A stretch of DNA of 64,000 nt from Natronolimnobius sp. AArcel1 (lineage in GTDB: Archaea; Halobacteriota; Halobacteria; Halobacteriales; Natrialbaceae). This document shows positions 1-64,000 of the stretch, piece by piece. The notes below the pieces were generated by a model. It was given only the letters and a program-made list of their open reading frames with translations, was not told the DNA's origin and did not search any database. Numbering within the stretch: the first letter of the stretch is position 1; every line of letters starts with the position of its first letter. The position numbers and the translations under genes were made by a program. The stretch is taken from positions 682,001 to 746,000 of the forward strand of contig NZ_JAAKXY010000003.1 in NCBI RefSeq assembly GCF_011043775.1. The letters are read 5' to 3'.

Positions 1-323
1 TCGAGTCGATTCCGAAGGAAGCGTTTTCGCCAGCGCCGGCTGTCCAGAGTGCAGTCATTCGTGCAGTGCCTCGAAAACCCGACTACGAGGTCGATGACGA
101 GGAATTCTTCCTCCGATTCGTCAAGGCGCTCTTTACGCAACGCCGGAAGACGATCCGCAACGCGATTCGGAACACGGCCCACATCTCGAATCTCGAGGAG
201 CCAGAGGCAGTCGTCGAGGCGGCTGACGACGACATCCTCCAGAAGCGGGCTGATGCGATGGCGCCCGCAGAGTTCGCGGCGCTTGCGCAGTTGGCGCTCG
301 AGGTCGGCGAGCCGACGACATAA
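1..323 (+). CDS. ksgA: 16S rRNA dimethyladenosine transferase, C-terminal part
   Basis: The reading frame is open from the left edge, starting at base 3 as ESIPKEAFSPAPAVQSAV, and stops with TAA at 321-323. The segment matches the C-terminal part of KsgA/RsmA: the proline-rich PxAFxPxPxVxSAV strand followed by a helical domain with FFLRFVKALFTQRRKTIRN. The enzyme dimethylates two adjacent adenosines near the 3' end of 16S rRNA during small-subunit assembly. The SAM-binding domain lies outside the window. A GTG at 66 is internal and not the true start. It is followed about 100 bases later by the MscS gene on the same strand. Confidence 0.9.
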   Translation, partial: ESIPKEAFSPAPAVQSAVIRAVPRKPDYEVDDEEFFLRFVKALFTQRRKTIRNAIRNTAHISNLEEPEAVVEAADDDILQKRADAMAPAEFAALAQLALEVGEPTT

Positions 324-421
324 TCGGGATCGTGACGGTTCAAGCTGGTATACATAAGTCGCACTGATCGACGGATACTCAAGCCCCCGGGAACGAGAGA
401 TGCGAGAGACGGAGACTCGCT

Positions 422-1582
422 ATGGATCTCGGAGTACTCGATTTCAACTGGCTCGCCGGGGTGACGGAGTCGACCGAGCAAAAAGTCGCCGTGACGCTCG
501 CAGCTGCCGGTCTCTTGTTGATCGTCTTGTTCACCTACCGCCGGTTGCAATCGTGGGTGAGCGACCGGACACGGCCGCTGTACGGCGATATCGCCTCGAC
601 GATCGTACTCATCGGGACCTGTCTGGTGTCGTTTTCGATTGTCGTCGGTGTCTGGGAGTGGACAGATGAGGTACAGAATCTCTCGGATCAGCACGATATC
701 GGCGGCGAGGTCATTGCACAGGCGATTGTGACGTTCATCCTGGCTGTCGGCGCGTTGATCGTCACGCGGTTTATTAAGCGGATGATCGACGAGGTGTTCG
801 ATACGGCGTCGACCGTGACCGATCACCAACGCGAAATCTCCCAGCGCATCTCACAGGTCATCATCTGGTCGGTCGCACTCATTATTATTCTCAGCGTCTG
901 GGTTGAGGACCTCGGCGGCCTCCTCGTCGGTGCTGGTTTCCTCGGAATTGTCGTTGGGATGGCCGCCCAGCAGGTGCTCGGAACGATCCTCGCCGGGTTC
1001 GTCCTCATGTTCGCCAGACCGTTTGAAATCGGCGACTGGGTCGAAGTCGAGGGTCAGCAAGGAATCGTGACCGACATCTCGATTATCAACACACGTATCC
1101 GATCCTTTGACGGCGAATACATCATGGTCCCCAACGATGTCATCTCCTCAGAAATGGTCACGAACCGCTCGAGATTCGGGCGCTTACGCGTCGAAGTCGA
1201 TGTTGGCATCGACTACGAAAGCGACGTCGAGCGGGCAGCCGAACTCGCAGCAGACGCTGTTTCTGACCTCGAGGACCCGCTCTCGGCACCGGGAGCACAG
1301 GTCATCACCAAGGAGTTTGGTGATTCAGCGGTGGTCCTTGGCGTCCGATTCTGGATCGATAGCCCGAACGCACGCCAGTACACGGAGTCACGAACGGCGG
1401 CGATCAACGCGATCAAGGAGGCGTTCGACGAGGAAGGAATCAAGATTCCGTATCCACAGCGCGAACTGACTGGGCGAACCGAAACAAACGGGTTTCAGGT
1501 CACAACCCACGGTGCAGAACCGCCGTCCGAGGAGTCGACGGAGGGCCAAGAGCACCGCATGACCTCACCGGAGGGAGAGTAA
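422..1582 (+). CDS. MscS-family mechanosensitive ion channel
   Basis: This 386-residue membrane protein has hydrophobic segments near residues 23-39, 58-78, 97-116 and 145-160. A Gly/Ala-rich helix at about 163-195 (LLVGAGFLGIVVGMAAQQ) looks like the MscS pore-lining TM3. The soluble beta domain follows, starting RPFEIGDWVEVEGQQGIV with the family signature VPNDVISSEMVTNRSR. Such channels open under membrane tension and release solutes on osmotic downshift. The stop codon TAA is directly abutted by the ATG of the methyltransferase gene, so the two are probably cotranscribed. The C-terminus is acidic and low in complexity. Confidence 0.92.
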   Translation: MDLGVLDFNWLAGVTESTEQKVAVTLAAAGLLLIVLFTYRRLQSWVSDRTRPLYGDIASTIVLIGTCLVSFSIVVGVWEWTDEVQNLSDQHDIGGEVIAQAIVTFILAVGALIVTRFIKRMIDEVFDTASTVTDHQREISQRISQVIIWSVALIIILSVWVEDLGGLLVGAGFLGIVVGMAAQQVLGTILAGFVLMFARPFEIGDWVEVEGQQGIVTDISIINTRIRSFDGEYIMVPNDVISSEMVTNRSRFGRLRVEVDVGIDYESDVERAAELAADAVSDLEDPLSAPGAQVITKEFGDSAVVLGVRFWIDSPNARQYTESRTAAINAIKEAFDEEGIKIPYPQRELTGRTETNGFQVTTHGAEPPSEESTEGQEHRMTSPEGE

Positions 1583-2176
1583 ATGAGCCTCGAGGAACGC
1601 CGTGATATTGGCGGCGATGTCTACCAGCCGGCCGAGGACTCGTATCTGCTCGCCGAAGCGGCGTCCGAGCGCCTGCAGGCGGAGACTGCTGGTACTGAGA
1701 AGCAGCCACTCGTTCTCGAGGTTGGCACTGGTTCGGGCTACGTCGCTGCCCACGTCAGCGAGGAAACGAACGCGCGCGTGATCGCTGCGGATCTGAACCC
1801 CCACGCCGCTCAAGAAGCCCGCGACAAGGGCCTCGAGTCCGTCCAGGCTGACCTCGTCTCGCCGTTCGCAGACGACGCCTTCGACGCCGTCCTGTTCAAC
1901 CCGCCGTACCTCCCGACGGACCCCGAAAACGAGTGGGACGACTGGATGGAACGCGCCCTCTCGGGCGGCGAGGACGGCCGCGCCGTGATTGACCCATTCC
2001 TCGAGTCAGTTGGCCGGGTACTCGCTCCCGACGGCGTCGTCTACCTGCTCGTGAGCAGTTTAACGGGCGTCGACGAGGTCGTCGAACGCGCCGGCGAGAA
2101 CGGCTTTAGCGCCGTCGCCATCGCCGACGAGTCGTTTCCGTTTGAGACGCTGACCGTTCTCGAGTTGCTTCGATAG
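1583..2176 (+). CDS. HemK2/PrmC-like class I methyltransferase
   Basis: This 197-residue protein starts on the base after the stop of the MscS gene. It has the SAM-binding motif LEVGTGSGYVA (residues 45-55) and the catalytic NPPY tetrapeptide at 106-109, typical of enzymes methylating amide or amine groups of Gln in release factors. The N-terminal DVYQPAEDSYLLAEA is the usual HemK2/Mtq2 opening, so the likely substrate is the GGQ glutamine of archaeal aRF1, by family analogy. It lacks the extra N-terminal helical domain of bacterial PrmC, as expected for HemK2. The order ksgA, mscS, hemK2 suggests a translation-related cluster. Confidence 0.88.
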   Translation: MSLEERRDIGGDVYQPAEDSYLLAEAASERLQAETAGTEKQPLVLEVGTGSGYVAAHVSEETNARVIAADLNPHAAQEARDKGLESVQADLVSPFADDAFDAVLFNPPYLPTDPENEWDDWMERALSGGEDGRAVIDPFLESVGRVLAPDGVVYLLVSSLTGVDEVVERAGENGFSAVAIADESFPFETLTVLELLR

Positions 2177-2183
2177 CCGAAAA

Positions 2184-3287
2184 TCACGACTCACGAGCCT
2201 GCTGACGTAACCGCTCGACTCGCTCGGCGACCGGCGGGTGCGTTGACGGCCGCCACTCGAGCGCGCGTCCGACTCGTCCGAATCCCCTCGAGAGTCCCCG
2301 GACCCACGCTGCGCGGTCCAGTTCGCTGTCCGCATCGGGGACCCAGCGGGCAAGACTCGAGGGCACGGTTATGTCGTCGGTAGCCGTGAGCGCGTACGGA
2401 ACGATGCCGAGCGTCGAACTGGCGTGGAACTGCGTCCGAGCGTCGGTTTCAGGCGGCCCGGCCGCCGCGAGCGTCTCGAGGGCGCTTGCGAGTGCAGCGG
2501 GGTCGCCGGCCAGTTCCGCGCCCGCCCGGTCGGCGGCGTACTCTCTGGTCTGGGCGTGGATGCCGACCGTGACCGCGCCGACTGCGAGGACGACTCTGGC
2601 GAGGACGCTTACGAGCAGGTAGACGACTGAGAGCACGAGGATTGGAATCGCGACGAGGACGAGCACGACCGTTATCGAGCCAATCGTGAGCAGAAACTGG
2701 AGCCACGTCCCGATGCGTCGCTCGCGCGCGAACAGCCCCTCCGAAATCGAGCCAACCGTTGCCGCGACGGTTGCAACAGTTGCATCCCGATTTGCGAGGT
2801 GGGCAACCTCGTGGGCGAGGACCGCCTCGAGTTCGTCCGCAGAAAGCGCCTCGAGCAGTCCCTCCGTGACGACGACGGTTGCATCAGTGCCGTTGCCGAT
2901 CGTGAAACTCGTCGGTTCGCGTTCGGGCGCGACCGCGACCCGCGGTGTTTCGACATCCGCTGCCTGTGCGAAGCGTCGAACACGGTCGCGAAGGCCGTGC
3001 GGATCGGAATCGCCGTCCTCCAGCGGCGTGGCCTCGACGGACTCGAGGACGCGCCGGTAGCCATAGCGGCTGTGTGCGACGACCAACACGCATGCTGCGA
3101 GAACGAGTAGGCCAGCGAGAAGCGGGCCGGCGTCCGAAACTGCGGTGGCTCGAGCGCCGCCAACTGCGCCAACGAGCGTGTAGGTCGCCCACGCGACGGT
3201 GGCGACCACCCCGACCGCGAGCGCGACGAGCAGCGCGAGCGTCGCCGCGAGTCGGACGCGAAGTGAGTGCAACGAGCGTCCGTTCAT
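2184..3287 (-). CDS. M48-family (HtpX-like) membrane metalloprotease
   Basis: This 367-residue protein has two N-terminal hydrophobic segments (about 13-37 and 53-72), the zinc motif HEVAH at 159-163 and a downstream EYAADRAGAEL supplying the third ligand Glu near residue 249. A further hydrophobic hairpin at about 196-240 lies between them. The arrangement is that of M48B HtpX, which degrades misfolded membrane proteins with the active site on the cytoplasmic side. It is convergent with the hemK2-like gene, only 7 bases apart. The ATG at 3287 is about 200 bases from the divergent MetE-like gene. Confidence 0.88.
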   Translation of the reverse strand: MNGRSLHSLRVRLAATLALLVALAVGVVATVAWATYTLVGAVGGARATAVSDAGPLLAGLLVLAACVLVVAHSRYGYRRVLESVEATPLEDGDSDPHGLRDRVRRFAQAADVETPRVAVAPEREPTSFTIGNGTDATVVVTEGLLEALSADELEAVLAHEVAHLANRDATVATVAATVGSISEGLFARERRIGTWLQFLLTIGSITVVLVLVAIPILVLSVVYLLVSVLARVVLAVGAVTVGIHAQTREYAADRAGAELAGDPAALASALETLAAAGPPETDARTQFHASSTLGIVPYALTATDDITVPSSLARWVPDADSELDRAAWVRGLSRGFGRVGRALEWRPSTHPPVAERVERLRQQARES

Positions 3288-3439
3288 ACGTCTGTATTGT
3301 CGGTCGTGTAGAAAAAGTGTCTGCTCAAGAATCCGTCTGTGAAACCGTCTCGCCGGGATTCGGTCCTGTTTCCCGCGCCCATCCTTGGCGACAGTAGCGA
3401 GTCCATGCCATGCCCTAACAATTACTACAACGCATTAAC

Positions 3440-3485
3440 GAGGATGGAAAATATTAAGCGTCGGTATAGCCTAGCCGAAGCTACG
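3440..3485 (+). promoter_or_regulatory. Probable promoter of the MetE-like gene pair
   Basis: An AT-rich block with AATATTAAG at about 3450-3458 lies roughly 30 bases before the ATG at 3486. This fits an archaeal TATA element driving a transcript with little or no leader. It is the only obvious TATA-like element in the divergent gap and was called by eye. Confidence 0.5.
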
Positions 3486-4487
3486 ATGACTGAGTACGTC
3501 TCGACCACGCCGGGACTCTTTCCGCTCCCGGACTGGGCGAAAGACGATCTTTCGGATCTGAAGGGCCACCAGAAACACGACCTCATCAGCGGCGATGAGG
3601 GCGACGAGATTACCGCAGCCTACGCAGAGGGCCGCGAAAACGTGATCAGCGCACAGGTTGATGCTGGTCTCGACCGTATTAGCGAGGGGCAACTGCGCTG
3701 GGACGACATGCTTGCGCACCCGCTTGCCGTCCACGACGCCGTCGACACGCAGGGGATCGTCCGCTACTACGACAACAACAACTTCTATCGCGACCCCGTC
3801 GTCCAGGGCGACCTCGACTTTTCGGGCGACGTTGCCTCCGAACTCGAGTCTGCCGCAGAACTGACCGACGGCGACCTGCAGGCCGTTCTCCCCGGCCCGT
3901 ACTCGCTCGCCGACCTCGCAACCGACGACCACTACGGCGACGACGCCGAGTTCCTCGGCGCAATCGCTGATTTCCTCGAGGGCGAAATTGAAGCCTTCCC
4001 CGAGCACGAGACGCTGTTCCTGCTCGAGCCATCGCTCGTCGAGTCCGCGCCCGAAGACGGCGCGGACGAGCGCGCAAGCGAGGCAATCGATCAGGTCGCA
4101 CAGGCTACGGACGCCGACGTTGTCGTCCAACCGTACTGGGGCGCACTCGAGGAGAAGATGTACGCACACCTCCTCGATGCGGATATCGACGCCGTCGGTT
4201 TCGACTTCGTCGCGAACCAGGACGAGAATCTCTACAACATTCAAGAGTACGGCGCGACCGACGACATTTCGCTCGGCCTCGCAGACGGGCAGAGTACGCT
4301 CGTCGAGGACGCAGAAGCGGTCCGCGACCGCGTCGACTGGGTGTACGACCAGCTCCCCGTCGCCGAGTTCGAGACAGTTTATCTGACGACGAACACGGAG
4401 ACGTTCTACCTGCCGTACAACAAGTTCGAGGACAAACTCGCCGTTCTCGCCGAAGCAGCAGAACTCGCAGAGGTGAAAGCAGCATGA
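3486..4487 (+). CDS. MetE-like methionine synthase paralog lacking zinc ligands
   Basis: This 333-residue protein starts at ATG 3486 (MTEYVSTTPGLFPLPDW), about 30 bases after a TATA-like block; the longer frame upstream is not needed. It aligns along its whole length with the next gene: LPGPYSLADLA against ITGPYTLASWA, and LLEPSLVE against IDEPALAT. Zinc-ligand positions have changed: HVCYG of the partner is QPYWG here, the SPDCG cysteine falls in TTNTE, the Glu appears as Asp, and the protein has no cysteine at all. It therefore cannot bind zinc as MetE does. A non-catalytic subunit or donor-binding partner is my inference. It overlaps the next gene by four bases (ATGA), implying coupled translation. 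Confidence 0.85.
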   Translation: MTEYVSTTPGLFPLPDWAKDDLSDLKGHQKHDLISGDEGDEITAAYAEGRENVISAQVDAGLDRISEGQLRWDDMLAHPLAVHDAVDTQGIVRYYDNNNFYRDPVVQGDLDFSGDVASELESAAELTDGDLQAVLPGPYSLADLATDDHYGDDAEFLGAIADFLEGEIEAFPEHETLFLLEPSLVESAPEDGADERASEAIDQVAQATDADVVVQPYWGALEEKMYAHLLDADIDAVGFDFVANQDENLYNIQEYGATDDISLGLADGQSTLVEDAEAVRDRVDWVYDQLPVAEFETVYLTTNTETFYLPYNKFEDKLAVLAEAAELAEVKAA

Positions 4488-5557
4488 GCAACGAAAACAA
4501 AGACCAGTTCCGACCGGAGGACCACGAGAACGACCACTTCCTGCTGACGACCGTCGTCGGCAGCTATCCGAAGCCAAAGTGGCTCAACCGCGCAAAGGAA
4601 CTCTACGAAGACCCTGACCACAGCTTCGACGAGGACGACTTTCAGGAGGCCGAAGACGACGCCTCCCGTCTGATCACGCAGGAACACGAACGCGCCGGTC
4701 TGGATGTCGTCGTCGACGGCGAAATGCGGCGCAACGAGATGGTCGAGTTCTTCGCCCACCGCATCGAGGGCTACGAGTTCAACGGCCCGGTCAAAGTCTG
4801 GGGACACAACTACTTCGATAAGCCATCCGTCGTCACGGAAGTCGAGTACGACGAAAGCTGGCTCGTCGACGAGTACAAGTTCATTGCAGACGCAACCGAC
4901 CGCCCCGTCAAGGTCCCGATTACGGGTCCCTACACGCTCGCAAGCTGGGCGTTCAACGAGGCCTACGAGGACGACGCCGAACTCTCGTATGCGCTCGCTG
5001 ACCTCGTCAACGAGGAAATCGAGAAGCTCGTCGAGGCTGGCGCACGCTACATCCAGATCGACGAGCCCGCACTCGCGACCACGCCGGACGACCACGCCAT
5101 CGTCGGCGAGGCACTCGAGCACATCGTCGAGGGCATCCCCGAGGAAGTCCGCATCGGCCTCCACGTCTGTTACGGCGACTACTCCCGGATCTACCCCGAA
5201 ATTCTCGACTACCCCGTCGACGAGTTCGACCTCGAGCTCGCAAACGGTGACTACGACCAGCTCGACGTGTTCAAAGACCCCGAGTTCACCGCGGATCTCG
5301 CACTCGGTGTTACCGACGTTCACGTCGCCGAAGCCGAATCCGTCGAACAGATCGAGGAGAACATCCTGAAGGGCCTCGAGGTCGTGCCACCGGAACAACT
5401 CGTCCTCTCGCCTGACTGTGGTGTGAAACTGCTTCCACGCGACGTCGCCTACGGCAAGATGGCGAACATGGTCGAAGCAGCACGCAACGTCGAAGCGAAA
5501 CTCGACGCTGGCGAAATCGACGTCGAACCCGGTGCAGCGACGCCGGCTGACGACTAA
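4484..5557 (+). CDS. Cobalamin-independent-type methionine synthase (core MetE)
   Basis: This 357-residue protein corresponds to the C-terminal catalytic domain of MetE. The opening TTVVGSYPKPKWL, the HVC pair in GLHVCYGDY, the Glu in FDLELANGD and the cysteine in SPDCGVKLLPR match the four zinc-ligand positions of E. coli MetE (His641, Cys643, Glu665, Cys726). It should transfer a methyl group to homocysteine. As it lacks the N-terminal half of bacterial MetE, the methyl donor may be a corrinoid or a pterin delivered by another protein, as known for archaeal core-MetE enzymes. The ATG overlaps the stop of the zinc-less paralog, so the two are likely made in fixed ratio. Confidence 0.88.
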   Translation: MSNENKDQFRPEDHENDHFLLTTVVGSYPKPKWLNRAKELYEDPDHSFDEDDFQEAEDDASRLITQEHERAGLDVVVDGEMRRNEMVEFFAHRIEGYEFNGPVKVWGHNYFDKPSVVTEVEYDESWLVDEYKFIADATDRPVKVPITGPYTLASWAFNEAYEDDAELSYALADLVNEEIEKLVEAGARYIQIDEPALATTPDDHAIVGEALEHIVEGIPEEVRIGLHVCYGDYSRIYPEILDYPVDEFDLELANGDYDQLDVFKDPEFTADLALGVTDVHVAEAESVEQIEENILKGLEVVPPEQLVLSPDCGVKLLPRDVAYGKMANMVEAARNVEAKLDAGEIDVEPGAATPADD

Positions 5558-5766
5558 CGCGCTCAAGACGCCATTTTCTGTTTCAGTCCCCTACTCGCTG
5601 AGAGCATCAGCTACGCTCCTCGAGTGAGCCACACCCCCATACGTATCAGTTATCATATGTCGGTCGGTGGCGTGTGAAATGCCGACACGAGTCGACGACA
5701 TCGGTGTCACCCGATAACCCTCATGTCCAAGCAATTATACGTAGGATGCGTCCGAATGTGGTTCTA

Positions 5767-6387
5767 ATGCAAGAGACTGTTTCAACCGACCTTGATCTCG
5801 AGGCGGCTGCGACGGACCACCGTGAGACTGACTACGACATTGACCCGCTCTTTCTGACCCGCTGGTCGCCGTACGCGATGACCGGCGAGCCACTCGAGGA
5901 AGCACAGTTCCTCCCACTGTTCGAGGCCGCCCGCTGGGCGCCGTCAGCGTTTAACAACCAGCATTGGCGATTCATCTACGCGACGCGCGAGGACGACGAG
6001 TGGGACACCTTCACCGACCTGCTGCTCGGTGGAAACGAGGACTGGGCAACCGACGCGGCCGTCCTCGCCGTCATCGTCTCGAAGACGACGTTCGACCACA
6101 ACGGCGAACCCGCGCCAACACACTCCTTTGACACCGGTGCCGCCTGGCAGAACCTCGCTCTCGAGGGTGCACGCCGCGATCTGGCCGTCCACGGCATGGC
6201 CGGCTTCGATTACGAGCGCGCCGCTAAGGAACTTGAGGTACCCGAGGAGTACGCTGTCGAGGCAATGGTCGCGATTGGCGAGCGCGCGCCGCCCGAGTCG
6301 CTGCCCGAAGAACTTCAGGAGCGCGAACAGCCAAGTGACCGCAAGGACCTCGAGACGATTGTCCACCGCGGCGGCTTCGACGCGTAA
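5767..6387 (+). CDS. Nitroreductase family FMN-dependent protein
   Basis: The coding frame opens at 5674, but homology begins at about DPLFLTRWSPYAMTGE, so ATG 5767 (206 residues) is preferred. The motif FEAARWAPSAFNNQHWRFI is the FMN-binding start of the nitroreductase fold, and SFDTGAAWQNLALEGARR the central helix. The C-terminal IGERAPPESLP is also typical. Members reduce nitro compounds, quinones or related substrates with NAD(P)H; the substrate here cannot be read. The gene stands alone between the MetE pair and an SDR remnant. The preceding 209 bases contain an AT-rich block (CAATTATACG, about 5729-5738) that may be its TATA box. Confidence 0.85.
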   Translation: MQETVSTDLDLEAAATDHRETDYDIDPLFLTRWSPYAMTGEPLEEAQFLPLFEAARWAPSAFNNQHWRFIYATREDDEWDTFTDLLLGGNEDWATDAAVLAVIVSKTTFDHNGEPAPTHSFDTGAAWQNLALEGARRDLAVHGMAGFDYERAAKELEVPEEYAVEAMVAIGERAPPESLPEELQEREQPSDRKDLETIVHRGGFDA

Positions 6388-6429
6388 ACGCGGTCTCTTT
6401 TTGCTGCGTTCTGCTCGAGATGCGACCGC

Positions 6430-6566
6430 TTACTGACTGAGGGAGCCGCCTTCGACGCCGTGTGCTTTGCCGGTGATGAACGATGTCTTGTCGTTACAGA
6501 GCCAGACGACGGCGACGGTCACCGTCAGTCCACAACATCTTATCGGATGCCCGAAAAAGAGCGGCC
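6430..6566 (-). pseudogene. C-terminal remnant of a short-chain dehydrogenase/reductase
   Basis: Read on the minus strand, bases 6519 to 6433 give VAVVWLCNDKTSFITGKAHG followed by VEGGSLSQ, ending at a TAA at 6430-6432. This is the C-terminal signature of SDR enzymes (VxWLCSDxASFxTGxxxxVDGG). Nothing recognisable as SDR remains further upstream: the frame runs into the start of the PfkB gene at 6567. About 90 bases are convincingly SDR-derived, so I read it as the stump of a gene lost by deletion. It fills most of the gap between the nitroreductase and PfkB genes. Confidence 0.7.
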
Positions 6567-7520
6567 ATGAACGCCGACATCCTCGTCGCCGGGGAGACCC
6601 TCATCGATTTCCTCCCCGAGCGGCCCGGCCCGATTACTGACGTGTCGAGATTCGACCGACGCGCTGGTGGCGCACCCGCAAACGTCGCCGTTGCACTCGC
6701 CCGACTCGAGCACACGCCACTGTTCTGGACGCGCGTCGGTGACGACCCGTTCGGACGCTATCTCGAGGCGACGCTTACGGACCGGAGCCTTCCGGGCCGA
6801 TTCATCGAACTCGACCCGAAAGCGAAGACGACGCTCGCGTTCGTCACGCACGACGAGACGGGCGACCGGAGCTTTTCGTTCTACCGCGAGGGGACTGCAG
6901 ACACCCGCCTCGAGCCAGGGCGAGTCGCCGACAGCGACCTCGAGAACTGCGAGTGGGTCCACGTCGGCGGCGTGACCCTCTCGAGTGGCCGTTCGCGGGA
7001 GGCGACCCTCGACCTTCTCGAGCGGGCGGCAGCAGCGGGGGTGACAACCTCGTTCGATCCAAACGCGCGCCCAGAACTGTGGCCGGACGAGGCGACGTTT
7101 CGGTCCGTCTGTCGCGACGCGCTCGAATACGTCGACGTGGTGAAAGCGACTGGTGGCGAACTCGAGGCGCTCGGATTTTCGGGCGAAACTGTCGACGAAC
7201 GCGCTTGCGGGGCGCTCGAGGCTGGACCGCACACGGTGCTTGCAACCCGCGGACGTGCAGGGTCGATTGCCGTCGCCCGCAACGCTGCCCCGTGGTCAGG
7301 GCCGGGAACCACCAGCCATCCGGGTTACGACGCCGACGTGGTCGATACCACCGGCGCGGGCGATGCCTTCGTCGCGGGCGCTATCGCCGCCCTGCAGGAG
7401 GGACGAGGGCTCGAGGAGACACTCGCGTTCGCCAACGCTGTCGGTGCCGCTGCGACGACGGCTCCCGGCGCGATGACCGCACTGCCGGACCGAGACGTAG
7501 TGCGCTCGATTCGGGAGTGA
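6567..7520 (+). CDS. PfkB-family carbohydrate kinase (fructokinase-like)
   Basis: This 317-residue protein starts at ATG 6567 (MNADILVAGETLIDFLPERP). It shows the first PfkB signature (GGAPANVAVALARL, about 34-47) and the second, DTTGAGDAFVAG, with the catalytic Asp in GAGD at 263-266. Members phosphorylate sugars such as fructose, ribose or 2-keto-3-deoxygluconate with ATP. The N-terminal GETLIDFLP is common in fructokinases and KDG kinases. The nearby TrmB-ABC sugar locus makes a sugar kinase role fitting, but the substrate is not readable. The longer frame from 6483 runs through the SDR remnant and is rejected. Confidence 0.88.
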   Translation: MNADILVAGETLIDFLPERPGPITDVSRFDRRAGGAPANVAVALARLEHTPLFWTRVGDDPFGRYLEATLTDRSLPGRFIELDPKAKTTLAFVTHDETGDRSFSFYREGTADTRLEPGRVADSDLENCEWVHVGGVTLSSGRSREATLDLLERAAAAGVTTSFDPNARPELWPDEATFRSVCRDALEYVDVVKATGGELEALGFSGETVDERACGALEAGPHTVLATRGRAGSIAVARNAAPWSGPGTTSHPGYDADVVDTTGAGDAFVAGAIAALQEGRGLEETLAFANAVGAAATTAPGAMTALPDRDVVRSIRE

Positions 7521-7542
7521 AGGGGTGTCGCGTCGGCGCTCG

Positions 7543-8418
7543 CTACTCGTATCGGAAGAGTCGCACATTGCAGTCGGGGCAGAACAGTGTTTCCGGCGGT
7601 GTCTCGCCGACTGGGGTTACCTCGCCACAGCAACTCGACTGCGAGATGGTCACCGCGCGGTCACAGAGCGGACACGCTGCGAGCAACGACCGGAGCGGAC
7701 GGCCGGCAGCCAATCGAATCGCCGGGTCGTCGATCCGGGACTCGAGGGCGCGGGCTGCGGCGAGTTCGGCGATAGCGATTTCGCGCCGAAGCGAGATGGT
7801 TCCGGAACGCGCGATAACCAGTGTCTCGGCGCTGCGCCCCAAACCCGATCCGACTCGCACGTCAACCGACGGGCTGGTGAGGTCGTCAGCGACAGCGGCG
7901 AGTTCCTCGATATCACGTTCGCGAAGCGATTTCATTTCCTGTCGCCACTCGTCGCGAAACGCCGGCTCGAGGGTAAGCCCCGGCTCTGCATCGGTTTCGG
8001 TTGGATTGTGGGTGTCGTCATCGTGGCGATCAGCCGCGCGCTCGCGCTCCGGAACGACGACTGCCGCCTCGAGCAGGGCCTCGACAACCGCGTCGCCGCT
8101 CGGCTGTGCTGATTCGGTCGCTCGATCTCCAAGGCCCGCATCAACTGTCCCGTCGGGAGACTGCTTGAATGCGGTGCCGGGAATCATGGCCGCGAGACGG
8201 GGAGCAAATTGCGGTGTATAGGGGACAACGTACCCACGAAGCCAGATCGTCGCGAGACCGACTGTGGCGACGACGGTAGCGATGAGTGGCACGCTGGCGA
8301 GCAACAGAACCCCAACAGCCAGCGCCACCAATCCAGCGTTGGCGATCGTACACGGCAGACATCGGTTCTCGCCGGTGTACGCCGGCTTCCGAACTCGCTC
8401 GAGAAGGTCGCTGGCCAT
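7543..8418 (-). CDS. Conserved haloarchaeal membrane protein with C-terminal zinc-ribbon pairs
   Basis: This 291-residue protein has a short cytoplasmic N-terminus, one hydrophobic hairpin (about residues 27-68), an acidic linker, a helical region beginning LTLEPAFRDEWRQEMKSLRE, and a C-terminus with CPLC, CC and CPDC cysteine groups that could bind zinc. I do not recognise a function. Its C-terminal two thirds resemble the soluble protein at 51055-51762 (LRLEPSFRTDWTDRLLEIRE, then CPNC and CASC), so the two look like distant paralogs. It is convergent with the PfkB gene and divergent from the TrmB regulator. Confidence 0.75.
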   Translation of the reverse strand: MASDLLERVRKPAYTGENRCLPCTIANAGLVALAVGVLLLASVPLIATVVATVGLATIWLRGYVVPYTPQFAPRLAAMIPGTAFKQSPDGTVDAGLGDRATESAQPSGDAVVEALLEAAVVVPERERAADRHDDDTHNPTETDAEPGLTLEPAFRDEWRQEMKSLRERDIEELAAVADDLTSPSVDVRVGSGLGRSAETLVIARSGTISLRREIAIAELAAARALESRIDDPAIRLAAGRPLRSLLAACPLCDRAVTISQSSCCGEVTPVGETPPETLFCPDCNVRLFRYE

Positions 8419-8623
8419 AGCGGGCGTTTCGAGGCGACCGCCTTGAGTGTGGCGTCAGAGACAGTCTTTTTTACGACGGGCGTGATTTCCGAGCCGAGAT
8501 GTGTGGAAACGGCACTGTTGCGGCCGGTTTCGGCCGGGACAGAAGCAACGACTGGAGAGCGCTCGCGGATAGCCACTCGCCGAACGAACGCCAGCAACGC
8601 GCCCGCTCACGTGGTGGGCGGCA

Positions 8624-9700
8624 ATGAACGGCGACACCCTGATTGACACCCTCGAGGAGGCTGGCCTCTCGCCGTACCAGGCTGACGCCTTCGTCACGCT
8701 GCTCGAGTTGGGATCGGCGTCGGCAACAGACGTTGCGCAGGCCAGTTCGGTGCCGGACCCGCGAATTTACGACGTTTTGCGCGGGCTCGAGGAAAAAGGG
8801 TACATCGAAACGTACGAGCAAGACAGCCTCCATGCTCGTGCGCACGATCCAGCAGACGTTCTCGAGGATCTGCGCTCGCAGGCAAATCGTTTTGAAAACG
8901 CCGCCGAAGAGATTGAAGACCGCTGGAATCGACCGGATATCGAAGAGCACGCCGTCAGTATCGTCAAACGCTTCGATACGGTGTTAACGCGGGCCGATGA
9001 GCTGATTCGAACCGCCGAGAATCAGGTCCAGATTGGGCTGACGCCGGCCCAGTACACCGAACTCGCCGACGCGCTCGAGGTGGCACACAACGACGGGGTC
9101 AACGTCAAAATCTGTTTTATCCCGCCGAGTGATACACTCGCGGACGTGCCCTCGACTGACCTGCTCGAGCGGACGTGTATCGAGGCACGGCGTCGTGATC
9201 TCCCCGCGCCGTTTGTCGCGCTCGTCGATCGATCATGGACCTGCTTTGCACCGCATGGCGAGTCAACGAATCAGTATGGCGTCATCGTCAACGACCGCTC
9301 GCTCGCGTACGTCGTTCACTGGTACTTCCTTTCCTGTCTCTGGGAAGTCCACGAGCCGATCTATTCGGCACGCAGCGATGAGCCGCCGATTACGTACGTC
9401 GACCTCAGACAGTGTCTACGCGATGTCGAACCGCTGCTCGAGTCAGGCATCACTATCGACGCCACAATTTACGGCTACGAGACGAACACCGGCCGAAAGA
9501 TAACGCGACGGGGGCAACTCACCGACGTCGAGTACGTCGGCCAGTCGGCGACCGGCGGCGAGCGAACGACGCTGCTTCATCTCGCTGGCCAAGCGTCGAT
9601 CACGCTCGAAACGGACGAGGGTGAGTTCACCGTCGGTGGCTGGGGTGCGATGATCGAAGACATCGAAGCGATCCGAATCACGATCGACGCGCTCGAGTAG
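8624..9700 (+). CDS. TrmB-family sugar-sensing transcriptional regulator
   Basis: This 358-residue protein has an N-terminal winged helix (GLSPYQADAFVTLLELGSAS, with the recognition helix around VPDPRIYDVLRGLEEKGYIE), a coiled-coil stretch (about 83-125), a phospholipase-D-like middle domain (VQIGLTPAQYTELADALEVA) and a C-terminal beta domain. This is the TrmB architecture known from archaeal sugar transporters and central-metabolism control. It lies directly upstream of an ABC transporter operon on the same strand, so it most likely controls that operon according to sugar binding. Palindromes at the operon promoter are candidate binding sites. The 205-base gap before it holds no other gene. 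Confidence 0.9.
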   Translation: MNGDTLIDTLEEAGLSPYQADAFVTLLELGSASATDVAQASSVPDPRIYDVLRGLEEKGYIETYEQDSLHARAHDPADVLEDLRSQANRFENAAEEIEDRWNRPDIEEHAVSIVKRFDTVLTRADELIRTAENQVQIGLTPAQYTELADALEVAHNDGVNVKICFIPPSDTLADVPSTDLLERTCIEARRRDLPAPFVALVDRSWTCFAPHGESTNQYGVIVNDRSLAYVVHWYFLSCLWEVHEPIYSARSDEPPITYVDLRQCLRDVEPLLESGITIDATIYGYETNTGRKITRRGQLTDVEYVGQSATGGERTTLLHLAGQASITLETDEGEFTVGGWGAMIEDIEAIRITIDALE

Positions 9701-9833
9701 CCCCGATCGACACCGAAAATCTGCATCGATTGTTCGTCGGTCGATTATTTTGACGGAATCTGCTGCTCAGAGTGACAACGCAGGCCACATTGCTGCCGTT
9801 TTCGAGTCACCCACCCACGGCCACCACTAGTTA

Positions 9834-9894
9834 ACAACACCTGTTGTACTCCATCCAGTAGATATAAATAATGATGAGTGTCATTGTTTTTCAT
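9834..9894 (+). promoter_or_regulatory. Promoter and operator-like palindromes of the sugar ABC operon
   Basis: ACAACA-CC-TGTTGT (9834-9847) is a perfect inverted repeat. Overlapping its right edge by one base is TACT-N6-AGTA (9847-9860), a second inverted repeat close to the TACT(N7-8)GAGTA element published for Halobacterium TrmB. The TATA box TATAAATA follows at 9863-9870, 25 bases before ATG 9895, so the transcript is probably leaderless. In Halobacterium, TrmB sites upstream of the TATA box are associated with activation. That the TrmB encoded at 8624 binds here is an inference. Confidence 0.7.
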
Positions 9895-11355
9895 ATGGTT
9901 GACGGTGACTCACAGGAGAAGCGACAGAACTCGAGTGTTTCCCGGCGCACGTTCGTCAAAGCCGCCGGTGCAAGTGGTGCGACGGTCGGTTTGGCCGGCT
10001 GCGTCTACGGGGACGAAAGCTCAGACGACGCTGTCGTCTGGGGATTCGACCCAGACGCCGAGGCAGAAGTCGGCGAGGAAATCGTCGACATGCTGTACGA
10101 GAATGGATTGAGCGACGACATCGACGTTGAACTCCAGCCCGGTGACAGTGACACGGGTGACCGGCGCGATACGTACACGCAACTGCTCGAGAGCGAGGAG
10201 ACCCAGCCAGACCTGTTCATGATGGACAACGGATGGGTGAACATCTTCATCCAGCAGGGTCATATCGCTAATCTCGAGAACGAGCTCAGCGATGACGCGC
10301 TGGCAACGATCGAGGACGAATACTTCGAGTCGTTTACAGAGACGGCGCGTGATCCCGATACAGGCGATCTCTACGGCGTTCCGATGTACCCGGACTACCC
10401 CGTGATGCAGTACCGGAAGGACTACGCACGGGAGGCTGGCTACGACGATGATGACTTCGACGAGTGGGCGACCGAGCCGATGACCTGGGAGGAGTGGGCC
10501 GAGATCACGGAAGAGATCGTCGATGCGTCTGATGCCGAATACGGCCTCGCAACGCAATGGGACGTCTTCGAGGGGACGGCCTGTTGTACGTGGAACGAGG
10601 TCATGTCATCCTTCGGTGGCGCATACTTCGGTGGCTCCGACAACCTCCTCGGGCCTGTTGGCGACCGCCCGGTGACGGTCGACGAACCGGAGTTCATCGA
10701 GGGACTCCAGATGATGCGTACCTTCGTCGCCGACGAACACGACGATTACACACTCGAGGAGTATCCAACTGGACTCGCGACCTCGTCGATCACGTCCTGG
10801 CAGGAAGAGGACGCTCGCGAGGCAATTGCGGGCGGTGACGCAGTCATGCAGCGCAACTGGCCCTACGCCATCGTCGAGAACATCACCGGTGACGACTACG
10901 ACATTTCGGTCGACGATTACGGGACGATGCCGATGCCCTACGGCGTAAGCGAAGACGACGCCGCCCAGCAAGGAACCGGCGGAACGACCTCCGCACTCGG
11001 TGGGTGGCACGTCGTTCTCAATCCAAATTCCGAGCGTACCGAGGAAGCAATCGAAGTCCTCGAGACAATCATGGAGGACGACTACAGCCTTGGTCTGTTC
11101 GAGATCTGGGGCTGGACGCCGCCGAAGCCACACCTCTTCGAAACAGAGGAAGCCGAAGAGATCGAGCCGATTGGCAACTACATGGACACGCTTCGGGTGG
11201 CTGGTGAGAACGCCATGCCGCGCCCAGTAACCGAGGTCTGGCCGGACCAGGCAACGCTGATCGCCGAAGAGGTCAATGGGGCCGTTGCTGGCGACAAAAG
11301 CCCCGAAGACGCCGCTGCCGACCTGCAAGAGGGACTCGAGGCAACCGAAGAGTGA
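9895..11355 (+). CDS. Sugar ABC transporter substrate-binding Tat lipoprotein
   Basis: I take ATG 9895 as start (486 residues): it sits 25 bases after a TATA box. The N-terminus carries a twin-arginine motif (SRRTFVKAAGASG, RR at 17-18) and a lipobox LAGC with Cys36, so the protein is exported folded and anchored by a lipid outside the membrane. The rest resembles CUT1/MalE-type binding proteins: DLYGVPMYPDYPVMQYRKD, a Trp-rich middle (TWEEWAE), and GGWHVVLNPNS near the C-terminal lobe. It should capture an oligosaccharide or sugar for the permeases encoded next. The substrate is unknown. It is the first gene of a six-gene operon. Confidence 0.93.
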   Translation: MVDGDSQEKRQNSSVSRRTFVKAAGASGATVGLAGCVYGDESSDDAVVWGFDPDAEAEVGEEIVDMLYENGLSDDIDVELQPGDSDTGDRRDTYTQLLESEETQPDLFMMDNGWVNIFIQQGHIANLENELSDDALATIEDEYFESFTETARDPDTGDLYGVPMYPDYPVMQYRKDYAREAGYDDDDFDEWATEPMTWEEWAEITEEIVDASDAEYGLATQWDVFEGTACCTWNEVMSSFGGAYFGGSDNLLGPVGDRPVTVDEPEFIEGLQMMRTFVADEHDDYTLEEYPTGLATSSITSWQEEDAREAIAGGDAVMQRNWPYAIVENITGDDYDISVDDYGTMPMPYGVSEDDAAQQGTGGTTSALGGWHVVLNPNSERTEEAIEVLETIMEDDYSLGLFEIWGWTPPKPHLFETEEAEEIEPIGNYMDTLRVAGENAMPRPVTEVWPDQATLIAEEVNGAVAGDKSPEDAAADLQEGLEATEE

Positions 11356-11367
11356 CGAAACCTAGTA

Positions 11368-12381
11368 ATGAGTACTGATAACCTGACGGACGGTCCCGTT
11401 CAGCAGTCAGATCGGTCGGGGCCGCTCGTCGCGATCACGCGCTGGATTGAGAACCTCGGCGAGACTGGGCTTGCATACCTGCTACTGTCGCCGGTGTTTC
11501 TCCTGCTCGGAGCCGTTGCGCTGTATCCGCTTTTGCGGACGTTCGAACTCTCGCTGTTCCAGAACGTCCTGTCGGATCCGGAGTTCGTCGGCTTCCAGAA
11601 CTACGTCGCCCTGTTCACTGGGGAGGCCAATCCACGGATGCCGGGCTCGACGACGTTTCTGCCCGGCGTAAGTACCAGCGGGAGTTTCCCGTTTGTTCAC
11701 GTTGAGGGACTGCTTCGAAGCGCGCTCGCAGTGACGCTGATTTTCACTGTCGTGAGCGTCTTCTTCGAGACGGTCATCGGCTTCGGACAGGCGCTGGTGC
11801 TCGACCAGGAGTTCCGAGGACGCCGATGGGTGCGTGCGGCAATCATCATCCCGTGGGCAATTCCGATCGTTATTCAGGGGATGATCTTCTACCTGATGTT
11901 CCACCCAAGCACGGGCTTCCTGACGGAGTATCTGGCGAATTTCGGAATCGTCGCCGAGACGAACACGCTCAATGATCCAGCGAGTTCGTTGCTGATCGTC
12001 ACCGTGGCTGATATCTGGAAGACAACAGCCTTCATGGCGCTGTTGATTCTCGCTGGCCTCCAGAGCATCGATCGAAACCTCTACGACGTCGCGAAGGTCG
12101 CCGGTGCATCGAAGTGGCAGCAGTTCAAGCTGATCACACTGCCGCTCGTGTTACCGGCGCTCGGCATTGCGATCCTCTTTCGGACGATCGACGCGATGCG
12201 CGTCTACGGTCTTATCGACTCAGTCTCGGGCTGTACGACCGTTCCATCGCTGTCATGTATGGTCGTCGAAACGTTCAACACCAATCGTGGACTCGCCTCT
12301 GCGATTGCGTTCGTGACGGCTGGCGTCATCGCCATCGCCGTCATGGGCGTCATCTACCAGCAGTACAAGGAGGGATTCTGA
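11368..12381 (+). CDS. Sugar ABC transporter permease (MalF/UgpA type)
   Basis: This 337-residue membrane protein has about six hydrophobic segments, beginning GLAYLLLSPVFLLLGAVAL. The EAA loop that contacts the ATPase reads NLYDVAKVAGASKWQQFKL. This is the MalF-like half of a CUT1 importer. It follows the binding protein by 12 bases and precedes the second permease by one base. A long external loop (about residues 80-110) between the first two helices is normal for MalF-type proteins. Confidence 0.92.
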   Translation: MSTDNLTDGPVQQSDRSGPLVAITRWIENLGETGLAYLLLSPVFLLLGAVALYPLLRTFELSLFQNVLSDPEFVGFQNYVALFTGEANPRMPGSTTFLPGVSTSGSFPFVHVEGLLRSALAVTLIFTVVSVFFETVIGFGQALVLDQEFRGRRWVRAAIIIPWAIPIVIQGMIFYLMFHPSTGFLTEYLANFGIVAETNTLNDPASSLLIVTVADIWKTTAFMALLILAGLQSIDRNLYDVAKVAGASKWQQFKLITLPLVLPALGIAILFRTIDAMRVYGLIDSVSGCTTVPSLSCMVVETFNTNRGLASAIAFVTAGVIAIAVMGVIYQQYKEGF

Positions 12382-12382
12382 A

Positions 12383-13417
12383 ATGGCAACGACACCCGAC
12401 GCTGGCCCCGGTCCGAACTCCCCCGACGCATCGACGGCCGAGGACGAAACGCTCGGCCCCCTCGAGCGCTTTACTCGTGGGGTCGTTACTGACGCCGAGA
12501 AACGCGACCGGCTCTACCGGGCGCTGTTCTACGTCGCAGCCGGCTTCTTCCTGGTAACGACGTTATTCCCGTTCTACTGGCTGCTCGTACTCGCATTGAC
12601 GCCGAACAGCCAAATCCTCGCGGGCGACTGGGAGGTTGCCCTGCCGTTCGTCGGGGCGGACCTCCCATTGCCCCACCCGCAGGGATTCAACGTCTCCGCC
12701 TTCGTGGAGGTGTTTCAGCAGGTTCCGTTCCACCTCTACGTCTTCAACAGCTTCGTGCTCGCAACGATCACGACGATTATCGTTCTGGTCATCGCGAGTC
12801 TCGCTGGCTACGTCTTCGGTCGCCTCGAGTTCCCGGGTCGCGGCCCGCTGATGCTCGCAATCTTGGTGGTCTCGTACTTCCCACCAGCAGCGTTCTTGAT
12901 TCCGCTGTTCGACGCATTCCTCGGGAACGAACTGGTGGTGCCGTTCCTCGGACTTGAGCTGTTTACCGTCCCACGACTGGTGAACACGCCGGGGTCGATG
13001 ATTATTCCCTTCAGCGCGCTGTTCCTGCCGCTGTCGATTTTCATCCTCACCACGTTCTACAGCCAGATTCCGGACGGCCTCGAGGATGCGGCTCGCGTTG
13101 AGGGAACCACGCGGTTGGGCGCGCTGTTTCGCGTCATCATCCCGCTGTCGGCACCCGGCGTCGCGACCGCCGCCGTGTTGACGTTCATCTCGGTGTACAA
13201 CGAGTACTTCTTCAGCTCGATCATGTCGCTGCAAAACGAGCCCCACCAGTGGTCGCCACTGGTCGGCGGAATCTTGAGCTATCAGGACCAGTACACGACT
13301 GACTTCAACCTGATGGCGGCAGCAAGCATCGTCGGGGTGATTCCCGTCGTGATACTCGTCGTGATCGCCCAGGAACGAATTGTAAGCGGACTGACTGCAG
13401 GCGCACTCAAAGAATAA
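12383..13417 (+). CDS. Sugar ABC transporter permease (MalG/UgpE type)
   Basis: This 344-residue partner permease has an acidic N-terminal tail of about 45 residues, then six hydrophobic segments from FLVTTLFPFYWLLVLALTPN. The EAA motif reads GLEDAARVEGTTRLGALFRV, and the ending is the usual MalG-type QERIVSGLTAGALKE. It forms the translocation pore with the preceding permease. One base separates it from each neighbour, which marks a tightly packed operon. Confidence 0.92.
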   Translation: MATTPDAGPGPNSPDASTAEDETLGPLERFTRGVVTDAEKRDRLYRALFYVAAGFFLVTTLFPFYWLLVLALTPNSQILAGDWEVALPFVGADLPLPHPQGFNVSAFVEVFQQVPFHLYVFNSFVLATITTIIVLVIASLAGYVFGRLEFPGRGPLMLAILVVSYFPPAAFLIPLFDAFLGNELVVPFLGLELFTVPRLVNTPGSMIIPFSALFLPLSIFILTTFYSQIPDGLEDAARVEGTTRLGALFRVIIPLSAPGVATAAVLTFISVYNEYFFSSIMSLQNEPHQWSPLVGGILSYQDQYTTDFNLMAAASIVGVIPVVILVVIAQERIVSGLTAGALKE

Positions 13418-13418
13418 T

Positions 13419-14639
13419 ATGGCACGTGTAACACTCACTGACGTCACGAAACGCTACGACGACATCGTCGCTGTCGACGACATGAACGTCGAAATCGAAG
13501 ACGGCGAGTTCATCTGTCTCGTCGGCCCGTCGGGCTGTGGCAAGTCGACGACGATGGAAACAATCGCCGGCCTGACTAAACCCTCGGATGGAACGGTACA
13601 GATCGGCGAGACGGACGTAACAACCCTTCCACCGAAAGACCGCGGGGTCGCGATGGTCTTCCAGAACATCGCACTGTTCCCGCACATGAACGTCGCCGAC
13701 AACATCTCGTTCGGCCTTCGACTGCGGAACTACGCCGACGACGAAATCGACCGCCGAGTCGAGGAGGCCGCAGACATCGTCCAACTGAATGGCATGCTCG
13801 AGCGCGAACCGAGCGAGCTTTCTGGCGGGCAACAACAGCGGGTTGCGATTGCCCGTGCAATTGTTCGCGAACCTGCGGTCTTCCTGATGGACGAACCGCT
13901 CGCCAATCTGGACGCGAAACTGCGGGTCCACATGCGAACTGAACTCCAGCGCCTCCACAAGCAACTGGATACGACGATCATCTACGTCACCCACGACCAG
14001 GCCGAGGCGATGACCATGTCCGATCGAATCGCGGTCATTAACGATGGGCAACTCCAACAGATCGCGCCGCCACTGGAGTGCTACAACGAACCAGCCAACC
14101 GCTTCGTCGCTGGCTTCATCGGCTCGCCGTCGATGAACTTCATCGAGGGCGAACTGACCGCGACAGGACTGACGACAGAGCATTTCAACCTCGAGTTCGA
14201 CGCGGATGAACTCGTTCAGTCGAGCGGCGAGGCGGTCACGATGGGCATTCGTCCGGAGGATATCTATCCGGCTGCACAGGCCGAGACGCTTTCGAGCGCC
14301 TCGGAAGTGATCGAGGCGACAACGGACGTCCTCGAGCCGATGGGCGACGAGATTTTCGTCTACCTCTCGCTGGACGATGCTAGCGATGGGACGATGACGA
14401 GCCAGGAGGCATCGAGTGCGGCGAATCAACTCCTGATGAGCGTTGATCCGGACTCGATGATCGACGAAGACGACGCGGTTCAGGTCGTCCTCGACCGATC
14501 GAAGATACACCTCTTCGAGACGGAAACGGGCGAGGCGCTCGTCCATGGCATCGAAGGAACCCAGATCAGTGCAGCCCAGCAGACCGGCACGGACGCGCCA
14601 GCGGAGAGCGCAGAAAGCGCAGGTGGGCAACATGAGTGA
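13419..14639 (+). CDS. Sugar ABC transporter ATP-binding protein (MalK/UgpC type)
   Basis: This 406-residue ATPase shows Walker [10 protein letters not shown] (about 34-42), Q-loop [14 protein letters not shown] signature LSGGQQQR, Walker B VFLMDEP and H-loop THDQAEAM. The long C-terminal part ([29 protein letters not shown]) is the TOBE/MalK regulatory domain. It energises the two permeases. The TGA overlaps the start of the small membrane protein by eight bases. A Ser/Ala/Glu-rich tail of about 25 residues extends past the usual end. Confidence 0.94.
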
Positions 14640-14835
14640 GGCGATTCCGCTGATCTACTACGGCGGGCTCTCCGTGTTGTTTTTCTTCTGGATTTACGGA
14701 ATCGTCTCGTTCGGCCTCGATCTGAAGAACACGATTATCCCCGGGATCAGACAGTATCGACGCGGCCGGAAGCAACTCACGGAACAACAAGCAGCCGAGA
14801 ACGACCGAACGGAAACCGAGGAGCAACTGTACTGA
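14632..14835 (+). CDS. Small single-span membrane protein of the sugar ABC operon
   Basis: This 67-residue protein starts at ATG 14632, inside the last codons of the ATPase gene, and its TGA overlaps the ATG of the oxidoreductase gene by one base. Residues about 7-25 are hydrophobic (IYYGGLSVLFFFWIYGIVSF), followed by a basic segment (RQYRRGRKQL) and an acidic tail. The positive-inside rule would place the tail in the cytoplasm next to the ATPase. I do not recognise a family. Its position, translationally coupled on both sides, argues for a real role with the transporter. Confidence 0.75.
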   Translation: MSEAIPLIYYGGLSVLFFFWIYGIVSFGLDLKNTIIPGIRQYRRGRKQLTEQQAAENDRTETEEQLY

Positions 14836-15998
14836 TGGCATCAAACAGAGAGCCAGACCACGACGAGACGGAATCAAATACGAACGAAGTGGCAACGGGA
14901 TCGACCATCACGGACATCACGTCCGTTCGGACCGGTCTCGTCGGTCTTGGCAACATTGGCCACCACCACGCCGACCGATTGGCGGACCTCGGCGTCCCGG
15001 TCGTCGGGGGCATGGACGTTGCAAGCGACGCTCGCGAGGAATTCGCGAATCGCTACGACACGGCCGTCTACGACGACCACCGCGACCTCTACGACGCTGT
15101 CGATGCCGTCATCATCACCACCCCCAACAAGTTCCACGAGCAGTACGCCGTTGACGCCTTCGAGCGTGACTTACATGTGCTCTTAGAGAAGCCAATTGCC
15201 CATTCTCTCGAGAGTGCAAAGCGTGTTGCCGCGGCTGCGGCCGACTCCGAAGGCGTGTGTACAGTCGGGTTCAACAACCGATTCTTGAACGCCGTGCGTC
15301 TCGTTCGAGAGCGAATCGCTCGTGGCGAGTTTGGCGAGGTAACCCATGTCGAAGCCAACTACGTTCGTCGACGGGGCGTCCCCGGTCGTGGCTCGTGGTT
15401 TACACGTCGTGATATCTCCGGTGGCGGCGCGCTGATCGACCTCGGCGTTCATGCCATCGACCTCGCGATGTACCTGCTCGACTATCCCGACACCGAAGCG
15501 GTCACTGGCGTTACGCGCTCTGAGTTCGGCTCCCGCGAGGACTACGTCTACCTCGACATGTGGGGCGATGATCAGGGGGCTGACGCCTTCGATGTCGACG
15601 ACTCTGCCAGCGCGTTCGTCCGCTGTGCGGGCGACCGGACGATTTCGCTCGAGGTCGCATGGGCGACAAACCGACCTCCGACTCACGAATTCGTCGTTCG
15701 GGGGACCGACGCCGCTGCGACCTTCGATCTGTTGACGAACGAGCTCTCGATCCACTCCGCGAGCGCTGAGGGGATAGATCACATGACAGATACCTCTATC
15801 AAGACCAGCGAAAACGATTCGCACGTTGACGAACAAAAAGCCTTCTTCGAGTCGATCGTCGGGGGTCGCTGTGACGGCTCGAGCATCGAGGAGGCATTGG
15901 CTGTCCAGCGAATCGTCGACGGGATCTACCGCTCGAGCGAAACAGGCGCAACGATTTCATTCGCCGAGAAACAGGCAGAGATAACGCCAGAAGTGTAG
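14835..15998 (+). CDS. Gfo/Idh/MocA-family oxidoreductase
   Basis: This 387-residue protein has an acidic N-terminal tail of about 33 residues and then a Rossmann fold (VRTGLVGLGNIGHHHADRLA). EKPIAHSLESAKRV is the family's EKP motif and GGGALIDLGVHAIDLAMYLL supplies the conserved Gly-His of the catalytic helix. Members oxidise or reduce sugars and inositols with NAD(P). As last gene of the sugar import operon, it probably performs the first chemical step on the imported compound or its hydrolysis product; the substrate is unknown. Confidence 0.9.
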   Translation: MASNREPDHDETESNTNEVATGSTITDITSVRTGLVGLGNIGHHHADRLADLGVPVVGGMDVASDAREEFANRYDTAVYDDHRDLYDAVDAVIITTPNKFHEQYAVDAFERDLHVLLEKPIAHSLESAKRVAAAAADSEGVCTVGFNNRFLNAVRLVRERIARGEFGEVTHVEANYVRRRGVPGRGSWFTRRDISGGGALIDLGVHAIDLAMYLLDYPDTEAVTGVTRSEFGSREDYVYLDMWGDDQGADAFDVDDSASAFVRCAGDRTISLEVAWATNRPPTHEFVVRGTDAAATFDLLTNELSIHSASAEGIDHMTDTSIKTSENDSHVDEQKAFFESIVGGRCDGSSIEEALAVQRIVDGIYRSSETGATISFAEKQAEITPEV

Positions 15999-16106
15999 CG
16001 CCCATCCTGTGGCACCTCGGTCAGTTGATCGTGGGTTCGATCGGTCACAACACACCGGCCGATACGTCTTTTGTCTAATCGTGATTGTCTCAGTATCTGA
16101 AAAATC

Positions 16107-16162
16107 CAAATTATTTTGGGAGAACGTTTCTATCACCCTTCGTGGTGCTACACGATGTAGCA
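16107..16162 (+). promoter_or_regulatory. Promoter region with palindrome at the start codon of a DUF7344-type regulator
   Basis: An AT-rich block (CCAAATTATTTTGG, about 16107-16120, itself an inverted repeat) could hold the TATA box. A perfect 7-base inverted repeat TGCTACA-CGA-TGTAGCA occupies 16146-16162, ending on the A of the ATG at 16162. A protein bound there would block initiation, so autoregulation by the downstream winged-helix protein is plausible but unproven. Confidence 0.5.
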
Positions 16163-16548
16163 TGACGTCGGCTCAGATGCACCCAGAGACGCTCGATCAC
16201 ACGTATAAACTCCTCTCGAACGCTCGCCGTCGGCAACTGTTGTATCTCCTTGTAGAACCGGGGCAGTGGACTGTCGATACGCTCGCGCGTCGACTGACCG
16301 CCTGGGAGCAGGACACTCCCGCACCAGCCGTTACCGAAACCCAAAAATCACAGGTCAAAGCAACCCTGGTTCACAATCATCTCCCACGACTCGCCGACCA
16401 CGACACGATCGAGTACGACGCCGACAAGGAGACGGTCGCTCCCGGCGAACGGTTCAACGACGTCCGCTCGTTCATCGATCACGCTCGAGCCCTCGAGTTT
16501 GGTGGTGAGTCCACGACGCAGCCCGTTGCCGGTGAAGTGACCGATTGA
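16162..16548 (+). CDS. DUF7344-like winged-helix regulatory protein
   Basis: This 128-residue protein starts at ATG 16162. It has the haloarchaeal pattern TYKLLSNARRRQLLYLL, a variable wing, then VKATLVHNHLPRLADHDTIE, ending in an acidic tail. This matches the DUF7344 type of single winged-helix domain, abundant in haloarchaea and mostly uncharacterised. The protein at 59160-59582 shares the LSNSRRRRFIE and YHDHLPRLVDAGVLEYD signatures. A DNA-binding role is inferred from fold and charge pattern. It stands alone downstream of the sugar operon. Confidence 0.8.
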   Translation: MTSAQMHPETLDHTYKLLSNARRRQLLYLLVEPGQWTVDTLARRLTAWEQDTPAPAVTETQKSQVKATLVHNHLPRLADHDTIEYDADKETVAPGERFNDVRSFIDHARALEFGGESTTQPVAGEVTD

Positions 16549-16660
16549 ACAGCTATCGCTGACGTCGACCGAGCCGAATGGTGTCACGGAGACTGCTGAT
16601 CGGTCAGCCTGACGCACAGGATGGCAACCCACTTGTGGCCGAGCGCTGTCACTCTACGAT

Positions 16661-17086
16661 ATGTTCCACGAACAGCGAACGACAGTGCCGGATGCGCCGG
16701 GTGACCTGCGGGCGGAGTATCACCGCGATCTGTCGGCTGTACTCGAGACAACCGGTGCCAGTGACGCCGCAGCAGCGACTGACCTCGAACCCGAAACCAT
16801 CGACGCCGTCCTCGCAGACGACGACCCCGAACTGTCACTCGAGGAAGCCGCTCAGATTCAGGCGCTTACAGATGGCGCACCCGACGCAGAGACCATCGTG
16901 ACGATCGCCTGTGAACATCTTCTGTTGGGGATGACGACGGCAGTCCTTGACGTCGACGCCCTCGAGAGCGAACTCGCAATTGCGATGGATGCCAAAGAGA
17001 TCCAGCAGAAAATCGAACAGCGCGCGCCGATGTCGTTTGACGAGTACGTACACATCCAGCACGCGATCGTCGCCAACACGCCATAG
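16661..17086 (+). CDS. Conserved haloarchaeal protein, possibly DUF5791
   Basis: This 141-residue soluble acidic protein is mostly helical, with LRAEYHRDLSAVLETTGASD near the start and SLEEAAQIQAL, then EHLLLGMTTAVLDVDALESE in the middle. It resembles a family conserved across haloarchaea that I recall as DUF5791, without known function. No catalytic motif or cysteine cluster is visible. It lies between a winged-helix gene and an epimerase-like gene on the same strand, with more than 100 bases on either side, so it is probably monocistronic. Confidence 0.65.
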   Translation: MFHEQRTTVPDAPGDLRAEYHRDLSAVLETTGASDAAAATDLEPETIDAVLADDDPELSLEEAAQIQALTDGAPDAETIVTIACEHLLLGMTTAVLDVDALESELAIAMDAKEIQQKIEQRAPMSFDEYVHIQHAIVANTP

Positions 17087-17191
17087 GTAGCTACAAATTT
17101 GTAATCGTCAGTCAGAGATCGACATTCATAGATAATCACACAGTACCTCCTCGAGCGGTGAACCTATGTGTGTCCCACTGCGATTTGGTGT

Positions 17192-18082
17192 ATGGACGTT
17201 GCAATTTTGGGTTGTGGCTACATCGGCTGTGCGCTCGGCCGGCAACTCGCCGCGCGTGGCCACCGATCGATCGGGGTTCGACGCTCTGAGCGAGGCCTCG
17301 AGCAAATCGAGACGGCCGGGTTCGAGGCCGTACAGGCAGATATCACCGACGCGGACCAGTTGGCTGAAATTCCTGATGTCGACGCCGTCGTCTTCGCCGC
17401 GAGCAGCGGTGGGCGAGATGCCGAGGCCGCCCGCGAAATCTACGTCGAGGGATTGAAAACGACAATCGACGCGTTTGGCGAGCGCGAGAGCAGTCCCGAC
17501 CGCCTCGTCTACACGTCTTCAACCGGCGTCTACGGCGACCACGGCGGCGACTGGGTTGACGAGGAGACACCGATCGACCCGACGACGGCGAAAACCGAGG
17601 TTTTGGCCGAGGCCGAACGCGTCGCGCTCGAGCGCCCGGCCGAACACGGCTTCGACGGCACGGTCGCCCGTTTTGCAGGCCTTTACGGTCCTGATCGCTA
17701 CCGACTCGAGCGGTATCTCGAGGGCCCGGTCACGGAGGGGTATCTGAACATGGTTCATCGCAACGACGCCGCTGGGTCCGTCCGATACCTGCTTACCGAA
17801 GACCGTGCCCGTGACGATATTGTTCAGGTCGTCGACGACGAACCCGTCTCCAAGTGGGCGTTTGCAGACTGGCTCGCACACGAGTGTGATCTGCCCGAAC
17901 CACCGAAACAGACCAAAGCCGAGCGACTCGAGGCAGGTGACCTCTCGGAAGCGTCGCGACGACGGATACTGACGAGCAAGCGCTGTTCGAACGGGTATCT
18001 CCGGGACCTTGGCTACGAGTTTGTCTACCCGACGTATCGCGAGGGGTATCGCGACGCACTCGAGGCGTATTGCGGCGAGTAG
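17192..18082 (+). CDS. NAD(P)-dependent epimerase/dehydratase-like (extended SDR) protein
   Basis: This 296-residue protein starts at ATG 17192 (MDVAILGCGYIGCALGRQLA), where the GxGxxG nucleotide motif begins at once. A longer frame from 17168 adds nothing conserved. VYTSSTGVYG is the SDR beta-strand 5 region with the catalytic Ser, and a Lys in TTAKTEVLAEAERV takes the place of the usual YxxxK; no Tyr precedes it, so classical epimerase chemistry is doubtful. The C-terminal SKRCSNGYLRDLGYEFVYPT resembles YeeZ-type NAD(P)-binding proteins. Substrate unknown. Confidence 0.82.
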   Translation: MDVAILGCGYIGCALGRQLAARGHRSIGVRRSERGLEQIETAGFEAVQADITDADQLAEIPDVDAVVFAASSGGRDAEAAREIYVEGLKTTIDAFGERESSPDRLVYTSSTGVYGDHGGDWVDEETPIDPTTAKTEVLAEAERVALERPAEHGFDGTVARFAGLYGPDRYRLERYLEGPVTEGYLNMVHRNDAAGSVRYLLTEDRARDDIVQVVDDEPVSKWAFADWLAHECDLPEPPKQTKAERLEAGDLSEASRRRILTSKRCSNGYLRDLGYEFVYPTYREGYRDALEAYCGE

Positions 18083-18161
18083 GGAGTTCAATCGGACCGA
18101 GAGTGCCCCACACAGGGCAAAATGGAGTAAGCTTCTTGGGTATTCACTTTGAGTGTCTGGT

Positions 18162-19364
18162 ATGAGCGACGGGGACGCGATGAGCACCAGCGCGTTCACC
18201 GGGGGCGAGGCGGGGTCGTGGGCGCGTCCCGCAACAGCGGTCGACGAGATTACCGAGACGCTGCAGTCACTCGACCCGCTGGTACTCTCGCTGCTGGTGC
18301 TTGGCGCTGTTGCCCTCGTGTTGGGGGCCTGGTGGTTTGTACGCTGGTTCCGCAGACCGGCTGGTGCACACTTTCAGCGCGTCCTCGCGGAGTACGACGA
18401 GGTAACGGTGCTGATGCACCCGAATCCCGATCCGGACGCGATGTCGTGTGCAATGGCTGTCGACGCAATCGCCGCTGACGTTGGAACCGAGACAACGCTG
18501 CAGTACGCCGGCGAGATTCGTCATCAGGAAAATCGAGCATTTCGAACCGTCCTCGACCTCGAGATGGATAGCATCGAGTCGAGTTCGGAACTCGCGGCTG
18601 AGGCGACCGTCCTCGTCGACCACAACACACCACGCGGCTTTACGGGTGCCCAGACTGTCGAACCGATTGCCGTCGTTGATCATCACCCAGGCAACGGGAC
18701 AGGGACGGAGTTTACCGATGTCCGCACGGCATACGGCGCGGCATCGACAATTTTCGTCGAGTACCTGACCGACCTCGGTGCGACAGCCGATACTGACGCC
18801 GGCCTTGAACTCTCGCCAGAACTTGCAACGGGTCTCCTCTACGGCATTCAGTCCGATACGAACCACCTTACCAACGGCTGCTCGAAAGCCGAGTTCGACG
18901 CGGCTGCGAGCCTCTACGACTGGATCGACGAAGACTTGCTTGGCCGAATTGCCAATCCACAAGTCAGCGATGACGTACTCCAGATCAAAGCAACGGCGAT
19001 CACCGAAAAGCGCGTCGAGGGCCCCTTCGCGGTCTGCGATGTCGGTCGCGTGTCGAACACCGATGCAATTCCACAGGCTGCAGACGAACTCATGCACCTA
19101 GAGGGCGTCACAGCAGTCATCGTCTACGGCGCAAACGACGGCACGTTGCACCTCTCAGGCCGGTCTCGAGACGATCGCGTCCACATGGGCGAGACGCTTC
19201 GCCACGCCGTCAGCGACATTCCGATGGCAAACGCTGGCGGCCACGCCCGGATGGGTGGCGGACAGGTCTCGATCGAACACATGCGCGGGATCGGCCCCTC
19301 CGATGGAATCGATAAATCCGAGTTCGAAGAACGGCTCTTTTCGTCACTTTCGGGCGAGCGCTAA
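18162..19364 (+). CDS. Membrane-anchored DHH/DHHA1 phosphoesterase
   Basis: From ATG 18162 (400 residues) there is one transmembrane segment (about 40-63), then a DHH domain: HPNPDPD at 86-92, VDHNTP, and the name-giving DHH at 173-175. The DHHA1 domain ends with the GGH motif (AGGHARMGGG, 359-361). This order is that of cyclic-dinucleotide or nanoRNA phosphodiesterases (GdpP/NrnA superfamily). Haloarchaea make c-di-AMP, so a c-di-AMP or pApA phosphodiesterase at the membrane is a fair hypothesis; a nanoRNase is the main alternative. A zinc micro-protein gene follows, convergent. Confidence 0.85.
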   Translation: MSDGDAMSTSAFTGGEAGSWARPATAVDEITETLQSLDPLVLSLLVLGAVALVLGAWWFVRWFRRPAGAHFQRVLAEYDEVTVLMHPNPDPDAMSCAMAVDAIAADVGTETTLQYAGEIRHQENRAFRTVLDLEMDSIESSSELAAEATVLVDHNTPRGFTGAQTVEPIAVVDHHPGNGTGTEFTDVRTAYGAASTIFVEYLTDLGATADTDAGLELSPELATGLLYGIQSDTNHLTNGCSKAEFDAAASLYDWIDEDLLGRIANPQVSDDVLQIKATAITEKRVEGPFAVCDVGRVSNTDAIPQAADELMHLEGVTAVIVYGANDGTLHLSGRSRDDRVHMGETLRHAVSDIPMANAGGHARMGGGQVSIEHMRGIGPSDGIDKSEFEERLFSSLSGER

Positions 19365-19471
19365 TCGCGGCGCTCGTGATGAAGGAGAGACACCACGACG
19401 CATCGCTCGAGAACGCGTTGATCGGTGTGAACCGCTCTGCCCCGCGAGCGGTCGGTTGTGCCGTGCGTTGC

Positions 19472-19642
19472 TTACCGAATCTCTTTCCACTCGGCGTCAC
19501 AGTCCGGACAGATCCGGACGGTCTTGATCGAGTCAGGGTCGTTTTCGGTCTTCAGTGGCTGGTCGCAGTCGCCACAGACGAGTCGATCGTAGGTGTCCTT
19601 ATCGAGTTCGCCTTCGCGGAGTGCCTTCCGGACAGATTTCAT
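19472..19642 (-). CDS. 56-residue zinc-finger micro-protein (HVO_0758-like)
   Basis: The start at ATG 19642 gives MKSVRKALREGELDKDTYDR and then two CxxC knuckles (CGDC and CPDC) about 20 residues apart, ending in EWKEIR. The length of 56 and the N-terminal KALREGELDKDTYDRL match the Haloferax zinc-finger micro-protein HVO_0758 as I remember it, which has a solved structure and no enzymatic activity. It presumably folds around one zinc ion. The frame extending to 19705 is not conserved in character. It lies next to the DHH phosphoesterase, convergent. Confidence 0.85.
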   Translation of the reverse strand: MKSVRKALREGELDKDTYDRLVCGDCDQPLKTENDPDSIKTVRICPDCDAEWKEIR

Positions 19643-19781
19643 GTTCACCCTGTAGGAAGGTAGGGGAGAAAAAGACCGGGGGCTTTCTCCAGCACTGTCC
19701 GACACACGTCTGACGCCGTTCGGACATGCAGCGCTGGCCGGAGTCGTGGCCGTTTTACCGATTCAGCCGAAGAGACCATCG

Positions 19782-20975
19782 ATGGAGTACGTACAGGAGC
19801 GAATCACGACACTCCACGATTTCGGTGGGCTGGGGACGAAATCGGGGCTCACGAAGACCAACACCGACACGACCAGCACTGACGACGCTGCCCACGTTTC
19901 CCCAATCGCCCAGACCGCCGTTATCGTCCCGATGACCGCGCGCGAACACCGCAACCCCGCCGCCGCGCGCGTCCTCTCGGAACTCGAGTCGCTCGAGCCA
20001 GCCCCGGCCGCAGTGTACATTCCCGTTCGGGCGTCTGCCGACGAGTTTCCGGCATTTCGTGAGTGGCTGACGTCGTTTTCGCTCCCAGTACGTGTCCTCT
20101 GGTGTTCCGCGCCCGCTGTTGAGACGATGCTCGCGCGCGCCGGCCTCGATGGCGAGTTCGGGAAGGGCAGAGACGTCTGGCTCGCGCTCGGGCCAGCGGC
20201 CGCCGCCGGCGAGTACGTCGTCGTCCACGACGCGGACGCGCGAAGTTACACCGCCGACCACGTCCAACGACTGCTCGCGCCGCTTGCGATGGACGCTGGC
20301 TTTGAGTTCTCGAAGGGGTACTACGCTCGAATCGAGGATGATCGACTCTATGGCCGTCTGTTTCGCCTGTTCTACGCGCCGGTTCTCCGGGCGCTTGCGA
20401 GCGACCACGACGCCCCTATTCTCGAGTACCTGCAGTCGTTTCGATACGCATTAGCCGGCGAGTTCGCGATGACCGCCGAGTTGGCGACCCAGCTGCGAAC
20501 GCCACGAACCTGGGGTCTCGAGGTGGGGACACTCGGTGATGCCTTCGATCACGCTGGATTTTCTGGCACCGCACAGGTCGACCTCGGACAGCACGTCCAC
20601 GACCACCGCGCAGTCGCGGGCGAGACCGGTCTCGAGGGAATGAGTCGAGAAGTCGCTGAAACCCTCTTTCGCGTACTCGAGGCAGGCGGAATCGATCCCA
20701 ACTACGAGACGCTGGCCGACCGGTACCGAACGGCCGGTCTCGCATTACTCAAACAGTATCGCGCTGACGCGGCGTACAACGGCCTCGAGTACGACTACGC
20801 TGGCGAACGCAATCAACTCGAGCGATACGCGGGTGCGATCGACCCGCCCGGCGTCGACCGACGACTCCCACGCTGGACCGACACCGCACTCGAGACGGCT
20901 GCGGTTGTCGATGCGACACAGCCATGGACTGACCAGCCGAACGCGTCGTCGCTCGGCTCGCAGAGACAGGACTGA
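19782..20975 (+). CDS. Glycosyltransferase, GpgS/MpgS-like (GT81-type)
   Basis: This 397-residue protein starts at ATG 19782 (MEYVQERITTLHDF), the opening usual for the haloarchaeal family. It has a GT-A fold with AVIVPMTAREHRN as nucleotide-binding strand and EYVVVHDADARSY as the metal-binding DxD. The middle RTWGLEVGTLGDAF and QVDLGQHVHDH resemble glucosyl- and mannosyl-3-phosphoglycerate synthases, which make compatible solutes or their precursors. That substrate assignment is by resemblance. Downstream come a small conserved gene and a Nudix gene on the same strand. Confidence 0.82.
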   Translation: MEYVQERITTLHDFGGLGTKSGLTKTNTDTTSTDDAAHVSPIAQTAVIVPMTAREHRNPAAARVLSELESLEPAPAAVYIPVRASADEFPAFREWLTSFSLPVRVLWCSAPAVETMLARAGLDGEFGKGRDVWLALGPAAAAGEYVVVHDADARSYTADHVQRLLAPLAMDAGFEFSKGYYARIEDDRLYGRLFRLFYAPVLRALASDHDAPILEYLQSFRYALAGEFAMTAELATQLRTPRTWGLEVGTLGDAFDHAGFSGTAQVDLGQHVHDHRAVAGETGLEGMSREVAETLFRVLEAGGIDPNYETLADRYRTAGLALLKQYRADAAYNGLEYDYAGERNQLERYAGAIDPPGVDRRLPRWTDTALETAAVVDATQPWTDQPNASSLGSQRQD

Positions 20976-21050
20976 GTCGGCGAGCAAAGCGCGTTCGCAC
21001 TCGACACGAGAAGCTAAAGACTAATCCGGGAACCCGCCGTGTACCCGTGT

Positions 21051-21521
21051 ATGGATGCTACGGCCGACGAACTGGCGGGCGTCGTCGACCTCTTTGGTGG
21101 CCTGACGCGCGCCGAACTCGAGCGCGCACTCTCGGAGGCAGCCTACCGCGCCGATGGCCAGTCAGTCGATGGGGAGGCACTCGAGGCTGCACTCGAGGAT
21201 GCGCGCCGTTCGTTTGCACTGCTCGAGTACGAGCGACCGGACGCCGAGGCGCTGGTGGTTGCCGGCCCGACGGCGTTCCCAACCGTCCCGACCCACGCCG
21301 AGGACGTGCCACACATCCTCGACGTTGAGCGCCGCCGCCTCGATCGGGACGCACTCGGCGAGCACGCACGTGAGGAGTTTCGCACCGCTGTCGACGAGGC
21401 GGTGGCCACAGACAACACTGATCGCCTGGAAGCGTTACTCGACATCAGCTACGATATCGAAGCCTGGGCCCCGGTCGACCTCGCTGCTGACCGAGACCAA
21501 CTAGAAACCGCCCTCGAGTGA
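21051..21521 (+). CDS. Conserved haloarchaeal protein (DUF7109-like)
   Basis: This 156-residue soluble acidic protein starts at ATG 21051 (MDATADELAGVVDLFGGLTR) and carries ELERALSEAAYRADGQSVD, then VPHILDVERRRLDR. The first half resembles a helical ATPase-associated or helix-turn-helix region, but there is no P-loop and no cysteine. I know it only as a conserved haloarchaeal family that occurs next to the glycosyltransferase and Nudix genes. It ends seven bases before the Nudix start, so the two are probably cotranscribed. Function unknown. Confidence 0.7.
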   Translation: MDATADELAGVVDLFGGLTRAELERALSEAAYRADGQSVDGEALEAALEDARRSFALLEYERPDAEALVVAGPTAFPTVPTHAEDVPHILDVERRRLDRDALGEHAREEFRTAVDEAVATDNTDRLEALLDISYDIEAWAPVDLAADRDQLETALE

Positions 21522-21528
21522 GGTCACT

Positions 21529-22125
21529 ATGTCTCCCTCCCAGTACACACTGACTCTCGAGCCAATCGCCGCCCACGAACCCCGAGAGATCGACGATCAG
21601 CCCGAAAATGCAGCTGTCCTTGCCCCGGTCGTCAACCGAGCAGACGGCGATTATCTTTTGTTTACCCGCCGAGCGGACCACCTCGGTAAACATCCCGGCC
21701 AGATGAGTTTTCCCGGGGGCGGCGCCGAACCGATTGATGAGTCCATTCTCGAGACCGCACTTCGGGAGTCGAACGAAGAGATCAACCTCGAGCCGGACGA
21801 AGCTGATGTGATCGGCCAACTCGATGACATTCGCACGGTGACAGAGTATGCAGTGACGCCGTTCGTCGCGCGTGTCCCCGACCGGGCGTACGAACGCGAC
21901 GGAAACGAAGTCGCCGAAATTGTGTTTCTCCCGCTATCAGGGCTGCTCGACCCAAATAACTACGAGTACGAACGACGCGAGCACCCCCACTACGGCGAGA
22001 TCGTTATCCACTATTTCCACGTTGATGGCTACACCGTCTGGGGCGCAACCGGCCGCATTCTGGTGCAACTGCTCGAGTTGGCAACGCCGTTTGAAGCGCC
22101 CGAGCGAATCGACCGAACGCAGTAA
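21529..22125 (+). CDS. Nudix hydrolase, CoA pyrophosphatase type
   Basis: This 198-residue protein contains LLFTRRADHLGKHPGQMSFP, the CoA-pyrophosphatase (UPF0035) signature, running into the Nudix box from G65 to L87 (GAEPIDESILETALRESNEE). Within GX5EX7REUXEEXGU the metal-binding REXXEE is intact, but the U after RE is Ser and the Gly before the last U is Asn (N86). It should hydrolyse CoA or a related nucleoside diphosphate derivative to phosphopantetheine and 3',5'-ADP. It follows the DUF7109-like gene closely. Confidence 0.88.
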   Translation: MSPSQYTLTLEPIAAHEPREIDDQPENAAVLAPVVNRADGDYLLFTRRADHLGKHPGQMSFPGGGAEPIDESILETALRESNEEINLEPDEADVIGQLDDIRTVTEYAVTPFVARVPDRAYERDGNEVAEIVFLPLSGLLDPNNYEYERREHPHYGEIVIHYFHVDGYTVWGATGRILVQLLELATPFEAPERIDRTQ

Positions 22126-22257
22126 TCGGGAGGAACGCCAGCCTTTTGCGCGTTCCACTCACAGCAGTGCTATGATCGACAGAGTCGCGTTTTGCGCTCG
22201 CCGTCGGCGAATCATCTCCGCCGCCGCGTTCGCTCGCGTCGCTCGAGGTGACATGCC

Positions 22258-23037
22258 GTGTTAACGACGAGTACCGTCGCACGGACCGGGCTTGATGCAA
22301 TCGCACTCAAACCAGCCGAGTGTTCCGTCTCGCGGGCGCTCGACATTCCAGCTGAGACGATCGCAATCGACTACGAAGGCCGCGAGCATCTGCCTAACAC
22401 CGAGACGCTCGAGGCACTCACAGCCCACGCCAGTGTCCGGTTGACGACACCCGTTCGTGCAGACGGCTTCGATCCGCTCGGTGATGATTCCATCCTCGAG
22501 ACGCTGCCCGACGGCGTCAAACGCGTCCTCGTTGCGGGACATCCGGAATACCTCACTGACGAGGAGCGCCGCCGTGCTGTTGCGCCGCGACTGGGAAGTG
22601 CACTCGAGACAGAGCCGGACGCGTGGGTGGGTACAGAGAGTGTTGAACGGCTCGCGATGGCGACCGGAGCGTCTCAGTTTGATCTGCTCACCGGGCAAAC
22701 CCACCGCGAACTTCGCGCGCTGCGAGCGGCCGGGTTCGACGGTGAGATCGTGATCTACGCGCCGACCGTGCTCACGACCGACGAGGACGCAATTCTTGAC
22801 GCCGTCGGCGCATACGTCGCCCGCCGTCGCCCCGTTTCCGAGGCGTTGCCAACAGACGCACAGACGGATTCGCAAGCAACCGGCCGCGCCCGCGAGGTGC
22901 TGGGAGATGCCGTCAGAGACTACGCCCTCGTTGGCTCGCCCGATGAGATATGCGATCGGACGGACGCACTTCGCGAGTCGGGTGCAACGACCATCGTTGG
23001 ACATCCTGCGCGGTCGCTCGAGCCGTTCGTGGAGTAA
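22258..23037 (+). CDS. Conserved haloarchaeal protein with luciferase-like C-terminal motif
   Basis: The start is taken at GTG 22258 (259 residues: M-L-T-T-S-T-V). The protein has an alternating alpha/beta pattern with VKRVLVAGHPEYLTDEERRR and EIVIYAPTVLTTDEDAILDA. It closes with DYALVGSPDEICDRTDALRE, followed by SGATTIVGHPA, which resembles the end of luciferase-like (F420 or FMN) monooxygenases. The N-terminal half does not show a clear flavin site. I would not name a reaction. It precedes the FAD oxidoreductase gene by 114 bases on the same strand, which may be functionally relevant. Confidence 0.6.
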   Translation: MLTTSTVARTGLDAIALKPAECSVSRALDIPAETIAIDYEGREHLPNTETLEALTAHASVRLTTPVRADGFDPLGDDSILETLPDGVKRVLVAGHPEYLTDEERRRAVAPRLGSALETEPDAWVGTESVERLAMATGASQFDLLTGQTHRELRALRAAGFDGEIVIYAPTVLTTDEDAILDAVGAYVARRRPVSEALPTDAQTDSQATGRAREVLGDAVRDYALVGSPDEICDRTDALRESGATTIVGHPARSLEPFVE

Positions 23038-23151
23038 CCCATTTTTTCGACGCAAGCGAGCCGAGCGTATAAGGGACTTCGGCGGACAGACACAGACGAT
23101 GACGCGAGTCCGACACGAGCCAACTGCGCTTGCAGTGGTGGGTGATCGACG

Positions 23152-24378
23152 ATGAGCAACGATCCGCTCGGTGGCGACGCGACTGGTGATGACGCCGACC
23201 TCGCCGTCGGCGCTGATGCATTCGTCGACCGCGGAGCCGGCCTCGAGGTCGCCGTCGTCGGCGCGGGAGCGGTCGGCGCGACGGCAGCGTACGACCTCGC
23301 CCGCGAGGGGACCGATGTGACGCTGTACGACGGCGGACAGGTCGCAAGCGGCTCGAGCGGCCGGGCAGCGGGCATCTGCTACGATGCGTTTGCCGACCCG
23401 ATAGATGCCGAACTCGCGGGCGATTCGATCGAGCGTTTTCGTGCGTTATCGGGCGACGAGACGTTCCCGTTCGTCGAATGTCCGTACGTTTGGCTGGCTC
23501 GCGAGGGTGACGATGAGCACGCAGACGCGATTCGCGAGCAGGTCAGTCGCATGCAAGACCACGGCGTCGTCGCCCTCGAGATGGACGGCAACGCGCTGGC
23601 AGATCGATTCGACGCGCTGCGAACGGACGACGTTGCCGTGACGGGGATTGCCGGTGCGGCAGGGTATACTGAGCCCGCGAGCTACACCGCCTGTCTCGCG
23701 GCGGCCGCGACCGGCGCTGGCGCAACGCTCGAGACCGAGACGCCGGTCGACGTTCGCACCGATCCCACGCGCGTCGTTCGCGAGGATGGGAGCGACCACG
23801 CAGTCGACGCCGTGCTCGTCGCGGCGGGCGCTCACACCAAACAACTCCTCGCCGAGGCGGGCGTTCCGATTGCGATGAAGCCCTACCGCGTACAGGCACT
23901 CATCGCGAGCGTCACAGACGGATTGACGGAACCGATCTGCTATGACGCAACCGAGGGGTTCTACGTCCGCCCACACCCGGACGGCATCCTCGCGGGCAAC
24001 GGCACCGAAGAGGTAGAAGCCGATCCGGACGAGTACGACCGCGACGCAACCGATGAGTTCGCACCGGACCTGCTCGAGCGCGTCTCCCATCGTTACCCGA
24101 ACGCGACGTTCGACCTCGAGCGCGCCTGGGCCGGTCTCTGTACGGCGACACCCGACCGCGACCCACTCGTTGGCCGCCTCGAGGACGGGCTGTATGTCGC
24201 GACTGGCTTTCAGGGCCATGGCTTTATGCGCGCGCCGGCGATCGGTGAGCGAATTGCTGGCCAAATACTCGGCGATGACGGGATTAACGCCTTCGATCCG
24301 ACGCGTTTCGACGGCGACGAAGAATTTTCGATCAGCGAGGGGATGACGATCGACTGGGACAAAACCAGCACAGAATAG
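23152..24378 (+). CDS. FAD-dependent oxidoreductase (DAO family)
   Basis: This 408-residue protein has an acidic N-terminal extension of about 33 residues and then the dinucleotide fold LEVAVVGAGAVGATAAYDLA, with the SGSSGRAAGI turn that contacts FAD. The C-terminal ATGFQGHGFMRAPAIGERIA is typical of the glycine/sarcosine/D-amino-acid oxidase group. Such enzymes oxidise secondary amines, amino acids or glycerol-3-phosphate. The exact substrate is not readable. Lack of a membrane segment suggests a cytoplasmic enzyme. It is convergent with the Hsp20 gene, 24 bases apart. Confidence 0.85.
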   Translation: MSNDPLGGDATGDDADLAVGADAFVDRGAGLEVAVVGAGAVGATAAYDLAREGTDVTLYDGGQVASGSSGRAAGICYDAFADPIDAELAGDSIERFRALSGDETFPFVECPYVWLAREGDDEHADAIREQVSRMQDHGVVALEMDGNALADRFDALRTDDVAVTGIAGAAGYTEPASYTACLAAAATGAGATLETETPVDVRTDPTRVVREDGSDHAVDAVLVAAGAHTKQLLAEAGVPIAMKPYRVQALIASVTDGLTEPICYDATEGFYVRPHPDGILAGNGTEEVEADPDEYDRDATDEFAPDLLERVSHRYPNATFDLERAWAGLCTATPDRDPLVGRLEDGLYVATGFQGHGFMRAPAIGERIAGQILGDDGINAFDPTRFDGDEEFSISEGMTIDWDKTSTE

Positions 24379-24402
24379 AGATGAAAAATACCGTGCGCAG
24401 TC

Positions 24403-24885
24403 TCAGTCGTCAACCGTCACTTCGCCCGGTTCGATACTCTCTGCGTGTGCAGCGTGGTCGTGGTCTGCAACCGCGCGCTCGGTGTCCGTCTCGTCGTCTT
24501 CTGCAAGCGTCTCGTCTTTCGGAATTTCGATGCGAAGCGTACCGTGTTCGGTGAGTCGAGCCGCGCCCGCATCCGGATCGACAACAGCATCAGCGGGGAG
24601 GTCAGCCTCTCCCTCGAGTTGCAGTCCGCGACCGGGGAAGCGAACGTCGTATCGATCACGGAACTCGCGATACCGTTCGATGCGGATTTTGACGCTGCCG
24701 CTGAGATACCGTACCTCGATATCGTCGGGGTCGGTTCCCGGCGCGTCGAAGACGACGAGATACGCGGTGTCGCTCTCGAGGACGTCGACCGGGAGCGATC
24801 GATTCGATTGCAGATGGCCGTTTGCGCGTCCGACCTGTCGATACACGGTGTTCGTAATCGAGCGGCCGAACTCTCGCAGCGTCAC
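24403..24885 (-). CDS. Hsp20/alpha-crystallin family small heat-shock protein
   Basis: This 160-residue protein starts at GTG 24885. The alpha-crystallin domain covers about residues 30-122: LPVDVLESDTAYLVVFDAPG, VRYLSGSVKIRIERYREF, and the closing HGTLRIEIPKDE. An Asp/His-rich tail follows (ADHDHAAHAESIE). Members hold unfolding proteins in oligomeric shells without ATP. The C-terminal I-x-I anchor is not obvious, only IEIP at the strand end. It is a single-gene unit between the FAD oxidoreductase gene and a small zinc protein gene. Confidence 0.87.
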   Translation of the reverse strand: MTLREFGRSITNTVYRQVGRANGHLQSNRSLPVDVLESDTAYLVVFDAPGTDPDDIEVRYLSGSVKIRIERYREFRDRYDVRFPGRGLQLEGEADLPADAVVDPDAGAARLTEHGTLRIEIPKDETLAEDDETDTERAVADHDHAAHAESIEPGEVTVDD

Positions 24886-25056
24886 CTGTTTTCACCTCTG
24901 CTTGCGCGCTGTATACACCCGATAAAATCGCGCGAGACGCGCTTGGGGACCAGCCAATTCGCGGGAGACATGTCCAGATGAAGTCGTATGTGGGCCACGT
25001 TCTTATTGATTTTGTCGGTTAGTAAATAAACGTCTGACGGTGTCTTCGAGTCACTA

Positions 25057-25215
25057 TTAGAGTTCGACCGACTCGAGACAGTTTGTGCCGCCACAGACTG
25101 GACAGGATAGCTCCGAGACCCCAAACTCGTCTGGCACGTCGTAGGTGTAATGGTTCTCGAACATATCGAGAAAGCAATCGTCGTCGGTGCAAACAATTTC
25201 TTCTGTCGGTGGCAT
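25057..25215 (-). CDS. Small CxxC zinc-ribbon protein, 52 residues
   Basis: ATG 25215 opens MPPTEEIVCTDDDCFLDMFE; the second half holds CPVCGGTNCLESVEL. Cysteine pairs C-x4-C and C-x2-C could bind one zinc, with NHYTYDVPDEFGV between them. The arrangement is a small zinc ribbon, and I remember very similar proteins across haloarchaea, without a known role. It is divergent from the radical SAM gene with a 135-base gap. The longer frame to 25275 runs through non-conserved sequence. Confidence 0.78.
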   Translation of the reverse strand: MPPTEEIVCTDDDCFLDMFENHYTYDVPDEFGVSELSCPVCGGTNCLESVEL

Positions 25216-25350
25216 ACCGCGTACTAGTGGGTGTCGACCTATCAACGTCTGGGTTGCGGCACGATAGCACCGCACTCGAGTGTGGGTGTCGCGGACCGCC
25301 TATCGAGCCGTGTAGTCACCGTTTTATCGCTCGAGGCGCTACCGCAGTCT

Positions 25351-27081
25351 ATGACTGACCCCGAGGCGCTGTCCGTGACGATCGTCGACGGCTACGTCGA
25401 CGAACCCGCACACTTCGGGGTGCCGCCGTACATCTCGACGTACCCCCGCTATACGGCCGGTGCACTCGTCGAGGCGGGCGTCCCCCGCGAGCAGATCACC
25501 TACCATACTATCGATGGCCTGCGCGAGGAGACAAACCGCTGGCGCGATGTCGACGATGCTGATCTCCTGATCTATCTGGGCGGAATGACTGTCCCCGGCA
25601 AGTACGTCGGCGGCACACCGGCCGAACCCGACGAAGTCCGCAAACTCGCCTGGACCGCAAGCGGAACGAGCCTGATGGGCGGCCCCGTCAAGTTCGGCGT
25701 CGGCGAGGAAAACGCCGGCGCGACCGAAACCGAGCGCCAAGATCTGGATTTCGACTTCGTCGCCAAAGGCGATGTCGAAGCGGCTGTCTACGATCTCGTC
25801 GAGAGCGGTCTCGAGGGCTTTAACAACCGGATGCGCGATATCGACGAAGTCTCCCGGTGGGCCCAGGAAGGCGCGTTCGTCGTCGAACAACACCCCAACC
25901 ATCCAGACCACCTCATCGCCGAACTCGAGACCTCTCGTGGCTGTGCCTACCGCTGTTCGTTCTGTACGGAACCGCTCTATGGCAACCCCGAGTTCCGGCC
26001 GCCACCGACCGTCGTCGGCGAGGTCGATGCGCTGTCGAACCACGGCGTCCGCAACTTCCGCATCGGTAGGCAGGCGGATATTCTGGCCTACGGCGGCGAC
26101 GGCGAAGCGCCCAATCCCGACGCGCTCCGGCAACTCTACAGCGGCATCCGCGAGGTTGCACCCGACCTCGAGACGCTCCATCTGGACAATATGAATCCCA
26201 TCACCATCGTCAACTGGCCCGAGAAAAGTCGGGAAGGGATTCGGATCATCGCCGAACACAACACGCCCGGCGACACGGCCGCGTTCGGCCTCGAGTCTGC
26301 GGACCCAGTGGTTCAGGAGGAAAACAATCTGAACGTCAGCGCCGAGGAGTGTTTCGAGGCAGTGCGTATCGTCAACGAAGAAGGCGGGTGGCGACCCGGT
26401 GGCGACACGGAGACGGCACCGAATTTCGGTGCGGACGCGCCGAATTGCTTGCCGAAACTCCTCCCTGGGATCAATCTGCTCCACGGTCTCAAAGCCGAAC
26501 GCGAGGAGACCTACGAGCATAACCGCGAATTCTTGGAGCGCGTCTACGACGAGGGCTACATGCTTCGGCGAATCAACATCCGGCAGGTCATGTCGTTCGC
26601 CGGCACCGACATGTCCGATACGGGAGCCGAAATCGCCAACGAACACAAGCAACTGTTCAAACGCTACAAACAGGAAATCCGTGAGGAGATCGATCAGCCG
26701 ATGCTCGAGCGCGTTGCTCCGCCGGGAACCGTGCTCCCGGATGTCCACCTCGAGTACCATCAGGATGGGAAGACGTTCGGACGCCAACTCGGCACGTATC
26801 CGCTGCTCGTCGGCATTCCGGGCGAACGCGACCTTGGGCAGACAATCGACGTGGCGGTCGTCGACCACGGCTATCGCTCAGTGACGGGCGTTCCGCACCC
26901 GCTTGATCTCAACGCGGCATCGATGGACGAACTCACCGCGATTCCGGGCATCGGTGACCGAACTGCCGGCGATCTCGTCGTCAATCGCCCCTACGACACC
27001 ATCGGCGACGCCCAGACCGCGGCCGACGCCGAACTCGATCTCACTCGGTTTGCAACGATCTCAGTGCCACCGCTCGAGTAA
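25351..27081 (+). CDS. Radical SAM protein with C-terminal helix-hairpin-helix domain
   Basis: ATG 25351 gives 576 residues. An N-terminal alpha/beta region (about 1-150) resembles the B12-binding-like domain of BchE-type proteins but lacks DxHxxG. The 4Fe-4S motif is C198-x3-C202-x2-C205 in ETSRGCAYRCSFCTEP; the catalytic barrel follows. The last 60 residues hold a helix-hairpin-helix (LNAASMDELTAIPGIGDRTA), a nucleic-acid-binding element. The architecture suggests modification of RNA or DNA by radical chemistry. A TRAM protein gene lies 140 bases downstream on the same strand. The exact product is unknown. Confidence 0.85.
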   Translation: MTDPEALSVTIVDGYVDEPAHFGVPPYISTYPRYTAGALVEAGVPREQITYHTIDGLREETNRWRDVDDADLLIYLGGMTVPGKYVGGTPAEPDEVRKLAWTASGTSLMGGPVKFGVGEENAGATETERQDLDFDFVAKGDVEAAVYDLVESGLEGFNNRMRDIDEVSRWAQEGAFVVEQHPNHPDHLIAELETSRGCAYRCSFCTEPLYGNPEFRPPPTVVGEVDALSNHGVRNFRIGRQADILAYGGDGEAPNPDALRQLYSGIREVAPDLETLHLDNMNPITIVNWPEKSREGIRIIAEHNTPGDTAAFGLESADPVVQEENNLNVSAEECFEAVRIVNEEGGWRPGGDTETAPNFGADAPNCLPKLLPGINLLHGLKAEREETYEHNREFLERVYDEGYMLRRINIRQVMSFAGTDMSDTGAEIANEHKQLFKRYKQEIREEIDQPMLERVAPPGTVLPDVHLEYHQDGKTFGRQLGTYPLLVGIPGERDLGQTIDVAVVDHGYRSVTGVPHPLDLNAASMDELTAIPGIGDRTAGDLVVNRPYDTIGDAQTAADAELDLTRFATISVPPLE

Positions 27082-27221
27082 CGTGACTATCTGAATCGGT
27101 GTGGGTGACTGTACTGACTCGCTCAGTCACACCCTATATCGGGTCGAATACCGATAATTACGGCCGTTGGTCGGTAGATCTATTATGCATGGGCCGTAGA
27201 GTCGGTAGTGAGGGTCTACCT

Positions 27222-27632
27222 GTGGAAATATCTGAAAAGCTCCTGTGTCTGTTCAGCACTGAGGTATCAGCAGAGGAGGATCGGTATGTCATCGAGGTAC
27301 CGCGTCAAGAAGTTGAAACTGGCGACATCGATCCGGGGGATGTCTATCGCGTTGCACTCATCTCACGCGACGATGGCGACGACGCTGATGGGGAAGCCGT
27401 TGCACAACAACCCCAGAGCGCGCCATCCGAGCCACAGCCACCGGTCGATGTCAGCGAAACCCGTTACGTCGAAATCGAAGACATCGGCAAGCAAGGCGAC
27501 GGCATCGCGCGCGTCGAACGGGGCTACGTCATTATCGTCCCAGGGGCCGACGTCGGCGATCGCGTCAAGATCGAAGTCACCGAAGTCAAATCGAATTTCG
27601 CCGTCGGCGAAATCATCGAAGAGACGTTCTAA
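27222..27632 (+). CDS. TRAM-domain RNA-binding protein
   Basis: I take GTG 27222 (136 residues, opening VEISEKLLCLFSTEVSAEED), since homologs as I recall begin MEISxKLLCLF; ATG 27189 is the alternative. An N-terminal 50-residue unit is followed by a Gln/Pro/Ser linker and a C-terminal TRAM domain (about 77-134: YVEIEDIGKQGDGIARVERG, then VGDRVKIEVTEVKSNFAVGE). TRAM is a small beta-barrel that binds RNA and is often fused to tRNA-modifying radical SAM or methyltransferase enzymes. Here it stands alone behind a radical SAM gene. A T6 run nine bases after the stop is a likely terminator. Confidence 0.85.
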   Translation: MEISEKLLCLFSTEVSAEEDRYVIEVPRQEVETGDIDPGDVYRVALISRDDGDDADGEAVAQQPQSAPSEPQPPVDVSETRYVEIEDIGKQGDGIARVERGYVIIVPGADVGDRVKIEVTEVKSNFAVGEIIEETF

Positions 27633-27640
27633 CAACGAAC

Positions 27641-27646
27641 TTTTTT
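27641..27646 (+). terminator. T-run after the TRAM gene
   Basis: TTTTTT begins nine bases after the TAA of the TRAM gene. Archaeal RNA polymerase terminates at such U-runs, so this is the probable end of the transcript. Confidence 0.55.
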
Positions 27647-27647
27647 A

Positions 27648-27827
27648 CCGGGGGCATCGCGACCGGCCCGTGGCCGGTCGCTCAACCCCCGGCAAAAAGC
27701 TTCCTCAGAAATCGAAGATTTCTGATGGGCGCAGCAAGAGCGTCGCTCTTGCGGCCGTCGATGAAAAAAGGCCGAGCGCGCCCGTCGGCTCGCTCGGGGT
27801 TCTCGTGAGCGTACTACGCGAACGAGA
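27648..27827. repeat. Run of five inverted repeats between convergent genes
   Basis: Five stem-loops follow one another in about 180 bases. They are: a long two-part stem 27648-27692 (CCGGGGG/CCCCCGG enclosing GCGACCGGCC/GGCCGGTCGC); a 9-bp stem with a 3-base loop, 27705-27713/27717-27725; an 8-bp stem with a 3-base loop, 27734-27741/27745-27752; CCGAGCG/CGCTCGG, 27772-27778/27791-27797; and a two-part stem 27801-27827 (TCTCGT, GCGT / ACGC, ACGAGA). No protein is evident. It may be a structured RNA, a nest of small palindromic elements, or an insulator between converging transcripts. Confidence 0.75.
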
Positions 27828-27896
27828 GCCAGCGAGGCACGACGTGTCTCGCGTGAAACGACGCGCACAGCGTGTCGTACTTTTCTTTACCGAGTC

Positions 27897-28676
27897 TTAT
27901 CTATCGGGAATTGTCTCGCGGAACCGCTCCGGATCGTCGTGGAAACAGTCGCCGACGACGATTGCGTCCGCGCCAGCCTCGAGAATGTCTGCAGCTTTCG
28001 CGGCGCTGTCGATGCCGCCGCCGTAGAACAGCGTCGTCTCCTCGAGATAGTCTGCGGCCGCTTCGACGTCGTCAGTACCGCCGTAGGTGCCGGAGTATTC
28101 GATGTAAAAGACCGGAAAGCCGTAGAACGATTCGGTCGCGAGGGCAGCGCCGGCGACTTCCTCGGGCGTGTACGTTGTCTCGACGCCCGCGCGGTCGGCC
28201 GCCGCAGAATCGAGGTGCTGGACGACATAGCCCTCGCCGAACAGCGACTCGGTGAGTTCGGAGACTTTTTCGATCCCTTTCGATTCGACGAGGCCACCGA
28301 CGAGTGGGACGCTCGAGGCGATCGTCTCTGACGGTTTCTGTCCGACTTTGGTAAAGAGGTCGATGTGCTTGCCGACGAAGTGGTCCCAGTCGCCGTTGTA
28401 GACTGCGGGGACAGAGAGGCCGTCGACAGCGTCGATTGTCTCTGTTGAAACGTGATCCGAGCGGTACGGCTCCTGCCAGACGGGGATGTCGAGGCCCGAG
28501 TCCTGAATCGCTGTGACTGCCTCGAGCGTGTTCTGGGCGGTTACGCCGTCGGAGCCACCGATCATCACCAGATCGGTGCCCTCGAGCACCGAGAGATCAG
28601 CGGGGAGGGGCTTTTCGGGGTCGACTTTCGTCACGTGCGTAATCGCATCCCAGTCCCACTCCCAATCGGATGTCAT
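27897..28676 (-). CDS. Geranylgeranylglyceryl phosphate synthase (PcrB family)
   Basis: From ATG 28676 (259 residues) the protein shows the TIM-barrel pattern of GGGP synthase. It has WDWDAITHVTKVDPEKPLP at the N-terminus, VMIGGSDGVTAQN, FYIEYSGTYGG as the prenyl-binding strand and LFYGGGIDSAAKAADILEAG, then ADAIVVGDCFHDD for phosphate binding. It joins geranylgeranyl diphosphate to sn-glycerol-1-phosphate, the first committed step of archaeal ether lipids. It is convergent with the TRAM gene across the hairpin run and probably cotranscribed with nothing downstream. The frame extending to 28703 is rejected. Confidence 0.92.
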   Translation of the reverse strand: MTSDWEWDWDAITHVTKVDPEKPLPADLSVLEGTDLVMIGGSDGVTAQNTLEAVTAIQDSGLDIPVWQEPYRSDHVSTETIDAVDGLSVPAVYNGDWDHFVGKHIDLFTKVGQKPSETIASSVPLVGGLVESKGIEKVSELTESLFGEGYVVQHLDSAAADRAGVETTYTPEEVAGAALATESFYGFPVFYIEYSGTYGGTDDVEAAADYLEETTLFYGGGIDSAAKAADILEAGADAIVVGDCFHDDPERFRETIPDR

Positions 28677-28720
28677 ATCGCTCCCTTCGAAACGGGTATT
28701 CAATTTCTTGTCGGTATTGA

Positions 28721-29467
28721 TTACTCGCTCTCGAGAGGCGTTCCGTCGATTCGCTTTGCACCTTCGGAGTCGTGAACGACGACCTCGCCCGCGCTGGGAG
28801 TGACTGGCTCGTAGGCGTCACGAACGCCGATTGCCTCCTCGAGTTCGTACACGGCGCGCTCTTTCAGTGTGGCTGCAAGCTCCTCAGCGTCCGCGCGGGA
28901 GATGTCGCGCCCGAGGCCCTCGCATTCGTGGGCGTGAACGGTTCCGGCCTCGCCGTCGTCACCCTCGCGGCCGGAAAGCGAAACGCTGTCGACGGCTTCG
29001 CCCATCGGCTGACTCGTTCCATCGAGACCGACGCTAAAGGGATACGTGCGACAAATTAGTGGCCGGTCGTCGTGGACGGTACAGGCACCCAGTCCGTCGG
29101 TTTCGGAGTAGAACGCACAGTCGCCACAGCCGTCTGTCTGGAGCGCCCACTCGAAGGTCTCACCCTCGAGGCCGTCGTCACCTTCTGTGAGTCCGTAGGG
29201 CATCGGCTGGGCGATATCGCGCCACTCCCGATCCGAAACCGGCGGGACGAGGTCGGCTTTTCCGCTTGCGACTGCAGCATTGATTGGCGCGTCCTCGAGC
29301 GTTCGCACTTCGTCTGGAAACACCGTTGCCGTGTGTTCGTCGTCGCCGTGGCTGGTACAACAGTCTCCACAGCGGGTACACTCGAAGCCAATCGACTCGA
29401 TCGCATCCGCGATTTCGTCGACCGAGAGGTCGCGAGCATGATTCAGTTCCGCCTCGAGTGAGTGCAC
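28721..29467 (-). CDS. YkgJ-type cysteine-cluster protein
   Basis: GTG 29467 gives 248 residues and avoids the palindromes just upstream. The cysteine pattern FECTRCGDCCTSHG (about 29-42), then DGCGDCAFY, GACTVHDDRPLICRTYPFSV is that of the YkgJ/Fe-S cluster family, where conserved Cys residues are thought to bind a metal cluster. Function is unknown. The protein has no transmembrane segment. The gene lies 44 bases upstream of the GGGP synthase gene on the same strand, so the two may share a transcript. Confidence 0.85.
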   Translation of the reverse strand: MHSLEAELNHARDLSVDEIADAIESIGFECTRCGDCCTSHGDDEHTATVFPDEVRTLEDAPINAAVASGKADLVPPVSDREWRDIAQPMPYGLTEGDDGLEGETFEWALQTDGCGDCAFYSETDGLGACTVHDDRPLICRTYPFSVGLDGTSQPMGEAVDSVSLSGREGDDGEAGTVHAHECEGLGRDISRADAEELAATLKERAVYELEEAIGVRDAYEPVTPSAGEVVVHDSEGAKRIDGTPLESE

Positions 29468-29470
29468 GGC

Positions 29471-29511
29471 TGTCCCTACGTCTTGAGGGACACAAGAGCG
29501 TTGCTCTCGCC
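29471..29511. repeat. Two adjacent palindromes upstream of the YkgJ gene
   Basis: TGTCCCT-N8-AGGGACA (29471-29477/29486-29492) is followed by AGAGC-GTT-GCTCT (29495-29499/29503-29507). The second, read as CAAGAGCGTTGCTCTCGC, differs at only two positions from CAAGAGCGTCGCTCTTGC at 27735-27752. The pair thus looks like a variable palindrome followed by a conserved one, and sits in a 50-base gap between genes. Confidence 0.65.
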
Positions 29512-29517
29512 GGTGGG

Positions 29518-30306
29518 TTACCGCACTGCGTGCAGGCAGACCGCTCTCGAGGGGCGATGCTCGAGTTCGTCCGCGAGAGCAGGATAGGACTCGCAAAACG
29601 CCTCGGTTGGTTCGGGTTCGACGAGTTCGGACAGCGAAAAGCCAGCCGAGAGCAGTGGCTCGAGGAGTGCAGATAGCGGCCGGCGGAAGTACGTCCCCGG
29701 ATTGTCGCTGTCGGGGCCGCCCCAGTGAATCTCGAAGCGTTCGGTTTCGTGGTACTGGGGGTCGCCCTCGTGAGCGGGAACGACATGCGGCTCGAGATCC
29801 ATCTCGAGCGCCTCGGTCGTGTTGGGATACTCGCGGTCGCGCACGATCAGAAAGTCGTGAAACGGGTGATGGGTCGAGACAACGAGCGAGCCACCTGGTC
29901 GGAGCACGCGGGCGAACTCCGACAGCGGTGTCTCGAGCGACGGCAAGTGCGAAATGACGTGCTGGCAGAGCACGATATCCATGGTGTTGTCCTCGATTGA
30001 CGAGAGCGAGTCGGTGAGGTCTGCGCGTCGAAATTCGGCCTTGTCACCGTAGCGTTCGCGGGCGACCCTGACCATCTCCGCGCTCGCGTCGATCCCGAGA
30101 ACGTCGCCGCCGCGCTCGGCGAGTGTGGCTGCATAGTGGCCGTCGCCACAGCCAGCATCGAGAACGCGCTTCCCACTCACATCGGGGAGCAGGGAGTCTA
30201 CCGCGGGAAAGAGGATCTGCTCTTTCGTCGACCCGCGGGTAATCTCCGTCCAGTTCGCCGCGAGTTTGTCGTAATGGCGTTCGATTGCGCGCAGGTCGTC
30301 GTCCAT
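29518..30306 (-). CDS. Class I SAM-dependent methyltransferase (UbiE/Methyltransf_11 type)
   Basis: This 262-residue protein has motif I VLDAGCGDGHYAATLAERG (about 48-66), motif II DVLGIDASAEMVRVA and FARVLRPGGSLVVSTHHPFH. The C-terminal half (HWGGPDSDNPGTYFRRPLS) is the substrate lid. The small-molecule substrate is not identifiable; the group includes quinone, sterol and antibiotic methyltransferases. It precedes the YkgJ gene with a 50-base gap that holds palindromes. The MBL hydrolase gene lies upstream on the same strand, 69 bases away. Confidence 0.85.
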   Translation of the reverse strand: MDDDLRAIERHYDKLAANWTEITRGSTKEQILFPAVDSLLPDVSGKRVLDAGCGDGHYAATLAERGGDVLGIDASAEMVRVARERYGDKAEFRRADLTDSLSSIEDNTMDIVLCQHVISHLPSLETPLSEFARVLRPGGSLVVSTHHPFHDFLIVRDREYPNTTEALEMDLEPHVVPAHEGDPQYHETERFEIHWGGPDSDNPGTYFRRPLSALLEPLLSAGFSLSELVEPEPTEAFCESYPALADELEHRPSRAVCLHAVR

Positions 30307-30375
30307 ACGAACCTGTTATCGACAGTACAAAAGAGTGATCTGACAGTCACAAATACTGGGACTGACGCGAACTGG

Positions 30376-31164
30376 TCAGGACATCACCGGCTGTGCGCAC
30401 TCGCCGTCCCACTCGAGGCGACCCTCAACGGCGAGTTTCTCGAGGTGGGCGACCACGGTTGCTTGCGCGAGGTCGCGGACGCCAGTCAGGTCCTTTTCGT
30501 AGGCAGCCTCGAGAAGTTCCTCGAGCGTTTCGGCTCCGTCTCTGACGGCCTCGAGAATGCGGGTTTCGCGATGCGTGCGGTGAGCGAGCAATCGCTCGAG
30601 GACAGCCCGTGGCTGGTCGATTACTGGGCCGTGGCCGGGGTAGAGCGCGGGCGGGTCCCGCGCCCACAGTCGCCGGAGCGTGCTCACGTAGGCGCGCATG
30701 TCACCCTCGGGTGCGCCAACGACGACGCTGCCCTCGCGGACGGCACAGTCGCCACAGCAGATCGGACCGCCAGGGCCTGCCTCGAGTGCGATATGATCGG
30801 GGGCGTGGCCGGGTGCATCGAGGATGCGAATGCGTTCGCCGCCGACCTCGAGCGTCGTGCCCGGCAGAAACGTTCGGTCGGGGACAACGCCGGTTGCGGC
30901 GCGAAAGCGCTCGACGCGACCGTGTCTCGCCCAGACTGTCGCGTCTGTTCGCTCAGCGTACGCGCCGACGCCGCCGACGTGGTCCGGATGCGTATGCGTC
31001 ACCAAAATATGCTCGAGCGAGCGGTCGGCGAGTAGTCGGTCGAGGTCCTGAGATTCGTCCACTGGGTCGACAAGGACCACGGAATCGCTGCCGAGAACGT
31101 AGGCGTTCGTCTCGCCACCGGGTGCACGTGTCGTGGTTGGGACGGGACAGCGACGGATGTCCAT
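30376..31164 (-). CDS. MBL-fold metallo-hydrolase
   Basis: This 262-residue protein has the zinc motif THTHPDH (56-62), the ILDAPGHAPDHIALEAG strand with the third His, ICCGDCAVREGSV and a final LYPGHGPVI. A C-terminal helical domain (about 190-255: HRETRILEAVRDGAETLEEL) is the winged-helix-like part found in LACTB2-type members. Such proteins hydrolyse thioesters, RNA or lactones. The N-terminal PTTTRAPGGETNAYVLGSD also matches LACTB2-like enzymes, which cleave single-stranded RNA in animals; the role here is open. Confidence 0.85.
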   Translation of the reverse strand: MDIRRCPVPTTTRAPGGETNAYVLGSDSVVLVDPVDESQDLDRLLADRSLEHILVTHTHPDHVGGVGAYAERTDATVWARHGRVERFRAATGVVPDRTFLPGTTLEVGGERIRILDAPGHAPDHIALEAGPGGPICCGDCAVREGSVVVGAPEGDMRAYVSTLRRLWARDPPALYPGHGPVIDQPRAVLERLLAHRTHRETRILEAVRDGAETLEELLEAAYEKDLTGVRDLAQATVVAHLEKLAVEGRLEWDGECAQPVMS

Positions 31165-31247
31165 GGACAGACGTCAGGGCCGGTATCAAAATGAGTGGCG
31201 ATGTCAGCGGGTGCGACAGCGCCCGTCGAACGCTCGAGCGTCGTCGC

Positions 31248-31529
31248 TCAGTGTTTCAGGTAGTAAACCTGTTTGCGCGCATCGCGGAAACTGTAGCGCG
31301 ACCCGATGAGGTCGACATCCTCGAGGCGGTTGAGCGCGTAGCGAACGGTACGGTCGGGAAGGAGTGACTCCTCGGCGAGTTGGCCCTGCGAAAGCGGGGA
31401 ATCGGTCTCGAGGACTTTTGCGACGAGTTTCGCGCTGGGCGGCAGTTCACGAAGGCGGTCGCGGTATTCGTCTTCGGAAAGTGTTTCTTCGCCGGTCAGG
31501 CTGGGATCCTCGGTGGTACTCATGCTCAT
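31248..31529 (-). CDS. Small winged-helix transcriptional regulator
   Basis: I take ATG 31529 (93 residues); GTG 31535 and ATG 31523 are close alternatives. The domain reads LRELPPSAKLVAKVLETDSP, then QLAEESLLPDRTVRYALNRL as helix-turn-helix and SRYSFRDARKQVYYLKH as wing. It is a minimal MarR-like DNA-binding protein conserved in haloarchaea. A TATA-like CATATAG (about 31563-31569) lies 30-40 bases upstream of the start. Target genes are unknown; the MBL gene lies downstream on the same strand, 83 bases away. Confidence 0.8.
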   Translation of the reverse strand: MSMSTTEDPSLTGEETLSEDEYRDRLRELPPSAKLVAKVLETDSPLSQGQLAEESLLPDRTVRYALNRLEDVDLIGSRYSFRDARKQVYYLKH

Positions 31530-31606
31530 ACTCACCTCAGCGGAGAGCGCACTGGTAAAGCTTCCCTATATGTGGATACGAAGAATGTAGTTTGTATAAT
31601 GAGTTC

Positions 31607-31617
31607 ATATGGCATAT
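31607..31617. promoter_or_regulatory. Palindrome ATATGGCATAT
   Basis: ATATG-G-CATAT is a perfect inverted repeat in an unusually AT-rich part of the 290-base gap between the divergent winged-helix and methyltransferase genes. It lies about 75 bases upstream of the winged-helix start and could be an operator; nothing else is visible here. Confidence 0.35.
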
Positions 31618-31739
31618 TAACGCAATTTCGGTAGTTCAAGCAGCGCGGATGCAAGCGGAAACCCCGGAAAATCCTGTCCAGTCAGTCAGTTTTGACCGAT
31701 TTATCGATTCGTCCGTGGACGTTGATCACAATCGCCCAT

Positions 31740-31757
31740 GTCGACACCAGTGTCGAC
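31740..31757. promoter_or_regulatory. 18-bp palindrome upstream of methyltransferase gene
   Basis: GTCGACAC-CA-GTGTCGAC is a perfect inverted repeat with 8-bp arms. A TATA-like TTTTAT block follows at about 31791-31796, some 30 bases before the GTG at 31826. The palindrome sits where an activator or repressor site would be expected. Confidence 0.5.
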
Positions 31758-31825
31758 CAACGACAGTCATCGGTGGATAGACTCCAGTATCGTTTTATCC
31801 TCCGGCCACAGTAGTTCCGCCCAGT

Positions 31826-32533
31826 GTGAAAGGACAGGAGTGGTACCAGGCCGACGACGTTGCCGAGGAGTACGACGACAAACGCTTCTCTAAGGGCGGT
31901 CAGCTGATTGACCGTCGAGAAAAAGAAGCGGTCCTCGAGGCGATCATGCCTGTCGAGGATCGAAACATCCTCGAGATCGCCTGTGGTACCGGGCGATTCA
32001 CGGTGATGCTCGCCGATCAAGGCGCAGACGTCGTTGGACTCGATATCTCAGCAGCGATGTTACAGCAAGGACGGGCAAAAGCACAGCACGCAAATCTCGA
32101 GGGCACCCTCGAGTTCCTGCGTGGTGATGCCGGGCGATTGCCGTTTCCGGACGATCACTTCGATACCGTCATCGCGATGCGATTCTTCCATCTCGCGGAC
32201 GATCCGGAGGCGTTCTTGCGGGAGATGCATCGCGTCTCGAGCGATCAGATTGTCTTCGATACCTTCAATCGCTTTAGCGCCCGTAGCGTCTACAACTGGG
32301 CGCTACCGATGGGGTCGCGACTCTACTCGAAAAGCGAAGTCAGCGAGTTGCTCGCAAAGACGAACCTGACGCTCGTCGACGTTGAGGATGACTTCCTCGC
32401 ACCGTACGGGCTCTATCGCTCAATTCCGAACGCGCTCGCCTCGCCGATTCGGACGCTCGATACGACGATTGGCGGCCATTCGATTCCCGACCACTTCGCG
32501 TCGGTTTCCTACTGGAACACTCGCATCCGGTAA
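31826..32533 (+). CDS. Class I SAM-dependent methyltransferase
   Basis: This 235-residue protein starts at GTG 31826, about 30 bases after a TATA-like block. It shows ILEIACGTGRFTVMLADQGA (motif I), VVGLDISAAMLQQGRAKAQ, and FLRGDAGRLPFPDDHFDTVI (motif II). The later part, FDTFNRFSARSVYNWALPMG and YSKSEVSELLAKTNL, resembles methyltransferases of cell-surface glycan clusters. A GT2 glycosyltransferase follows on the same strand after 94 bases, so action on a glycan or lipid-linked sugar is plausible. Confidence 0.85.
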   Translation: MKGQEWYQADDVAEEYDDKRFSKGGQLIDRREKEAVLEAIMPVEDRNILEIACGTGRFTVMLADQGADVVGLDISAAMLQQGRAKAQHANLEGTLEFLRGDAGRLPFPDDHFDTVIAMRFFHLADDPEAFLREMHRVSSDQIVFDTFNRFSARSVYNWALPMGSRLYSKSEVSELLAKTNLTLVDVEDDFLAPYGLYRSIPNALASPIRTLDTTIGGHSIPDHFASVSYWNTRIR

Positions 32534-32627
32534 CTCGAGGCGACGATCAGACGAGGCGATCGGACGTGTTTCGGCCAGTGAGACCGAACCCACGTACTTT
32601 TACTACCGAGGAGTGCTACCGAGACGT

Positions 32628-33647
32628 ATGGAGCTCTCGGTAGTCATCTCGACGCTCAACGACCGAGAGCAACTGGTGTCGTGTCTCGATGCCGTGAGCA
32701 ATCGGACGCCCGATTCGACCGAACTAATCGTCGTCAACGGGCCATCTTCCGACGGGACAAGCGGTGTCGTCCGCCAGCGGTCCGATATCGACGTCCTCGT
32801 CGAAATTTCCGAACGAAACCCAAACGTCTCTCGAAATGCCGGCCTCGAGGCGGCGACGGGCGATATTGTTGCGTTTGTAGACGGCGAGTACGCCGTCGAA
32901 CCCGGCTGGTACAGCGCCATCGAACGCACTCTCGAGGGGACGTCTGACGAGCAAACTGGCTCTGCAGATGTTGTGACCGGCCCTGTTACTGGCGAGAAGC
33001 GATTCGATGGTACCGATCCGCGACCCCCTCGGACGGTCGCCAGACGCGAAATTTCGCTCCTCGATGGCGATAACGTCGCGTTCGACCGAACCGTCCTTGA
33101 GGCACTGGATGGCTTCGACGAGTACCTCGAGACTGGCGGTGCGCGCGACTGTGCCCACCGGGTTGCCGGGTTGGGTTTCGAGGTTGACTGGTCAATGGAG
33201 ATGGCGGTCCGCCGCGAAACCGGCACTGACAGTGGGGCGGCTGAACTCGAGTGGGGGCCGACGTATCGCGCCCTGACCTACCGGCTCGCGAAAAACTATG
33301 GACCGCGACCGACAGTACTGCTCAGAACAATCGGGAGCGCCGTCCGCGACGGTGTCTCGAACGTTTTCGGTATTTTTTCTGGCGATGCGACTCCAACGGG
33401 GTGGTTTTCGAACGGACTCGAAGTTGTCACTAACGCCGTGGGCGGATTCGCCGACGGACTCCGCGCACGCTATGGTGATCGCTCACAGCAGCGCAATCCA
33501 CATGGGGTCTCCGCGCGACACGACCGGGCCGTTCAGTTGTACGACCGGCGTGAGTCAGAAGAGGACGCTGATGCCGATTCCGAGGCTACTGACGCTAATA
33601 GTGCTTCCGACGCAACTGCTGCAGTTGATGGGACTGATGACAATTAA
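32628..33647 (+). CDS. GT2-family glycosyltransferase
   Basis: From ATG 32628 (339 residues) the protein has the GT-A opening MELSVVISTLNDREQLVSCL, RNPNVSRNAGLEAATGDIVA and a metal site VDGEYAVEPGWYSA where the usual DxD is reduced to DGE. VARREISLLDGDNVAFDRTV and the next Cys/His region form the acceptor part. A low-complexity acidic tail (about 300-339) ends the protein. It likely transfers a sugar to a lipid carrier or exopolysaccharide at the membrane's inner face. Its TAA overlaps the TAA of the convergent membrane protein gene. Confidence 0.82.
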   Translation: MELSVVISTLNDREQLVSCLDAVSNRTPDSTELIVVNGPSSDGTSGVVRQRSDIDVLVEISERNPNVSRNAGLEAATGDIVAFVDGEYAVEPGWYSAIERTLEGTSDEQTGSADVVTGPVTGEKRFDGTDPRPPRTVARREISLLDGDNVAFDRTVLEALDGFDEYLETGGARDCAHRVAGLGFEVDWSMEMAVRRETGTDSGAAELEWGPTYRALTYRLAKNYGPRPTVLLRTIGSAVRDGVSNVFGIFSGDATPTGWFSNGLEVVTNAVGGFADGLRARYGDRSQQRNPHGVSARHDRAVQLYDRRESEEDADADSEATDANSASDATAAVDGTDDN

Positions 33648-33988
33648 TCGCTAAAAACGGCGTAGATGTAGAGTCCAACACCGATGAAGACGACAAACGA
33701 TGAGATGTCGTTGAGTAGACCACGTGCCGTAAGCAGGTAGCCAAACTGCAAGAGTCCGCCAGCAATAAGACAACCACCAGCGACAGCGAGCAGCGAGCGA
33801 ACGTCGCGTGCCTGCTGGAAAAGCAACGTTCCGATTCCAATCGCAATCAACCCGAAAACAATTTCGGCCACGAGTAATGCAAGCGGTTGGTTCCCGACAA
33901 CAGCGTATCCGAGCAACCCGAAATAGATGAGGAGGGCAACGAACACCGCGCGGTTGACGCTTGCTGGTAGTTTCCTGGCGCTGCTCAT
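33644..33988 (-). CDS. Four-helix integral membrane protein, unknown function
   Basis: This 114-residue protein starts at ATG 33988 and is almost entirely hydrophobic: AVFVALLIYFGLLGYAVVGN, ALLVAEIVFGLIAIGIGTLL, VAGGCLIAGGLLQFGYLLTA and SFVVFIGVGLYIYAVF. No functional motif is visible. The stop codons of this gene and the GT2 gene overlap within TTAA (33644-33647). It is probably cotranscribed with the CPBP protease gene upstream, 31 bases away. Confidence 0.75.
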   Translation of the reverse strand: MSSARKLPASVNRAVFVALLIYFGLLGYAVVGNQPLALLVAEIVFGLIAIGIGTLLFQQARDVRSLLAVAGGCLIAGGLLQFGYLLTARGLLNDISSFVVFIGVGLYIYAVFSD

Positions 33989-34018
33989 ACGATAGTCAAA
34001 TAGGCGAACGCCGGTCAC

Positions 34019-34957
34019 TTAGCCTTGACTGTCTCTCTCGGGGTCGTTCGTCGACGCCTCGAGCCCGCTCGCCCAGTCGCGGTCGAGTCCTTCGTGGACG
34101 ATGAACTCGAGGGCATTGATGAGGTAGTGAGCAACGACGACGACGAGGAAGCTCCCGGTGACGATGAAAATCGCTGCGAGTGCAAACCCGAGCGTGCCGG
34201 TGATGATGATGCCGACCGAGCCCTGGATGCCGTGGCCAAGAGCGAACGCGAGTGAGGAGACCACTGCCAGAATCCAGGGGTCGACGCCGTAGTGTGTCGA
34301 GATGACGCCGATCACCGCCGCTCGAAAGAGCAGTTCCTCGAACACGGCGATAATGGGAAGGACGCCGACTAACAGGACAACCCATCCACGGGCAGACTCC
34401 GGTGCGAGCAGTTCACGTAGCCCTTCGTCGTGTGTGAATCCAGCGCGGGTTGCAACTGCTGCGCCGATCTCATTTGCAACGTAGAGGACGATTCCAGCTA
34501 TCGCGCCGATCAGGAGCCCCGTCTCGAGATAGGCGCGCGAAAACTCGATGCCAAGCGCACTAGCTGGGATTGCAGTATATATCGCGGCTCCGATGAGGAC
34601 GAGTGCGAACACGCCTTGGGAGAGTGCCACGTTCGCGAGTAGGACGCCACTCGAGAGATTCGACGGGTCGATATCGCCGCCTCGAGCGCCGTCGTGGCGC
34701 TGTGGCTCGCTTTCTGTGGGGTGGGAGTCGGTGAGTTGTGCTTCGGTCCCTTTCTCGAGTACGTCTGAGTCAGGCGTTGGCGGTGTCTCTGCAGGTGATG
34801 TCTCCGCCGGCACGGAACCAGTCTCGGTCTCGGTCTCGGTCCCGGCCTCAGTCTCGTGACCGGTGGTATCGAACGATGATTCCGTCAGATACGATAAAAC
34901 AAGCAGCAACGCGAGGACGACGCCCGTAATGCCGACGAACGTCGCCCACTGGGTCAT
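34019..34957 (-). CDS. CPBP-family intramembrane metalloprotease
   Basis: This 312-residue protein has an N-terminal TM, an acidic Thr/Glu-rich linker (about 30-95, GTETETETGSVPAET) and six further hydrophobic segments. The CPBP (Abi/CAAX protease) motifs are EELLFRAAVIG and LAFALGHGIQG, whose Glu-Glu and His are the presumed metal-binding catalytic residues. Members cleave prenylated or bacteriocin-related peptides inside the membrane; the archaeal role is unknown. It follows LonB on the same strand with a 4-base gap, so the two proteases are likely cotranscribed. Confidence 0.87.
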   Translation of the reverse strand: MTQWATFVGITGVVLALLLVLSYLTESSFDTTGHETEAGTETETETGSVPAETSPAETPPTPDSDVLEKGTEAQLTDSHPTESEPQRHDGARGGDIDPSNLSSGVLLANVALSQGVFALVLIGAAIYTAIPASALGIEFSRAYLETGLLIGAIAGIVLYVANEIGAAVATRAGFTHDEGLRELLAPESARGWVVLLVGVLPIIAVFEELLFRAAVIGVISTHYGVDPWILAVVSSLAFALGHGIQGSVGIIITGTLGFALAAIFIVTGSFLVVVVAHYLINALEFIVHEGLDRDWASGLEASTNDPERDSQG

Positions 34958-34961
34958 ACAG

Positions 34962-37202
34962 TTACTGTGGGCTTGGGTTCGACCCGCTTGCGGAGCCGAC
35001 TGTGCCTTGGCCCTGTTCGAACGCCGACTCGGTGATTGCTTTGAGTCGGTCGACCAGCGAGTCTTTCTTTGGTTCGCCCATCAGGGCGACGTCGAGCACT
35101 TCGCTGATGTTCGCACACGGGATGATCTCGACCATTTCCTCGTATTCGTCTTCGATCATCACGTCCTGTTCGTTGGCCTTCGGGATAATGACCGTCTTAC
35201 AGCCGGCTTTCGCGGCGGCTTCGATCTTGTGGGTGACACCACCGACCGGGAGCACGTCGCCCCGGACCGAAAGTGATCCGGTCATTGCAACCGACTGATC
35301 CACCGGAATGTCCTCAAGGGCACTGATAACGGCGGTTGCCACCGTGATGGAGGCAGAGTCGCCGTCAACACCCTGCTGGCCTGCCTGGACGAACTGGATG
35401 TGGATGTCTTTTTCCGAGAGATCCACGTCGGAGAACTTCTTGATGATCGCAGAGACGTTTTGGACGGATTCCTCGGCCATCTCCTGCAGTTTTCCAGTTG
35501 CGATCACTTGGCCGCCACCCTGTGCGGGCGCGATTTCGGCCATGACCGGGAGCATAATCCCCGAGTCTTCGCCCATGACAGCGAGGCCGTTGACCCGACC
35601 CTCGATGCCGTCGTCAGTGACCTGCAGTTCGTAGTCCTTGCGGCGTTCGATGTAGTCGTCGGCGAGCTGTTGTTCGATGGAACGCGAGCGCTGTTTGGCC
35701 TGCAACACGTCATCACGCGTGGTGAGGTCGCGGTCCTCTGCGCGGGCGATGTCGCCAGCAACGCGGACCAACCCACCGAGGCTCCGGAAGTGAAGCGTCA
35801 AGTGGTTCTTTCGGCCCGAGCGGCGTTTGGCCTCGAGGATGATCTCCTCGACAGCGTCGCGGGTGAAGTGTGGCAGGCGACCGTCGCGTTCGACCTCCTG
35901 GGCGACGAAGCGTGCGTACTTCCGGCGCATCTCGGCGGTGGACTCGATGGTGTCCTCCATGTAGACCTCGTACCCGTATCCTTTGACGCGGTTACGGAGT
36001 GCGGGGTGCATGTTCTCCATCGCATCGAGGTTCCCGGCAGCGATCATGACGAAGTCACAGGGAACGGGTTCGGTCTGGACCATCGCACCCGAAGAGCGCT
36101 CGCTCTGTCCGGTAATAGCGAACTCACCCTCCTGAATCGCCGTCATCAGCTTTTGCTGGGTGCGGACGTCTAGCGTGTTGATCTCGTCGACGAACAGCAC
36201 GCCCTTGTTGGACTTGTGGATCGAACCCGGTTCGACGCGGTCGTGAGACGGCGTCTCCATCCCACCCGACTGGAACGGATCGTGGCGGACGTCACCGAGC
36301 AGCGCACCAGCGTGGGCACCGGTTGCGTCCTCGAATGGGGCCTGTCGCTGATCGCCGTTGTCGACGATCATATTCGGCACCATCGCGTCCGTTCCGCGCG
36401 AGGTGTAGCGGAAGATCAGCCAGATAATACCTGCGGCGAGGATGCCAAGCAGGATGTTGACCGTCAAAAGCGCATAGCCGATGACGATCGCGATAATGAT
36501 CCACATCAGGATCGATCGCATCTGGTTGCGCTTGCGGGCTTCTTCCTTGTGGGCGTCGATGATCTGTTCGCCCTTGCCCCCTGGAACGGTCCGCACCTTC
36601 GGTGCGTTTCCGTCGTCGGGGTTGTGATAGACCAGCACGTCCTGCAGATCCTCCTGTGGCAAGAGCTGGCTCATCGCTTTCGCCAGCATCGACTTCCCGG
36701 TCCCGGGGGAGCCAATCATCATCACGTGTCGGCGCTGTTTTGCCGCCTTGATGATGATGTCTCGAGCCTCGTCCTGCCCGATGACCTGATCGACGAGTCG
36801 GTCGGGCACTTCGATATCGTCGGTCGAATCGACCTTGAGGCCGCCAAGCATGTCGTCTTCGGCGTTCTCCTCGTCGATTTCGACACCTGGATCGACATCG
36901 ACAGTGCTGCCGAGATCGTTGACTGTCTCGATCTCATCCTCGTCGTCTTCGTCCCCGACCGTGTCAGCGTGGTCGATATCGGAGTCTGGGTCCGCGTCTG
37001 GATCTGACTCCTGGTTCTGATCCTGAACTACCCCACCGACCGACTCGTCGGTGGTACCGCTCCGCTCACCATCCTCCTCGAGTGGTGACCGGGATCCCTG
37101 ACGCTCTGGATCGGTATCCTGCTGGTGCTCCCGCTGAGTGTCGTCGGAAGCAGATCCCGGAGCGTCTTCGGGAGGGTCGTCAACGTTCGTATCGTTGCTC
37201 AT
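34962..37202 (-). CDS. lonB: Membrane-anchored ATP-dependent Lon protease (LonB)
   Basis: ATG 37202 gives 746 residues. The first 130 are acidic and low in complexity ([16 protein letters not shown]). Then come Walker A GSPGTGKS (164-171), two TM helices (about 230-263) inserted between Walker A and B as in archaeal LonB, Walker B GVLFVDEI (334-341), and the protease domain with Ser616 ([12 protein letters not shown]) and Lys659 ([11 protein letters not shown]), 43 apart as in E. coli Lon. It degrades misfolded and regulatory membrane-associated proteins; in Haloferax LonB is essential and affects carotenoids and lipids. The promoter appears to be the AGTATATC block near 37243. Confidence 0.95.
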
Positions 37203-37438
37203 AGAACTCTGTTCAGTACCTGTTTCGAAGGGATTGCGACTGATATACTTTCTCCATGCGGAGCATGGTGTCAGTGGAGGAAACAGCACGACACAGCGTC
37301 CGAAACGCGGGTTTAGGATGTGCTAGTCTGAAGTGGTGTTTCAAACCAGTGGGCGACGATGACGAGCTGGGTCGATGACTGAACAGTATCCGGATTTCTG
37401 TCGTCGGCTCGAGAGACAGCTGCGGTGAAACTCGCCAC

Positions 37439-37470
37439 GCTTAAGCGCCGCGGCCGAACACGTTTCGGCA
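37439..37470 (+). promoter_or_regulatory. Probable promoter of nadM
   Basis: CTTAAG at 37440-37445 lies about 28 bases before ATG 37471, which fits a TATA-like element for a leaderless transcript. The rest of the 268-base gap to LonB holds the LonB promoter (about 37239-37247) and no gene. Confidence 0.4.
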
Positions 37471-37989
37471 ATGACTCGCGGGTTCTACATCGGTCGCTTC
37501 CAACCGTTTCACAACGGCCACCGGAGTATGGTCGAGCAAATCGCGGGCGAAGTCGATGAACTGATCCTCGGCATCGGAAGCGCCGATGACTCCCATACCG
37601 TTCGCAACCCGTTTACTGCCGGCGAGCGCATCATGATGATCACCAAGGCCCTCGTTGAGTACGATCTCGTGACCTACGCCGTCCCCATCGAGGACTTAGA
37701 GCGCAACTCGGTCTGGGTGAGCCACGTCCAGAGCATGAGCCCGGATTTCGACGTTGCGTACTCGAACAACCCGCTCGTGATCCAACTCTTTCGCGAGGCC
37801 GATATCGAAATCCGCCAGTCCCCGATGTTCAACCGCGAGGTCCTCGAGGGCAGCGAGGTTCGCGAGCGGATGATCACCGGTGGCGACTGGCAGTCGCTGG
37901 TTCCGGACGCCGTCGTCGAGGTCGTCGACGAAATCGACGGCATCGAGCGCATTCAGATGATCAGCGATACGGACACCAACGGAAAGTAA
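37471..37989 (+). CDS. nadM: Nicotinamide-nucleotide adenylyltransferase
   Basis: This 172-residue protein has the nucleotidyltransferase motif GRFQPFHNGH (8-17), RNPFTAGERIMMITKAL, and the closing EVRERMITGGDWQSLVPDAV in place of the ISTxK-type signature. Length and motifs fit archaeal NadM, which joins NMN and ATP to NAD. It is cytoplasmic. LonB is divergent upstream; a DUF62 SAM hydrolase gene follows on the same strand after 95 bases. The same gene order occurs in Haloferax as far as I remember. Confidence 0.93.
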   Translation: MTRGFYIGRFQPFHNGHRSMVEQIAGEVDELILGIGSADDSHTVRNPFTAGERIMMITKALVEYDLVTYAVPIEDLERNSVWVSHVQSMSPDFDVAYSNNPLVIQLFREADIEIRQSPMFNREVLEGSEVRERMITGGDWQSLVPDAVVEVVDEIDGIERIQMISDTDTNGK

Positions 37990-38084
37990 GTCAGCCAAGG
38001 GCCAAGTTCTGGCGTCGTGTGCACAGGGTCGACGCGACTGCTGATTCCCCGCCAATTTTCTCCGTCCCTTTCCTCTCTTCGTGT

Positions 38085-38936
38085 ATGATTACACTCGCCT
38101 CTGACTTCGGCACACCGTACCCCGCGGCGATGAAGGGGGTCCTCTGTCAGCGAACCGATGCTCGCTTGATCGACGTTTCTCACGAGTTCCCCCGCCAGGA
38201 TATCCGCGCCGCAGCCTTCTGGCTCCGCGAAACGCTGCCGTACTTCCCGCCGGCAACCCACCTCATAGTCGTCGACCCCGGCGTCGGAACCGACCGAAAC
38301 GCGCTGGTGCTCCGTGCAGGCGAGCATACCCTCGTCGGCCCCGACAACGGCGTCCTCAGGCCAGTCGCTCGGCAGCTCACGGACGGTGGCCAGCTCGAGG
38401 CGTCCGTCATCGACGAATCTCGACTCGAGCGAGTCGAACCGACTGTCGACTCGGCCCGCACCCAGGTAGCGGCCAGCGCTCGAGACGACGCGAGACCGGC
38501 GAGCAACACCTTCCACGGTCGGGACGTGTTCGCCCCCGCCGCTGCAGCCGTCCACGATACGCCACTCGAGGCGCTTGAAGACTGTGCGTTTCTCGAGTCG
38601 GTTGCCACCGAGATGCTTGTCGACTGTGAGTTACCCACGGCGACACTCGAGGAAGACGGAGCACGTGCAACTGGCGAGGTGCTGGTCGTCGATGACTTTG
38701 GCAACGTCATTACGAACGTTCCGGGCGACGTTCTCAGAGACCACGAACGAGTCGTCGCGAACGGCGAGGCAGTTCCCGTTGGCGAGACGTTCGCTGCAGT
38801 CTCACCCGGAGAGCGCCTCGCAACTGTCGGGAGCCATGGCTACGTCGAACTCGACGTCAATCAGGGTCGTGGCGACGAGGCGTTCGAACTCGAAGTCGGT
38901 GATCGAGTGATCCTCGAGACGGCGGTCAGTCCCTAA
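38085..38936 (+). CDS. SAM hydroxide adenosyltransferase (DUF62)
   Basis: ATG 38085 gives 283 residues. ITLASDFGTPYPAAMKGVL opens the N-terminal domain, followed by LIDVSHEFPRQDIRAAAFWL, HLIVVDPGVGTDRN and LVGPDNGVLRPVAR, the DUF62 signatures. In the C-terminal beta-barrel, VDDFGNVITNVPGD contacts the ligand. The characterised enzymes split S-adenosylmethionine into adenosine and methionine using water; they are related to fluorinase and chlorinase. The frame upstream to 38019 has no conserved sequence. Confidence 0.9.
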   Translation: MITLASDFGTPYPAAMKGVLCQRTDARLIDVSHEFPRQDIRAAAFWLRETLPYFPPATHLIVVDPGVGTDRNALVLRAGEHTLVGPDNGVLRPVARQLTDGGQLEASVIDESRLERVEPTVDSARTQVAASARDDARPASNTFHGRDVFAPAAAAVHDTPLEALEDCAFLESVATEMLVDCELPTATLEEDGARATGEVLVVDDFGNVITNVPGDVLRDHERVVANGEAVPVGETFAAVSPGERLATVGSHGYVELDVNQGRGDEAFELEVGDRVILETAVSP

Positions 38937-38975
38937 GTCGGACAGAAACATCATCTCGAGTGATATTACTGGTGG

Positions 38976-39344
38976 TTAGCCCATTTGCCCAGTCATCTCA
39001 ACTGGCTCAATCACAATCGCACCGGCCGCGGTAATCATCACCCGACAACCGGCGTACGTGAACTCGATTGTTCCCTCGGTGATTCGCGTATCTGCCATCC
39101 AGTGCGCACAAAGTGTGTTCAACGCATCTGCATCAATACACGAATAGAGGGCCTCAAGGTCCGCAACTGTCGTCTCGAGGAGTGTGGCAACAGCGACTAC
39201 CACGGTGGTAGAGATCGGCTCGCCGTCAGTGCTGTCGTACCAGCAGTGGTATGTTTCCCGATCGGGATCGTAGTGCAGCGAGTGCCCGAGAGCGGTCTCG
39301 ATCGTCTCGAACCGGTCCGTTCGCCGTGGTATTGTGTCGGGCAT
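38976..39344 (-). CDS. HalOD1 output-domain protein
   Basis: I start at ATG 39344 (122 residues), since a TATA-like TTATATG at about 39367-39373 overlaps the earlier in-frame ATG at 39368. The pattern SISTTVVVAVATLLETTVADL with YSCIDADALNTLC and TIEFTYAGCRVMITAAGAIV matches the haloarchaeal output domain HalOD1, an alpha/beta module often fused to signal receivers. A stand-alone copy like this may relay a signal by protein contact; the function is unknown. The exact residues in the loop before STT are GEPI. Confidence 0.75.
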   Translation of the reverse strand: MPDTIPRRTDRFETIETALGHSLHYDPDRETYHCWYDSTDGEPISTTVVVAVATLLETTVADLEALYSCIDADALNTLCAHWMADTRITEGTIEFTYAGCRVMITAAGAIVIEPVEMTGQMG

Positions 39345-39446
39345 ATCCGAGCTACCGCATGTTAACATATAACATTATCGGCCAAATGATACTACCATCT
39401 GTTGTAACAATCTCGGAAAGAAAAACGAAAAGCAAACGCAGTTGCG

Positions 39447-41024
39447 TTATTCAGCAGCGATGACGTCGTCGATACGGACAATCATTGTCGCTGCTTCAGT
39501 GGCACTTTCGATGGCCTCGCGTTTGACGTCTGCGGGGTCGACGACGCCGTACTCGAACGGATCGTCGATGGTGACGTCTTCGCCGCTCGTGATCAGGCCG
39601 GCACGGCCTTCGGACTCGTGAGCGGAACGCAGGTCGACGAGTGCGTCGATTGGGTCCTGGCCCGTGTTCGCGGCGAGCGTTCGTGGGACGACATCGAGCG
39701 CGTCGGCGAACGCGGTGACTGCGAGCTGTTTGCGGCCTTCAATACCGGCTGCTTCCTGACGGACCGTATCGGCAATTGCGATTTCGGTCGCACCAGCGCC
39801 GGGGACGACTTCGCCTGACTCGAGGGCAGTTGCAGCGACGTCGAGTGCGTCACCGATGGCACGCTCGAGTTCGTCGACGACGTGTTCGGTGCCACCGCGG
39901 ACGAAGACGGTGACGGCGTCTGCGGCTGCGCCGCCTTCGATGAACGCAAGGTCGTCGTCGCCGTAGTTCTCGGCACCGACGCGGTCGGCTGCGCCGAAGT
40001 CGTCTTCTTCGAGATCGTCGAGTGCGCCGACGCGGCGAGCGCCCGTTGCGGAGGCGATCTTGCCGGCGTCGTTGTTCGAAAGGTTCTCGAAGACGAGGAC
40101 GCCCTCGTTTGCGAGGAACGAGGAGATACGGTCGTCGACATCGTCAGAGGTGAAGACGACGTCAGCACCGCTTTCGGCGATGGTTTCGGCGTAGCCACGG
40201 ACCTCGCTTTCCTCGGCGTCGATGGCAGCGTTGAGTTGGTCAATCGAGTCGATAGCGTACTCAGCGTCAACGTCACCGGTGCGGACGCCGAGTTCGACGT
40301 CGAGGACGGCAATCGAGGCGTCCTCGACTTCGGCTGGCATTGCGTCGTGAGCAGGGTCCTCATCGACGATGATACCGGGGACGAGTTCGGTCGCGTTCGA
40401 GGACGCGCCGATCTGCGTGTGGACGGTGATGTTGTCGCGAGCAACCTTCTCGTCGCCTTCGACGTGTCGGACGGCCTCGACGACCGTCTCGGCGAGCGAC
40501 TCGGCGGTGAGTCCGCCAGTGCCCTTGCCGGTCATGCTGGATTCGGCGACCTGCGTGAGTACGTCGTCGTCGACTTCGGCTTCCTGTACCTGCTCAGCGA
40601 TGGCCTCGAGGGCAATCTCGGAGGCTTCGTGATAGCCTTCCACGATCGTCGTTGCGTGGACATCCTGTTCGATCAGGTCCTCGGCCTCGCCAAGGAGGTT
40701 GCCAGCGATGACGGCGGCGGTCGTCGTTCCGTCACCGACTTCTTCTTCCTGAGAGTCGGCGACCTCGACGATCATTTGTGCCGCAGGGTGTTCGATATCC
40801 ATCTCCTCGAGGATGGTTGCGCCATCGTTGGTGATGACGACTTCACCGCTCGAGTCGACGAGCATTTTATCCATTCCGCGGGGGCCGAGTGTCGTCCGGA
40901 CCGACTCGGCAACGGCCTTGCCGGCCATGATGTTGGACGACTGGGCATCCCGCCCCTGGGTTCGCTGACTGTCCTCGCTCATGATGAACATAGGCTGTCC
41001 GCCCATGCGTCCCTGTTGTGCCAT
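39447..41024 (-). CDS. Thermosome (group II chaperonin) subunit without GGM tail
   Basis: ATG 41024 (525 residues) starts about 40 bases after a TATA box. The motifs [37 protein letters not shown] and [13 protein letters not shown] form the ATP-binding site, and [13 protein letters not shown] lies near the hinge. The protein stops at RIDDVIAAE without the Gly-Gly-Met-rich tail found in haloarchaeal CCT1 and CCT2, so it most resembles the CCT3/gamma type. The subunits form double eight-membered rings that fold proteins with ATP. Confidence 0.93.
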
Positions 41025-41056
41025 GGTTGAATCCTCACTACCTATGTCGTCAGCAC

Positions 41057-41076
41057 TTCTATATAAACCTTTCCCA
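41057..41076 (-). promoter_or_regulatory. Thermosome gene promoter
   Basis: On the minus strand the sequence reads GGAAAGGTTTATATAGAAGT: a purine-rich BRE-like GGAAAGG followed by the TATA box TTTATATA (41060-41068). It lies about 40 bases before ATG 41024, giving a short leader. It is the clearest TATA box in the window. Confidence 0.75.
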
Positions 41077-41215
41077 AGCCAGCACCACTCCGTCTTGCGA
41101 TTGGGGTGTGAACCGTCGACACACAATTGATCTCGAGTCGGCGAGAACGGGCGCAGACGCGGGTCCGCGAAAAGTCGGTAGCACAATATGGGTCGATTCT
41201 GAAGGGTCTAGTGGG

Positions 41216-42049
41216 ATGCTGGAGTTGGAACATGGGTTTCGGGTTGTCGATGTCTATACGCGGCTCGTGCCGGATGGGGGACCCGGCCGAGCGCGGGCAC
41301 AGACGAGGACGCCCGACCAGTTAGAACGGGAGATGCATCAAGCAGGAATTACCAAATCAGTCATTTTTCCACCCGCGCGGGCTGAAACAGAGTACGTGGC
41401 TGCGAACAACGGGGTCGCCCGTCGCAGCGTCGACCGGCCGTTCATCGCGTTCGCACGAATTAACGGCACCGAACACCCCGAAGGGTCGCCTACTGGCCTG
41501 CTCCGAAACGCTGTTAGTCGCCCCAAACCCTATCACACGACTCCAGAGGACATCGAAAAGTACGCCTACGATGACCGCTTCCACGGCTTCGTCTTCGATC
41601 CAACCGTCGATAACTACCCCGACGAAGACGTCCTCGCCGTCCTCGAGGATGTCGGACTCCCGCTCCTCGTCCGCGCCGGCGTCGACGCGCCGCCAGCCGA
41701 ACTCACGGAGACCGTTCTCGGCCACGACTTTCCCGTTATCGTCGCCCAGTTCGGCGGCCACCCACTTGATCGCGAACTAATGGCCCAGATGATTGACCTC
41801 CTCGATGAGTACGACGAGTGCTACCTCGAGACGAGTTTCGTCCGCTATCGCCAGTTGCTCGAGCGCGCCGTACTCGAGCATCCGGATCGCGTCTTCTTCG
41901 GCAGCGGTGCGCCGGCCTGCCATCCAAACGTCGCTGTCATGGAGATTCTCACCTTGGACGTCTCCGAGGACATGCTGCGGCGCGTCTTTTCGAAGAACGT
42001 CTGTCGCATTATCGATGCACTCGGGCCGGATGCTGCGCTCAGGAGGTAG
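41216..42049 (+). CDS. Amidohydrolase-2/TatD-like TIM-barrel hydrolase
   Basis: ATG 41216 (277 residues) lies about 28 bases after a TATA-like CAATATGG, giving a leaderless transcript. The barrel reads FRVVDVYTRLVPDG, SVIFPPARAETEYVAAN, FHGFVFDPTVDNYPDEDVLA, VIVAQFGGHPLDRELMAQMI, YLETSFVRYRQLLERAV and RVFFGSGAPACHPNVAV. Strand ends usually bearing metal His and Asp residues (DxHxH, final SD) are replaced (DVYTR, GSGAPA), so the metal site is probably incomplete and the activity uncertain. It is divergent from the thermosome gene. Confidence 0.75.
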   Translation: MLELEHGFRVVDVYTRLVPDGGPGRARAQTRTPDQLEREMHQAGITKSVIFPPARAETEYVAANNGVARRSVDRPFIAFARINGTEHPEGSPTGLLRNAVSRPKPYHTTPEDIEKYAYDDRFHGFVFDPTVDNYPDEDVLAVLEDVGLPLLVRAGVDAPPAELTETVLGHDFPVIVAQFGGHPLDRELMAQMIDLLDEYDECYLETSFVRYRQLLERAVLEHPDRVFFGSGAPACHPNVAVMEILTLDVSEDMLRRVFSKNVCRIIDALGPDAALRR

Positions 42050-42070
42050 TCGGCTTGTTTCGACGGCCGA

Positions 42071-42445
42071 TCAGTCAGCGGCTCGCGTTACAACCTCGGA
42101 GTGGACAACCTCGTCGCGTTCGTTCTCGTGGAATACTTCGATCTCGTCCGGCAGTCCGGAGAGAAATTCCAGTTGGATCTGGTACGGGACGTTCCGCCCG
42201 ACATCCATAACGAGATCGGTCTCTATTCGACTGACGCCGACGATAACAACTATCGACTCTTCTTTCCAGCGGATATTTTTTGGGACGATCTGATAGCTCT
42301 CGTCCCCCGTCGGGAAGACCCCGTCTATCAGTACCTGATTCGAATTGCTGAGCCACTGTACGTCGACGGAGACGCTCTGGGCGAGAATGCTCGGTGGCGT
42401 CTGTAACCCTGCAAAATTGGTGAACTGCCACGTTCGTAGTTCCAT
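42071..42445 (-). CDS. Hypothetical haloarchaeal protein
   Basis: This 124-residue protein (MELRTWQFTNFAGLQTPPSI) is predicted to be beta-rich, with VVIVGVSRIETDLVMDVGRN and LEFLSGLPDEIEVFHENE. No family is recognised and there are no cysteines or TM segments. Codon use and acidity match its neighbours. It lies on the same strand as the two genes upstream, with 49 bases between, and converges on the amidohydrolase gene. Coding is likely but not certain. Confidence 0.6.
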   Translation of the reverse strand: MELRTWQFTNFAGLQTPPSILAQSVSVDVQWLSNSNQVLIDGVFPTGDESYQIVPKNIRWKEESIVVIVGVSRIETDLVMDVGRNVPYQIQLEFLSGLPDEIEVFHENERDEVVHSEVVTRAAD

Positions 42446-42494
42446 AGCGATTGATTAGGCGAGAAATCGGATAAAACGTGTCCTCGAGACGCTG

Positions 42495-42779
42495 TTACTT
42501 CGACTGTGTGATCTCGCGTGGGCGCTCGAGGACGAGCAATCCGAGTCCACACAGGACCAACGCGACTGGGACGCTGATGAGGATAGCGACCATTACTGTC
42601 GGCAGAAACAGCAGGAGGATTCCAGCGAGCACAATGAGTCCAAGCAGACTCTGATAGAGCTGGGTCCGGTACCAGCCGTGCAACTTTCGTGCCCCGCAGT
42701 CGCCATCGGCGCTGTCATCGCTACCATCGCCATCGTCGCCGTCGTCACCCGACCCAGGACTGCAGCTGTCGGATGACAC
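42495..42779 (-). CDS. Small two-helix membrane protein
   Basis: GTG 42779 gives 94 residues. The N-terminal 30 are Asp/Ser/Gly-rich and contain a Cys pair; then LYQSLLGLIVLAGILLLFLP and VMVAILISVPVALVLCGLGL form two TM helices, ending in ERPREITQSK. No function is recognisable. It starts three bases after the stop of the MGMT-fold gene, so it is probably translated from the same transcript. Confidence 0.65.
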   Translation of the reverse strand: MSSDSCSPGSGDDGDDGDGSDDSADGDCGARKLHGWYRTQLYQSLLGLIVLAGILLLFLPTVMVAILISVPVALVLCGLGLLVLERPREITQSK

Positions 42780-42782
42780 CCG

Positions 42783-43253
42783 TTACAATCCCTCGAGCGA
42801 GCGCAACTTCTGTTCGACCGCCGGTGGGGCGGCGCTTGGGCCGTCGCGGACGCGGTGATCAGGAATCAAGATTGGCGCAGGGTTTTCGTCGAGGGCCGTC
42901 CGGACCAGAATCAGGTCGTCGTCGTCCTGATGGTCGATGCCTGACGTCATTCGGGCGAGCGTCTCGACGCCGACCTGATCACCGTAGGGGATCTGGCGAA
43001 CCTGCTCTAACACCGCGCGCTGGTCCGTTGGCATGGTCAATGCGATCTGTACGTCATCGAAGGAAACCTCCTCGACACCCTCGAGATAGTCGAAGATCTG
43101 CTCGAGAACCGGATGCTCGTCCTCGCTGTCTCCCTCGGGTGTCTCGGGGAATGTGACTCGGAGTACGCGCCCGCTTGCGGCCCCAACCTGTACGTAGCGG
43201 TCGAGATACGGTGATTTGCGCGCGTATATTCCGGCGTCCGTAACCTCGTCCAT
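42783..43253 (-). CDS. MGMT-fold alkyltransferase-like protein lacking the active cysteine
   Basis: ATG 43253 gives 156 residues. The C-terminal half is the DNA-binding domain of O6-alkylguanine transferase: RAVLEQVRQIPYGDQVGVET, then VRTALDENPAPILIPDHRV. The catalytic PCHRV is PDHRV at 131-135, so Asp132 replaces the alkyl-accepting Cys. No other Cys exists in the protein. It may act like ATL proteins, which bind alkylated guanine and recruit nucleotide excision repair, in which Trp or Ala replaces Cys. Divergent from the trp operon. Confidence 0.85.
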   Translation of the reverse strand: MDEVTDAGIYARKSPYLDRYVQVGAASGRVLRVTFPETPEGDSEDEHPVLEQIFDYLEGVEEVSFDDVQIALTMPTDQRAVLEQVRQIPYGDQVGVETLARMTSGIDHQDDDDLILVRTALDENPAPILIPDHRVRDGPSAAPPAVEQKLRSLEGL

Positions 43254-43327
43254 GACAGGGGGTAGCGCATCGGGCCTTGAATAGCCGCCGGTCGTCACTC
43301 GCCCCCAGCGCGACCGAATGGCGCAAG

Positions 43328-43361
43328 GCTTTTGTACATATGAGTACGTCGATGTACAACA
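43328..43361 (+). promoter_or_regulatory. trp operon promoter with three GTAC cores
   Basis: TGTACA occurs at 43333-43338 and 43353-43358; between them lies GAGTAC (43342-43347). The GTAC cores begin at 43334, 43344 and 43354, exactly one helical turn apart. With TTGTACA and TGTACAA the outer two form a 7-bp inverted repeat with a 14-base spacer. The trpC ATG is at 43362, so the sites span the TATA-proximal and initiation region. TGTACA is the TRP box of Methanothermobacter TrpY. No regulator gene is adjacent. Confidence 0.65.
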
Positions 43362-44168
43362 ATGAACTCCGAGACGGACCTGGCGCCCGCGGTGGCGTCG
43401 ATCCTCGAGGCGGCTCGCACGCGAGCGGGCGGTGACGAGGCACTCGACGTCGACGCGCAGTCGCTCCCCGACGCACTCGAGCGGGCCGAGGCGGACGGCC
43501 GCGTCCCCGTGATCGCGGAAGTAAAACCGACGAGTCCGACCGCAGACGGGACCCGGGAGGACGACCCCGTCGAACTCGCCGAAGCGATGGTCGAGGGCGG
43601 CGCAGCGGCGATTTCGGTGCTGACCGAACCGAGCCACTTCGGCGGCTCGCCCGAGGCACTCGAGCGCGTTCGCGAGGCCGTCGACGTGCCCGTCCTCCGC
43701 AAGGACTTCGTCGTTCGCGAGGCCCAGTTGGACGTCGTCGACGCCGACCTCCTCCTCCTGATCGTCCGATTCGTCGACAATCTCGAGTCCCTTATCGAGG
43801 CTGCCCGCGAGCGCGGCTTCCAGCCCCTCGTGGAGGTGCACGACCGCGCGGAACTCGAGACCGCACTCGAGGCAGGCGCGGAGATAATCGGCGTCAACAA
43901 CCGGGATCTGGCGAAACTCGAGGTGGACCTCGAAACCTTCGAGTCCGTTGCGCCCGAAGCCCCCGAAGACGTGACCCTGATCGCCGAAAGCGGCATTTCT
44001 TCGCCCGCGGACGTGCGCCGGATGCGCGAGGCGGGCGCTGACGCCCTCCTGGTTGGCAGCGCCATCATGGACCACGGCGCGGCCGACAGCGACGTAACGG
44101 AGAACACGCGGCGACTGACGCAGACGGAGTCCGCCCCGACAGCCGCCGACGGCGACAGCGAAGACTGA
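43362..44168 (+). CDS. trpC: Indole-3-glycerol phosphate synthase
   Basis: This 268-residue TIM-barrel enzyme shows [76 protein letters not shown] and [12 protein letters not shown]. It closes the ring of CdRP to indole-glycerol phosphate, step four of tryptophan synthesis. The Lys of EVKPTSPT and of LRKDF and the Glu of LTEPSHF are catalytic. First gene of trpCBA; the transcript appears leaderless. Confidence 0.94.
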
Positions 44169-44174
44169 TTTGAT

Positions 44175-45452
44175 ATGAGCAAGACCACACCAGACCACGA
44201 CCGCGACCGCAACCGTGAGCGCGACAGCGAGGCGACGTTCGGCGACTACGGCGGCCAGTACGTCCCCGAGGCGCTGATGCCCGCCTTGCAGGAACTCGAG
44301 GACGCCTACGAGCGCTACGTTTTAAACAATGAAGACGGCTTCATGGACGAGTTCCGCGAGCGAATGCGTGATTTCGGCGGGCGACCAACGCCCTTGCAGC
44401 GCGCGGATCGACTCAGCGAGCGCTACGACCGCGAGATCTACCTCAAACGCGAGGACCTTGTCCACGGCGGCGCACACAAACTCAATAATGCGCTCGGGCA
44501 GGTCCTGCTCGCGAAGTACATGGGCAAAGAGCGGATCATCGCCGAGACCGGCGCGGGTCAACACGGCACCGCGACCGCGATGGCCGCCGCGCATCTCGAC
44601 ATGCCCTGTGAAATCTACATGGGCCGGACGGATATCAACCGCCAGCGCCCGAACGTCTACCGGATGCGGATGAACGGCGCGGCGGTCAACCCCGTGACGG
44701 CCGGCAGCGGGACGCTCAAGGAAGCGATCAACGAGACGATGCGCGACTGGGCGACCACGGTCGAGACGACCCACTACGTCATCGGCAGCGTCGTCGGCCC
44801 ACACCCGTTCCCGAAGATGGTTCGGGATTTCCAGGCCGTCATCAGCCAGGAAGCGCGAAAGCAAATTCAGGAGCAAGCAGGTCGCCTCCCCGATACCGTC
44901 GTTGCCTGTGCGGGCGGCGGCTCGAACACGATGGGGACGTTCCACGAGTTCGTTCCCGATGAGAGTGTGGACCTCGTCGCCGTCGAAGCCGGCGGCTCGA
45001 GTCTCGAGATCGACGAAGAGGCGAATCTCGCACCTAACTCGGCGACGCTTTCGACGGGCACCGACGGCGTGCTCCACGGCGCGATGACGAAACTCCTCCA
45101 GAGCGAGGACGGCCAGATCGTCGAATCCCACAGCGTGAGCGCGGGACTGGACTACGCCGGCGTCGGTCCGGAGCTCTCGCATCTCGTCGCGACCGACCGC
45201 GTAACGCCCGCAAGTGTCGACGACGACGACGCGCTCAACGGCTTCCATCGTCTCTCGAATCTCGAGGGGATTATCCCGGCACTCGAGTCCTCGCACGCAC
45301 TCGGATACATCGAGGAACATACGGACGATCTCGGCGACCTCGTCGTCGTCAACGTCTCCGGCCGGGGCGACAAGGATCTGGAAACCGTCCTCGAGGAAAC
45401 CGAGAAACGTGATCTCGAGGCGGCACCGGATGTGGAGGTGTTCAAGGAATGA
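44175..45452 (+). CDS. trpB: Tryptophan synthase beta chain
   Basis: This 425-residue protein carries [20 protein letters not shown], the PLP lysine in [20 protein letters not shown], the Gly-rich phosphate loop [13 protein letters not shown], and [15 protein letters not shown] just before it. It condenses indole with serine to form tryptophan. Length and HKLNNA mark it as the classical TrpB1 type. It follows trpC by six bases and overlaps trpA by four (ATGA), which couples their translation. An acidic N-terminal tail of about 17 residues is typical of halophiles. Confidence 0.95.
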
Positions 45453-46411
45453 GTGACGAGCGTCGAGCGGAGCGAGACTCTCGGGAAACGCGAACGGGGA
45501 GCGACGACCAGGAGCGACCCGTGAGCGACATCGAAGCTGCCATCCGCGAGAACGACCCGGCGCTGATCACCTACATCACCGCGGGCGATCCATCGCTCGA
45601 GGACACGAAAGAATACGTCGAAGCACTCGACCGGGGCGGCTCGGACCTGATCGAACTCGGCTTGCCCTTCTCGGAGCCAATTGCCGAAGGGCCGACGATT
45701 CAGGCCGCGATCAACCGCGCGCTGGATGCGGGGACGACCCCGCAGGGCTTCTTCGAGTTGGTTGACGACCTCGAGACCGAGGCACCGTTGCTGGTGATGA
45801 CGTATTATAATATGATCCTGCAATATGGTACAAGCGAGGCGCATAGCGCCTCGGATAGCCGAGCGGTGGAACCGCGAGGCAAGCCTGACGTTCGGCCGTT
45901 CGTCGAACGCGCCGCAGAAGTGGGCCTTTCGGGACTGATCATCCCCGACCTTCCAGCCGAGGAAGCCGACCCGCTTCGCGAGGCCTGTGACGATCACGGC
46001 CTCGATCTCGTCTTCATCGTCGCGCCGACAACCGAAGGCGAGCGCTTAGAAACCATCATGTCGCAGGTTTCCGGATTCGCCTACGTGCAGGCCCGACTCG
46101 GCACGACCGGCGCTCGAGCGAACGTTTCCGGCGCGACGCACGACAGCCTTGAGCGCCTCTCCGAATTCGACGTGCCAAAGGCCGTCGGCTTCGGCGTTAG
46201 CGAGGGCGATCACGCAGCCGAGATCATCGAAGCCGGCGCGGACGGCGTGATCGTCGGCAGCGCGCTCGTCGACATTATTGCCGAGCACAGTTCGGACGGC
46301 GACGCAGCCGACCGCCTCGAGGCGAAAGCGGCCGAACTCAAACGCGGCGCGCGCCGCGGGGCCGGCGAGGCGGTCGACGCGGAAGACGTACCGGAACCAG
46401 AACAGCCATAA
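45449..46411 (+). CDS. trpA: Tryptophan synthase alpha chain with in-frame palindromic insertion
   Basis: This 320-residue TIM-barrel protein cleaves indole-glycerol phosphate. [38 protein letters not shown] and the phosphate loop [11 protein letters not shown] are family signatures. The catalytic Glu is in ELGLP; the Asp60 equivalent of E. coli is Glu (AEGP). A 17-20-residue insertion (about residues 128-148, [20 protein letters not shown]) sits before [20 protein letters not shown] and is encoded by DNA rich in inverted repeats. The N-terminal 30 and C-terminal 20 residues are acidic and non-conserved. It ends the trp operon; ADH synthase follows. Confidence 0.94.
45835..45879. repeat. Palindromic element inside trpA
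   Basis: CGAGGCGC-ATA-GCGCCTCG (45835-45853) is an 8-bp inverted repeat with a 3-base loop. It is followed by GCGGT-GGA-ACCGC (45863-45875); CTCGG-ATAG-CCGAG (45850-45863) links the two. All of it is read through in frame by trpA. The layout, a palindrome followed by a second one, resembles the pair at 29471-29507 in form though not in sequence. Confidence 0.7.
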
Positions 46412-46436
46412 CTGCAAGCTTGCTACACACCCGCAA

Positions 46437-47231
46437 ATGACGACAGGAACTGACGCACGACTTGACCGCATCGGGACAGACGGAAAATACGTCATCGTCC
46501 CCATGGACCACGGTATCACAATCGGTGCCGTACAGGGACTCAAAGACATCGAATCGACGATTGACGGAATCACGCGCGGCGGCGCAGACGCCGTCCTCAC
46601 GCAGAAAGGAATCGCGCCGCGCGTTCACGAGAACAAAAACGGCAAGGGCTACATCGTTCACCTGAACGGCTCGACGTCTATCGGCCCAGACGAGAACGAC
46701 AAGCGATCGACTGGTACCGTCGAAGACGCCATTCGAGTCGGCGCAGACGCCGTTTCCTTCCACATCAACGTCGGCTCGGACCACGAGCCAGACCAGCTCT
46801 CCCAGCTCGCAGAGGTCACCTCGACGGCCGACCGCTTCGGTATTCCCGTTCTCGCGATGGCCTACGCCCGCGGCCCTGATATCGACTCTGCAGACCCAGA
46901 GGCACTCGGCCACGCCGTTCGACTCGCCGAAGAACTCGGTGCCGATATCGTCAAGACCGGATACAGCGGCGACGCAGACAGTTTCCAGCACGTCGTCGAA
47001 TCGACGCGACTGCCGGTCGTCATCGCCGGCGGCGCACGCGGCACCGACCGCGAGACGATTGAGATGGTTCGTGGTGCAATGGACGCCGGCGGTTCGGGTA
47101 TCTCGATGGGACGCTCTATCTTCCAGCACGAAGACCCCGTAGCGATTTCGACTGCCGTCTCCGGTGTCGTCCACGATGATCTCTCCGTCGATGAGGCGCT
47201 TCGCGAAGCCGGACTCGCACTCGAGGCCTAA
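46437..47231 (+). CDS. 2-amino-3,7-dideoxy-D-threo-hept-6-ulosonate synthase (class I aldolase)
   Basis: ATG 46437 gives 264 residues. IVPMDHGITIGAVQGLKDIE, AVLTQKGIAPRVHENKNGK, DIVKTGYSGDADSFQHVVES (Schiff-base Lys) and ISMGRSIFQHEDPVAI mark the archaeal ADH synthase/FbaB group. It makes the C7 precursor of dehydroquinate from 6-deoxy-5-ketofructose phosphate and aspartate semialdehyde, replacing DAHP synthase in many archaea. A plain fructose-bisphosphate aldolase is the alternative. It follows trpA by 25 bases, and DHQ synthase II is encoded 2 kb downstream. Confidence 0.9.
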   Translation: MTTGTDARLDRIGTDGKYVIVPMDHGITIGAVQGLKDIESTIDGITRGGADAVLTQKGIAPRVHENKNGKGYIVHLNGSTSIGPDENDKRSTGTVEDAIRVGADAVSFHINVGSDHEPDQLSQLAEVTSTADRFGIPVLAMAYARGPDIDSADPEALGHAVRLAEELGADIVKTGYSGDADSFQHVVESTRLPVVIAGGARGTDRETIEMVRGAMDAGGSGISMGRSIFQHEDPVAISTAVSGVVHDDLSVDEALREAGLALEA

Positions 47232-47294
47232 GCTGCCCGCTGCCGAGTGGTCGCGACCACAACACACTCATCTTTTCACGTCTTTCCTCGAGCC

Positions 47295-47882
47295 GTGACC
47301 GAGACTGACGGCAATCGGCTCACTGTCGACGACGAGATCGTCGCTCGAGCCCGCATTCACGCTCGCGAGATCTGTGGCGACGGTGGCGAGTACGACCTTG
47401 ACGTGGATTTTGACGCCCTCGAGTGGGATGTCTCTGCGCGTGCACAGCGGCGAGCGGGACTATGTCGCTGGAATCGCAGGAAAGAGATCGCGACAATCAT
47501 CCTCGCTCGACGTGCCTACGAACGCTACGAGTGGCCGGAGTTTGCGGCCGTCGTGCGCCACGAACTCGTCCACGCCTGGGAGTACCAGCAGTTCGGCGAG
47601 TCAGGCCATGGACCGCGATTCCGTGAGCAGGCAGCGCGACTCGAGGCACCGCGTCACTGTCGGTCCTTTTCTGAGCCCCGATATCATCTTCAGTGTCTCG
47701 CTTCTGACTGCGACTGGCAGGCCAAGCGCCATCGGGCCTCAAAGCCAGTGAAATCACCGGATCAGTATCGCTGTGGCAGCTGTGGCAGTTCGTATGCCGT
47801 GACCCACGTCGAGAGTGGGCGCTCGTGGACCACCGCAAGCGAGTACGGCGGGGCGAAAGCAGCACTCGGCGACGAGTGGTAA
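47295..47882 (+). CDS. SprT-like zinc metalloprotease with C-terminal zinc ribbon
   Basis: I prefer GTG 47295 (195 residues, opening TETDGNRLTVDDEIVARARI); GTG 47247 adds 16 unconvincing residues. FAAVVRHELVHAWEYQQFGE holds HELVH (89-93), and GHGPRFREQAARL supplies the third His. The C-terminal half has LQCLASDCDWQAKRHR and YRCGSCGSSY, a zinc ribbon. This is the SprT/Spartan arrangement; the eukaryotic relative cleaves DNA-protein crosslinks. The archaeal role is unproven. Its gap to the ADH synthase gene is short, but the ADH synthase stop is 63 bases away. Confidence 0.82.
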   Translation: MTETDGNRLTVDDEIVARARIHAREICGDGGEYDLDVDFDALEWDVSARAQRRAGLCRWNRRKEIATIILARRAYERYEWPEFAAVVRHELVHAWEYQQFGESGHGPRFREQAARLEAPRHCRSFSEPRYHLQCLASDCDWQAKRHRASKPVKSPDQYRCGSCGSSYAVTHVESGRSWTTASEYGGAKAALGDEW

Positions 47883-47949
47883 CTCAGGCAAGGGATCGTT
47901 CCATCATCACCACAGAACACTTATTCACTCGACGTGACCAGAGTCGTCT

Positions 47950-48489
47950 ATGGGAATACTCGATACGATGCTCGGCCGAGACGGCGCGACTCCCAGCGGT
48001 GAGGGCCAAACCTACACACTCCCACAGGAGACTCACGAGTTTGTCTACCCGATTGCCGTCCGCCGCACAGAACTCGAGGCGTTCGCAGCGACGCTCGAGA
48101 CGGAAGCGGAGGCCCCCTCACTCGAGGACAACACGGCGGATGTCCAGGCCGTTCTCGACGAGGTTCTCGGCGATGTCGATATCGACGCGTCGGAACTGGC
48201 AGCGACGAGGAAACAGGTCCGAGCCGATACCGAGCCCGTGATCGCACACTGGCTCGAGCAACTGCCCGAGGATGGAGAGATGGGCGTCGTCTACGCACGA
48301 GAGGGAACGTACTCGACGCTGCTCTCGTTTGTCAAACTCTGCCGACAGCGCGATGACGACTCTACCGACGAGTTCGAACTCTCCGAAGAGTTCGGCGCAG
48401 TGGCTGCATTGCTTACACGTCTCAAAACCGCCACAGACAGTCAGTACCGGGCAGTCGTCCACACAGATTTACTTGATCCTGACCGTTAG
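47950..48489 (+). CDS. Conserved haloarchaeal hypothetical protein
   Basis: This 179-residue acidic, mainly helical protein opens with MGILDTMLGRDGATPSGEGQ and contains TLPQETHEFVYPIAVRRTEL, then MGVVYAREGTYSTLLSFVKL. No cofactor motif or TM segment is seen. I do not know a function. Its TAG overlaps the TAA of the convergent HAD gene within TTAG (48486-48489). The ATG is preceded by a short gap of 67 bases after the SprT gene. Confidence 0.65.
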   Translation: MGILDTMLGRDGATPSGEGQTYTLPQETHEFVYPIAVRRTELEAFAATLETEAEAPSLEDNTADVQAVLDEVLGDVDIDASELAATRKQVRADTEPVIAHWLEQLPEDGEMGVVYAREGTYSTLLSFVKLCRQRDDDSTDEFELSEEFGAVAALLTRLKTATDSQYRAVVHTDLLDPDR

Positions 48490-49166
48490 ACGATCGACTC
48501 GAGTGCCTCGAGCGTCTCGAGTTCGTACGTTGGTCGGTGGCCGTGTTCGTCGCCGACATCGGTGCCGCCGTCGGTCGCGACCAGCGCCGAATCAAGTCCC
48601 ATGGCATTCGCACCAGCGATATCGGCGCGCACCGAGTCGCCGATGTGGATCGCCGCATCCGGCGTCGTCTCGAGCTCACCGAGTGCGTATTCGAAGGGAG
48701 CCAACGCTGGTTTCGGGAGAATTCCGGCGCTGGGTTCGGTGAAGACGCAAACATCAAAGGCGTCTGTAATATCAAGTGCCTCGAGTTTCTGAGTCTGGGT
48801 TTTGCGCCCACCGTTCGTAATGAGCGCGACGTCTCCACAGGCTCGAGCATGCTCAAGGGCGTCCGCCGCACCAGGTCGGAACTCGACGGCGCTCGGATCG
48901 CTCGTCTCGAGGTAGGCGGTCGCGAGTGCTGACGCATTGGCGTCGGCCTCGGCTCGCCGAGAGACTTCAGCAAACAGGTTTACGTAGAACTCTCGAGCCG
49001 TTTCGGATGTCGGCAAGGCGGGGATTGCGGCTTGCAGATCGGCGGGCGTACAGAAGGGATCGCAGCCGACTCGGTCGAACGCCGTCTCGAGGACGGCTGT
49101 GGGGTCCTGTGTCGACTCACAGAGCGTGCGATCGAGATCGAAACAGATCGCGTCGTAAGCAGGCAT
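48486..49166 (-). CDS. HAD-superfamily hydrolase
   Basis: This 226-residue protein opens YDAICFDLDRTLCESTQDP, with motif I DLDRT. ALITNGGRKTQTQKLEALD gives motif II (TNG), a Lys in GILPKPALAPFEYALGELET motif III, and HIGDSVRADIAGANAMGLDS motif IV. The cap is helical (C1 type). It is a phosphatase of the phosphoglycolate/pyrophosphatase type; the substrate is not predictable. It is divergent from the DHQ synthase II gene. Confidence 0.9.
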   Translation of the reverse strand: MPAYDAICFDLDRTLCESTQDPTAVLETAFDRVGCDPFCTPADLQAAIPALPTSETAREFYVNLFAEVSRRAEADANASALATAYLETSDPSAVEFRPGAADALEHARACGDVALITNGGRKTQTQKLEALDITDAFDVCVFTEPSAGILPKPALAPFEYALGELETTPDAAIHIGDSVRADIAGANAMGLDSALVATDGGTDVGDEHGHRPTYELETLEALESIV

Positions 49167-49283
49167 TGACTCGAGATACGCGCGAGGCGACCCTCAACGT
49201 TTCGACGGGCGGCACTCGAGAGACGAGTGGACCCGTCTGCGGGATTCGCCACGTTCAAGCCAGTTCCCTTCGACCGTCGAACT

Positions 49284-50486
49284 ATGACACGATCAGTCTG
49301 GATTAAAGCCGACGACAGCGTCGGTGACTGGGACGAACGCCGCGAGCGGATCACGACCGCACTCGAGGCGGGCGTCGACTGGGTACTCGTCGATGAAGCA
49401 GACGTCGAACGCGTGCGTAACCTCGGCGATATCAACGTCGCTGCGTTTCGGACCAACGGCGATGTGACGCTCGTTGATGACGCTGAAGAAGACGATGAAA
49501 TCGAACACATCGAGGTTGGCAGCGACGCCGAACCCGACGCCATCGTCGTCGGTAAAGAGGGCGAAGGTGATGCGACAATTGACATGCCAGAAGATTTCTC
49601 TGGCTCTGCGGATCTGTCGACGCTGCGCCGTGACGTCGATGTTGAACGCGGCGCGTACGTCCGCATCCTCGACAAAGAGTACGAAGCGTTCGCCGAAACG
49701 GCCGCCGAAGAAGCCGATCACACGATCATCATCGGCGAGGACTGGACGATTATCCCCCTCGAGAACCTGATCGCCCGCATCGGTGACGAGACCGACCTTG
49801 TCGCTGGCGTCACGAGCGCCGACGAAGCGAAGACGGCCTTTGAAACCCTCGAGATCGGCTCCGATTCCGTCCTGCTCGACTCGAGCGACCCCGACGAGAT
49901 CCGCAAGACCGTCGAGGTTCGCGACGAAGCCGAACGCGAGACGCTCGATCTGGAGTACGCCGAAGTCCTCGAGATCGAACGCGCTGGCAGCGCTGACCGA
50001 GTCTGTATCGACACCGGCAGCCTGCTCGAGCACGACGAGGGAATGCTCGTCGGGTCGATGGCTCGTGGACTCGTCTTCGTCCACGCCGAAACGGCCGAAT
50101 CGCCGTACGTCGCCTCGCGCCCGTTCCGAGTCAACGCGAGTGCGGTCCACGCCTACGTTCGAACGCCCGATGGCGGGACGAAGTATCTCTCAGAACTCCA
50201 GAGCGGCGACGAGGTCCAGATCATCAACACCGACGGCAACACCCGCGAAGCCATCGTCGGCCGCGTCAAAATCGAACAGCGACCGATGTTCCGCGTCGCT
50301 CTCGAGGCCCAATCTGGCGACCGAATCGAAACCCTGCTGCAGAACGCCGAGACGATCAAAGTCTCGACCAGCGAGGGGCGAAAGGCAGTGACGGATCTCG
50401 AGGCTGGCGACGAGATGTTGCTGTACTACGAGGATACGGCACGCCACTTCGGCGAGGCCGTCGAAGAGAGTATTATCGAGAAATAG
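49284..50486 (+). CDS. 3-dehydroquinate synthase II (archaeal AroB')
   Basis: ATG 49284 gives 400 residues. SVWIKADDSVGDWDERRERI, then GVDWVLVDEADVERVRNLG open the protein; DRVCIDTGSLLEHDEGMLVG and SMARGLVFVHAETAESPYVA are the family's most conserved stretch, followed by RPFRVNASAVHAYVRTPDGG. It converts the aminodeoxyheptulosonate made by ADH synthase to 3-dehydroquinate using NAD, by oxidative deamination and ring closure. It belongs with the ADH synthase gene at 46437 and aroD at 51842, and together they give the archaeal shikimate entry. It is convergent with a zinc-ribbon membrane protein gene. Confidence 0.94.
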   Translation: MTRSVWIKADDSVGDWDERRERITTALEAGVDWVLVDEADVERVRNLGDINVAAFRTNGDVTLVDDAEEDDEIEHIEVGSDAEPDAIVVGKEGEGDATIDMPEDFSGSADLSTLRRDVDVERGAYVRILDKEYEAFAETAAEEADHTIIIGEDWTIIPLENLIARIGDETDLVAGVTSADEAKTAFETLEIGSDSVLLDSSDPDEIRKTVEVRDEAERETLDLEYAEVLEIERAGSADRVCIDTGSLLEHDEGMLVGSMARGLVFVHAETAESPYVASRPFRVNASAVHAYVRTPDGGTKYLSELQSGDEVQIINTDGNTREAIVGRVKIEQRPMFRVALEAQSGDRIETLLQNAETIKVSTSEGRKAVTDLEAGDEMLLYYEDTARHFGEAVEESIIEK

Positions 50487-50489
50487 CGG

Positions 50490-50969
50490 TTAGGCTTCTT
50501 TCGGTTCGGCTTCGGCCCGCTCTGGGTCGTTTTCTGACTCCGACTCTGATTCATCTTCGTCATCTTCGTCGTCACCGCGTGGCTCGAGACGGGTCGTACA
50601 CCAGTGACAGAACTCGAGGTCGTCATCGAGTTCTTTCCCGCATTCGGGACAGGTCGGACCGTCGACGTCCGCAGACGAGGAGTTCGGCGGGAATCCGAGC
50701 GAGCGGAAGGTGGCATCAATTGCAGCGAAGAGGACAATAAACGAGAGGACGAACTGTCCCATCGTTTCCGTTTCTTGCGTGGCTAGTTCAGCCCCCTCAG
50801 TAACCGAGTCCGCATTGGCGATCATTTCGACGGGGAAAAAGAGCGCGATTGCGGAGAGGTACAGACCCACAAAGATCAACGCCCGAATCCAGTCACGCAG
50901 CACTGCGTGCCCTGCACCAGGTAAGATAACCGAGAGACCCCCGGCGAGGAGTGCACGAAACCATGACAT
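50490..50969 (-). CDS. Membrane protein with C-terminal zinc ribbon
   Basis: This 159-residue protein has hydrophobic segments at about 4-24 (AGGLSVILPGAGHAVL), 29-52 and 70-88, then a zinc ribbon CPECGKELDDDLEFCHWC and an acidic, Ser/Glu-rich tail. The combination of hydrophobic helices with a ribbon resembles the haloarchaeal DUF7575-type proteins as I remember them, without known function. It ends four bases before the DHQ synthase II stop on the opposite strand. Confidence 0.75.
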   Translation of the reverse strand: MSWFRALLAGGLSVILPGAGHAVLRDWIRALIFVGLYLSAIALFFPVEMIANADSVTEGAELATQETETMGQFVLSFIVLFAAIDATFRSLGFPPNSSSADVDGPTCPECGKELDDDLEFCHWCTTRLEPRGDDEDDEDESESESENDPERAEAEPKEA

Positions 50970-51054
50970 AGTCAGACACTAGAAGAGCCGACTGGTTAAC
51001 ATTCCGGTTCTGGCTCGCGGGCACACCCAGTGTCTCGAGCCACGCCCTCGAGAG

Positions 51055-51762
51055 TTACTCAGCCGCATACGGTTTCCTGACGAACATGACGCCACAGGAC
51101 GCACACGCGAGGGCGAGGTCGCCGCCCGTCGACTCGAGACTGTTGGGTGGTGACTGCCGACTCGAGTCCGGCAGCAGTCCTGTCGATTCGCCCGCCAGTG
51201 ATCCAGTCGGCAGCTCTGTTTCGTGAATCTCTCCGTCGCAGTTTGGGCACCACTCGAGAAAAAGACGGAGCGCCGTCAGCACCGCCCCGCGCTCGTCGCC
51301 GTCGAGTGCGTGCCAGTTCTCGCCGCGCACCTCGAGCACCGAGGCGGCCGCGAGATCGGCGAGCAACGCCGCGTTCGATGGCCAACAGCCCACCCGGTCA
51401 CGATCACAGGTCGCGACGAAGCCGTCCGGCTCGACCGACAGTTCCAACCGTCGGGCATCGATCTCGAGGTGGGCCGCCAGCGTCTCGAGGTGAGTCTCTC
51501 GCTCGCGAATCTCGAGCAATCGGTCGGTCCAGTCGGTTCGAAACGATGGCTCGAGGCGTAACTGGCCCGACTCGGTACGTTCGACAGCGATAGTGGCACA
51601 CAGCAGCGTAACGAGATCATCTGTGCTATCAAGCGATGTGTCGCTATCGAGTGCGTTTCGCAACTGGCTCGTGGTTTCCTTCCCACCGTTCCCTGTGGCT
51701 GGGATGAGCAACGAGTCGCGGTCAGCAACACCCTCGAGCGTTGCCGTCTCCGTCGCGTCCAT
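51055..51762 (-). CDS. Zinc-ribbon-containing protein, distant paralog of the 7.5-kb membrane protein
   Basis: I choose ATG 51762 (235 residues, opening MDATETATLEGVADRDSLLI); GTG 51774 is possible. The middle has LRLEPSFRTDWTDRLLEIRE and TLAAHLEIDARRLELSVEPD; the C-terminal half has FLEWCPNCDG and LACASCGVMFVRKP, two CxxC pairs that could bind zinc. The 7543-8418 protein has the same order of elements but with a TM hairpin at its start. Function unknown. It is followed 85 bases on by another zinc-ribbon gene. Confidence 0.72.
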   Translation of the reverse strand: MDATETATLEGVADRDSLLIPATGNGGKETTSQLRNALDSDTSLDSTDDLVTLLCATIAVERTESGQLRLEPSFRTDWTDRLLEIRERETHLETLAAHLEIDARRLELSVEPDGFVATCDRDRVGCWPSNAALLADLAAASVLEVRGENWHALDGDERGAVLTALRLFLEWCPNCDGEIHETELPTGSLAGESTGLLPDSSRQSPPNSLESTGGDLALACASCGVMFVRKPYAAE

Positions 51763-51841
51763 ACGACGGCTCACCTCGAGGGCACCTATTGGTATGGCGT
51801 CGTTTACGGCGTGAACAAGGCGAACTCACTCAGCTATTCGG

Positions 51842-52525
51842 CTACTCGAGCGTCTCAATCAGCATCGACAGCGTCTCGAGGTCGTACTGGCCGGGCGCGG
51901 TCGCATCGGCGGGATCGACCGGCGCGTAGCCGATCCGCGAGCCATACAGTGGGGCAACGGCCCGCGTGTGGCTGCCGGCTTCGCCCATCGCCATCGTCGC
52001 GACCGTCTCGTCCGCCGTCGTCAGTTGGTGGGTCGCCGAAAGAACAGCGAGTGCATCGCCCTGCTCGTGTGCTGTCACAGCGAGTTTTCCGACATCAGCG
52101 TACTCACAGGCGTCCGTCAGCGTCTCGACCATCTCCGACTCCGCGGGCGCCCCCTCGAAATCGTGGGCCGACGCGATGACTGAAATGTTGTGGTCCGTTG
52201 CCGTCTCGAGCACCACATCGGCTGCTCCCGAGCGACACGACTCGAGTTCGATATCGACTGCTTCGACATCCTCGAGTCGGGCGGCCTCGGCGAGGTCTGC
52301 AAGTCGCTCGTCGTCGTCGCCATCCCATTCACCGCCCTCCCAGGCGGCACGGTTCGTCGCGAGAATCGGCAGGTCACCGTCGTACTCACGCAGCGCCTCG
52401 AGCGGGTCTGCGTCGGCGAGATCCATCCGGAACTCGACGGCATCGGCGTGGTCTCGAGCGGCCGGCTCGTCGGCGAGGTCAGCAGTTGCGGCAGTCAGGA
52501 CGAACGAATCGAATTGCAAGCCCAT
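51842..52525 (-). CDS. aroD: 3-dehydroquinate dehydratase, type I
   Basis: This 227-residue protein has AVEFRMDLADADPLEALREY, ISVIASAHDFEGAPAESEM with the catalytic His, DVGKLAVTAHEQGDALAVLS with the Schiff-base Lys, and MGEAGSHTRAVAPLYGSRIG. It dehydrates 3-dehydroquinate to 3-dehydroshikimate in the shikimate pathway. Type I enzymes are the archaeal norm. The gene lies 1.4 kb from DHQ synthase II, on the other strand, and 63 bases downstream of TFB. Confidence 0.92.
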   Translation of the reverse strand: MGLQFDSFVLTAATADLADEPAARDHADAVEFRMDLADADPLEALREYDGDLPILATNRAAWEGGEWDGDDDERLADLAEAARLEDVEAVDIELESCRSGAADVVLETATDHNISVIASAHDFEGAPAESEMVETLTDACEYADVGKLAVTAHEQGDALAVLSATHQLTTADETVATMAMGEAGSHTRAVAPLYGSRIGYAPVDPADATAPGQYDLETLSMLIETLE

Positions 52526-52588
52526 TTGCTATCGGGTGTGGTGGGCGGCGAGAAAAGCGGTTCGGTCCGTCGGATTCAACGAGGGCGT

Positions 52589-53569
52589 TCAGGCGACACC
52601 GAGCGTTTCCTCGGCCTCGAGGAGTTCGTGATAGCGGTTGCGGATAGTGACTTCGGAGATGTCCGCAACGTCGGAGACGGCGGCCTGCGTGGTCTTTTCG
52701 TTGGTCAGTAGGGCTGCGGCGTAGACGGCTGCAGCGGCGAGGCCGACCGGCGACTTGCCCGAGTGGACGCCCTTTTCTTTGGCGTTCTGGAGCAGACTGC
52801 GTGCGCGGTGTTCTGCTTCATCCGAGAGGTCAAGTCCCGACGCAAAACGTGGGACGTAGCTCTCTGGGTCAGCCGGCTGGACCTCGAGGCCGAGTTCGCG
52901 GACGACATAGCGGTAAGTGCGAGCGATTTCGTTTTTCTCGACACGGGAGACGTCGGCGATTTCGTCGAGACTTCGGGGAACGCCAGCCTGACGGGCGGCG
53001 GCGTAGACACACGATGTCGAGACGCCTTCGATCGATCGCCCTGGCAGGAGGTCCTCGTCGAGGGCGCGCCGGTAGATGACGGACGCGGTTTCGCGGACGT
53101 TGTTCGGCAGTCCAAGCGCGCTCGCCATCCGGTCGATTTCGCCGAGTGCCTGTTTCAGGTTGCGCTCTTTGCTGTCACGGGTGCGGAATCGCTCGTTCCA
53201 CTTGCGCAGGCGCTGCATCTTCTCGCGCTGGCGCGAGCCAAGCGAGTTGCCGTAGGCGTCTTTGTTCCGCCAGTCGATGTTCGTTGACAGGCCCTTGTCG
53301 TGCATCGTGTTCGTCGTCGGTGCACCGACGCGGGACTTTTCGTTCTTCTCTGCGGCGTCGAATGCACGCCATTCGGGACCGCGGTCGACGGAATCTTCTT
53401 CGACGACGAGTCCGCAGTCTTCACAAACGGTTTCGCCGTGCTCGTCGTCAACGACGAGGTTGCCCGCACATTCTGGGCAGGCAAGATCGTTCGATTCAGT
53501 CTCAGTCTCTTCGTCAGTCGATTCTCGTTCGGTACGCCGGACTCTTGTGTTCGATTGTGCGTTTGTCAT
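52589..53569 (-). CDS. tfb: Transcription initiation factor IIB (TFB)
   Basis: ATG 53569 gives 326 residues. A charged N-terminal tail of about 28 residues precedes the zinc ribbon (C31, C34, C49, C52), a B-finger region (VDRGPEWRAFDAAEKNEKSR) and two cyclin repeats (about 125-220 and 225-310), with LPNNVRETASVIYRRALDED and PVGLAAAAVYAAALLTNEKT. It bridges TBP, promoter and RNA polymerase. Haloarchaea have many TFBs with different targets; which one this is cannot be told by eye. An AT-rich gap upstream with ATTATACG (about 53650) is its probable promoter, giving a leader of some 50 bases. Confidence 0.95.
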   Translation of the reverse strand: MTNAQSNTRVRRTERESTDEETETESNDLACPECAGNLVVDDEHGETVCEDCGLVVEEDSVDRGPEWRAFDAAEKNEKSRVGAPTTNTMHDKGLSTNIDWRNKDAYGNSLGSRQREKMQRLRKWNERFRTRDSKERNLKQALGEIDRMASALGLPNNVRETASVIYRRALDEDLLPGRSIEGVSTSCVYAAARQAGVPRSLDEIADVSRVEKNEIARTYRYVVRELGLEVQPADPESYVPRFASGLDLSDEAEHRARSLLQNAKEKGVHSGKSPVGLAAAAVYAAALLTNEKTTQAAVSDVADISEVTIRNRYHELLEAEETLGVA

Positions 53570-53786
53570 GCGATGGCTAGCGCTGCCCGGACAGCATTCG
53601 GCAAAAGTCCGGACGAAGTCGTTACCTACTGGATTCAAAGACTCATCGTATAATGCTTTCGAAATTGAAGTCCGATACTCCATGAAAACCGGTAATTCGG
53701 ACGAAAAGGTATGAGAAAACATAACATTGATATACTGAAACACGACGGATCGTCACACCCAACTACTGGCGCTCGCAACAAGGCCC

Positions 53787-54314
53787 ATGCACGTTGCCGT
53801 CGGCAGCACCAACCCAGTTAAGCTCGAGGCCGTCGAGCAAACCCTCGAGCGATTCGACCCCACTGTCACCACGGTTGCAGTCGACTCCGGCATTCCGGAA
53901 CAGCCCTGGTCAGTCACAGAGACGATCACGGGAGCCGAAAACCGCGCTCGCCACGCACTCACAGCGACCCCAGCCGACTACGGCGTCGGCCTCGAGGGTG
54001 GCGTTGCGCGCTTTGACGAGACGCCGGGGCTGTACCTGATCATGTGGGCCGCCGTTACCGATGGCGAGCGACTCGAGCGCGGCGGCGGGCCATCGATCCG
54101 ACTCCCTGACCACATCGCCGACCGACTCGAGGATGGCGAGGAACTCGGGCCGGTGATGGACGACGCCTGTAACACGAACGCCATCGCAGAGACGATCGGC
54201 GCGGCGGGTGTCCTCTCTGCTGACTTGATCGACCGGGCCAGCGCGCTCGGTGATGCGCTTGCGTGTGCGTTCGGGCCTTTTCAGGTCGACCACTATGCCC
54301 AACCACTCGAGTAG
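53787..54314 (+). CDS. Inosine/xanthosine triphosphatase, YjjX family
   Basis: This 175-residue protein opens MHVAVGSTNPVKLEAVEQTL, the NTP-binding loop of the YjjX/NTPase4 group. It continues VDSGIPEQPWSVTETITGAE, YGVGLEGGVARFDETPGLYL and GPVMDDACNTNAIAETIGAA. It removes damaged purine nucleotides (ITP, XTP) before they enter nucleic acid. It is divergent from TFB with a 217-base AT-rich gap. Confidence 0.9.
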   Translation: MHVAVGSTNPVKLEAVEQTLERFDPTVTTVAVDSGIPEQPWSVTETITGAENRARHALTATPADYGVGLEGGVARFDETPGLYLIMWAAVTDGERLERGGGPSIRLPDHIADRLEDGEELGPVMDDACNTNAIAETIGAAGVLSADLIDRASALGDALACAFGPFQVDHYAQPLE

Positions 54315-54382
54315 CGCGCCCGAAATGCTGTATTGGCCTGTTGAAACGGTCTCTGTGTGCGACGCTCACAAAAAGGAATGAA

Positions 54383-54479
54383 TTAACCGGCTGTACCAAC
54401 ACAGTGTTTCCCACCGATTATTACCCAATTACTTGGGTCGAAAATCGCACGACTGCGGCGGGTTAACCGCGCGTACCAA
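54383..54479 (+). repeat. Two imperfect direct repeats upstream of the DUF7123 gene
   Basis: TTAACCGGCTGTACCAA (54383-54399) and TTAACCGCGCGTACCAA (54463-54479) share 14 of 17 bases and lie exactly 80 bp apart. Between them is an inverted repeat CCCAA-TTAC-TTGGG (54424-54437). The second copy ends about 35 bases before the ATG at 54514, adjacent to the presumed TATA region, so these may be operators. Confidence 0.5.
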
Positions 54480-54513
54480 ACCCCCTAAGAGTGTGTCCAC
54501 CATGCGTTGGTAT

Positions 54514-54747
54514 ATGAGCACCGCAATGGCACCCGACCTCACGAGCAAACAGCAGCAGATTCTCCGCTACCTGCGAGAGAACGCCGCGACGAAGACCTAC
54601 TTCAAATCGCGGCTCATCGGTAAGGAGCTGGGAATGACTGCCAAAGAGGTCGGCTCGAACATCACCGCGATCCAAAACGGCGACTACGACGTCGAAATCG
54701 AGAAGTGGGGCTACTCCTCGAGTACGACCTGGAAAGTCAATATCTAA
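54514..54747 (+). CDS. DUF7123-like small winged-helix protein
   Basis: ATG 54514 gives 77 residues. The protein reads LTSKQQQILRYLRENAATKT, then FKSRLIGKELGMTAKEVGSN and KWGYSSSTTWKVNI. It is the small, highly conserved haloarchaeal winged helix that I recall as DUF7123, probably a DNA-binding regulator; targets are not known. Lys and Ser content in the helix-turn-helix is higher than in neighbours. The transcript is probably leaderless. Confidence 0.82.
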   Translation: MSTAMAPDLTSKQQQILRYLRENAATKTYFKSRLIGKELGMTAKEVGSNITAIQNGDYDVEIEKWGYSSSTTWKVNI

Positions 54748-54885
54748 GCTGCAATCGGATCGTCTGAATGCAGATTCCGTTTGGTTTTGAACCCGCTCTG
54801 TTCACCGCTCGAGTGATCTCCGTCACAGCTGACAGCGTATGCTGAGTGACATGCTGAACCCAATATAGCGTGGCTGTAGAACGAG

Positions 54886-55503
54886 TTAGCCCTCGTACTC
54901 GAGGAACTGATCAGCGTTTTGGGCGAGCTCGCCCGCTCGCTCGCCAAAGGAATCGGCGTGGCGAACGACAAGCATCATCACCGTTGCCGGACGCTCGACC
55001 GCGTAGCCGTCGTCTCGAGAGAGCAGGCCTGCCTCCTCAAGTTTACCGGCGTACTTGCTGACCGTCGGCGGTGACACCTCGAGTGAATCGGCAAGATCGC
55101 CGGCAGTTGCCGATGGGTCCAAGAGCAATTCGATGATCATCCCGCGAGGGGTATCTCGGCGCAGGTAGCCAAGAGTCCGTTTCTCGAACTCGTCGAAACG
55201 ATCCGCGGGGACGAAGCGTTTGTAATCGCCGTCGCTGAACTGCTCGATTACCTCGAGCTCCTCGAGGCGACGCAGGTGGTGTTGGGTTTCGCCAGTGCCG
55301 AGTTGGAGGTCGTCACGAATCTTCGAGAAGTGGGCACCAGGAGTCGTCGAAAGATAGCCAGCAATCGCATCGCGTGCGTCGCTTTCACCTGTATCCGCCG
55401 CTGCCGGTTCCGAGAAACCAGCAATCGGTGCGGCGGCACCGAGGGCAGCAAACCGGCGCAGGGTCGATCGCTTATTGTCGTCGACCCCATCGGGCGATGT
55501 CAT
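54886..55503 (-). CDS. Double winged-helix protein with Tat-like N-terminus
   Basis: ATG 55503 (205 residues) is preferred over 55521. Residues about 10-35 look like a twin-arginine signal (KRSTLRRFAALGAAAPIAGF, then SEPAAA). They are followed by two winged-helix domains: GAHFSKIRDDLQLGTGETQH with HHLRRLEELEVIEQF, and DPSATAGDLADSLEVSPPTV with SKYAGKLEEAGLLSR. The family looks like a transcription regulator, yet the N-terminus predicts export or membrane anchoring. The next gene downstream on the opposite side is the DUF7123 gene (convergent, 138 bases). An RR pair also fits plain DNA contact. Confidence 0.8.
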   Translation of the reverse strand: MTSPDGVDDNKRSTLRRFAALGAAAPIAGFSEPAAADTGESDARDAIAGYLSTTPGAHFSKIRDDLQLGTGETQHHLRRLEELEVIEQFSDGDYKRFVPADRFDEFEKRTLGYLRRDTPRGMIIELLLDPSATAGDLADSLEVSPPTVSKYAGKLEEAGLLSRDDGYAVERPATVMMLVVRHADSFGERAGELAQNADQFLEYEG

Positions 55504-55722
55504 GTCTCTACAGTCCATCATGGGATGAGACCTAAAACAGGTTTCGCTCCAACTCGTTCATTGCTACTCGAATTTCATGCATTTTAACGTATCAGGTTCT
55601 GTAGTCGTTGATTTGGTTCTGTCGGCCGGAAGCCACGGAGTAATCACTCCTTACAGAGCGTCCGAGAAAAAGAGAACAATCGTTACAGCGGTTGTCCGCG
55701 TCAGATAGCGGGGTGTCGAGTC

Positions 55723-56886
55723 TCAGTTACTCGAGTTCGGTTCGGCGTCGACCCCGCCGTCGGTCTGACCCTGAAAGTCCTGATCCATCTCCTCGATGAC
55801 TTCGTCGGGGTCGGAGATGGTGCCGGCGTCTTTGCCCTCTTTGATCGCTTGGGCTTCCTGTTCCATTGCCTCGAGATCCATCTCGGCTTCCTCGTCGATT
55901 TCGCCGATGATCTCGGCGATGTCGTCGAGACCGATCAGTTCGCGGGTCTCCTCGTCGAAGTCGCGGCTCTCGAGGGAGTCACTGTCTTCTTTGACGTCAC
56001 TGCCTGAGAGGTGCTTGCCGTAGCGCCCAACCATTGAGGTGAGTTCCTGGGGCATGACGAACGTCGTCGAATCGCTCTGGCCGATTTCGGCGAGCGTTTC
56101 CATTCCTTGGTCGATGATTGCGCGTTCGCCCATCGACTCAGCCGACTTGGCGCGCAGGACGGTCGAAATCGAGTCACCCTGTGCCTCAAGGATCTGGCTC
56201 TGCTTTTCACCCTGTGCACGGATGATCTCACTCTGTTTCTCACCTTCTGCCTTCTCGACGGCACTGCGGCGTTCACCCTGTGCCTCGAGAATCATGGCAC
56301 GGCGTTTACGCTCTGCGGAGGTCTGTTGCTCCATGGCGCGCTGGACATCTTTCGATGGGTTGACTTCACGAACCTCGACGGACTCGACGCGGATCCCCCA
56401 CTCGTCGGTGGGTTCGTCGAGTTCCTGGCGGATGCGCGCGTTGATTTCCTGGCGCTTGTTGAGCGTGTCGTCGAGTTCCATGTCACCCAGAACGGCACGC
56501 AGCGTGGTCTGGGCAAGATTGGAGACAGCCTTTTTGTAGTTATCAACCTCGAGGAAGGCCTTCTTCGCGTCCATCACCTTGATGTAGACAACGGCGTCGG
56601 CGGTGACGGGCGAGTTGTCGCGCGTGATTGCTTCCTGTCGGGGCACGTCGAGTGTCTGCGTTCGCATATCGAACCGATAGGTGTTCGAGACGAACGGTGG
56701 GACGAAGTTGATACCCGGCTGGAGGAGTTTGCGGTACTCTCCGAACACCGTCAGGGCACGTTTCTCGTATGCGTCGACGATCTCAATCGCACTGAGGAGT
56801 GCGGCGAGAACGACCACGAGGACGAGTGCACCGATAAAAAGCAATGCTCCTTCGGCGGCTTGGAGTGGAATTATGTCTACGACCAT
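55723..56886 (-). CDS. SPFH-domain (stomatin/prohibitin-like) membrane protein
   Basis: This 387-residue protein has an N-terminal TM (LLFIGALVLVVVLAALLSAI, about 15-34) and an SPFH domain (VDAYEKRALTVFGEYRKLLQ; VPRQEAITRDNSPVTADAVV). A long coiled coil follows, with repeated EAQGE/AQGEKQSE units (about 200-255), and an acidic tail. It probably forms cage-like rings that organise membrane microdomains and shield proteases. The NfeD protein gene lies 120 bases upstream on the same strand, the classic stomatin partner. Confidence 0.92.
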   Translation of the reverse strand: MVVDIIPLQAAEGALLFIGALVLVVVLAALLSAIEIVDAYEKRALTVFGEYRKLLQPGINFVPPFVSNTYRFDMRTQTLDVPRQEAITRDNSPVTADAVVYIKVMDAKKAFLEVDNYKKAVSNLAQTTLRAVLGDMELDDTLNKRQEINARIRQELDEPTDEWGIRVESVEVREVNPSKDVQRAMEQQTSAERKRRAMILEAQGERRSAVEKAEGEKQSEIIRAQGEKQSQILEAQGDSISTVLRAKSAESMGERAIIDQGMETLAEIGQSDSTTFVMPQELTSMVGRYGKHLSGSDVKEDSDSLESRDFDEETRELIGLDDIAEIIGEIDEEAEMDLEAMEQEAQAIKEGKDAGTISDPDEVIEEMDQDFQGQTDGGVDAEPNSSN

Positions 56887-56951
56887 AGTGCGGGATTATG
56901 TCGGTGACGTAAAAAGCGTTCCCTTGTTTTCACAACATGTTAACTGCACAG

Positions 56952-56970
56952 CGGCGTTTTTATACAGAGA
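56952..56970 (-). promoter_or_regulatory. Promoter of the stomatin gene
   Basis: On the minus strand CTGTATAAAAACGCCG (about 56952-56967) contains the TATA box TATAAAAA. It lies about 75 bases before ATG 56886 and so gives a leader of around 45 bases, in the gap after NfeD. The stomatin gene may therefore also be transcribed by itself. Confidence 0.5.
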
Positions 56971-57006
56971 ATCGGAGATAAAACGGTGAAAGCGACTCGA
57001 GTGGCG

Positions 57007-57585
57007 TTAACTCGAGCGTTCGGTTTCGCGTTCACGCTGACTTTGTGTGTCAGAGGTTGCTTGATCGGCCGAACGGGCCGCCTCTTCAGCGAGTGCGCGG
57101 TCGATTTCGTCTTCACCGATTGCGCCGAGCGATTCGACGGTGAGGACGTTGCCACCGCCGGGATCGAGGACGATGATCTCTTCGCCTTCTTCGATCGTCC
57201 CGCTTGTCGTTCGGGCGCTGTAGTACGGTGCAAAGCCGCCCTCGTTGAGTTTGACTTCGCCGCTGCGATTCGTGATTGTCTCGGTCGCGTAGCCCGTCGT
57301 ACCGGCGAGTGAGCCCGAATCCGACGTTTGGGCGGTGCCCTTCCCGCCGTAGAAGTCGAACTCGTTGTAGATGTACGCGGCAGCGAGACCAATTCCGAGT
57401 GTCAGCGCCGCCAAAACGAGAAAATTGGCAGCGGGCGGAAATAACACACCGATCAACCCAGCCCCAACTAGTGCGACGCCGATAACGATCAGATGTGCGC
57501 CGGGAGACAGCGCCTCGAGCGCCATCAGTACGAGCCCGACCGACAGCAACAAAAGCGGCATGTTCCCCATGAGGGCCTCGAGCAT
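57007..57585 (-). CDS. NfeD-family membrane protein
   Basis: This 192-residue protein has three or four TM helices (LLLLSVGLVLMALEALSPGA; LIVIGVALVGAGLIGVLFPP; FLVLAALTLGIGLAAAYIYN) and a C-terminal OB-fold (about 115-165: VKLNEGGFAPYYSARTTSGT, then EGEEIIVLDPGGGNVLTVES). The short NfeD type lacks the ClpP-like protease domain. Together with a stomatin it is thought to control membrane protein quality. It heads the two-gene unit, and the stop codon is 120 bases from stomatin. Confidence 0.9.
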   Translation of the reverse strand: MLEALMGNMPLLLLSVGLVLMALEALSPGAHLIVIGVALVGAGLIGVLFPPAANFLVLAALTLGIGLAAAYIYNEFDFYGGKGTAQTSDSGSLAGTTGYATETITNRSGEVKLNEGGFAPYYSARTTSGTIEEGEEIIVLDPGGGNVLTVESLGAIGEDEIDRALAEEAARSADQATSDTQSQRERETERSS

Positions 57586-57682
57586 ATCTTGGTCTAAGGG
57601 CTCACCCCGATTAAATGTTTACTGCGATTCACTCAGTGTGTAATTCCGGGAATCAAGATCTATCGGCGCGACAGCGCCGGTT

Positions 57683-58657
57683 TCACTCCGACGAGCCGTT
57701 CGTTATCGTCGTATGCGCGCCGATGAGCGCGCCCGCGAGCGCGAGATCCTCGAGATGGGTGTTCTCGTCGATGATCGAGCGACGAATCTCGCCGTTTCGG
57801 ACCGTTGCATCCGGGAAGATAACCGCGTGATCGACGGTCGTCTCCTCGAGTGTCACATCGCCCATGATGTGGACGTTATCACCGATGGTGGCGTTCTCGA
57901 GTGTCGCGGAGTCGGCGACGAGTGACTGGCCATCGAGATGCCAGGCGACGGCATCGAGGTAGCTTTCGGGCGTGCCGATGTCGTACCACGCACCCTCGAA
58001 CGTGTAGGCGTAGGTCGCTTCGCGGTTTTGCAGCCACTGAACGAACCAGCCAGGTTCGTCGGGGTTGTTCCCCTCCTCGAGATAGGTTGGAAGTAAGTCG
58101 AGCGATTCCTGTGGGAACGCATAACAGGCAATCGAGACGAGCGTTGAGTTGGGGTCGTCGGGCTTTTCCTGGAAGTCGACGACGCGGTCGCCCTCGAGGT
58201 CGACGAGGCCGTAGGATTTCGCCTTTTCGCGGGAACCGACATCGTAGGCAGCGAGCGTTGGTGCGTCTTTGTCTTGGAAGTAATCAAGAAACTCCGTGAT
58301 GTCGAAGCTGATTAGGTTATCGCCGGCGATGATGAGCAGGTCGTCGTCGACGTTTTCGCGGTCGATCAGCTGTGCGAGCGCGCCGACGACGCCGAATTTC
58401 TCGTCTTCACCGGACGTGTCTTCGATCGACAGCGTTGGCTTTTCGAACTCACTGTCTGCCAGATGGGCCTCGAACTCGGCGGCGAAGCGCTCGTTTGTGC
58501 TCACGAACACCTCGTCGATTCGCTCGTCTGCCTCGAGTTCGGTGAAGATGCGATCGATGACGGTCGATTCGCCGATCGGCAGGAACATCTTGGGCCGATG
58601 CTTGGTGATCGGCCACAGCCGGGTCGCGTATCCGCCAGCAAGGACGACGGCTTTCAT
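57683..58657 (-). CDS. Sugar-nucleotidyltransferase (glucose-1-phosphate thymidylyltransferase-like)
   Basis: ATG 58657 gives 324 residues. AGGYATRLWPITKHRPKMFL (6-25) is the nucleotide-binding loop and LIIAGDNLISFDITEFLDYF the metal-binding strand. GLVDLEGDRVVDFQEKPDDP and WYDIGTPESYLDAVAWHLDG bind the sugar phosphate. A C-terminal left-handed beta-helix (about 250-320, with NATIGDNVHIMGDVTLEETT) is cut to a few turns. The product would be dTDP- or UDP-hexose for surface glycans. It is divergent from the COG3357-like gene. Confidence 0.9.
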   Translation of the reverse strand: MKAVVLAGGYATRLWPITKHRPKMFLPIGESTVIDRIFTELEADERIDEVFVSTNERFAAEFEAHLADSEFEKPTLSIEDTSGEDEKFGVVGALAQLIDRENVDDDLLIIAGDNLISFDITEFLDYFQDKDAPTLAAYDVGSREKAKSYGLVDLEGDRVVDFQEKPDDPNSTLVSIACYAFPQESLDLLPTYLEEGNNPDEPGWFVQWLQNREATYAYTFEGAWYDIGTPESYLDAVAWHLDGQSLVADSATLENATIGDNVHIMGDVTLEETTVDHAVIFPDATVRNGEIRRSIIDENTHLEDLALAGALIGAHTTITNGSSE

Positions 58658-58750
58658 GCCCGCGATTTCGGCAGGCGACTGTAAGTCACTTGCCCTTTCG
58701 ACCCTTTCTTTCCACGGCTTGTATCTCGAATGGTTGTCTCGAGCGAACAG

Positions 58751-58757
58751 TATAAAT
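58751..58757 (+). promoter_or_regulatory. TATA box of the HTH/zinc-ribbon gene
   Basis: TATAAAT lies 24 bases before ATG 58781 and places transcription start on or next to the A of the start codon, so the message is leaderless. This choice also settles the start codon, since the longer frame from 58730 begins before the TATA box. Confidence 0.7.
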
Positions 58758-58780
58758 CGCCGACCGCCGTGGCTGTGTCT

Positions 58781-59077
58781 ATGCGCGAGGCTGACGAAAC
58801 GACGCGACAGCAACTCACCAGAATGTTGCGAGCCGAGCCAGCGACACCGAGCGAACTCGCTGTCGAGATGGATCTGACGCCACACGCCATCCTTGGCCAC
58901 CTCGAGCACGTCTCGCAGTCAGTCGATACCAACGATGCTGACGAGCGATTTCTGGTTGCCCCGCCAGCGTGTCGCGACTGTGGATTCGATAACTATGATG
59001 ATCTCTTGAATCTCCCGTCGCGATGTCCGTCCTGTAAGAGTGAATCAATTGCAGAGCCGACGGTGACGATTGACTAG
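58781..59077 (+). CDS. Transcriptional regulator: HTH fused to zinc ribbon (COG3357-like)
   Basis: ATG 58781 gives 98 residues. The N-terminal winged helix TRQQLTRMLRAEPATPSELA and LTPHAILGHLEHVSQSV is followed by a ribbon with CRDCGFDN and CPSCKSESI, two CxxC pairs. This is the architecture of COG3357, small archaeal regulators whose targets are unknown. Its promoter is in the gap shared with the sugar nucleotidyltransferase. Confidence 0.85.
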   Translation: MREADETTRQQLTRMLRAEPATPSELAVEMDLTPHAILGHLEHVSQSVDTNDADERFLVAPPACRDCGFDNYDDLLNLPSRCPSCKSESIAEPTVTID

Positions 59078-59159
59078 GCGTCTTCAATTCGACACGCATA
59101 TTTAGCGCCGTGGCGAGAAACCGGTACGAACCCTCGAGTACGGACGGGAGGCGGGTCCG

Positions 59160-59582
59160 ATGACAGACTCGGTGCGGATGTTCTCCGCAGCGAGAACGCA
59201 ATCGAGGGAACGGAGGCTATGCATGACAGCTACGTCAGATTCAACGGTCGACTGTGCCGAGACAGTCGTTTCGATCCTCGAGTGGCTCGAGCAGAGTGAC
59301 GAGTCGCCTGGGGCGGTTGATGAAGCCCTCGGTATTTTGTCGAACAGCCGACGGCGACGCTTTATCGAGGTCATGCGGACCTACGACGAAGAGATCACGC
59401 TGCCGGATGCCGCCGAAGAGGTTGCAGTCCGTGAATCCGGCAGTTCGGTCCAGGAGCTATCGGCAGACCAGGTTGCAAACGTCTATCTCTCTCTCTATCA
59501 CGATCACCTGCCGCGATTGGTCGATGCCGGTGTCCTCGAGTATGACCAGGAGCGCGATCTGGTCTGGCCAACAGCGTTTTGA
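59160..59582 (+). CDS. DUF7344-like winged-helix protein
   Basis: I take ATG 59160 (140 residues), which has a GGAGG eight bases upstream; ATG 59223 (119 residues) also has a GGAGG and would remove an unconserved 21-residue tail. GILSNSRRRRFIEVMRTYDE, LPDAAEEVAVRESGSSVQEL and YHDHLPRLVDAGVLEYDQER give the DUF7344 pattern seen in the 16162 gene. It is presumably a DNA-binding regulator. A weak TATA-like CATATTTAG near 59096-59104 suggests a leadered transcript. Confidence 0.78.
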   Translation: MTDSVRMFSAARTQSRERRLCMTATSDSTVDCAETVVSILEWLEQSDESPGAVDEALGILSNSRRRRFIEVMRTYDEEITLPDAAEEVAVRESGSSVQELSADQVANVYLSLYHDHLPRLVDAGVLEYDQERDLVWPTAF

Positions 59583-59689
59583 TACCGGTTTGGAGAGTCC
59601 GACAAACCAACCGAGACACGTGAGAAACGTGTCAACTTCCCATCTATCGTCTGACGGAGTTTTAACACGTCCTCCACGTAACGGGGTCT

Positions 59690-60880
59690 ATGGACTCCCT
59701 TCTCATCTACGGATCGTACGGCTATACGGGCCATCTGGTCGCTCGCGAAGCCGTCGCCCGAGGAGAAGACGGACCTGATTGCACCCCGACACTAGCAGGA
59801 CGCGACGGGCGTGCGGTCAGCCGACAGGCGGCAACACTCGGTGTCGACAGCCGACAACTCGCACTCGAGGACGACCTCACGGCCGCACTCGAGGAGTTCG
59901 ATGCAATTCTCAACTGCGCGGGTCCGTTCACCGAAACAGTCGATCCGTTGCTCGAGGCCTGCCTCGAGACGGGTACGGACTATCTTGACGTGACAGGCGA
60001 GGTCGCAGTGTTCGAACGACTGCGCCAGCGCGACCAAGAGGCACGAGCGGCCGGCGTCACGATGGTTCCGGGCGTCGGCTTCGAGGTTGTTCCCTCGGAT
60101 TGTCTGGCTGCGATGCTTGCTGAGCACCTGCCGAGCGCAGACAGCCTCACACTCGGTGTGGAGGCACGCGGGCCGCCCTCGAGTGGCACGGCGCAAACGG
60201 TGCTTACCCTGCTCGCCGACGGTGGAATCGTCCGACACAACGGTCGGCTCATCAAGGTCCCGGCGGGGTTTCGGACGCGCCAAATTGACTTCGGTGATGG
60301 CCCGACAGACGCGGTCTCCGTCCCCTGGGGCGACGTCGTCACGGCTCCATACAGCGCCGGTGTCGACTCGGTCGAAGTCTACGCCGGCGCGCCCTCGTGG
60401 GCGGGCCGCGCGCTCGCTGTACTCGAGTCGTTCAGTTGTTTGCTCAAACGCAAGCCGGTTGACCGACTCCTCGAGTATGGTATCGAGACGGTCCTCGACG
60501 GCCCTGACGACCAAACGCTGGCGACCGACCGGGCCGTTGTCTGGGGCGAACTAACCGACGAGAACGGACAGCGGGCAACAGCGAGACTCGAGACACCCAA
60601 TCCGTACGCGCTCACGGCACAGTCTGCGGTGTCGGCTGCCGAACGCGCCCTCGACCTGGAGTCGGGCGGCAGCGACGAGCGCGCCGTACAACCTGGCTTC
60701 CAGACGCCGGCGACGGCCTTTGGCAGCGAGTTCGTCCTCGAACTCGCGGATGTCGACTACGAACCACTCGTCGTTCCGACCGCCGCTGGCGACAACCACG
60801 AGACCGCCGGCACAGACGAGAAGGGAGACGAAGAGACAGTGGGAAACGATAACCGGCGACTGCTCGGGACAACTGATTGA
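59690..60880 (+). CDS. Saccharopine-dehydrogenase-like (trans-acting enoyl reductase type) protein
   Basis: This 396-residue protein opens LLIYGSYGYTGHLVAREAVA, a Rossmann fold with GxxGxxG. FDAILNCAGPFTETVDPLLE and ACLETGTDYLDVTGEVAVFE are the hallmarks of the saccharopine dehydrogenase-like oxidoreductase family. VPGVGFEVVPSDCLAAMLAE follows. Some relatives reduce double bonds of lipids, such as geranylgeranyl chains, or enoyl esters. An acidic unstructured tail of about 30 residues closes it. It converges on the MATE gene eight bases away. Confidence 0.85.
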   Translation: MDSLLIYGSYGYTGHLVAREAVARGEDGPDCTPTLAGRDGRAVSRQAATLGVDSRQLALEDDLTAALEEFDAILNCAGPFTETVDPLLEACLETGTDYLDVTGEVAVFERLRQRDQEARAAGVTMVPGVGFEVVPSDCLAAMLAEHLPSADSLTLGVEARGPPSSGTAQTVLTLLADGGIVRHNGRLIKVPAGFRTRQIDFGDGPTDAVSVPWGDVVTAPYSAGVDSVEVYAGAPSWAGRALAVLESFSCLLKRKPVDRLLEYGIETVLDGPDDQTLATDRAVVWGELTDENGQRATARLETPNPYALTAQSAVSAAERALDLESGGSDERAVQPGFQTPATAFGSEFVLELADVDYEPLVVPTAAGDNHETAGTDEKGDEETVGNDNRRLLGTTD

Positions 60881-60888
60881 TACTATTG

Positions 60889-62382
60889 CTACTCCGCACT
60901 CGAGTCGTCCGTTGACCCCGGAGTACTCCCGCGTTCGTCCATCATCGCCTGGGTGCGTTCGACCCATGCGCCACGATAGAAGCCAACGGCGACGTACAGC
61001 GTGGCCCACAGATAGTAGATGATAATCGAGGCATAAATCGCGGGGACACCGAACTCGAGGACGACGCCGAAGACGTACGAAATCCCCAACATACCGAAGA
61101 GCATGCCAGTGATTCGGGCGATGAACGGTGTTTTGGTGTCGCTCCCGCTTGTTAGCGCGCCCGCGAGAACGGTATAGAGCACGGTCAAGGGTGCGGCGAG
61201 CGCGTACGCCGCAGCGAAGTTGGCCGCATAGAACCGCGTCTCTGGATCGTCGGTGAAGAAGTCGACGAACCACTCTGCGCCGATGAACAACACGACGCCG
61301 AGGCTTCCCACCGTCACAAGTCCAAGGAGTGCCGCCGCCCAGCCGTTGTAGCGTGCGCCCTCGGGGTCGCCTTCGCCGAGCGTCTGGCCGACGATGATGC
61401 TTGTCCCCGTCCGGTATCCTCGAGAGAGCGGGGCCGTAATCTGCTGGTAGACGCGCTGTCCGATCTGGTAGGCTGCGTTAACTTCTGTTCCGAACAGCAA
61501 CAGGATGGCGTTGAACGGGAACGCAATCACGGTCGAGCCGAGCCCCTCAACGATGCGCGGGGCACTAATCGTGAGTAACTGCTTCGTGACGACCCACTGA
61601 TTTGGACGGACGAACCCCGCAGGCGTCCAGGGACTGGCAATTGCTGCGAGCAGCGCAAGCGCGGAGAAAACGTTCCCGAACGCCGTCGCGATACCGACGC
61701 CGATGATGTTGAGTTCGGGTGCGATCCAGAGTCCCAGCCCGAGCGTGAGCGTCCCGACGATGTTGAGCGCGTTCGAGACGCCGTTGATGTACATCGGCGT
61801 GCGCGTATCACCCGCGCCCTGTATCGACCGGGCAGCAACGAGTGCGACGTGACGTGCGGGCGTCGTCGCGAAGATAATTGCCAGATAGATCCCACCCTGG
61901 CGAGCAACCTCCGATTCGGCACCAAGCAATGCAATCGCCCACTCCCCGAACAGGAACCCAAAGAGGACGAACGGGATGCCGGCGACCGCACCGAGGAGGA
62001 TCGCTTGTGTGATCGCTTCGTCCCGGTTTGTCGTCGCCCCACTCCCAGTATCCTGACTCGAGAGTGCAATAACACCACTTCCCAGTCCAAGTCCAATCCG
62101 AAGCGGTAATCGAGCATAGAGATCTGCAAGCCCAACGGCCGCGACGGCCGCGGGCGAAAAGAGGCCGGTCACTGCGATATCGGTGGTACGCATCAGCGTC
62201 CGCAGGAACTGTTCGACCATCACCGGCCACGAGAGGTTGAAGACACGTCGCCAGACAGCAAACAGTCGGTCGCGTCCTCCGGAAAGCACGCCCAACACGC
62301 CAAATACTCGCTGCCTCCAGGGCTTGAACGTGTTGCAACCGGCACTCGAGGATCTCACCCGAGTTTCGGGTGGGATACGCAC
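60889..62382 (-). CDS. MATE-family multidrug/toxin exporter
   Basis: I take GTG 62382 (497 residues), since the frame further up runs into the divergent Lrp gene. About twelve TM helices are seen; VFNLSWPVMVEQFLRTLMRT with TTDIAVTGLFSPAAVAAVGL is the start of the first MATE repeat, and TISAPRIVEGLGSTVIAFPF begins the second half. It would export cationic compounds using Na+ or H+. The N-terminal 40 residues are basic and Ser/Arg-rich. Its promoter overlaps that of the Lrp gene. Confidence 0.88.
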   Translation of the reverse strand: MRIPPETRVRSSSAGCNTFKPWRQRVFGVLGVLSGGRDRLFAVWRRVFNLSWPVMVEQFLRTLMRTTDIAVTGLFSPAAVAAVGLADLYARLPLRIGLGLGSGVIALSSQDTGSGATTNRDEAITQAILLGAVAGIPFVLFGFLFGEWAIALLGAESEVARQGGIYLAIIFATTPARHVALVAARSIQGAGDTRTPMYINGVSNALNIVGTLTLGLGLWIAPELNIIGVGIATAFGNVFSALALLAAIASPWTPAGFVRPNQWVVTKQLLTISAPRIVEGLGSTVIAFPFNAILLLFGTEVNAAYQIGQRVYQQITAPLSRGYRTGTSIIVGQTLGEGDPEGARYNGWAAALLGLVTVGSLGVVLFIGAEWFVDFFTDDPETRFYAANFAAAYALAAPLTVLYTVLAGALTSGSDTKTPFIARITGMLFGMLGISYVFGVVLEFGVPAIYASIIIYYLWATLYVAVGFYRGAWVERTQAMMDERGSTPGSTDDSSAE

Positions 62383-62417
62383 AGAATCGTAAGAGACGGG
62401 ATAGACAGCAGTAGCAG

Positions 62418-62448
62418 GACGTATATCTACAACCTCTCTAGAGGAGGT
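62418..62448. promoter_or_regulatory. Bidirectional promoter between MATE and Lrp genes
   Basis: GTATATCT (about 62421-62428) is a near-symmetric TATA element 21-28 bases before the Lrp ATG at 62449. Read backwards it sits about 40-45 bases before the MATE GTG at 62382. Just downstream lies CTCTAGAG (62438-62445), an 8-bp palindrome that could be a half of an Lrp operator. Confidence 0.55.
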
Positions 62449-62934
62449 ATGGACGAAAACGAGGTCACACTCGACGATATCGATCGGGGAATCTTGCATC
62501 AATTACAGCAAGATGCACGCAATAACACGACACGTGAAATTGGAGAGGCGGTCGGCGTCTCCGCTGGAACAGTCCGCAATCGACTGGAAAAACTCGAGGA
62601 GGCCAACGTAATTCGTAGCTATCTCCCGGAGATCAATTACGAGCGTGCGGGCTATCAGCTCGTCATGTTATTCACCTGTACGGCGGCTGAACCGGACGAC
62701 TCGATTGCCGCTGATCTCCTCGAAATTCATGGCGTTGTCTCAGTCCGGAAGCTCCTCGCTGGGACGGAGAACTACCACGTGACCGTCGTTGGCTCGAACA
62801 CCGACGAGATCGCAACTGTTGCAAACGCTGTTCGCAACTGTGGCCTCGAAGTCGTCCGTTCGGATGTAATGGATACAGAACACCAGCAGCCGTTCAATCA
62901 CTTCGGCAGAGAGATTTCACAGCCAGATATATAA
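62449..62934 (+). CDS. Lrp/AsnC-family transcriptional regulator
   Basis: This 161-residue protein has DIDRGILHQLQQDARNNTTR with VGVSAGTVRNRLEKLEEANV as helix-turn-helix (about 9-57) and a RAM/AsnC effector domain (YQLVMLFTCTAAEPDDSIAA, VVSVRKLLAGTENYHVTVVG). Lrp-type proteins form octamers and sense amino acids. The start seems leaderless: ATG lies 21-28 bases after TATA. Being divergent from MATE over a shared promoter, it is a natural candidate for regulating that exporter and itself. Confidence 0.88.
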   Translation: MDENEVTLDDIDRGILHQLQQDARNNTTREIGEAVGVSAGTVRNRLEKLEEANVIRSYLPEINYERAGYQLVMLFTCTAAEPDDSIAADLLEIHGVVSVRKLLAGTENYHVTVVGSNTDEIATVANAVRNCGLEVVRSDVMDTEHQQPFNHFGREISQPDI

Positions 62935-63039
62935 TTTCCCGAATATTGTCTTCGAAATCAGTAGCTATGGCACGATTTATTCGGTAGGAAAACAACTGAA
63001 GGCGAGGGTTTATTTGTGCTCAGTGGGAGTACTTTGACG

Positions 63040-63510
63040 ATGGGCCGTACCTCCACTGGGTCGAAGTCACCGCACAGGCCTGCTGATGAGCCTGTACAGG
63101 TTGTCCTTATCGAAGACGACCCAGACGATGTTCGTCGCATACGCGCCGGATTCGATGAGATGGAGTTCGAGTATGCGATCGATGTCTACACGACCGGTGA
63201 TGAGGCACTGGACGCACTTCTCGAGTCACATCCTCGTTCCTACCCTGATTTCGTCCTCCTCGATCTTACGCTGCCTGGGACGAGTGGCGGTGACGTTCTC
63301 GAGGCGATCGCGTCACAGACGAAGTTGCGACATCTGCCGGTGATCGTCCTGACGGACTCGGATGCAACCGAAGACATCGAACGGAGTTATGCGACCGCAG
63401 CAAACGCCTACGTGACGAAACCACCCAACGGCAGCGAGTATACGTCAATCATTGCCGCCATCGAACGCTTCTGGATCAAACAGGCGCAGTTGCCTCCCAA
63501 AACGGCGTAA
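63040..63510 (+). CDS. Single-domain response regulator
   Basis: ATG 63040 (156 residues) lies about 27 bases after a TATA-like TTTATTTG, so it looks leaderless. PVQVVLIEDDPDDVRRIRAG gives the acidic pair, YPDFVLLDLTLPGTSGGDVL holds the phospho-accepting Asp75, PVIVLTDSDATEDIERSYAT the Thr/Ser switch, and YVTKPPNGSEYTSI the conserved Lys. There is no output domain, as in the Rcp1-type receivers common in haloarchaea, which relay signals from histidine kinases. No kinase gene is adjacent. Confidence 0.88.
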   Translation: MGRTSTGSKSPHRPADEPVQVVLIEDDPDDVRRIRAGFDEMEFEYAIDVYTTGDEALDALLESHPRSYPDFVLLDLTLPGTSGGDVLEAIASQTKLRHLPVIVLTDSDATEDIERSYATAANAYVTKPPNGSEYTSIIAAIERFWIKQAQLPPKTA

Positions 63511-63529
63511 AGACGGCCGATAGTCCGTC

Positions 63530-64000
63530 TCAGCGTATTTCGGTACTGTCCGCGCCACGATAACAACGTGCTTCGACCCGCTCGGCATAGTGGCGCCTGA
63601 GTTGGGCAGTCATTGGCCCACCACCAATCGAATAGCCATCAAGCGTCGCGATTGGACGCAGTTCCCACGTTCGATTGGTCAAAAAAGCCTCTGTTGCCTG
63701 GTACAGCCTGTCTCCCTCATATGAACCTGTCTGTGTCTCAATTCCTGCATCAGCGGCCTCCTCGAGCACGATTTCGCGGGTGATCCCAGGCAGAACGTCG
63801 CCCTCGAGTGACGGCGTGTGGAGGACACCATCCTGCACGAAAAAGACGTTACTGGTCGCTCCTTCGGCGATGTGGCCTGCACAGTCCAGCATGAGCGCCT
63901 CATCCGCAGACACGTCGCCGTGTTGGAGTTCTGCCCGTGCGAGAATGCCGTTCAGGTAGTTGTGCGTTTTCGCCGCGGCTGGCAAGGCCTCCGTCGGAAT
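63530..64000 (-). CDS. Class IV aminotransferase, C-terminal part (PabC/BCAT-like)
   Basis: Open from the right edge on the minus strand to a TGA at 63530-63532. The translation includes KTHNYLNGILARAELQHGDV, EALMLDCAGHIAEGATSNVF, PGITREIVLEEAADAGIETQ and TEAFLTNRTWELRPIATLDG, the fold-type-IV PLP enzyme signatures: the conserved EGATSN and the CDGH-like DCAGHIAEG. Only about 156 C-terminal residues are within the window; the PLP Lys is outside or at the edge. It could be aminodeoxychorismate lyase (PabC) or branched-chain aminotransferase; I lean to PabC. It converges on the response regulator gene. Confidence 0.85.
   Translation of the reverse strand: MPTEALPAAAKTHNYLNGILARAELQHGDVSADEALMLDCAGHIAEGATSNVFFVQDGVLHTPSLEGDVLPGITREIVLEEAADAGIETQTGSYEGDRLYQATEAFLTNRTWELRPIATLDGYSIGGGPMTAQLRRHYAERVEARCYRGADSTEIR

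Follow-up and report, generated by a model that had tools for sequence, protein, structure and literature searches.

In Methanothermobacter thermautotrophicus, TrpY binds TRP boxes and represses the trp genes; the Thermococcus homologue of TrpY does not regulate trp, and the haloarchaeal homologues are stated to be unexamined (PMC6737238). Tar (TK0271), which controls the trp operon of Thermococcus kodakarensis, is an activator that also acts on the aro and tyr-phe operons and uses a repeated promoter site, TGGACA-N8-TGTCCA, located upstream of BRE/TATA (PMC6737238). Haloarchaea have amino acid regulators of the Lrp type (LrpA1, Lrp and LrpA2), and LrpA2 reacts strongly to the removal of aromatic amino acids (PMC4162585); AT-rich inverted repeats are given as Lrp-type sites (PMC2894021). 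The trp genes are standard genetic markers in Haloferax, yet no regulator has been assigned to haloarchaeal trp in the literature that we found. More specifically, the openly accessible literature searched describes neither a regulator nor an operator for these genes (an earlier prediction may exist), offers no match for TGTACA in the context of archaeal tryptophan, and describes no GTAC site for LrpA1, Lrp or LrpA2.

Results

Promoter and phased boxes of the trpCBA-aldolase operon

We analysed a window of 64,000 nucleotides from Natronolimnobius sp. AArcel1, which carries on its forward strand the genes trpC (indole-3-glycerol phosphate synthase, 43362–44168; Pfam PF00218, E 1.7e-72), trpB (tryptophan synthase beta, 44175–45452; PF00291, E 1.8e-34, with the assignment to TrpB based on operon position and sequence), trpA (tryptophan synthase alpha, 45449–46411; PF00290, E 1.7e-85) and, as the fourth gene of the operon, a DeoC/LacD-type aldolase (46428–47231; PF01791, E 5e-52). 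The gene order is that of Halobacterium trpCBA-OE1472F (PMC4162585), and the aldolase holds the place of OE1472F, the first step of aromatic amino acid synthesis.

Upstream of trpC, a BRE-like element, CGCAA (43322–43326, forward strand), occupies positions -40 to -36, which carry 1.76–2.00 bits in Natrialbaceae and other haloarchaea alike; its placement fits a haloarchaeal BRE. A TATA-type element, TTTT (43330–43333, forward strand), is conserved as CTTWT at -33 to -29 and corresponds to the published haloarchaeal TATA motif TTWT (PMC4983044). The stretch between TATA and start is filled by an array contained in TTGTACATATGAGTACGTCGATGTACAACA (43332–43361), which ends right at the trpC start codon (43362). 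On the forward strand, this array comprises (i) box 1, TGTACA (43333–43338), fused to the TATA-type element, whose G -28 and C -25 are (near-)invariant in haloarchaea; (ii) box 2, GTAC in the context GAGTACGT (43344–43347), with conserved G -18 and C -15; (iii) box 3, TGTACA (43353–43358), with conserved G -8 and C -5. A first-pass annotation of this DNA had placed GTAC cores at 43334, 43344 and 43354, 10 bp apart, and direct reading confirms them, with TGTACA words at 43333 and 43353; the outer inverted repeat that it had described is also present, but its arms are 8 bp long (TTGTACAT, 43332–43339, and ATGTACAA, 43352–43359) and not 7. As the TATA element lies only ~30 bp 5' of the ATG, the trpCBA-aldolase mRNA is probably leaderless, a class that accounts for 72% of Haloferax protein-coding transcripts (PMC4983044). 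Note that box 1 abuts the TATA element, a placement that, on geometry alone, would let binding exclude TBP.

Single TGTACA words occur in the window at a level near chance (7 observed, shuffle mean 4.0, with 13 of 100 shuffles reaching 7). The phased triplet GTAC-N6-GTAC-N6-GTAC is found once in the window and in none of 100 shuffles; the entire 4.56-Mb genome contains a single copy of it, and no copy of a reversed control pattern.

Conservation of the array in haloarchaea

Eighty trpC upstream regions from named genomes were collected, and the analysed sets comprised 51 regions from Natrialbaceae and 25 from other haloarchaeal families. All three GTAC cores are present in 49 of the 51 Natrialbaceae promoters, and within the 60 bp preceding trpC the spacings between GTAC pairs take only two values in this family, 10 bp (99 pairs) and 20 bp (50 pairs). 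In the 25 other haloarchaea, the inner bases of the cores are relaxed, while G -28/-18/-8 and C -25/-15/-5 keep 1.76–2.00 bits and conservation declines upstream of about -46, that is, beyond the BRE. When the best phased GTNC triple is sought in these 25 regions, its position never changes and its score is 4–8 out of 9 (shuffled mean 3.3); outside Natrialbaceae too, the cores stand at a fixed distance from the ATG, in the same 10-bp steps and abutting BRE/TATA. GTNC is the most suitable notation for the haloarchaeal half-site, the two outer boxes reading TGTNCA. Near and remote relatives alike retain the 10-bp spacing, and because of this conservation a chance origin of the triplet is untenable.

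A second array before trpDFEG

The promoter of the unlinked trpDFEG operon (G000:C3:55747-55797, where G000 is the source genome) displays five registers in exact 10-bp steps: GTAC, GAAC, AGAC, GTAC and GTTC. This five-register design is kept across the haloarchaea aligned. The array begins no more than ~10 bp after the TATA element, which lies ~55 bp before the trpD ATG.

A profile built from the trpC boxes only was run over 21 genomes. It ranked trpC first in nearly all of them, with trpD promoters among the next matches; the remaining inspected matches were weak and mostly located within reading frames, and none lay at an Lrp gene. A profile of the trpD array gave a strong match to trpD alone. 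In one divergent genome (G386), the trpC-only profile detected two sites: trpD is immediately preceded by a perfect GTAC triplet, and trpB, within the trp cluster, by an array of boxes. The predicted regulon consists of the two trp operons, headed by trpC and trpD. The first-pass annotation had considered that the same triplets might turn up at many unrelated loci; the genome and profile scans agree that the triplet is not scattered.

A few matches deserve separate mention. G386 belongs to a divergent haloarchaeal family, and its array loci are L207:1501-1529 and L203:1501-1533. In genome G153, the beginning of a LysE/RhtB-type amino acid exporter gene coincides with a weak match (L208:1501-1523, E 0.037) whose three GTCC cores follow one another at 10-bp intervals; this match could be due to chance or mark a third target. 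One weak match lies 70 bp before the tryptophanase gene of another genome (G005, L212); the promoters of eight other haloarchaeal tryptophanase genes contain no array (best triples 3–4, shuffled mean 3.3), so we rejected tryptophanase as a third target and regard this match as probably fortuitous.

Phased GTAC pairs outside haloarchaea

In 32 genomes that belong to other classes of the phylum (methanogens and others), we scanned the trp regions over the 300 bp upstream of the operon start. GTAC pairs spaced by 10, 20 and 30 bp were found 4, 11 and 4 times, respectively (19 in total), against 3 for all other spacings between 5 and 40 bp. Pairs at 10 or 20 bp start 15 times in the 11.5 kb of upstream sequence and 3 times in 594 kb elsewhere. 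Such a pair precedes the trp operon in 14 of the 32 regions, and many of these arrays directly follow a TATA-like stretch; the other 18 regions contain no exact 10- or 20-bp pair, but single boxes, degenerate boxes or none.

A TrpY-family protein in haloarchaea

The absence of a trpY gene next to trpCBA, noted in the first-pass annotation, holds: the source genome encodes its TrpY on another contig (C2, versus C3 for the trp operons). A search for ACT domains retrieved a 167-residue HTH-ACT protein (G000:C2:704997-705485) that belongs to the TrpY family NF053754 of NCBIfam (E 3.1e-70, 235 bits, with a cut-off of 180). The family is represented by a single copy in each of 145 haloarchaea out of 145, and by a protein above the cut-off in 140 of the 148 genomes of the phylum sample. 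Among the residues invariant in 23 members are M1, F9, D54, R55 and R124, D54 and R55 being located, with other invariant residues, in the putative HTH.

The haloarchaeal proteins depart from TrpY in several respects. In TrpY as described in print, W2 is the sole tryptophan of the protein. The sequence starts with MW in 20 of 20 non-haloarchaeal members and with MF in the haloarchaeal members inspected, and the protein from the source genome contains no tryptophan at all. The substitution of F2 for W2 is a haloarchaeal clade-wide change at a position proposed to sense charged tRNA-Trp (L156-L185, L240-L259). Neither in the source genome nor in the haloarchaeal loci inspected is trpY linked to trp genes. 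No GTAC or box was found near the start of trpY in the source genome, and we thus rejected autoregulation of TrpY there. The phylogenetic distribution of TrpY and TrpC in the 145 haloarchaea brings no further information, since both proteins are universal. Family f19 (G267 and G276) has no TrpY-family protein and yields no more than one weak ACT-type match; the 1.2 Mb read of the 2.1-Mb G276 genome revealed no trp operon, and f19 could have lost TrpY and the trp genes jointly.

Discussion

What the sequences show directly is a conserved array that is nearly confined to trp promoters, together with a TrpY-family protein encoded in the genome. Judging from the sequence comparisons, the three GTAC cores are very probably part of a trp-specific DNA operator, and a TrpY-type protein is its likely reader. 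To the complete reading, in which a phased array of TRP-box half-sites would form a trp-specific operator read by a TrpY-type protein that prevents TBP or polymerase from acting at a promoter that is probably leaderless, we would assign a probability of roughly two in three. From these data, we infer TrpY as the reader, repression as the outcome and tryptophan as the signal, in the following mechanism. Helically phased TRP-box half-sites (GTAC here, GTNC across haloarchaea) would fill the space between the TATA element and the start of trpCBA-aldolase, and the same design at the unlinked trpDFEG would constitute a second operator. When tryptophan is plentiful, it would be sensed by the ACT domain of TrpY, and the TrpY-family HTH-ACT protein would then bind adjacent half-sites along the same helix face. 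At each of the two trp promoters, bound TrpY would obstruct TBP/TFB or the RNA polymerase. In keeping with this mechanism, both trp operons of Halobacterium are induced in the absence of aromatic amino acids (PMC4162585).

If the array is a trp operator, its reader might instead be a regulator of the Lrp/AsnC type, such as the equivalent of Halobacterium LrpA2/Trh1, or a different HTH protein. The increase of LrpA2 by 14.9-fold in Halobacterium without aromatic amino acids (PMC4162585) favours such a reader, and so does the lack of W2 in haloarchaeal TrpY. On the other hand, the same box word and phasing are found in methanogen-type classes, where the shared candidate is TrpY, and the inspected profile matches spare the Lrp genes. 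Lrp-type proteins do frequently bind to multiple phased sites, a habit that the array would suit, but in Methanothermobacter TGTACA-type TRP boxes are those of TrpY. The binding of TRP boxes by TrpY is documented in that genus (PMC6737238). We consider a reader other than TrpY rather unlikely.

The two remaining explanations dispense with a DNA-binding regulator. The conserved block might merely combine a strong core promoter with the sequence context of the start codon in a leaderless gene, in which case the GTAC phasing would reflect shared ancestry; the BRE and TATA elements are indeed within the block, and the window contains single TGTACA words at about the frequency expected by chance. 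This explanation, which we hold to be very improbable, is already contradicted by the way in which the three cores keep their G and C every 10 bp amid many variable positions, both between the cores and within them, by the recurrence of the same design at trpD and, flanked by different sequences, in other classes, and by its near-absence elsewhere. That the repeats act in RNA, as an attenuator, a leader peptide or a riboswitch, seems hardly credible, even if the position of the trpD TATA element leaves room for a short leader: the helical phase of 10 bp and the palindromic nature of the GTAC cores are in line with DNA binding, and, given the distance from TATA to ATG at trpC, the first two boxes, and probably the third as well, would lie upstream of or at the transcript start.

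How does the array, read as a TrpY operator, compare with described systems? It shares with the M. thermautotrophicus system (trpY-trpEGCFBAD) a TGTACA beside the TATA element of trp promoters and a TrpY-family HTH-ACT protein in the genome. Unlike in that system, there is no divergent trpY-trpE pair and no box at the trpY promoter, F2 replaces W2 and the targets are two separate operons. A strict 10-bp array and relaxed GTNC cores are further traits, described here from the haloarchaeal side alone. The array is probably of the TRP-box kind by its mode of action, while the trp linkage with autoregulation and the W2 of the original TrpY system are missing. As regards Tar, it is likewise a trp operon regulator acting at a repeated promoter site, but the boxes described here are of the TGTNCA type, 10 bp apart and downstream of TATA; we rejected a Tar-type site as the array differs in both sequence and position.

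The first-pass annotation had read the triplet as the TRP box of TrpY. This reading is sustained by the conserved spacing, by the confinement of the triplet and by the presence of a TrpY in the genome; it is weakened by F2 in place of W2, by the unlinked position of trpY and by the lack of boxes before that gene. Also to be counted against TrpY as the reader are the inactivity of the Thermococcus homologue on trp, the induction of LrpA2 and the 18 of 32 non-haloarchaeal regions without a phased pair, as well as a published remark that regulation of the trpCBA promoter in Haloferax is not tight (PMC13147458).

Altogether, these results point to a candidate regulator of haloarchaeal trp genes, give GTNC as the half-site together with a rule for its spacing, and predict a regulon (the trpC and trpD operons); the array would also illustrate clearly how an operator can be built at leaderless promoters, which have no room for leader-based attenuation. 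They would also extend the methanogen TRP box to the whole phylum. We regard as an even bet the broader proposal of a phylum-wide tryptophan operator, from haloarchaea to Methanosarcina-type methanogens, in which a GTNC half-site array on one face of the helix just after TATA would be read by TrpY-type multimers; haloarchaeal TrpY would have turned its W2 codon into F and be devoid of trp linkage and autoregulation, and control at leaderless promoters would be exerted purely by DNA occupancy.

Finally, the gene divergent from trpC (42783–43253, reverse strand) encodes a protein with the DNA-binding domain of O6-methylguanine methyltransferases (PF01035, E 1.2e-6). It carries PDHR where the active-site motif PCHR is usual, and therefore looks like a non-catalytic, alkyltransferase-like protein. 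Between the two genes lies a CTTGAATA element (TATTCAAG on the minus strand; 43266–43290), a type of element that recurs upstream of trpC in many Natrialbaceae and is here probably the promoter of the divergent gene. Control of this gene by the array was considered and rejected: many relatives keep the array without a CTTGAATA-type element, which indicates that the array belongs to trpC.
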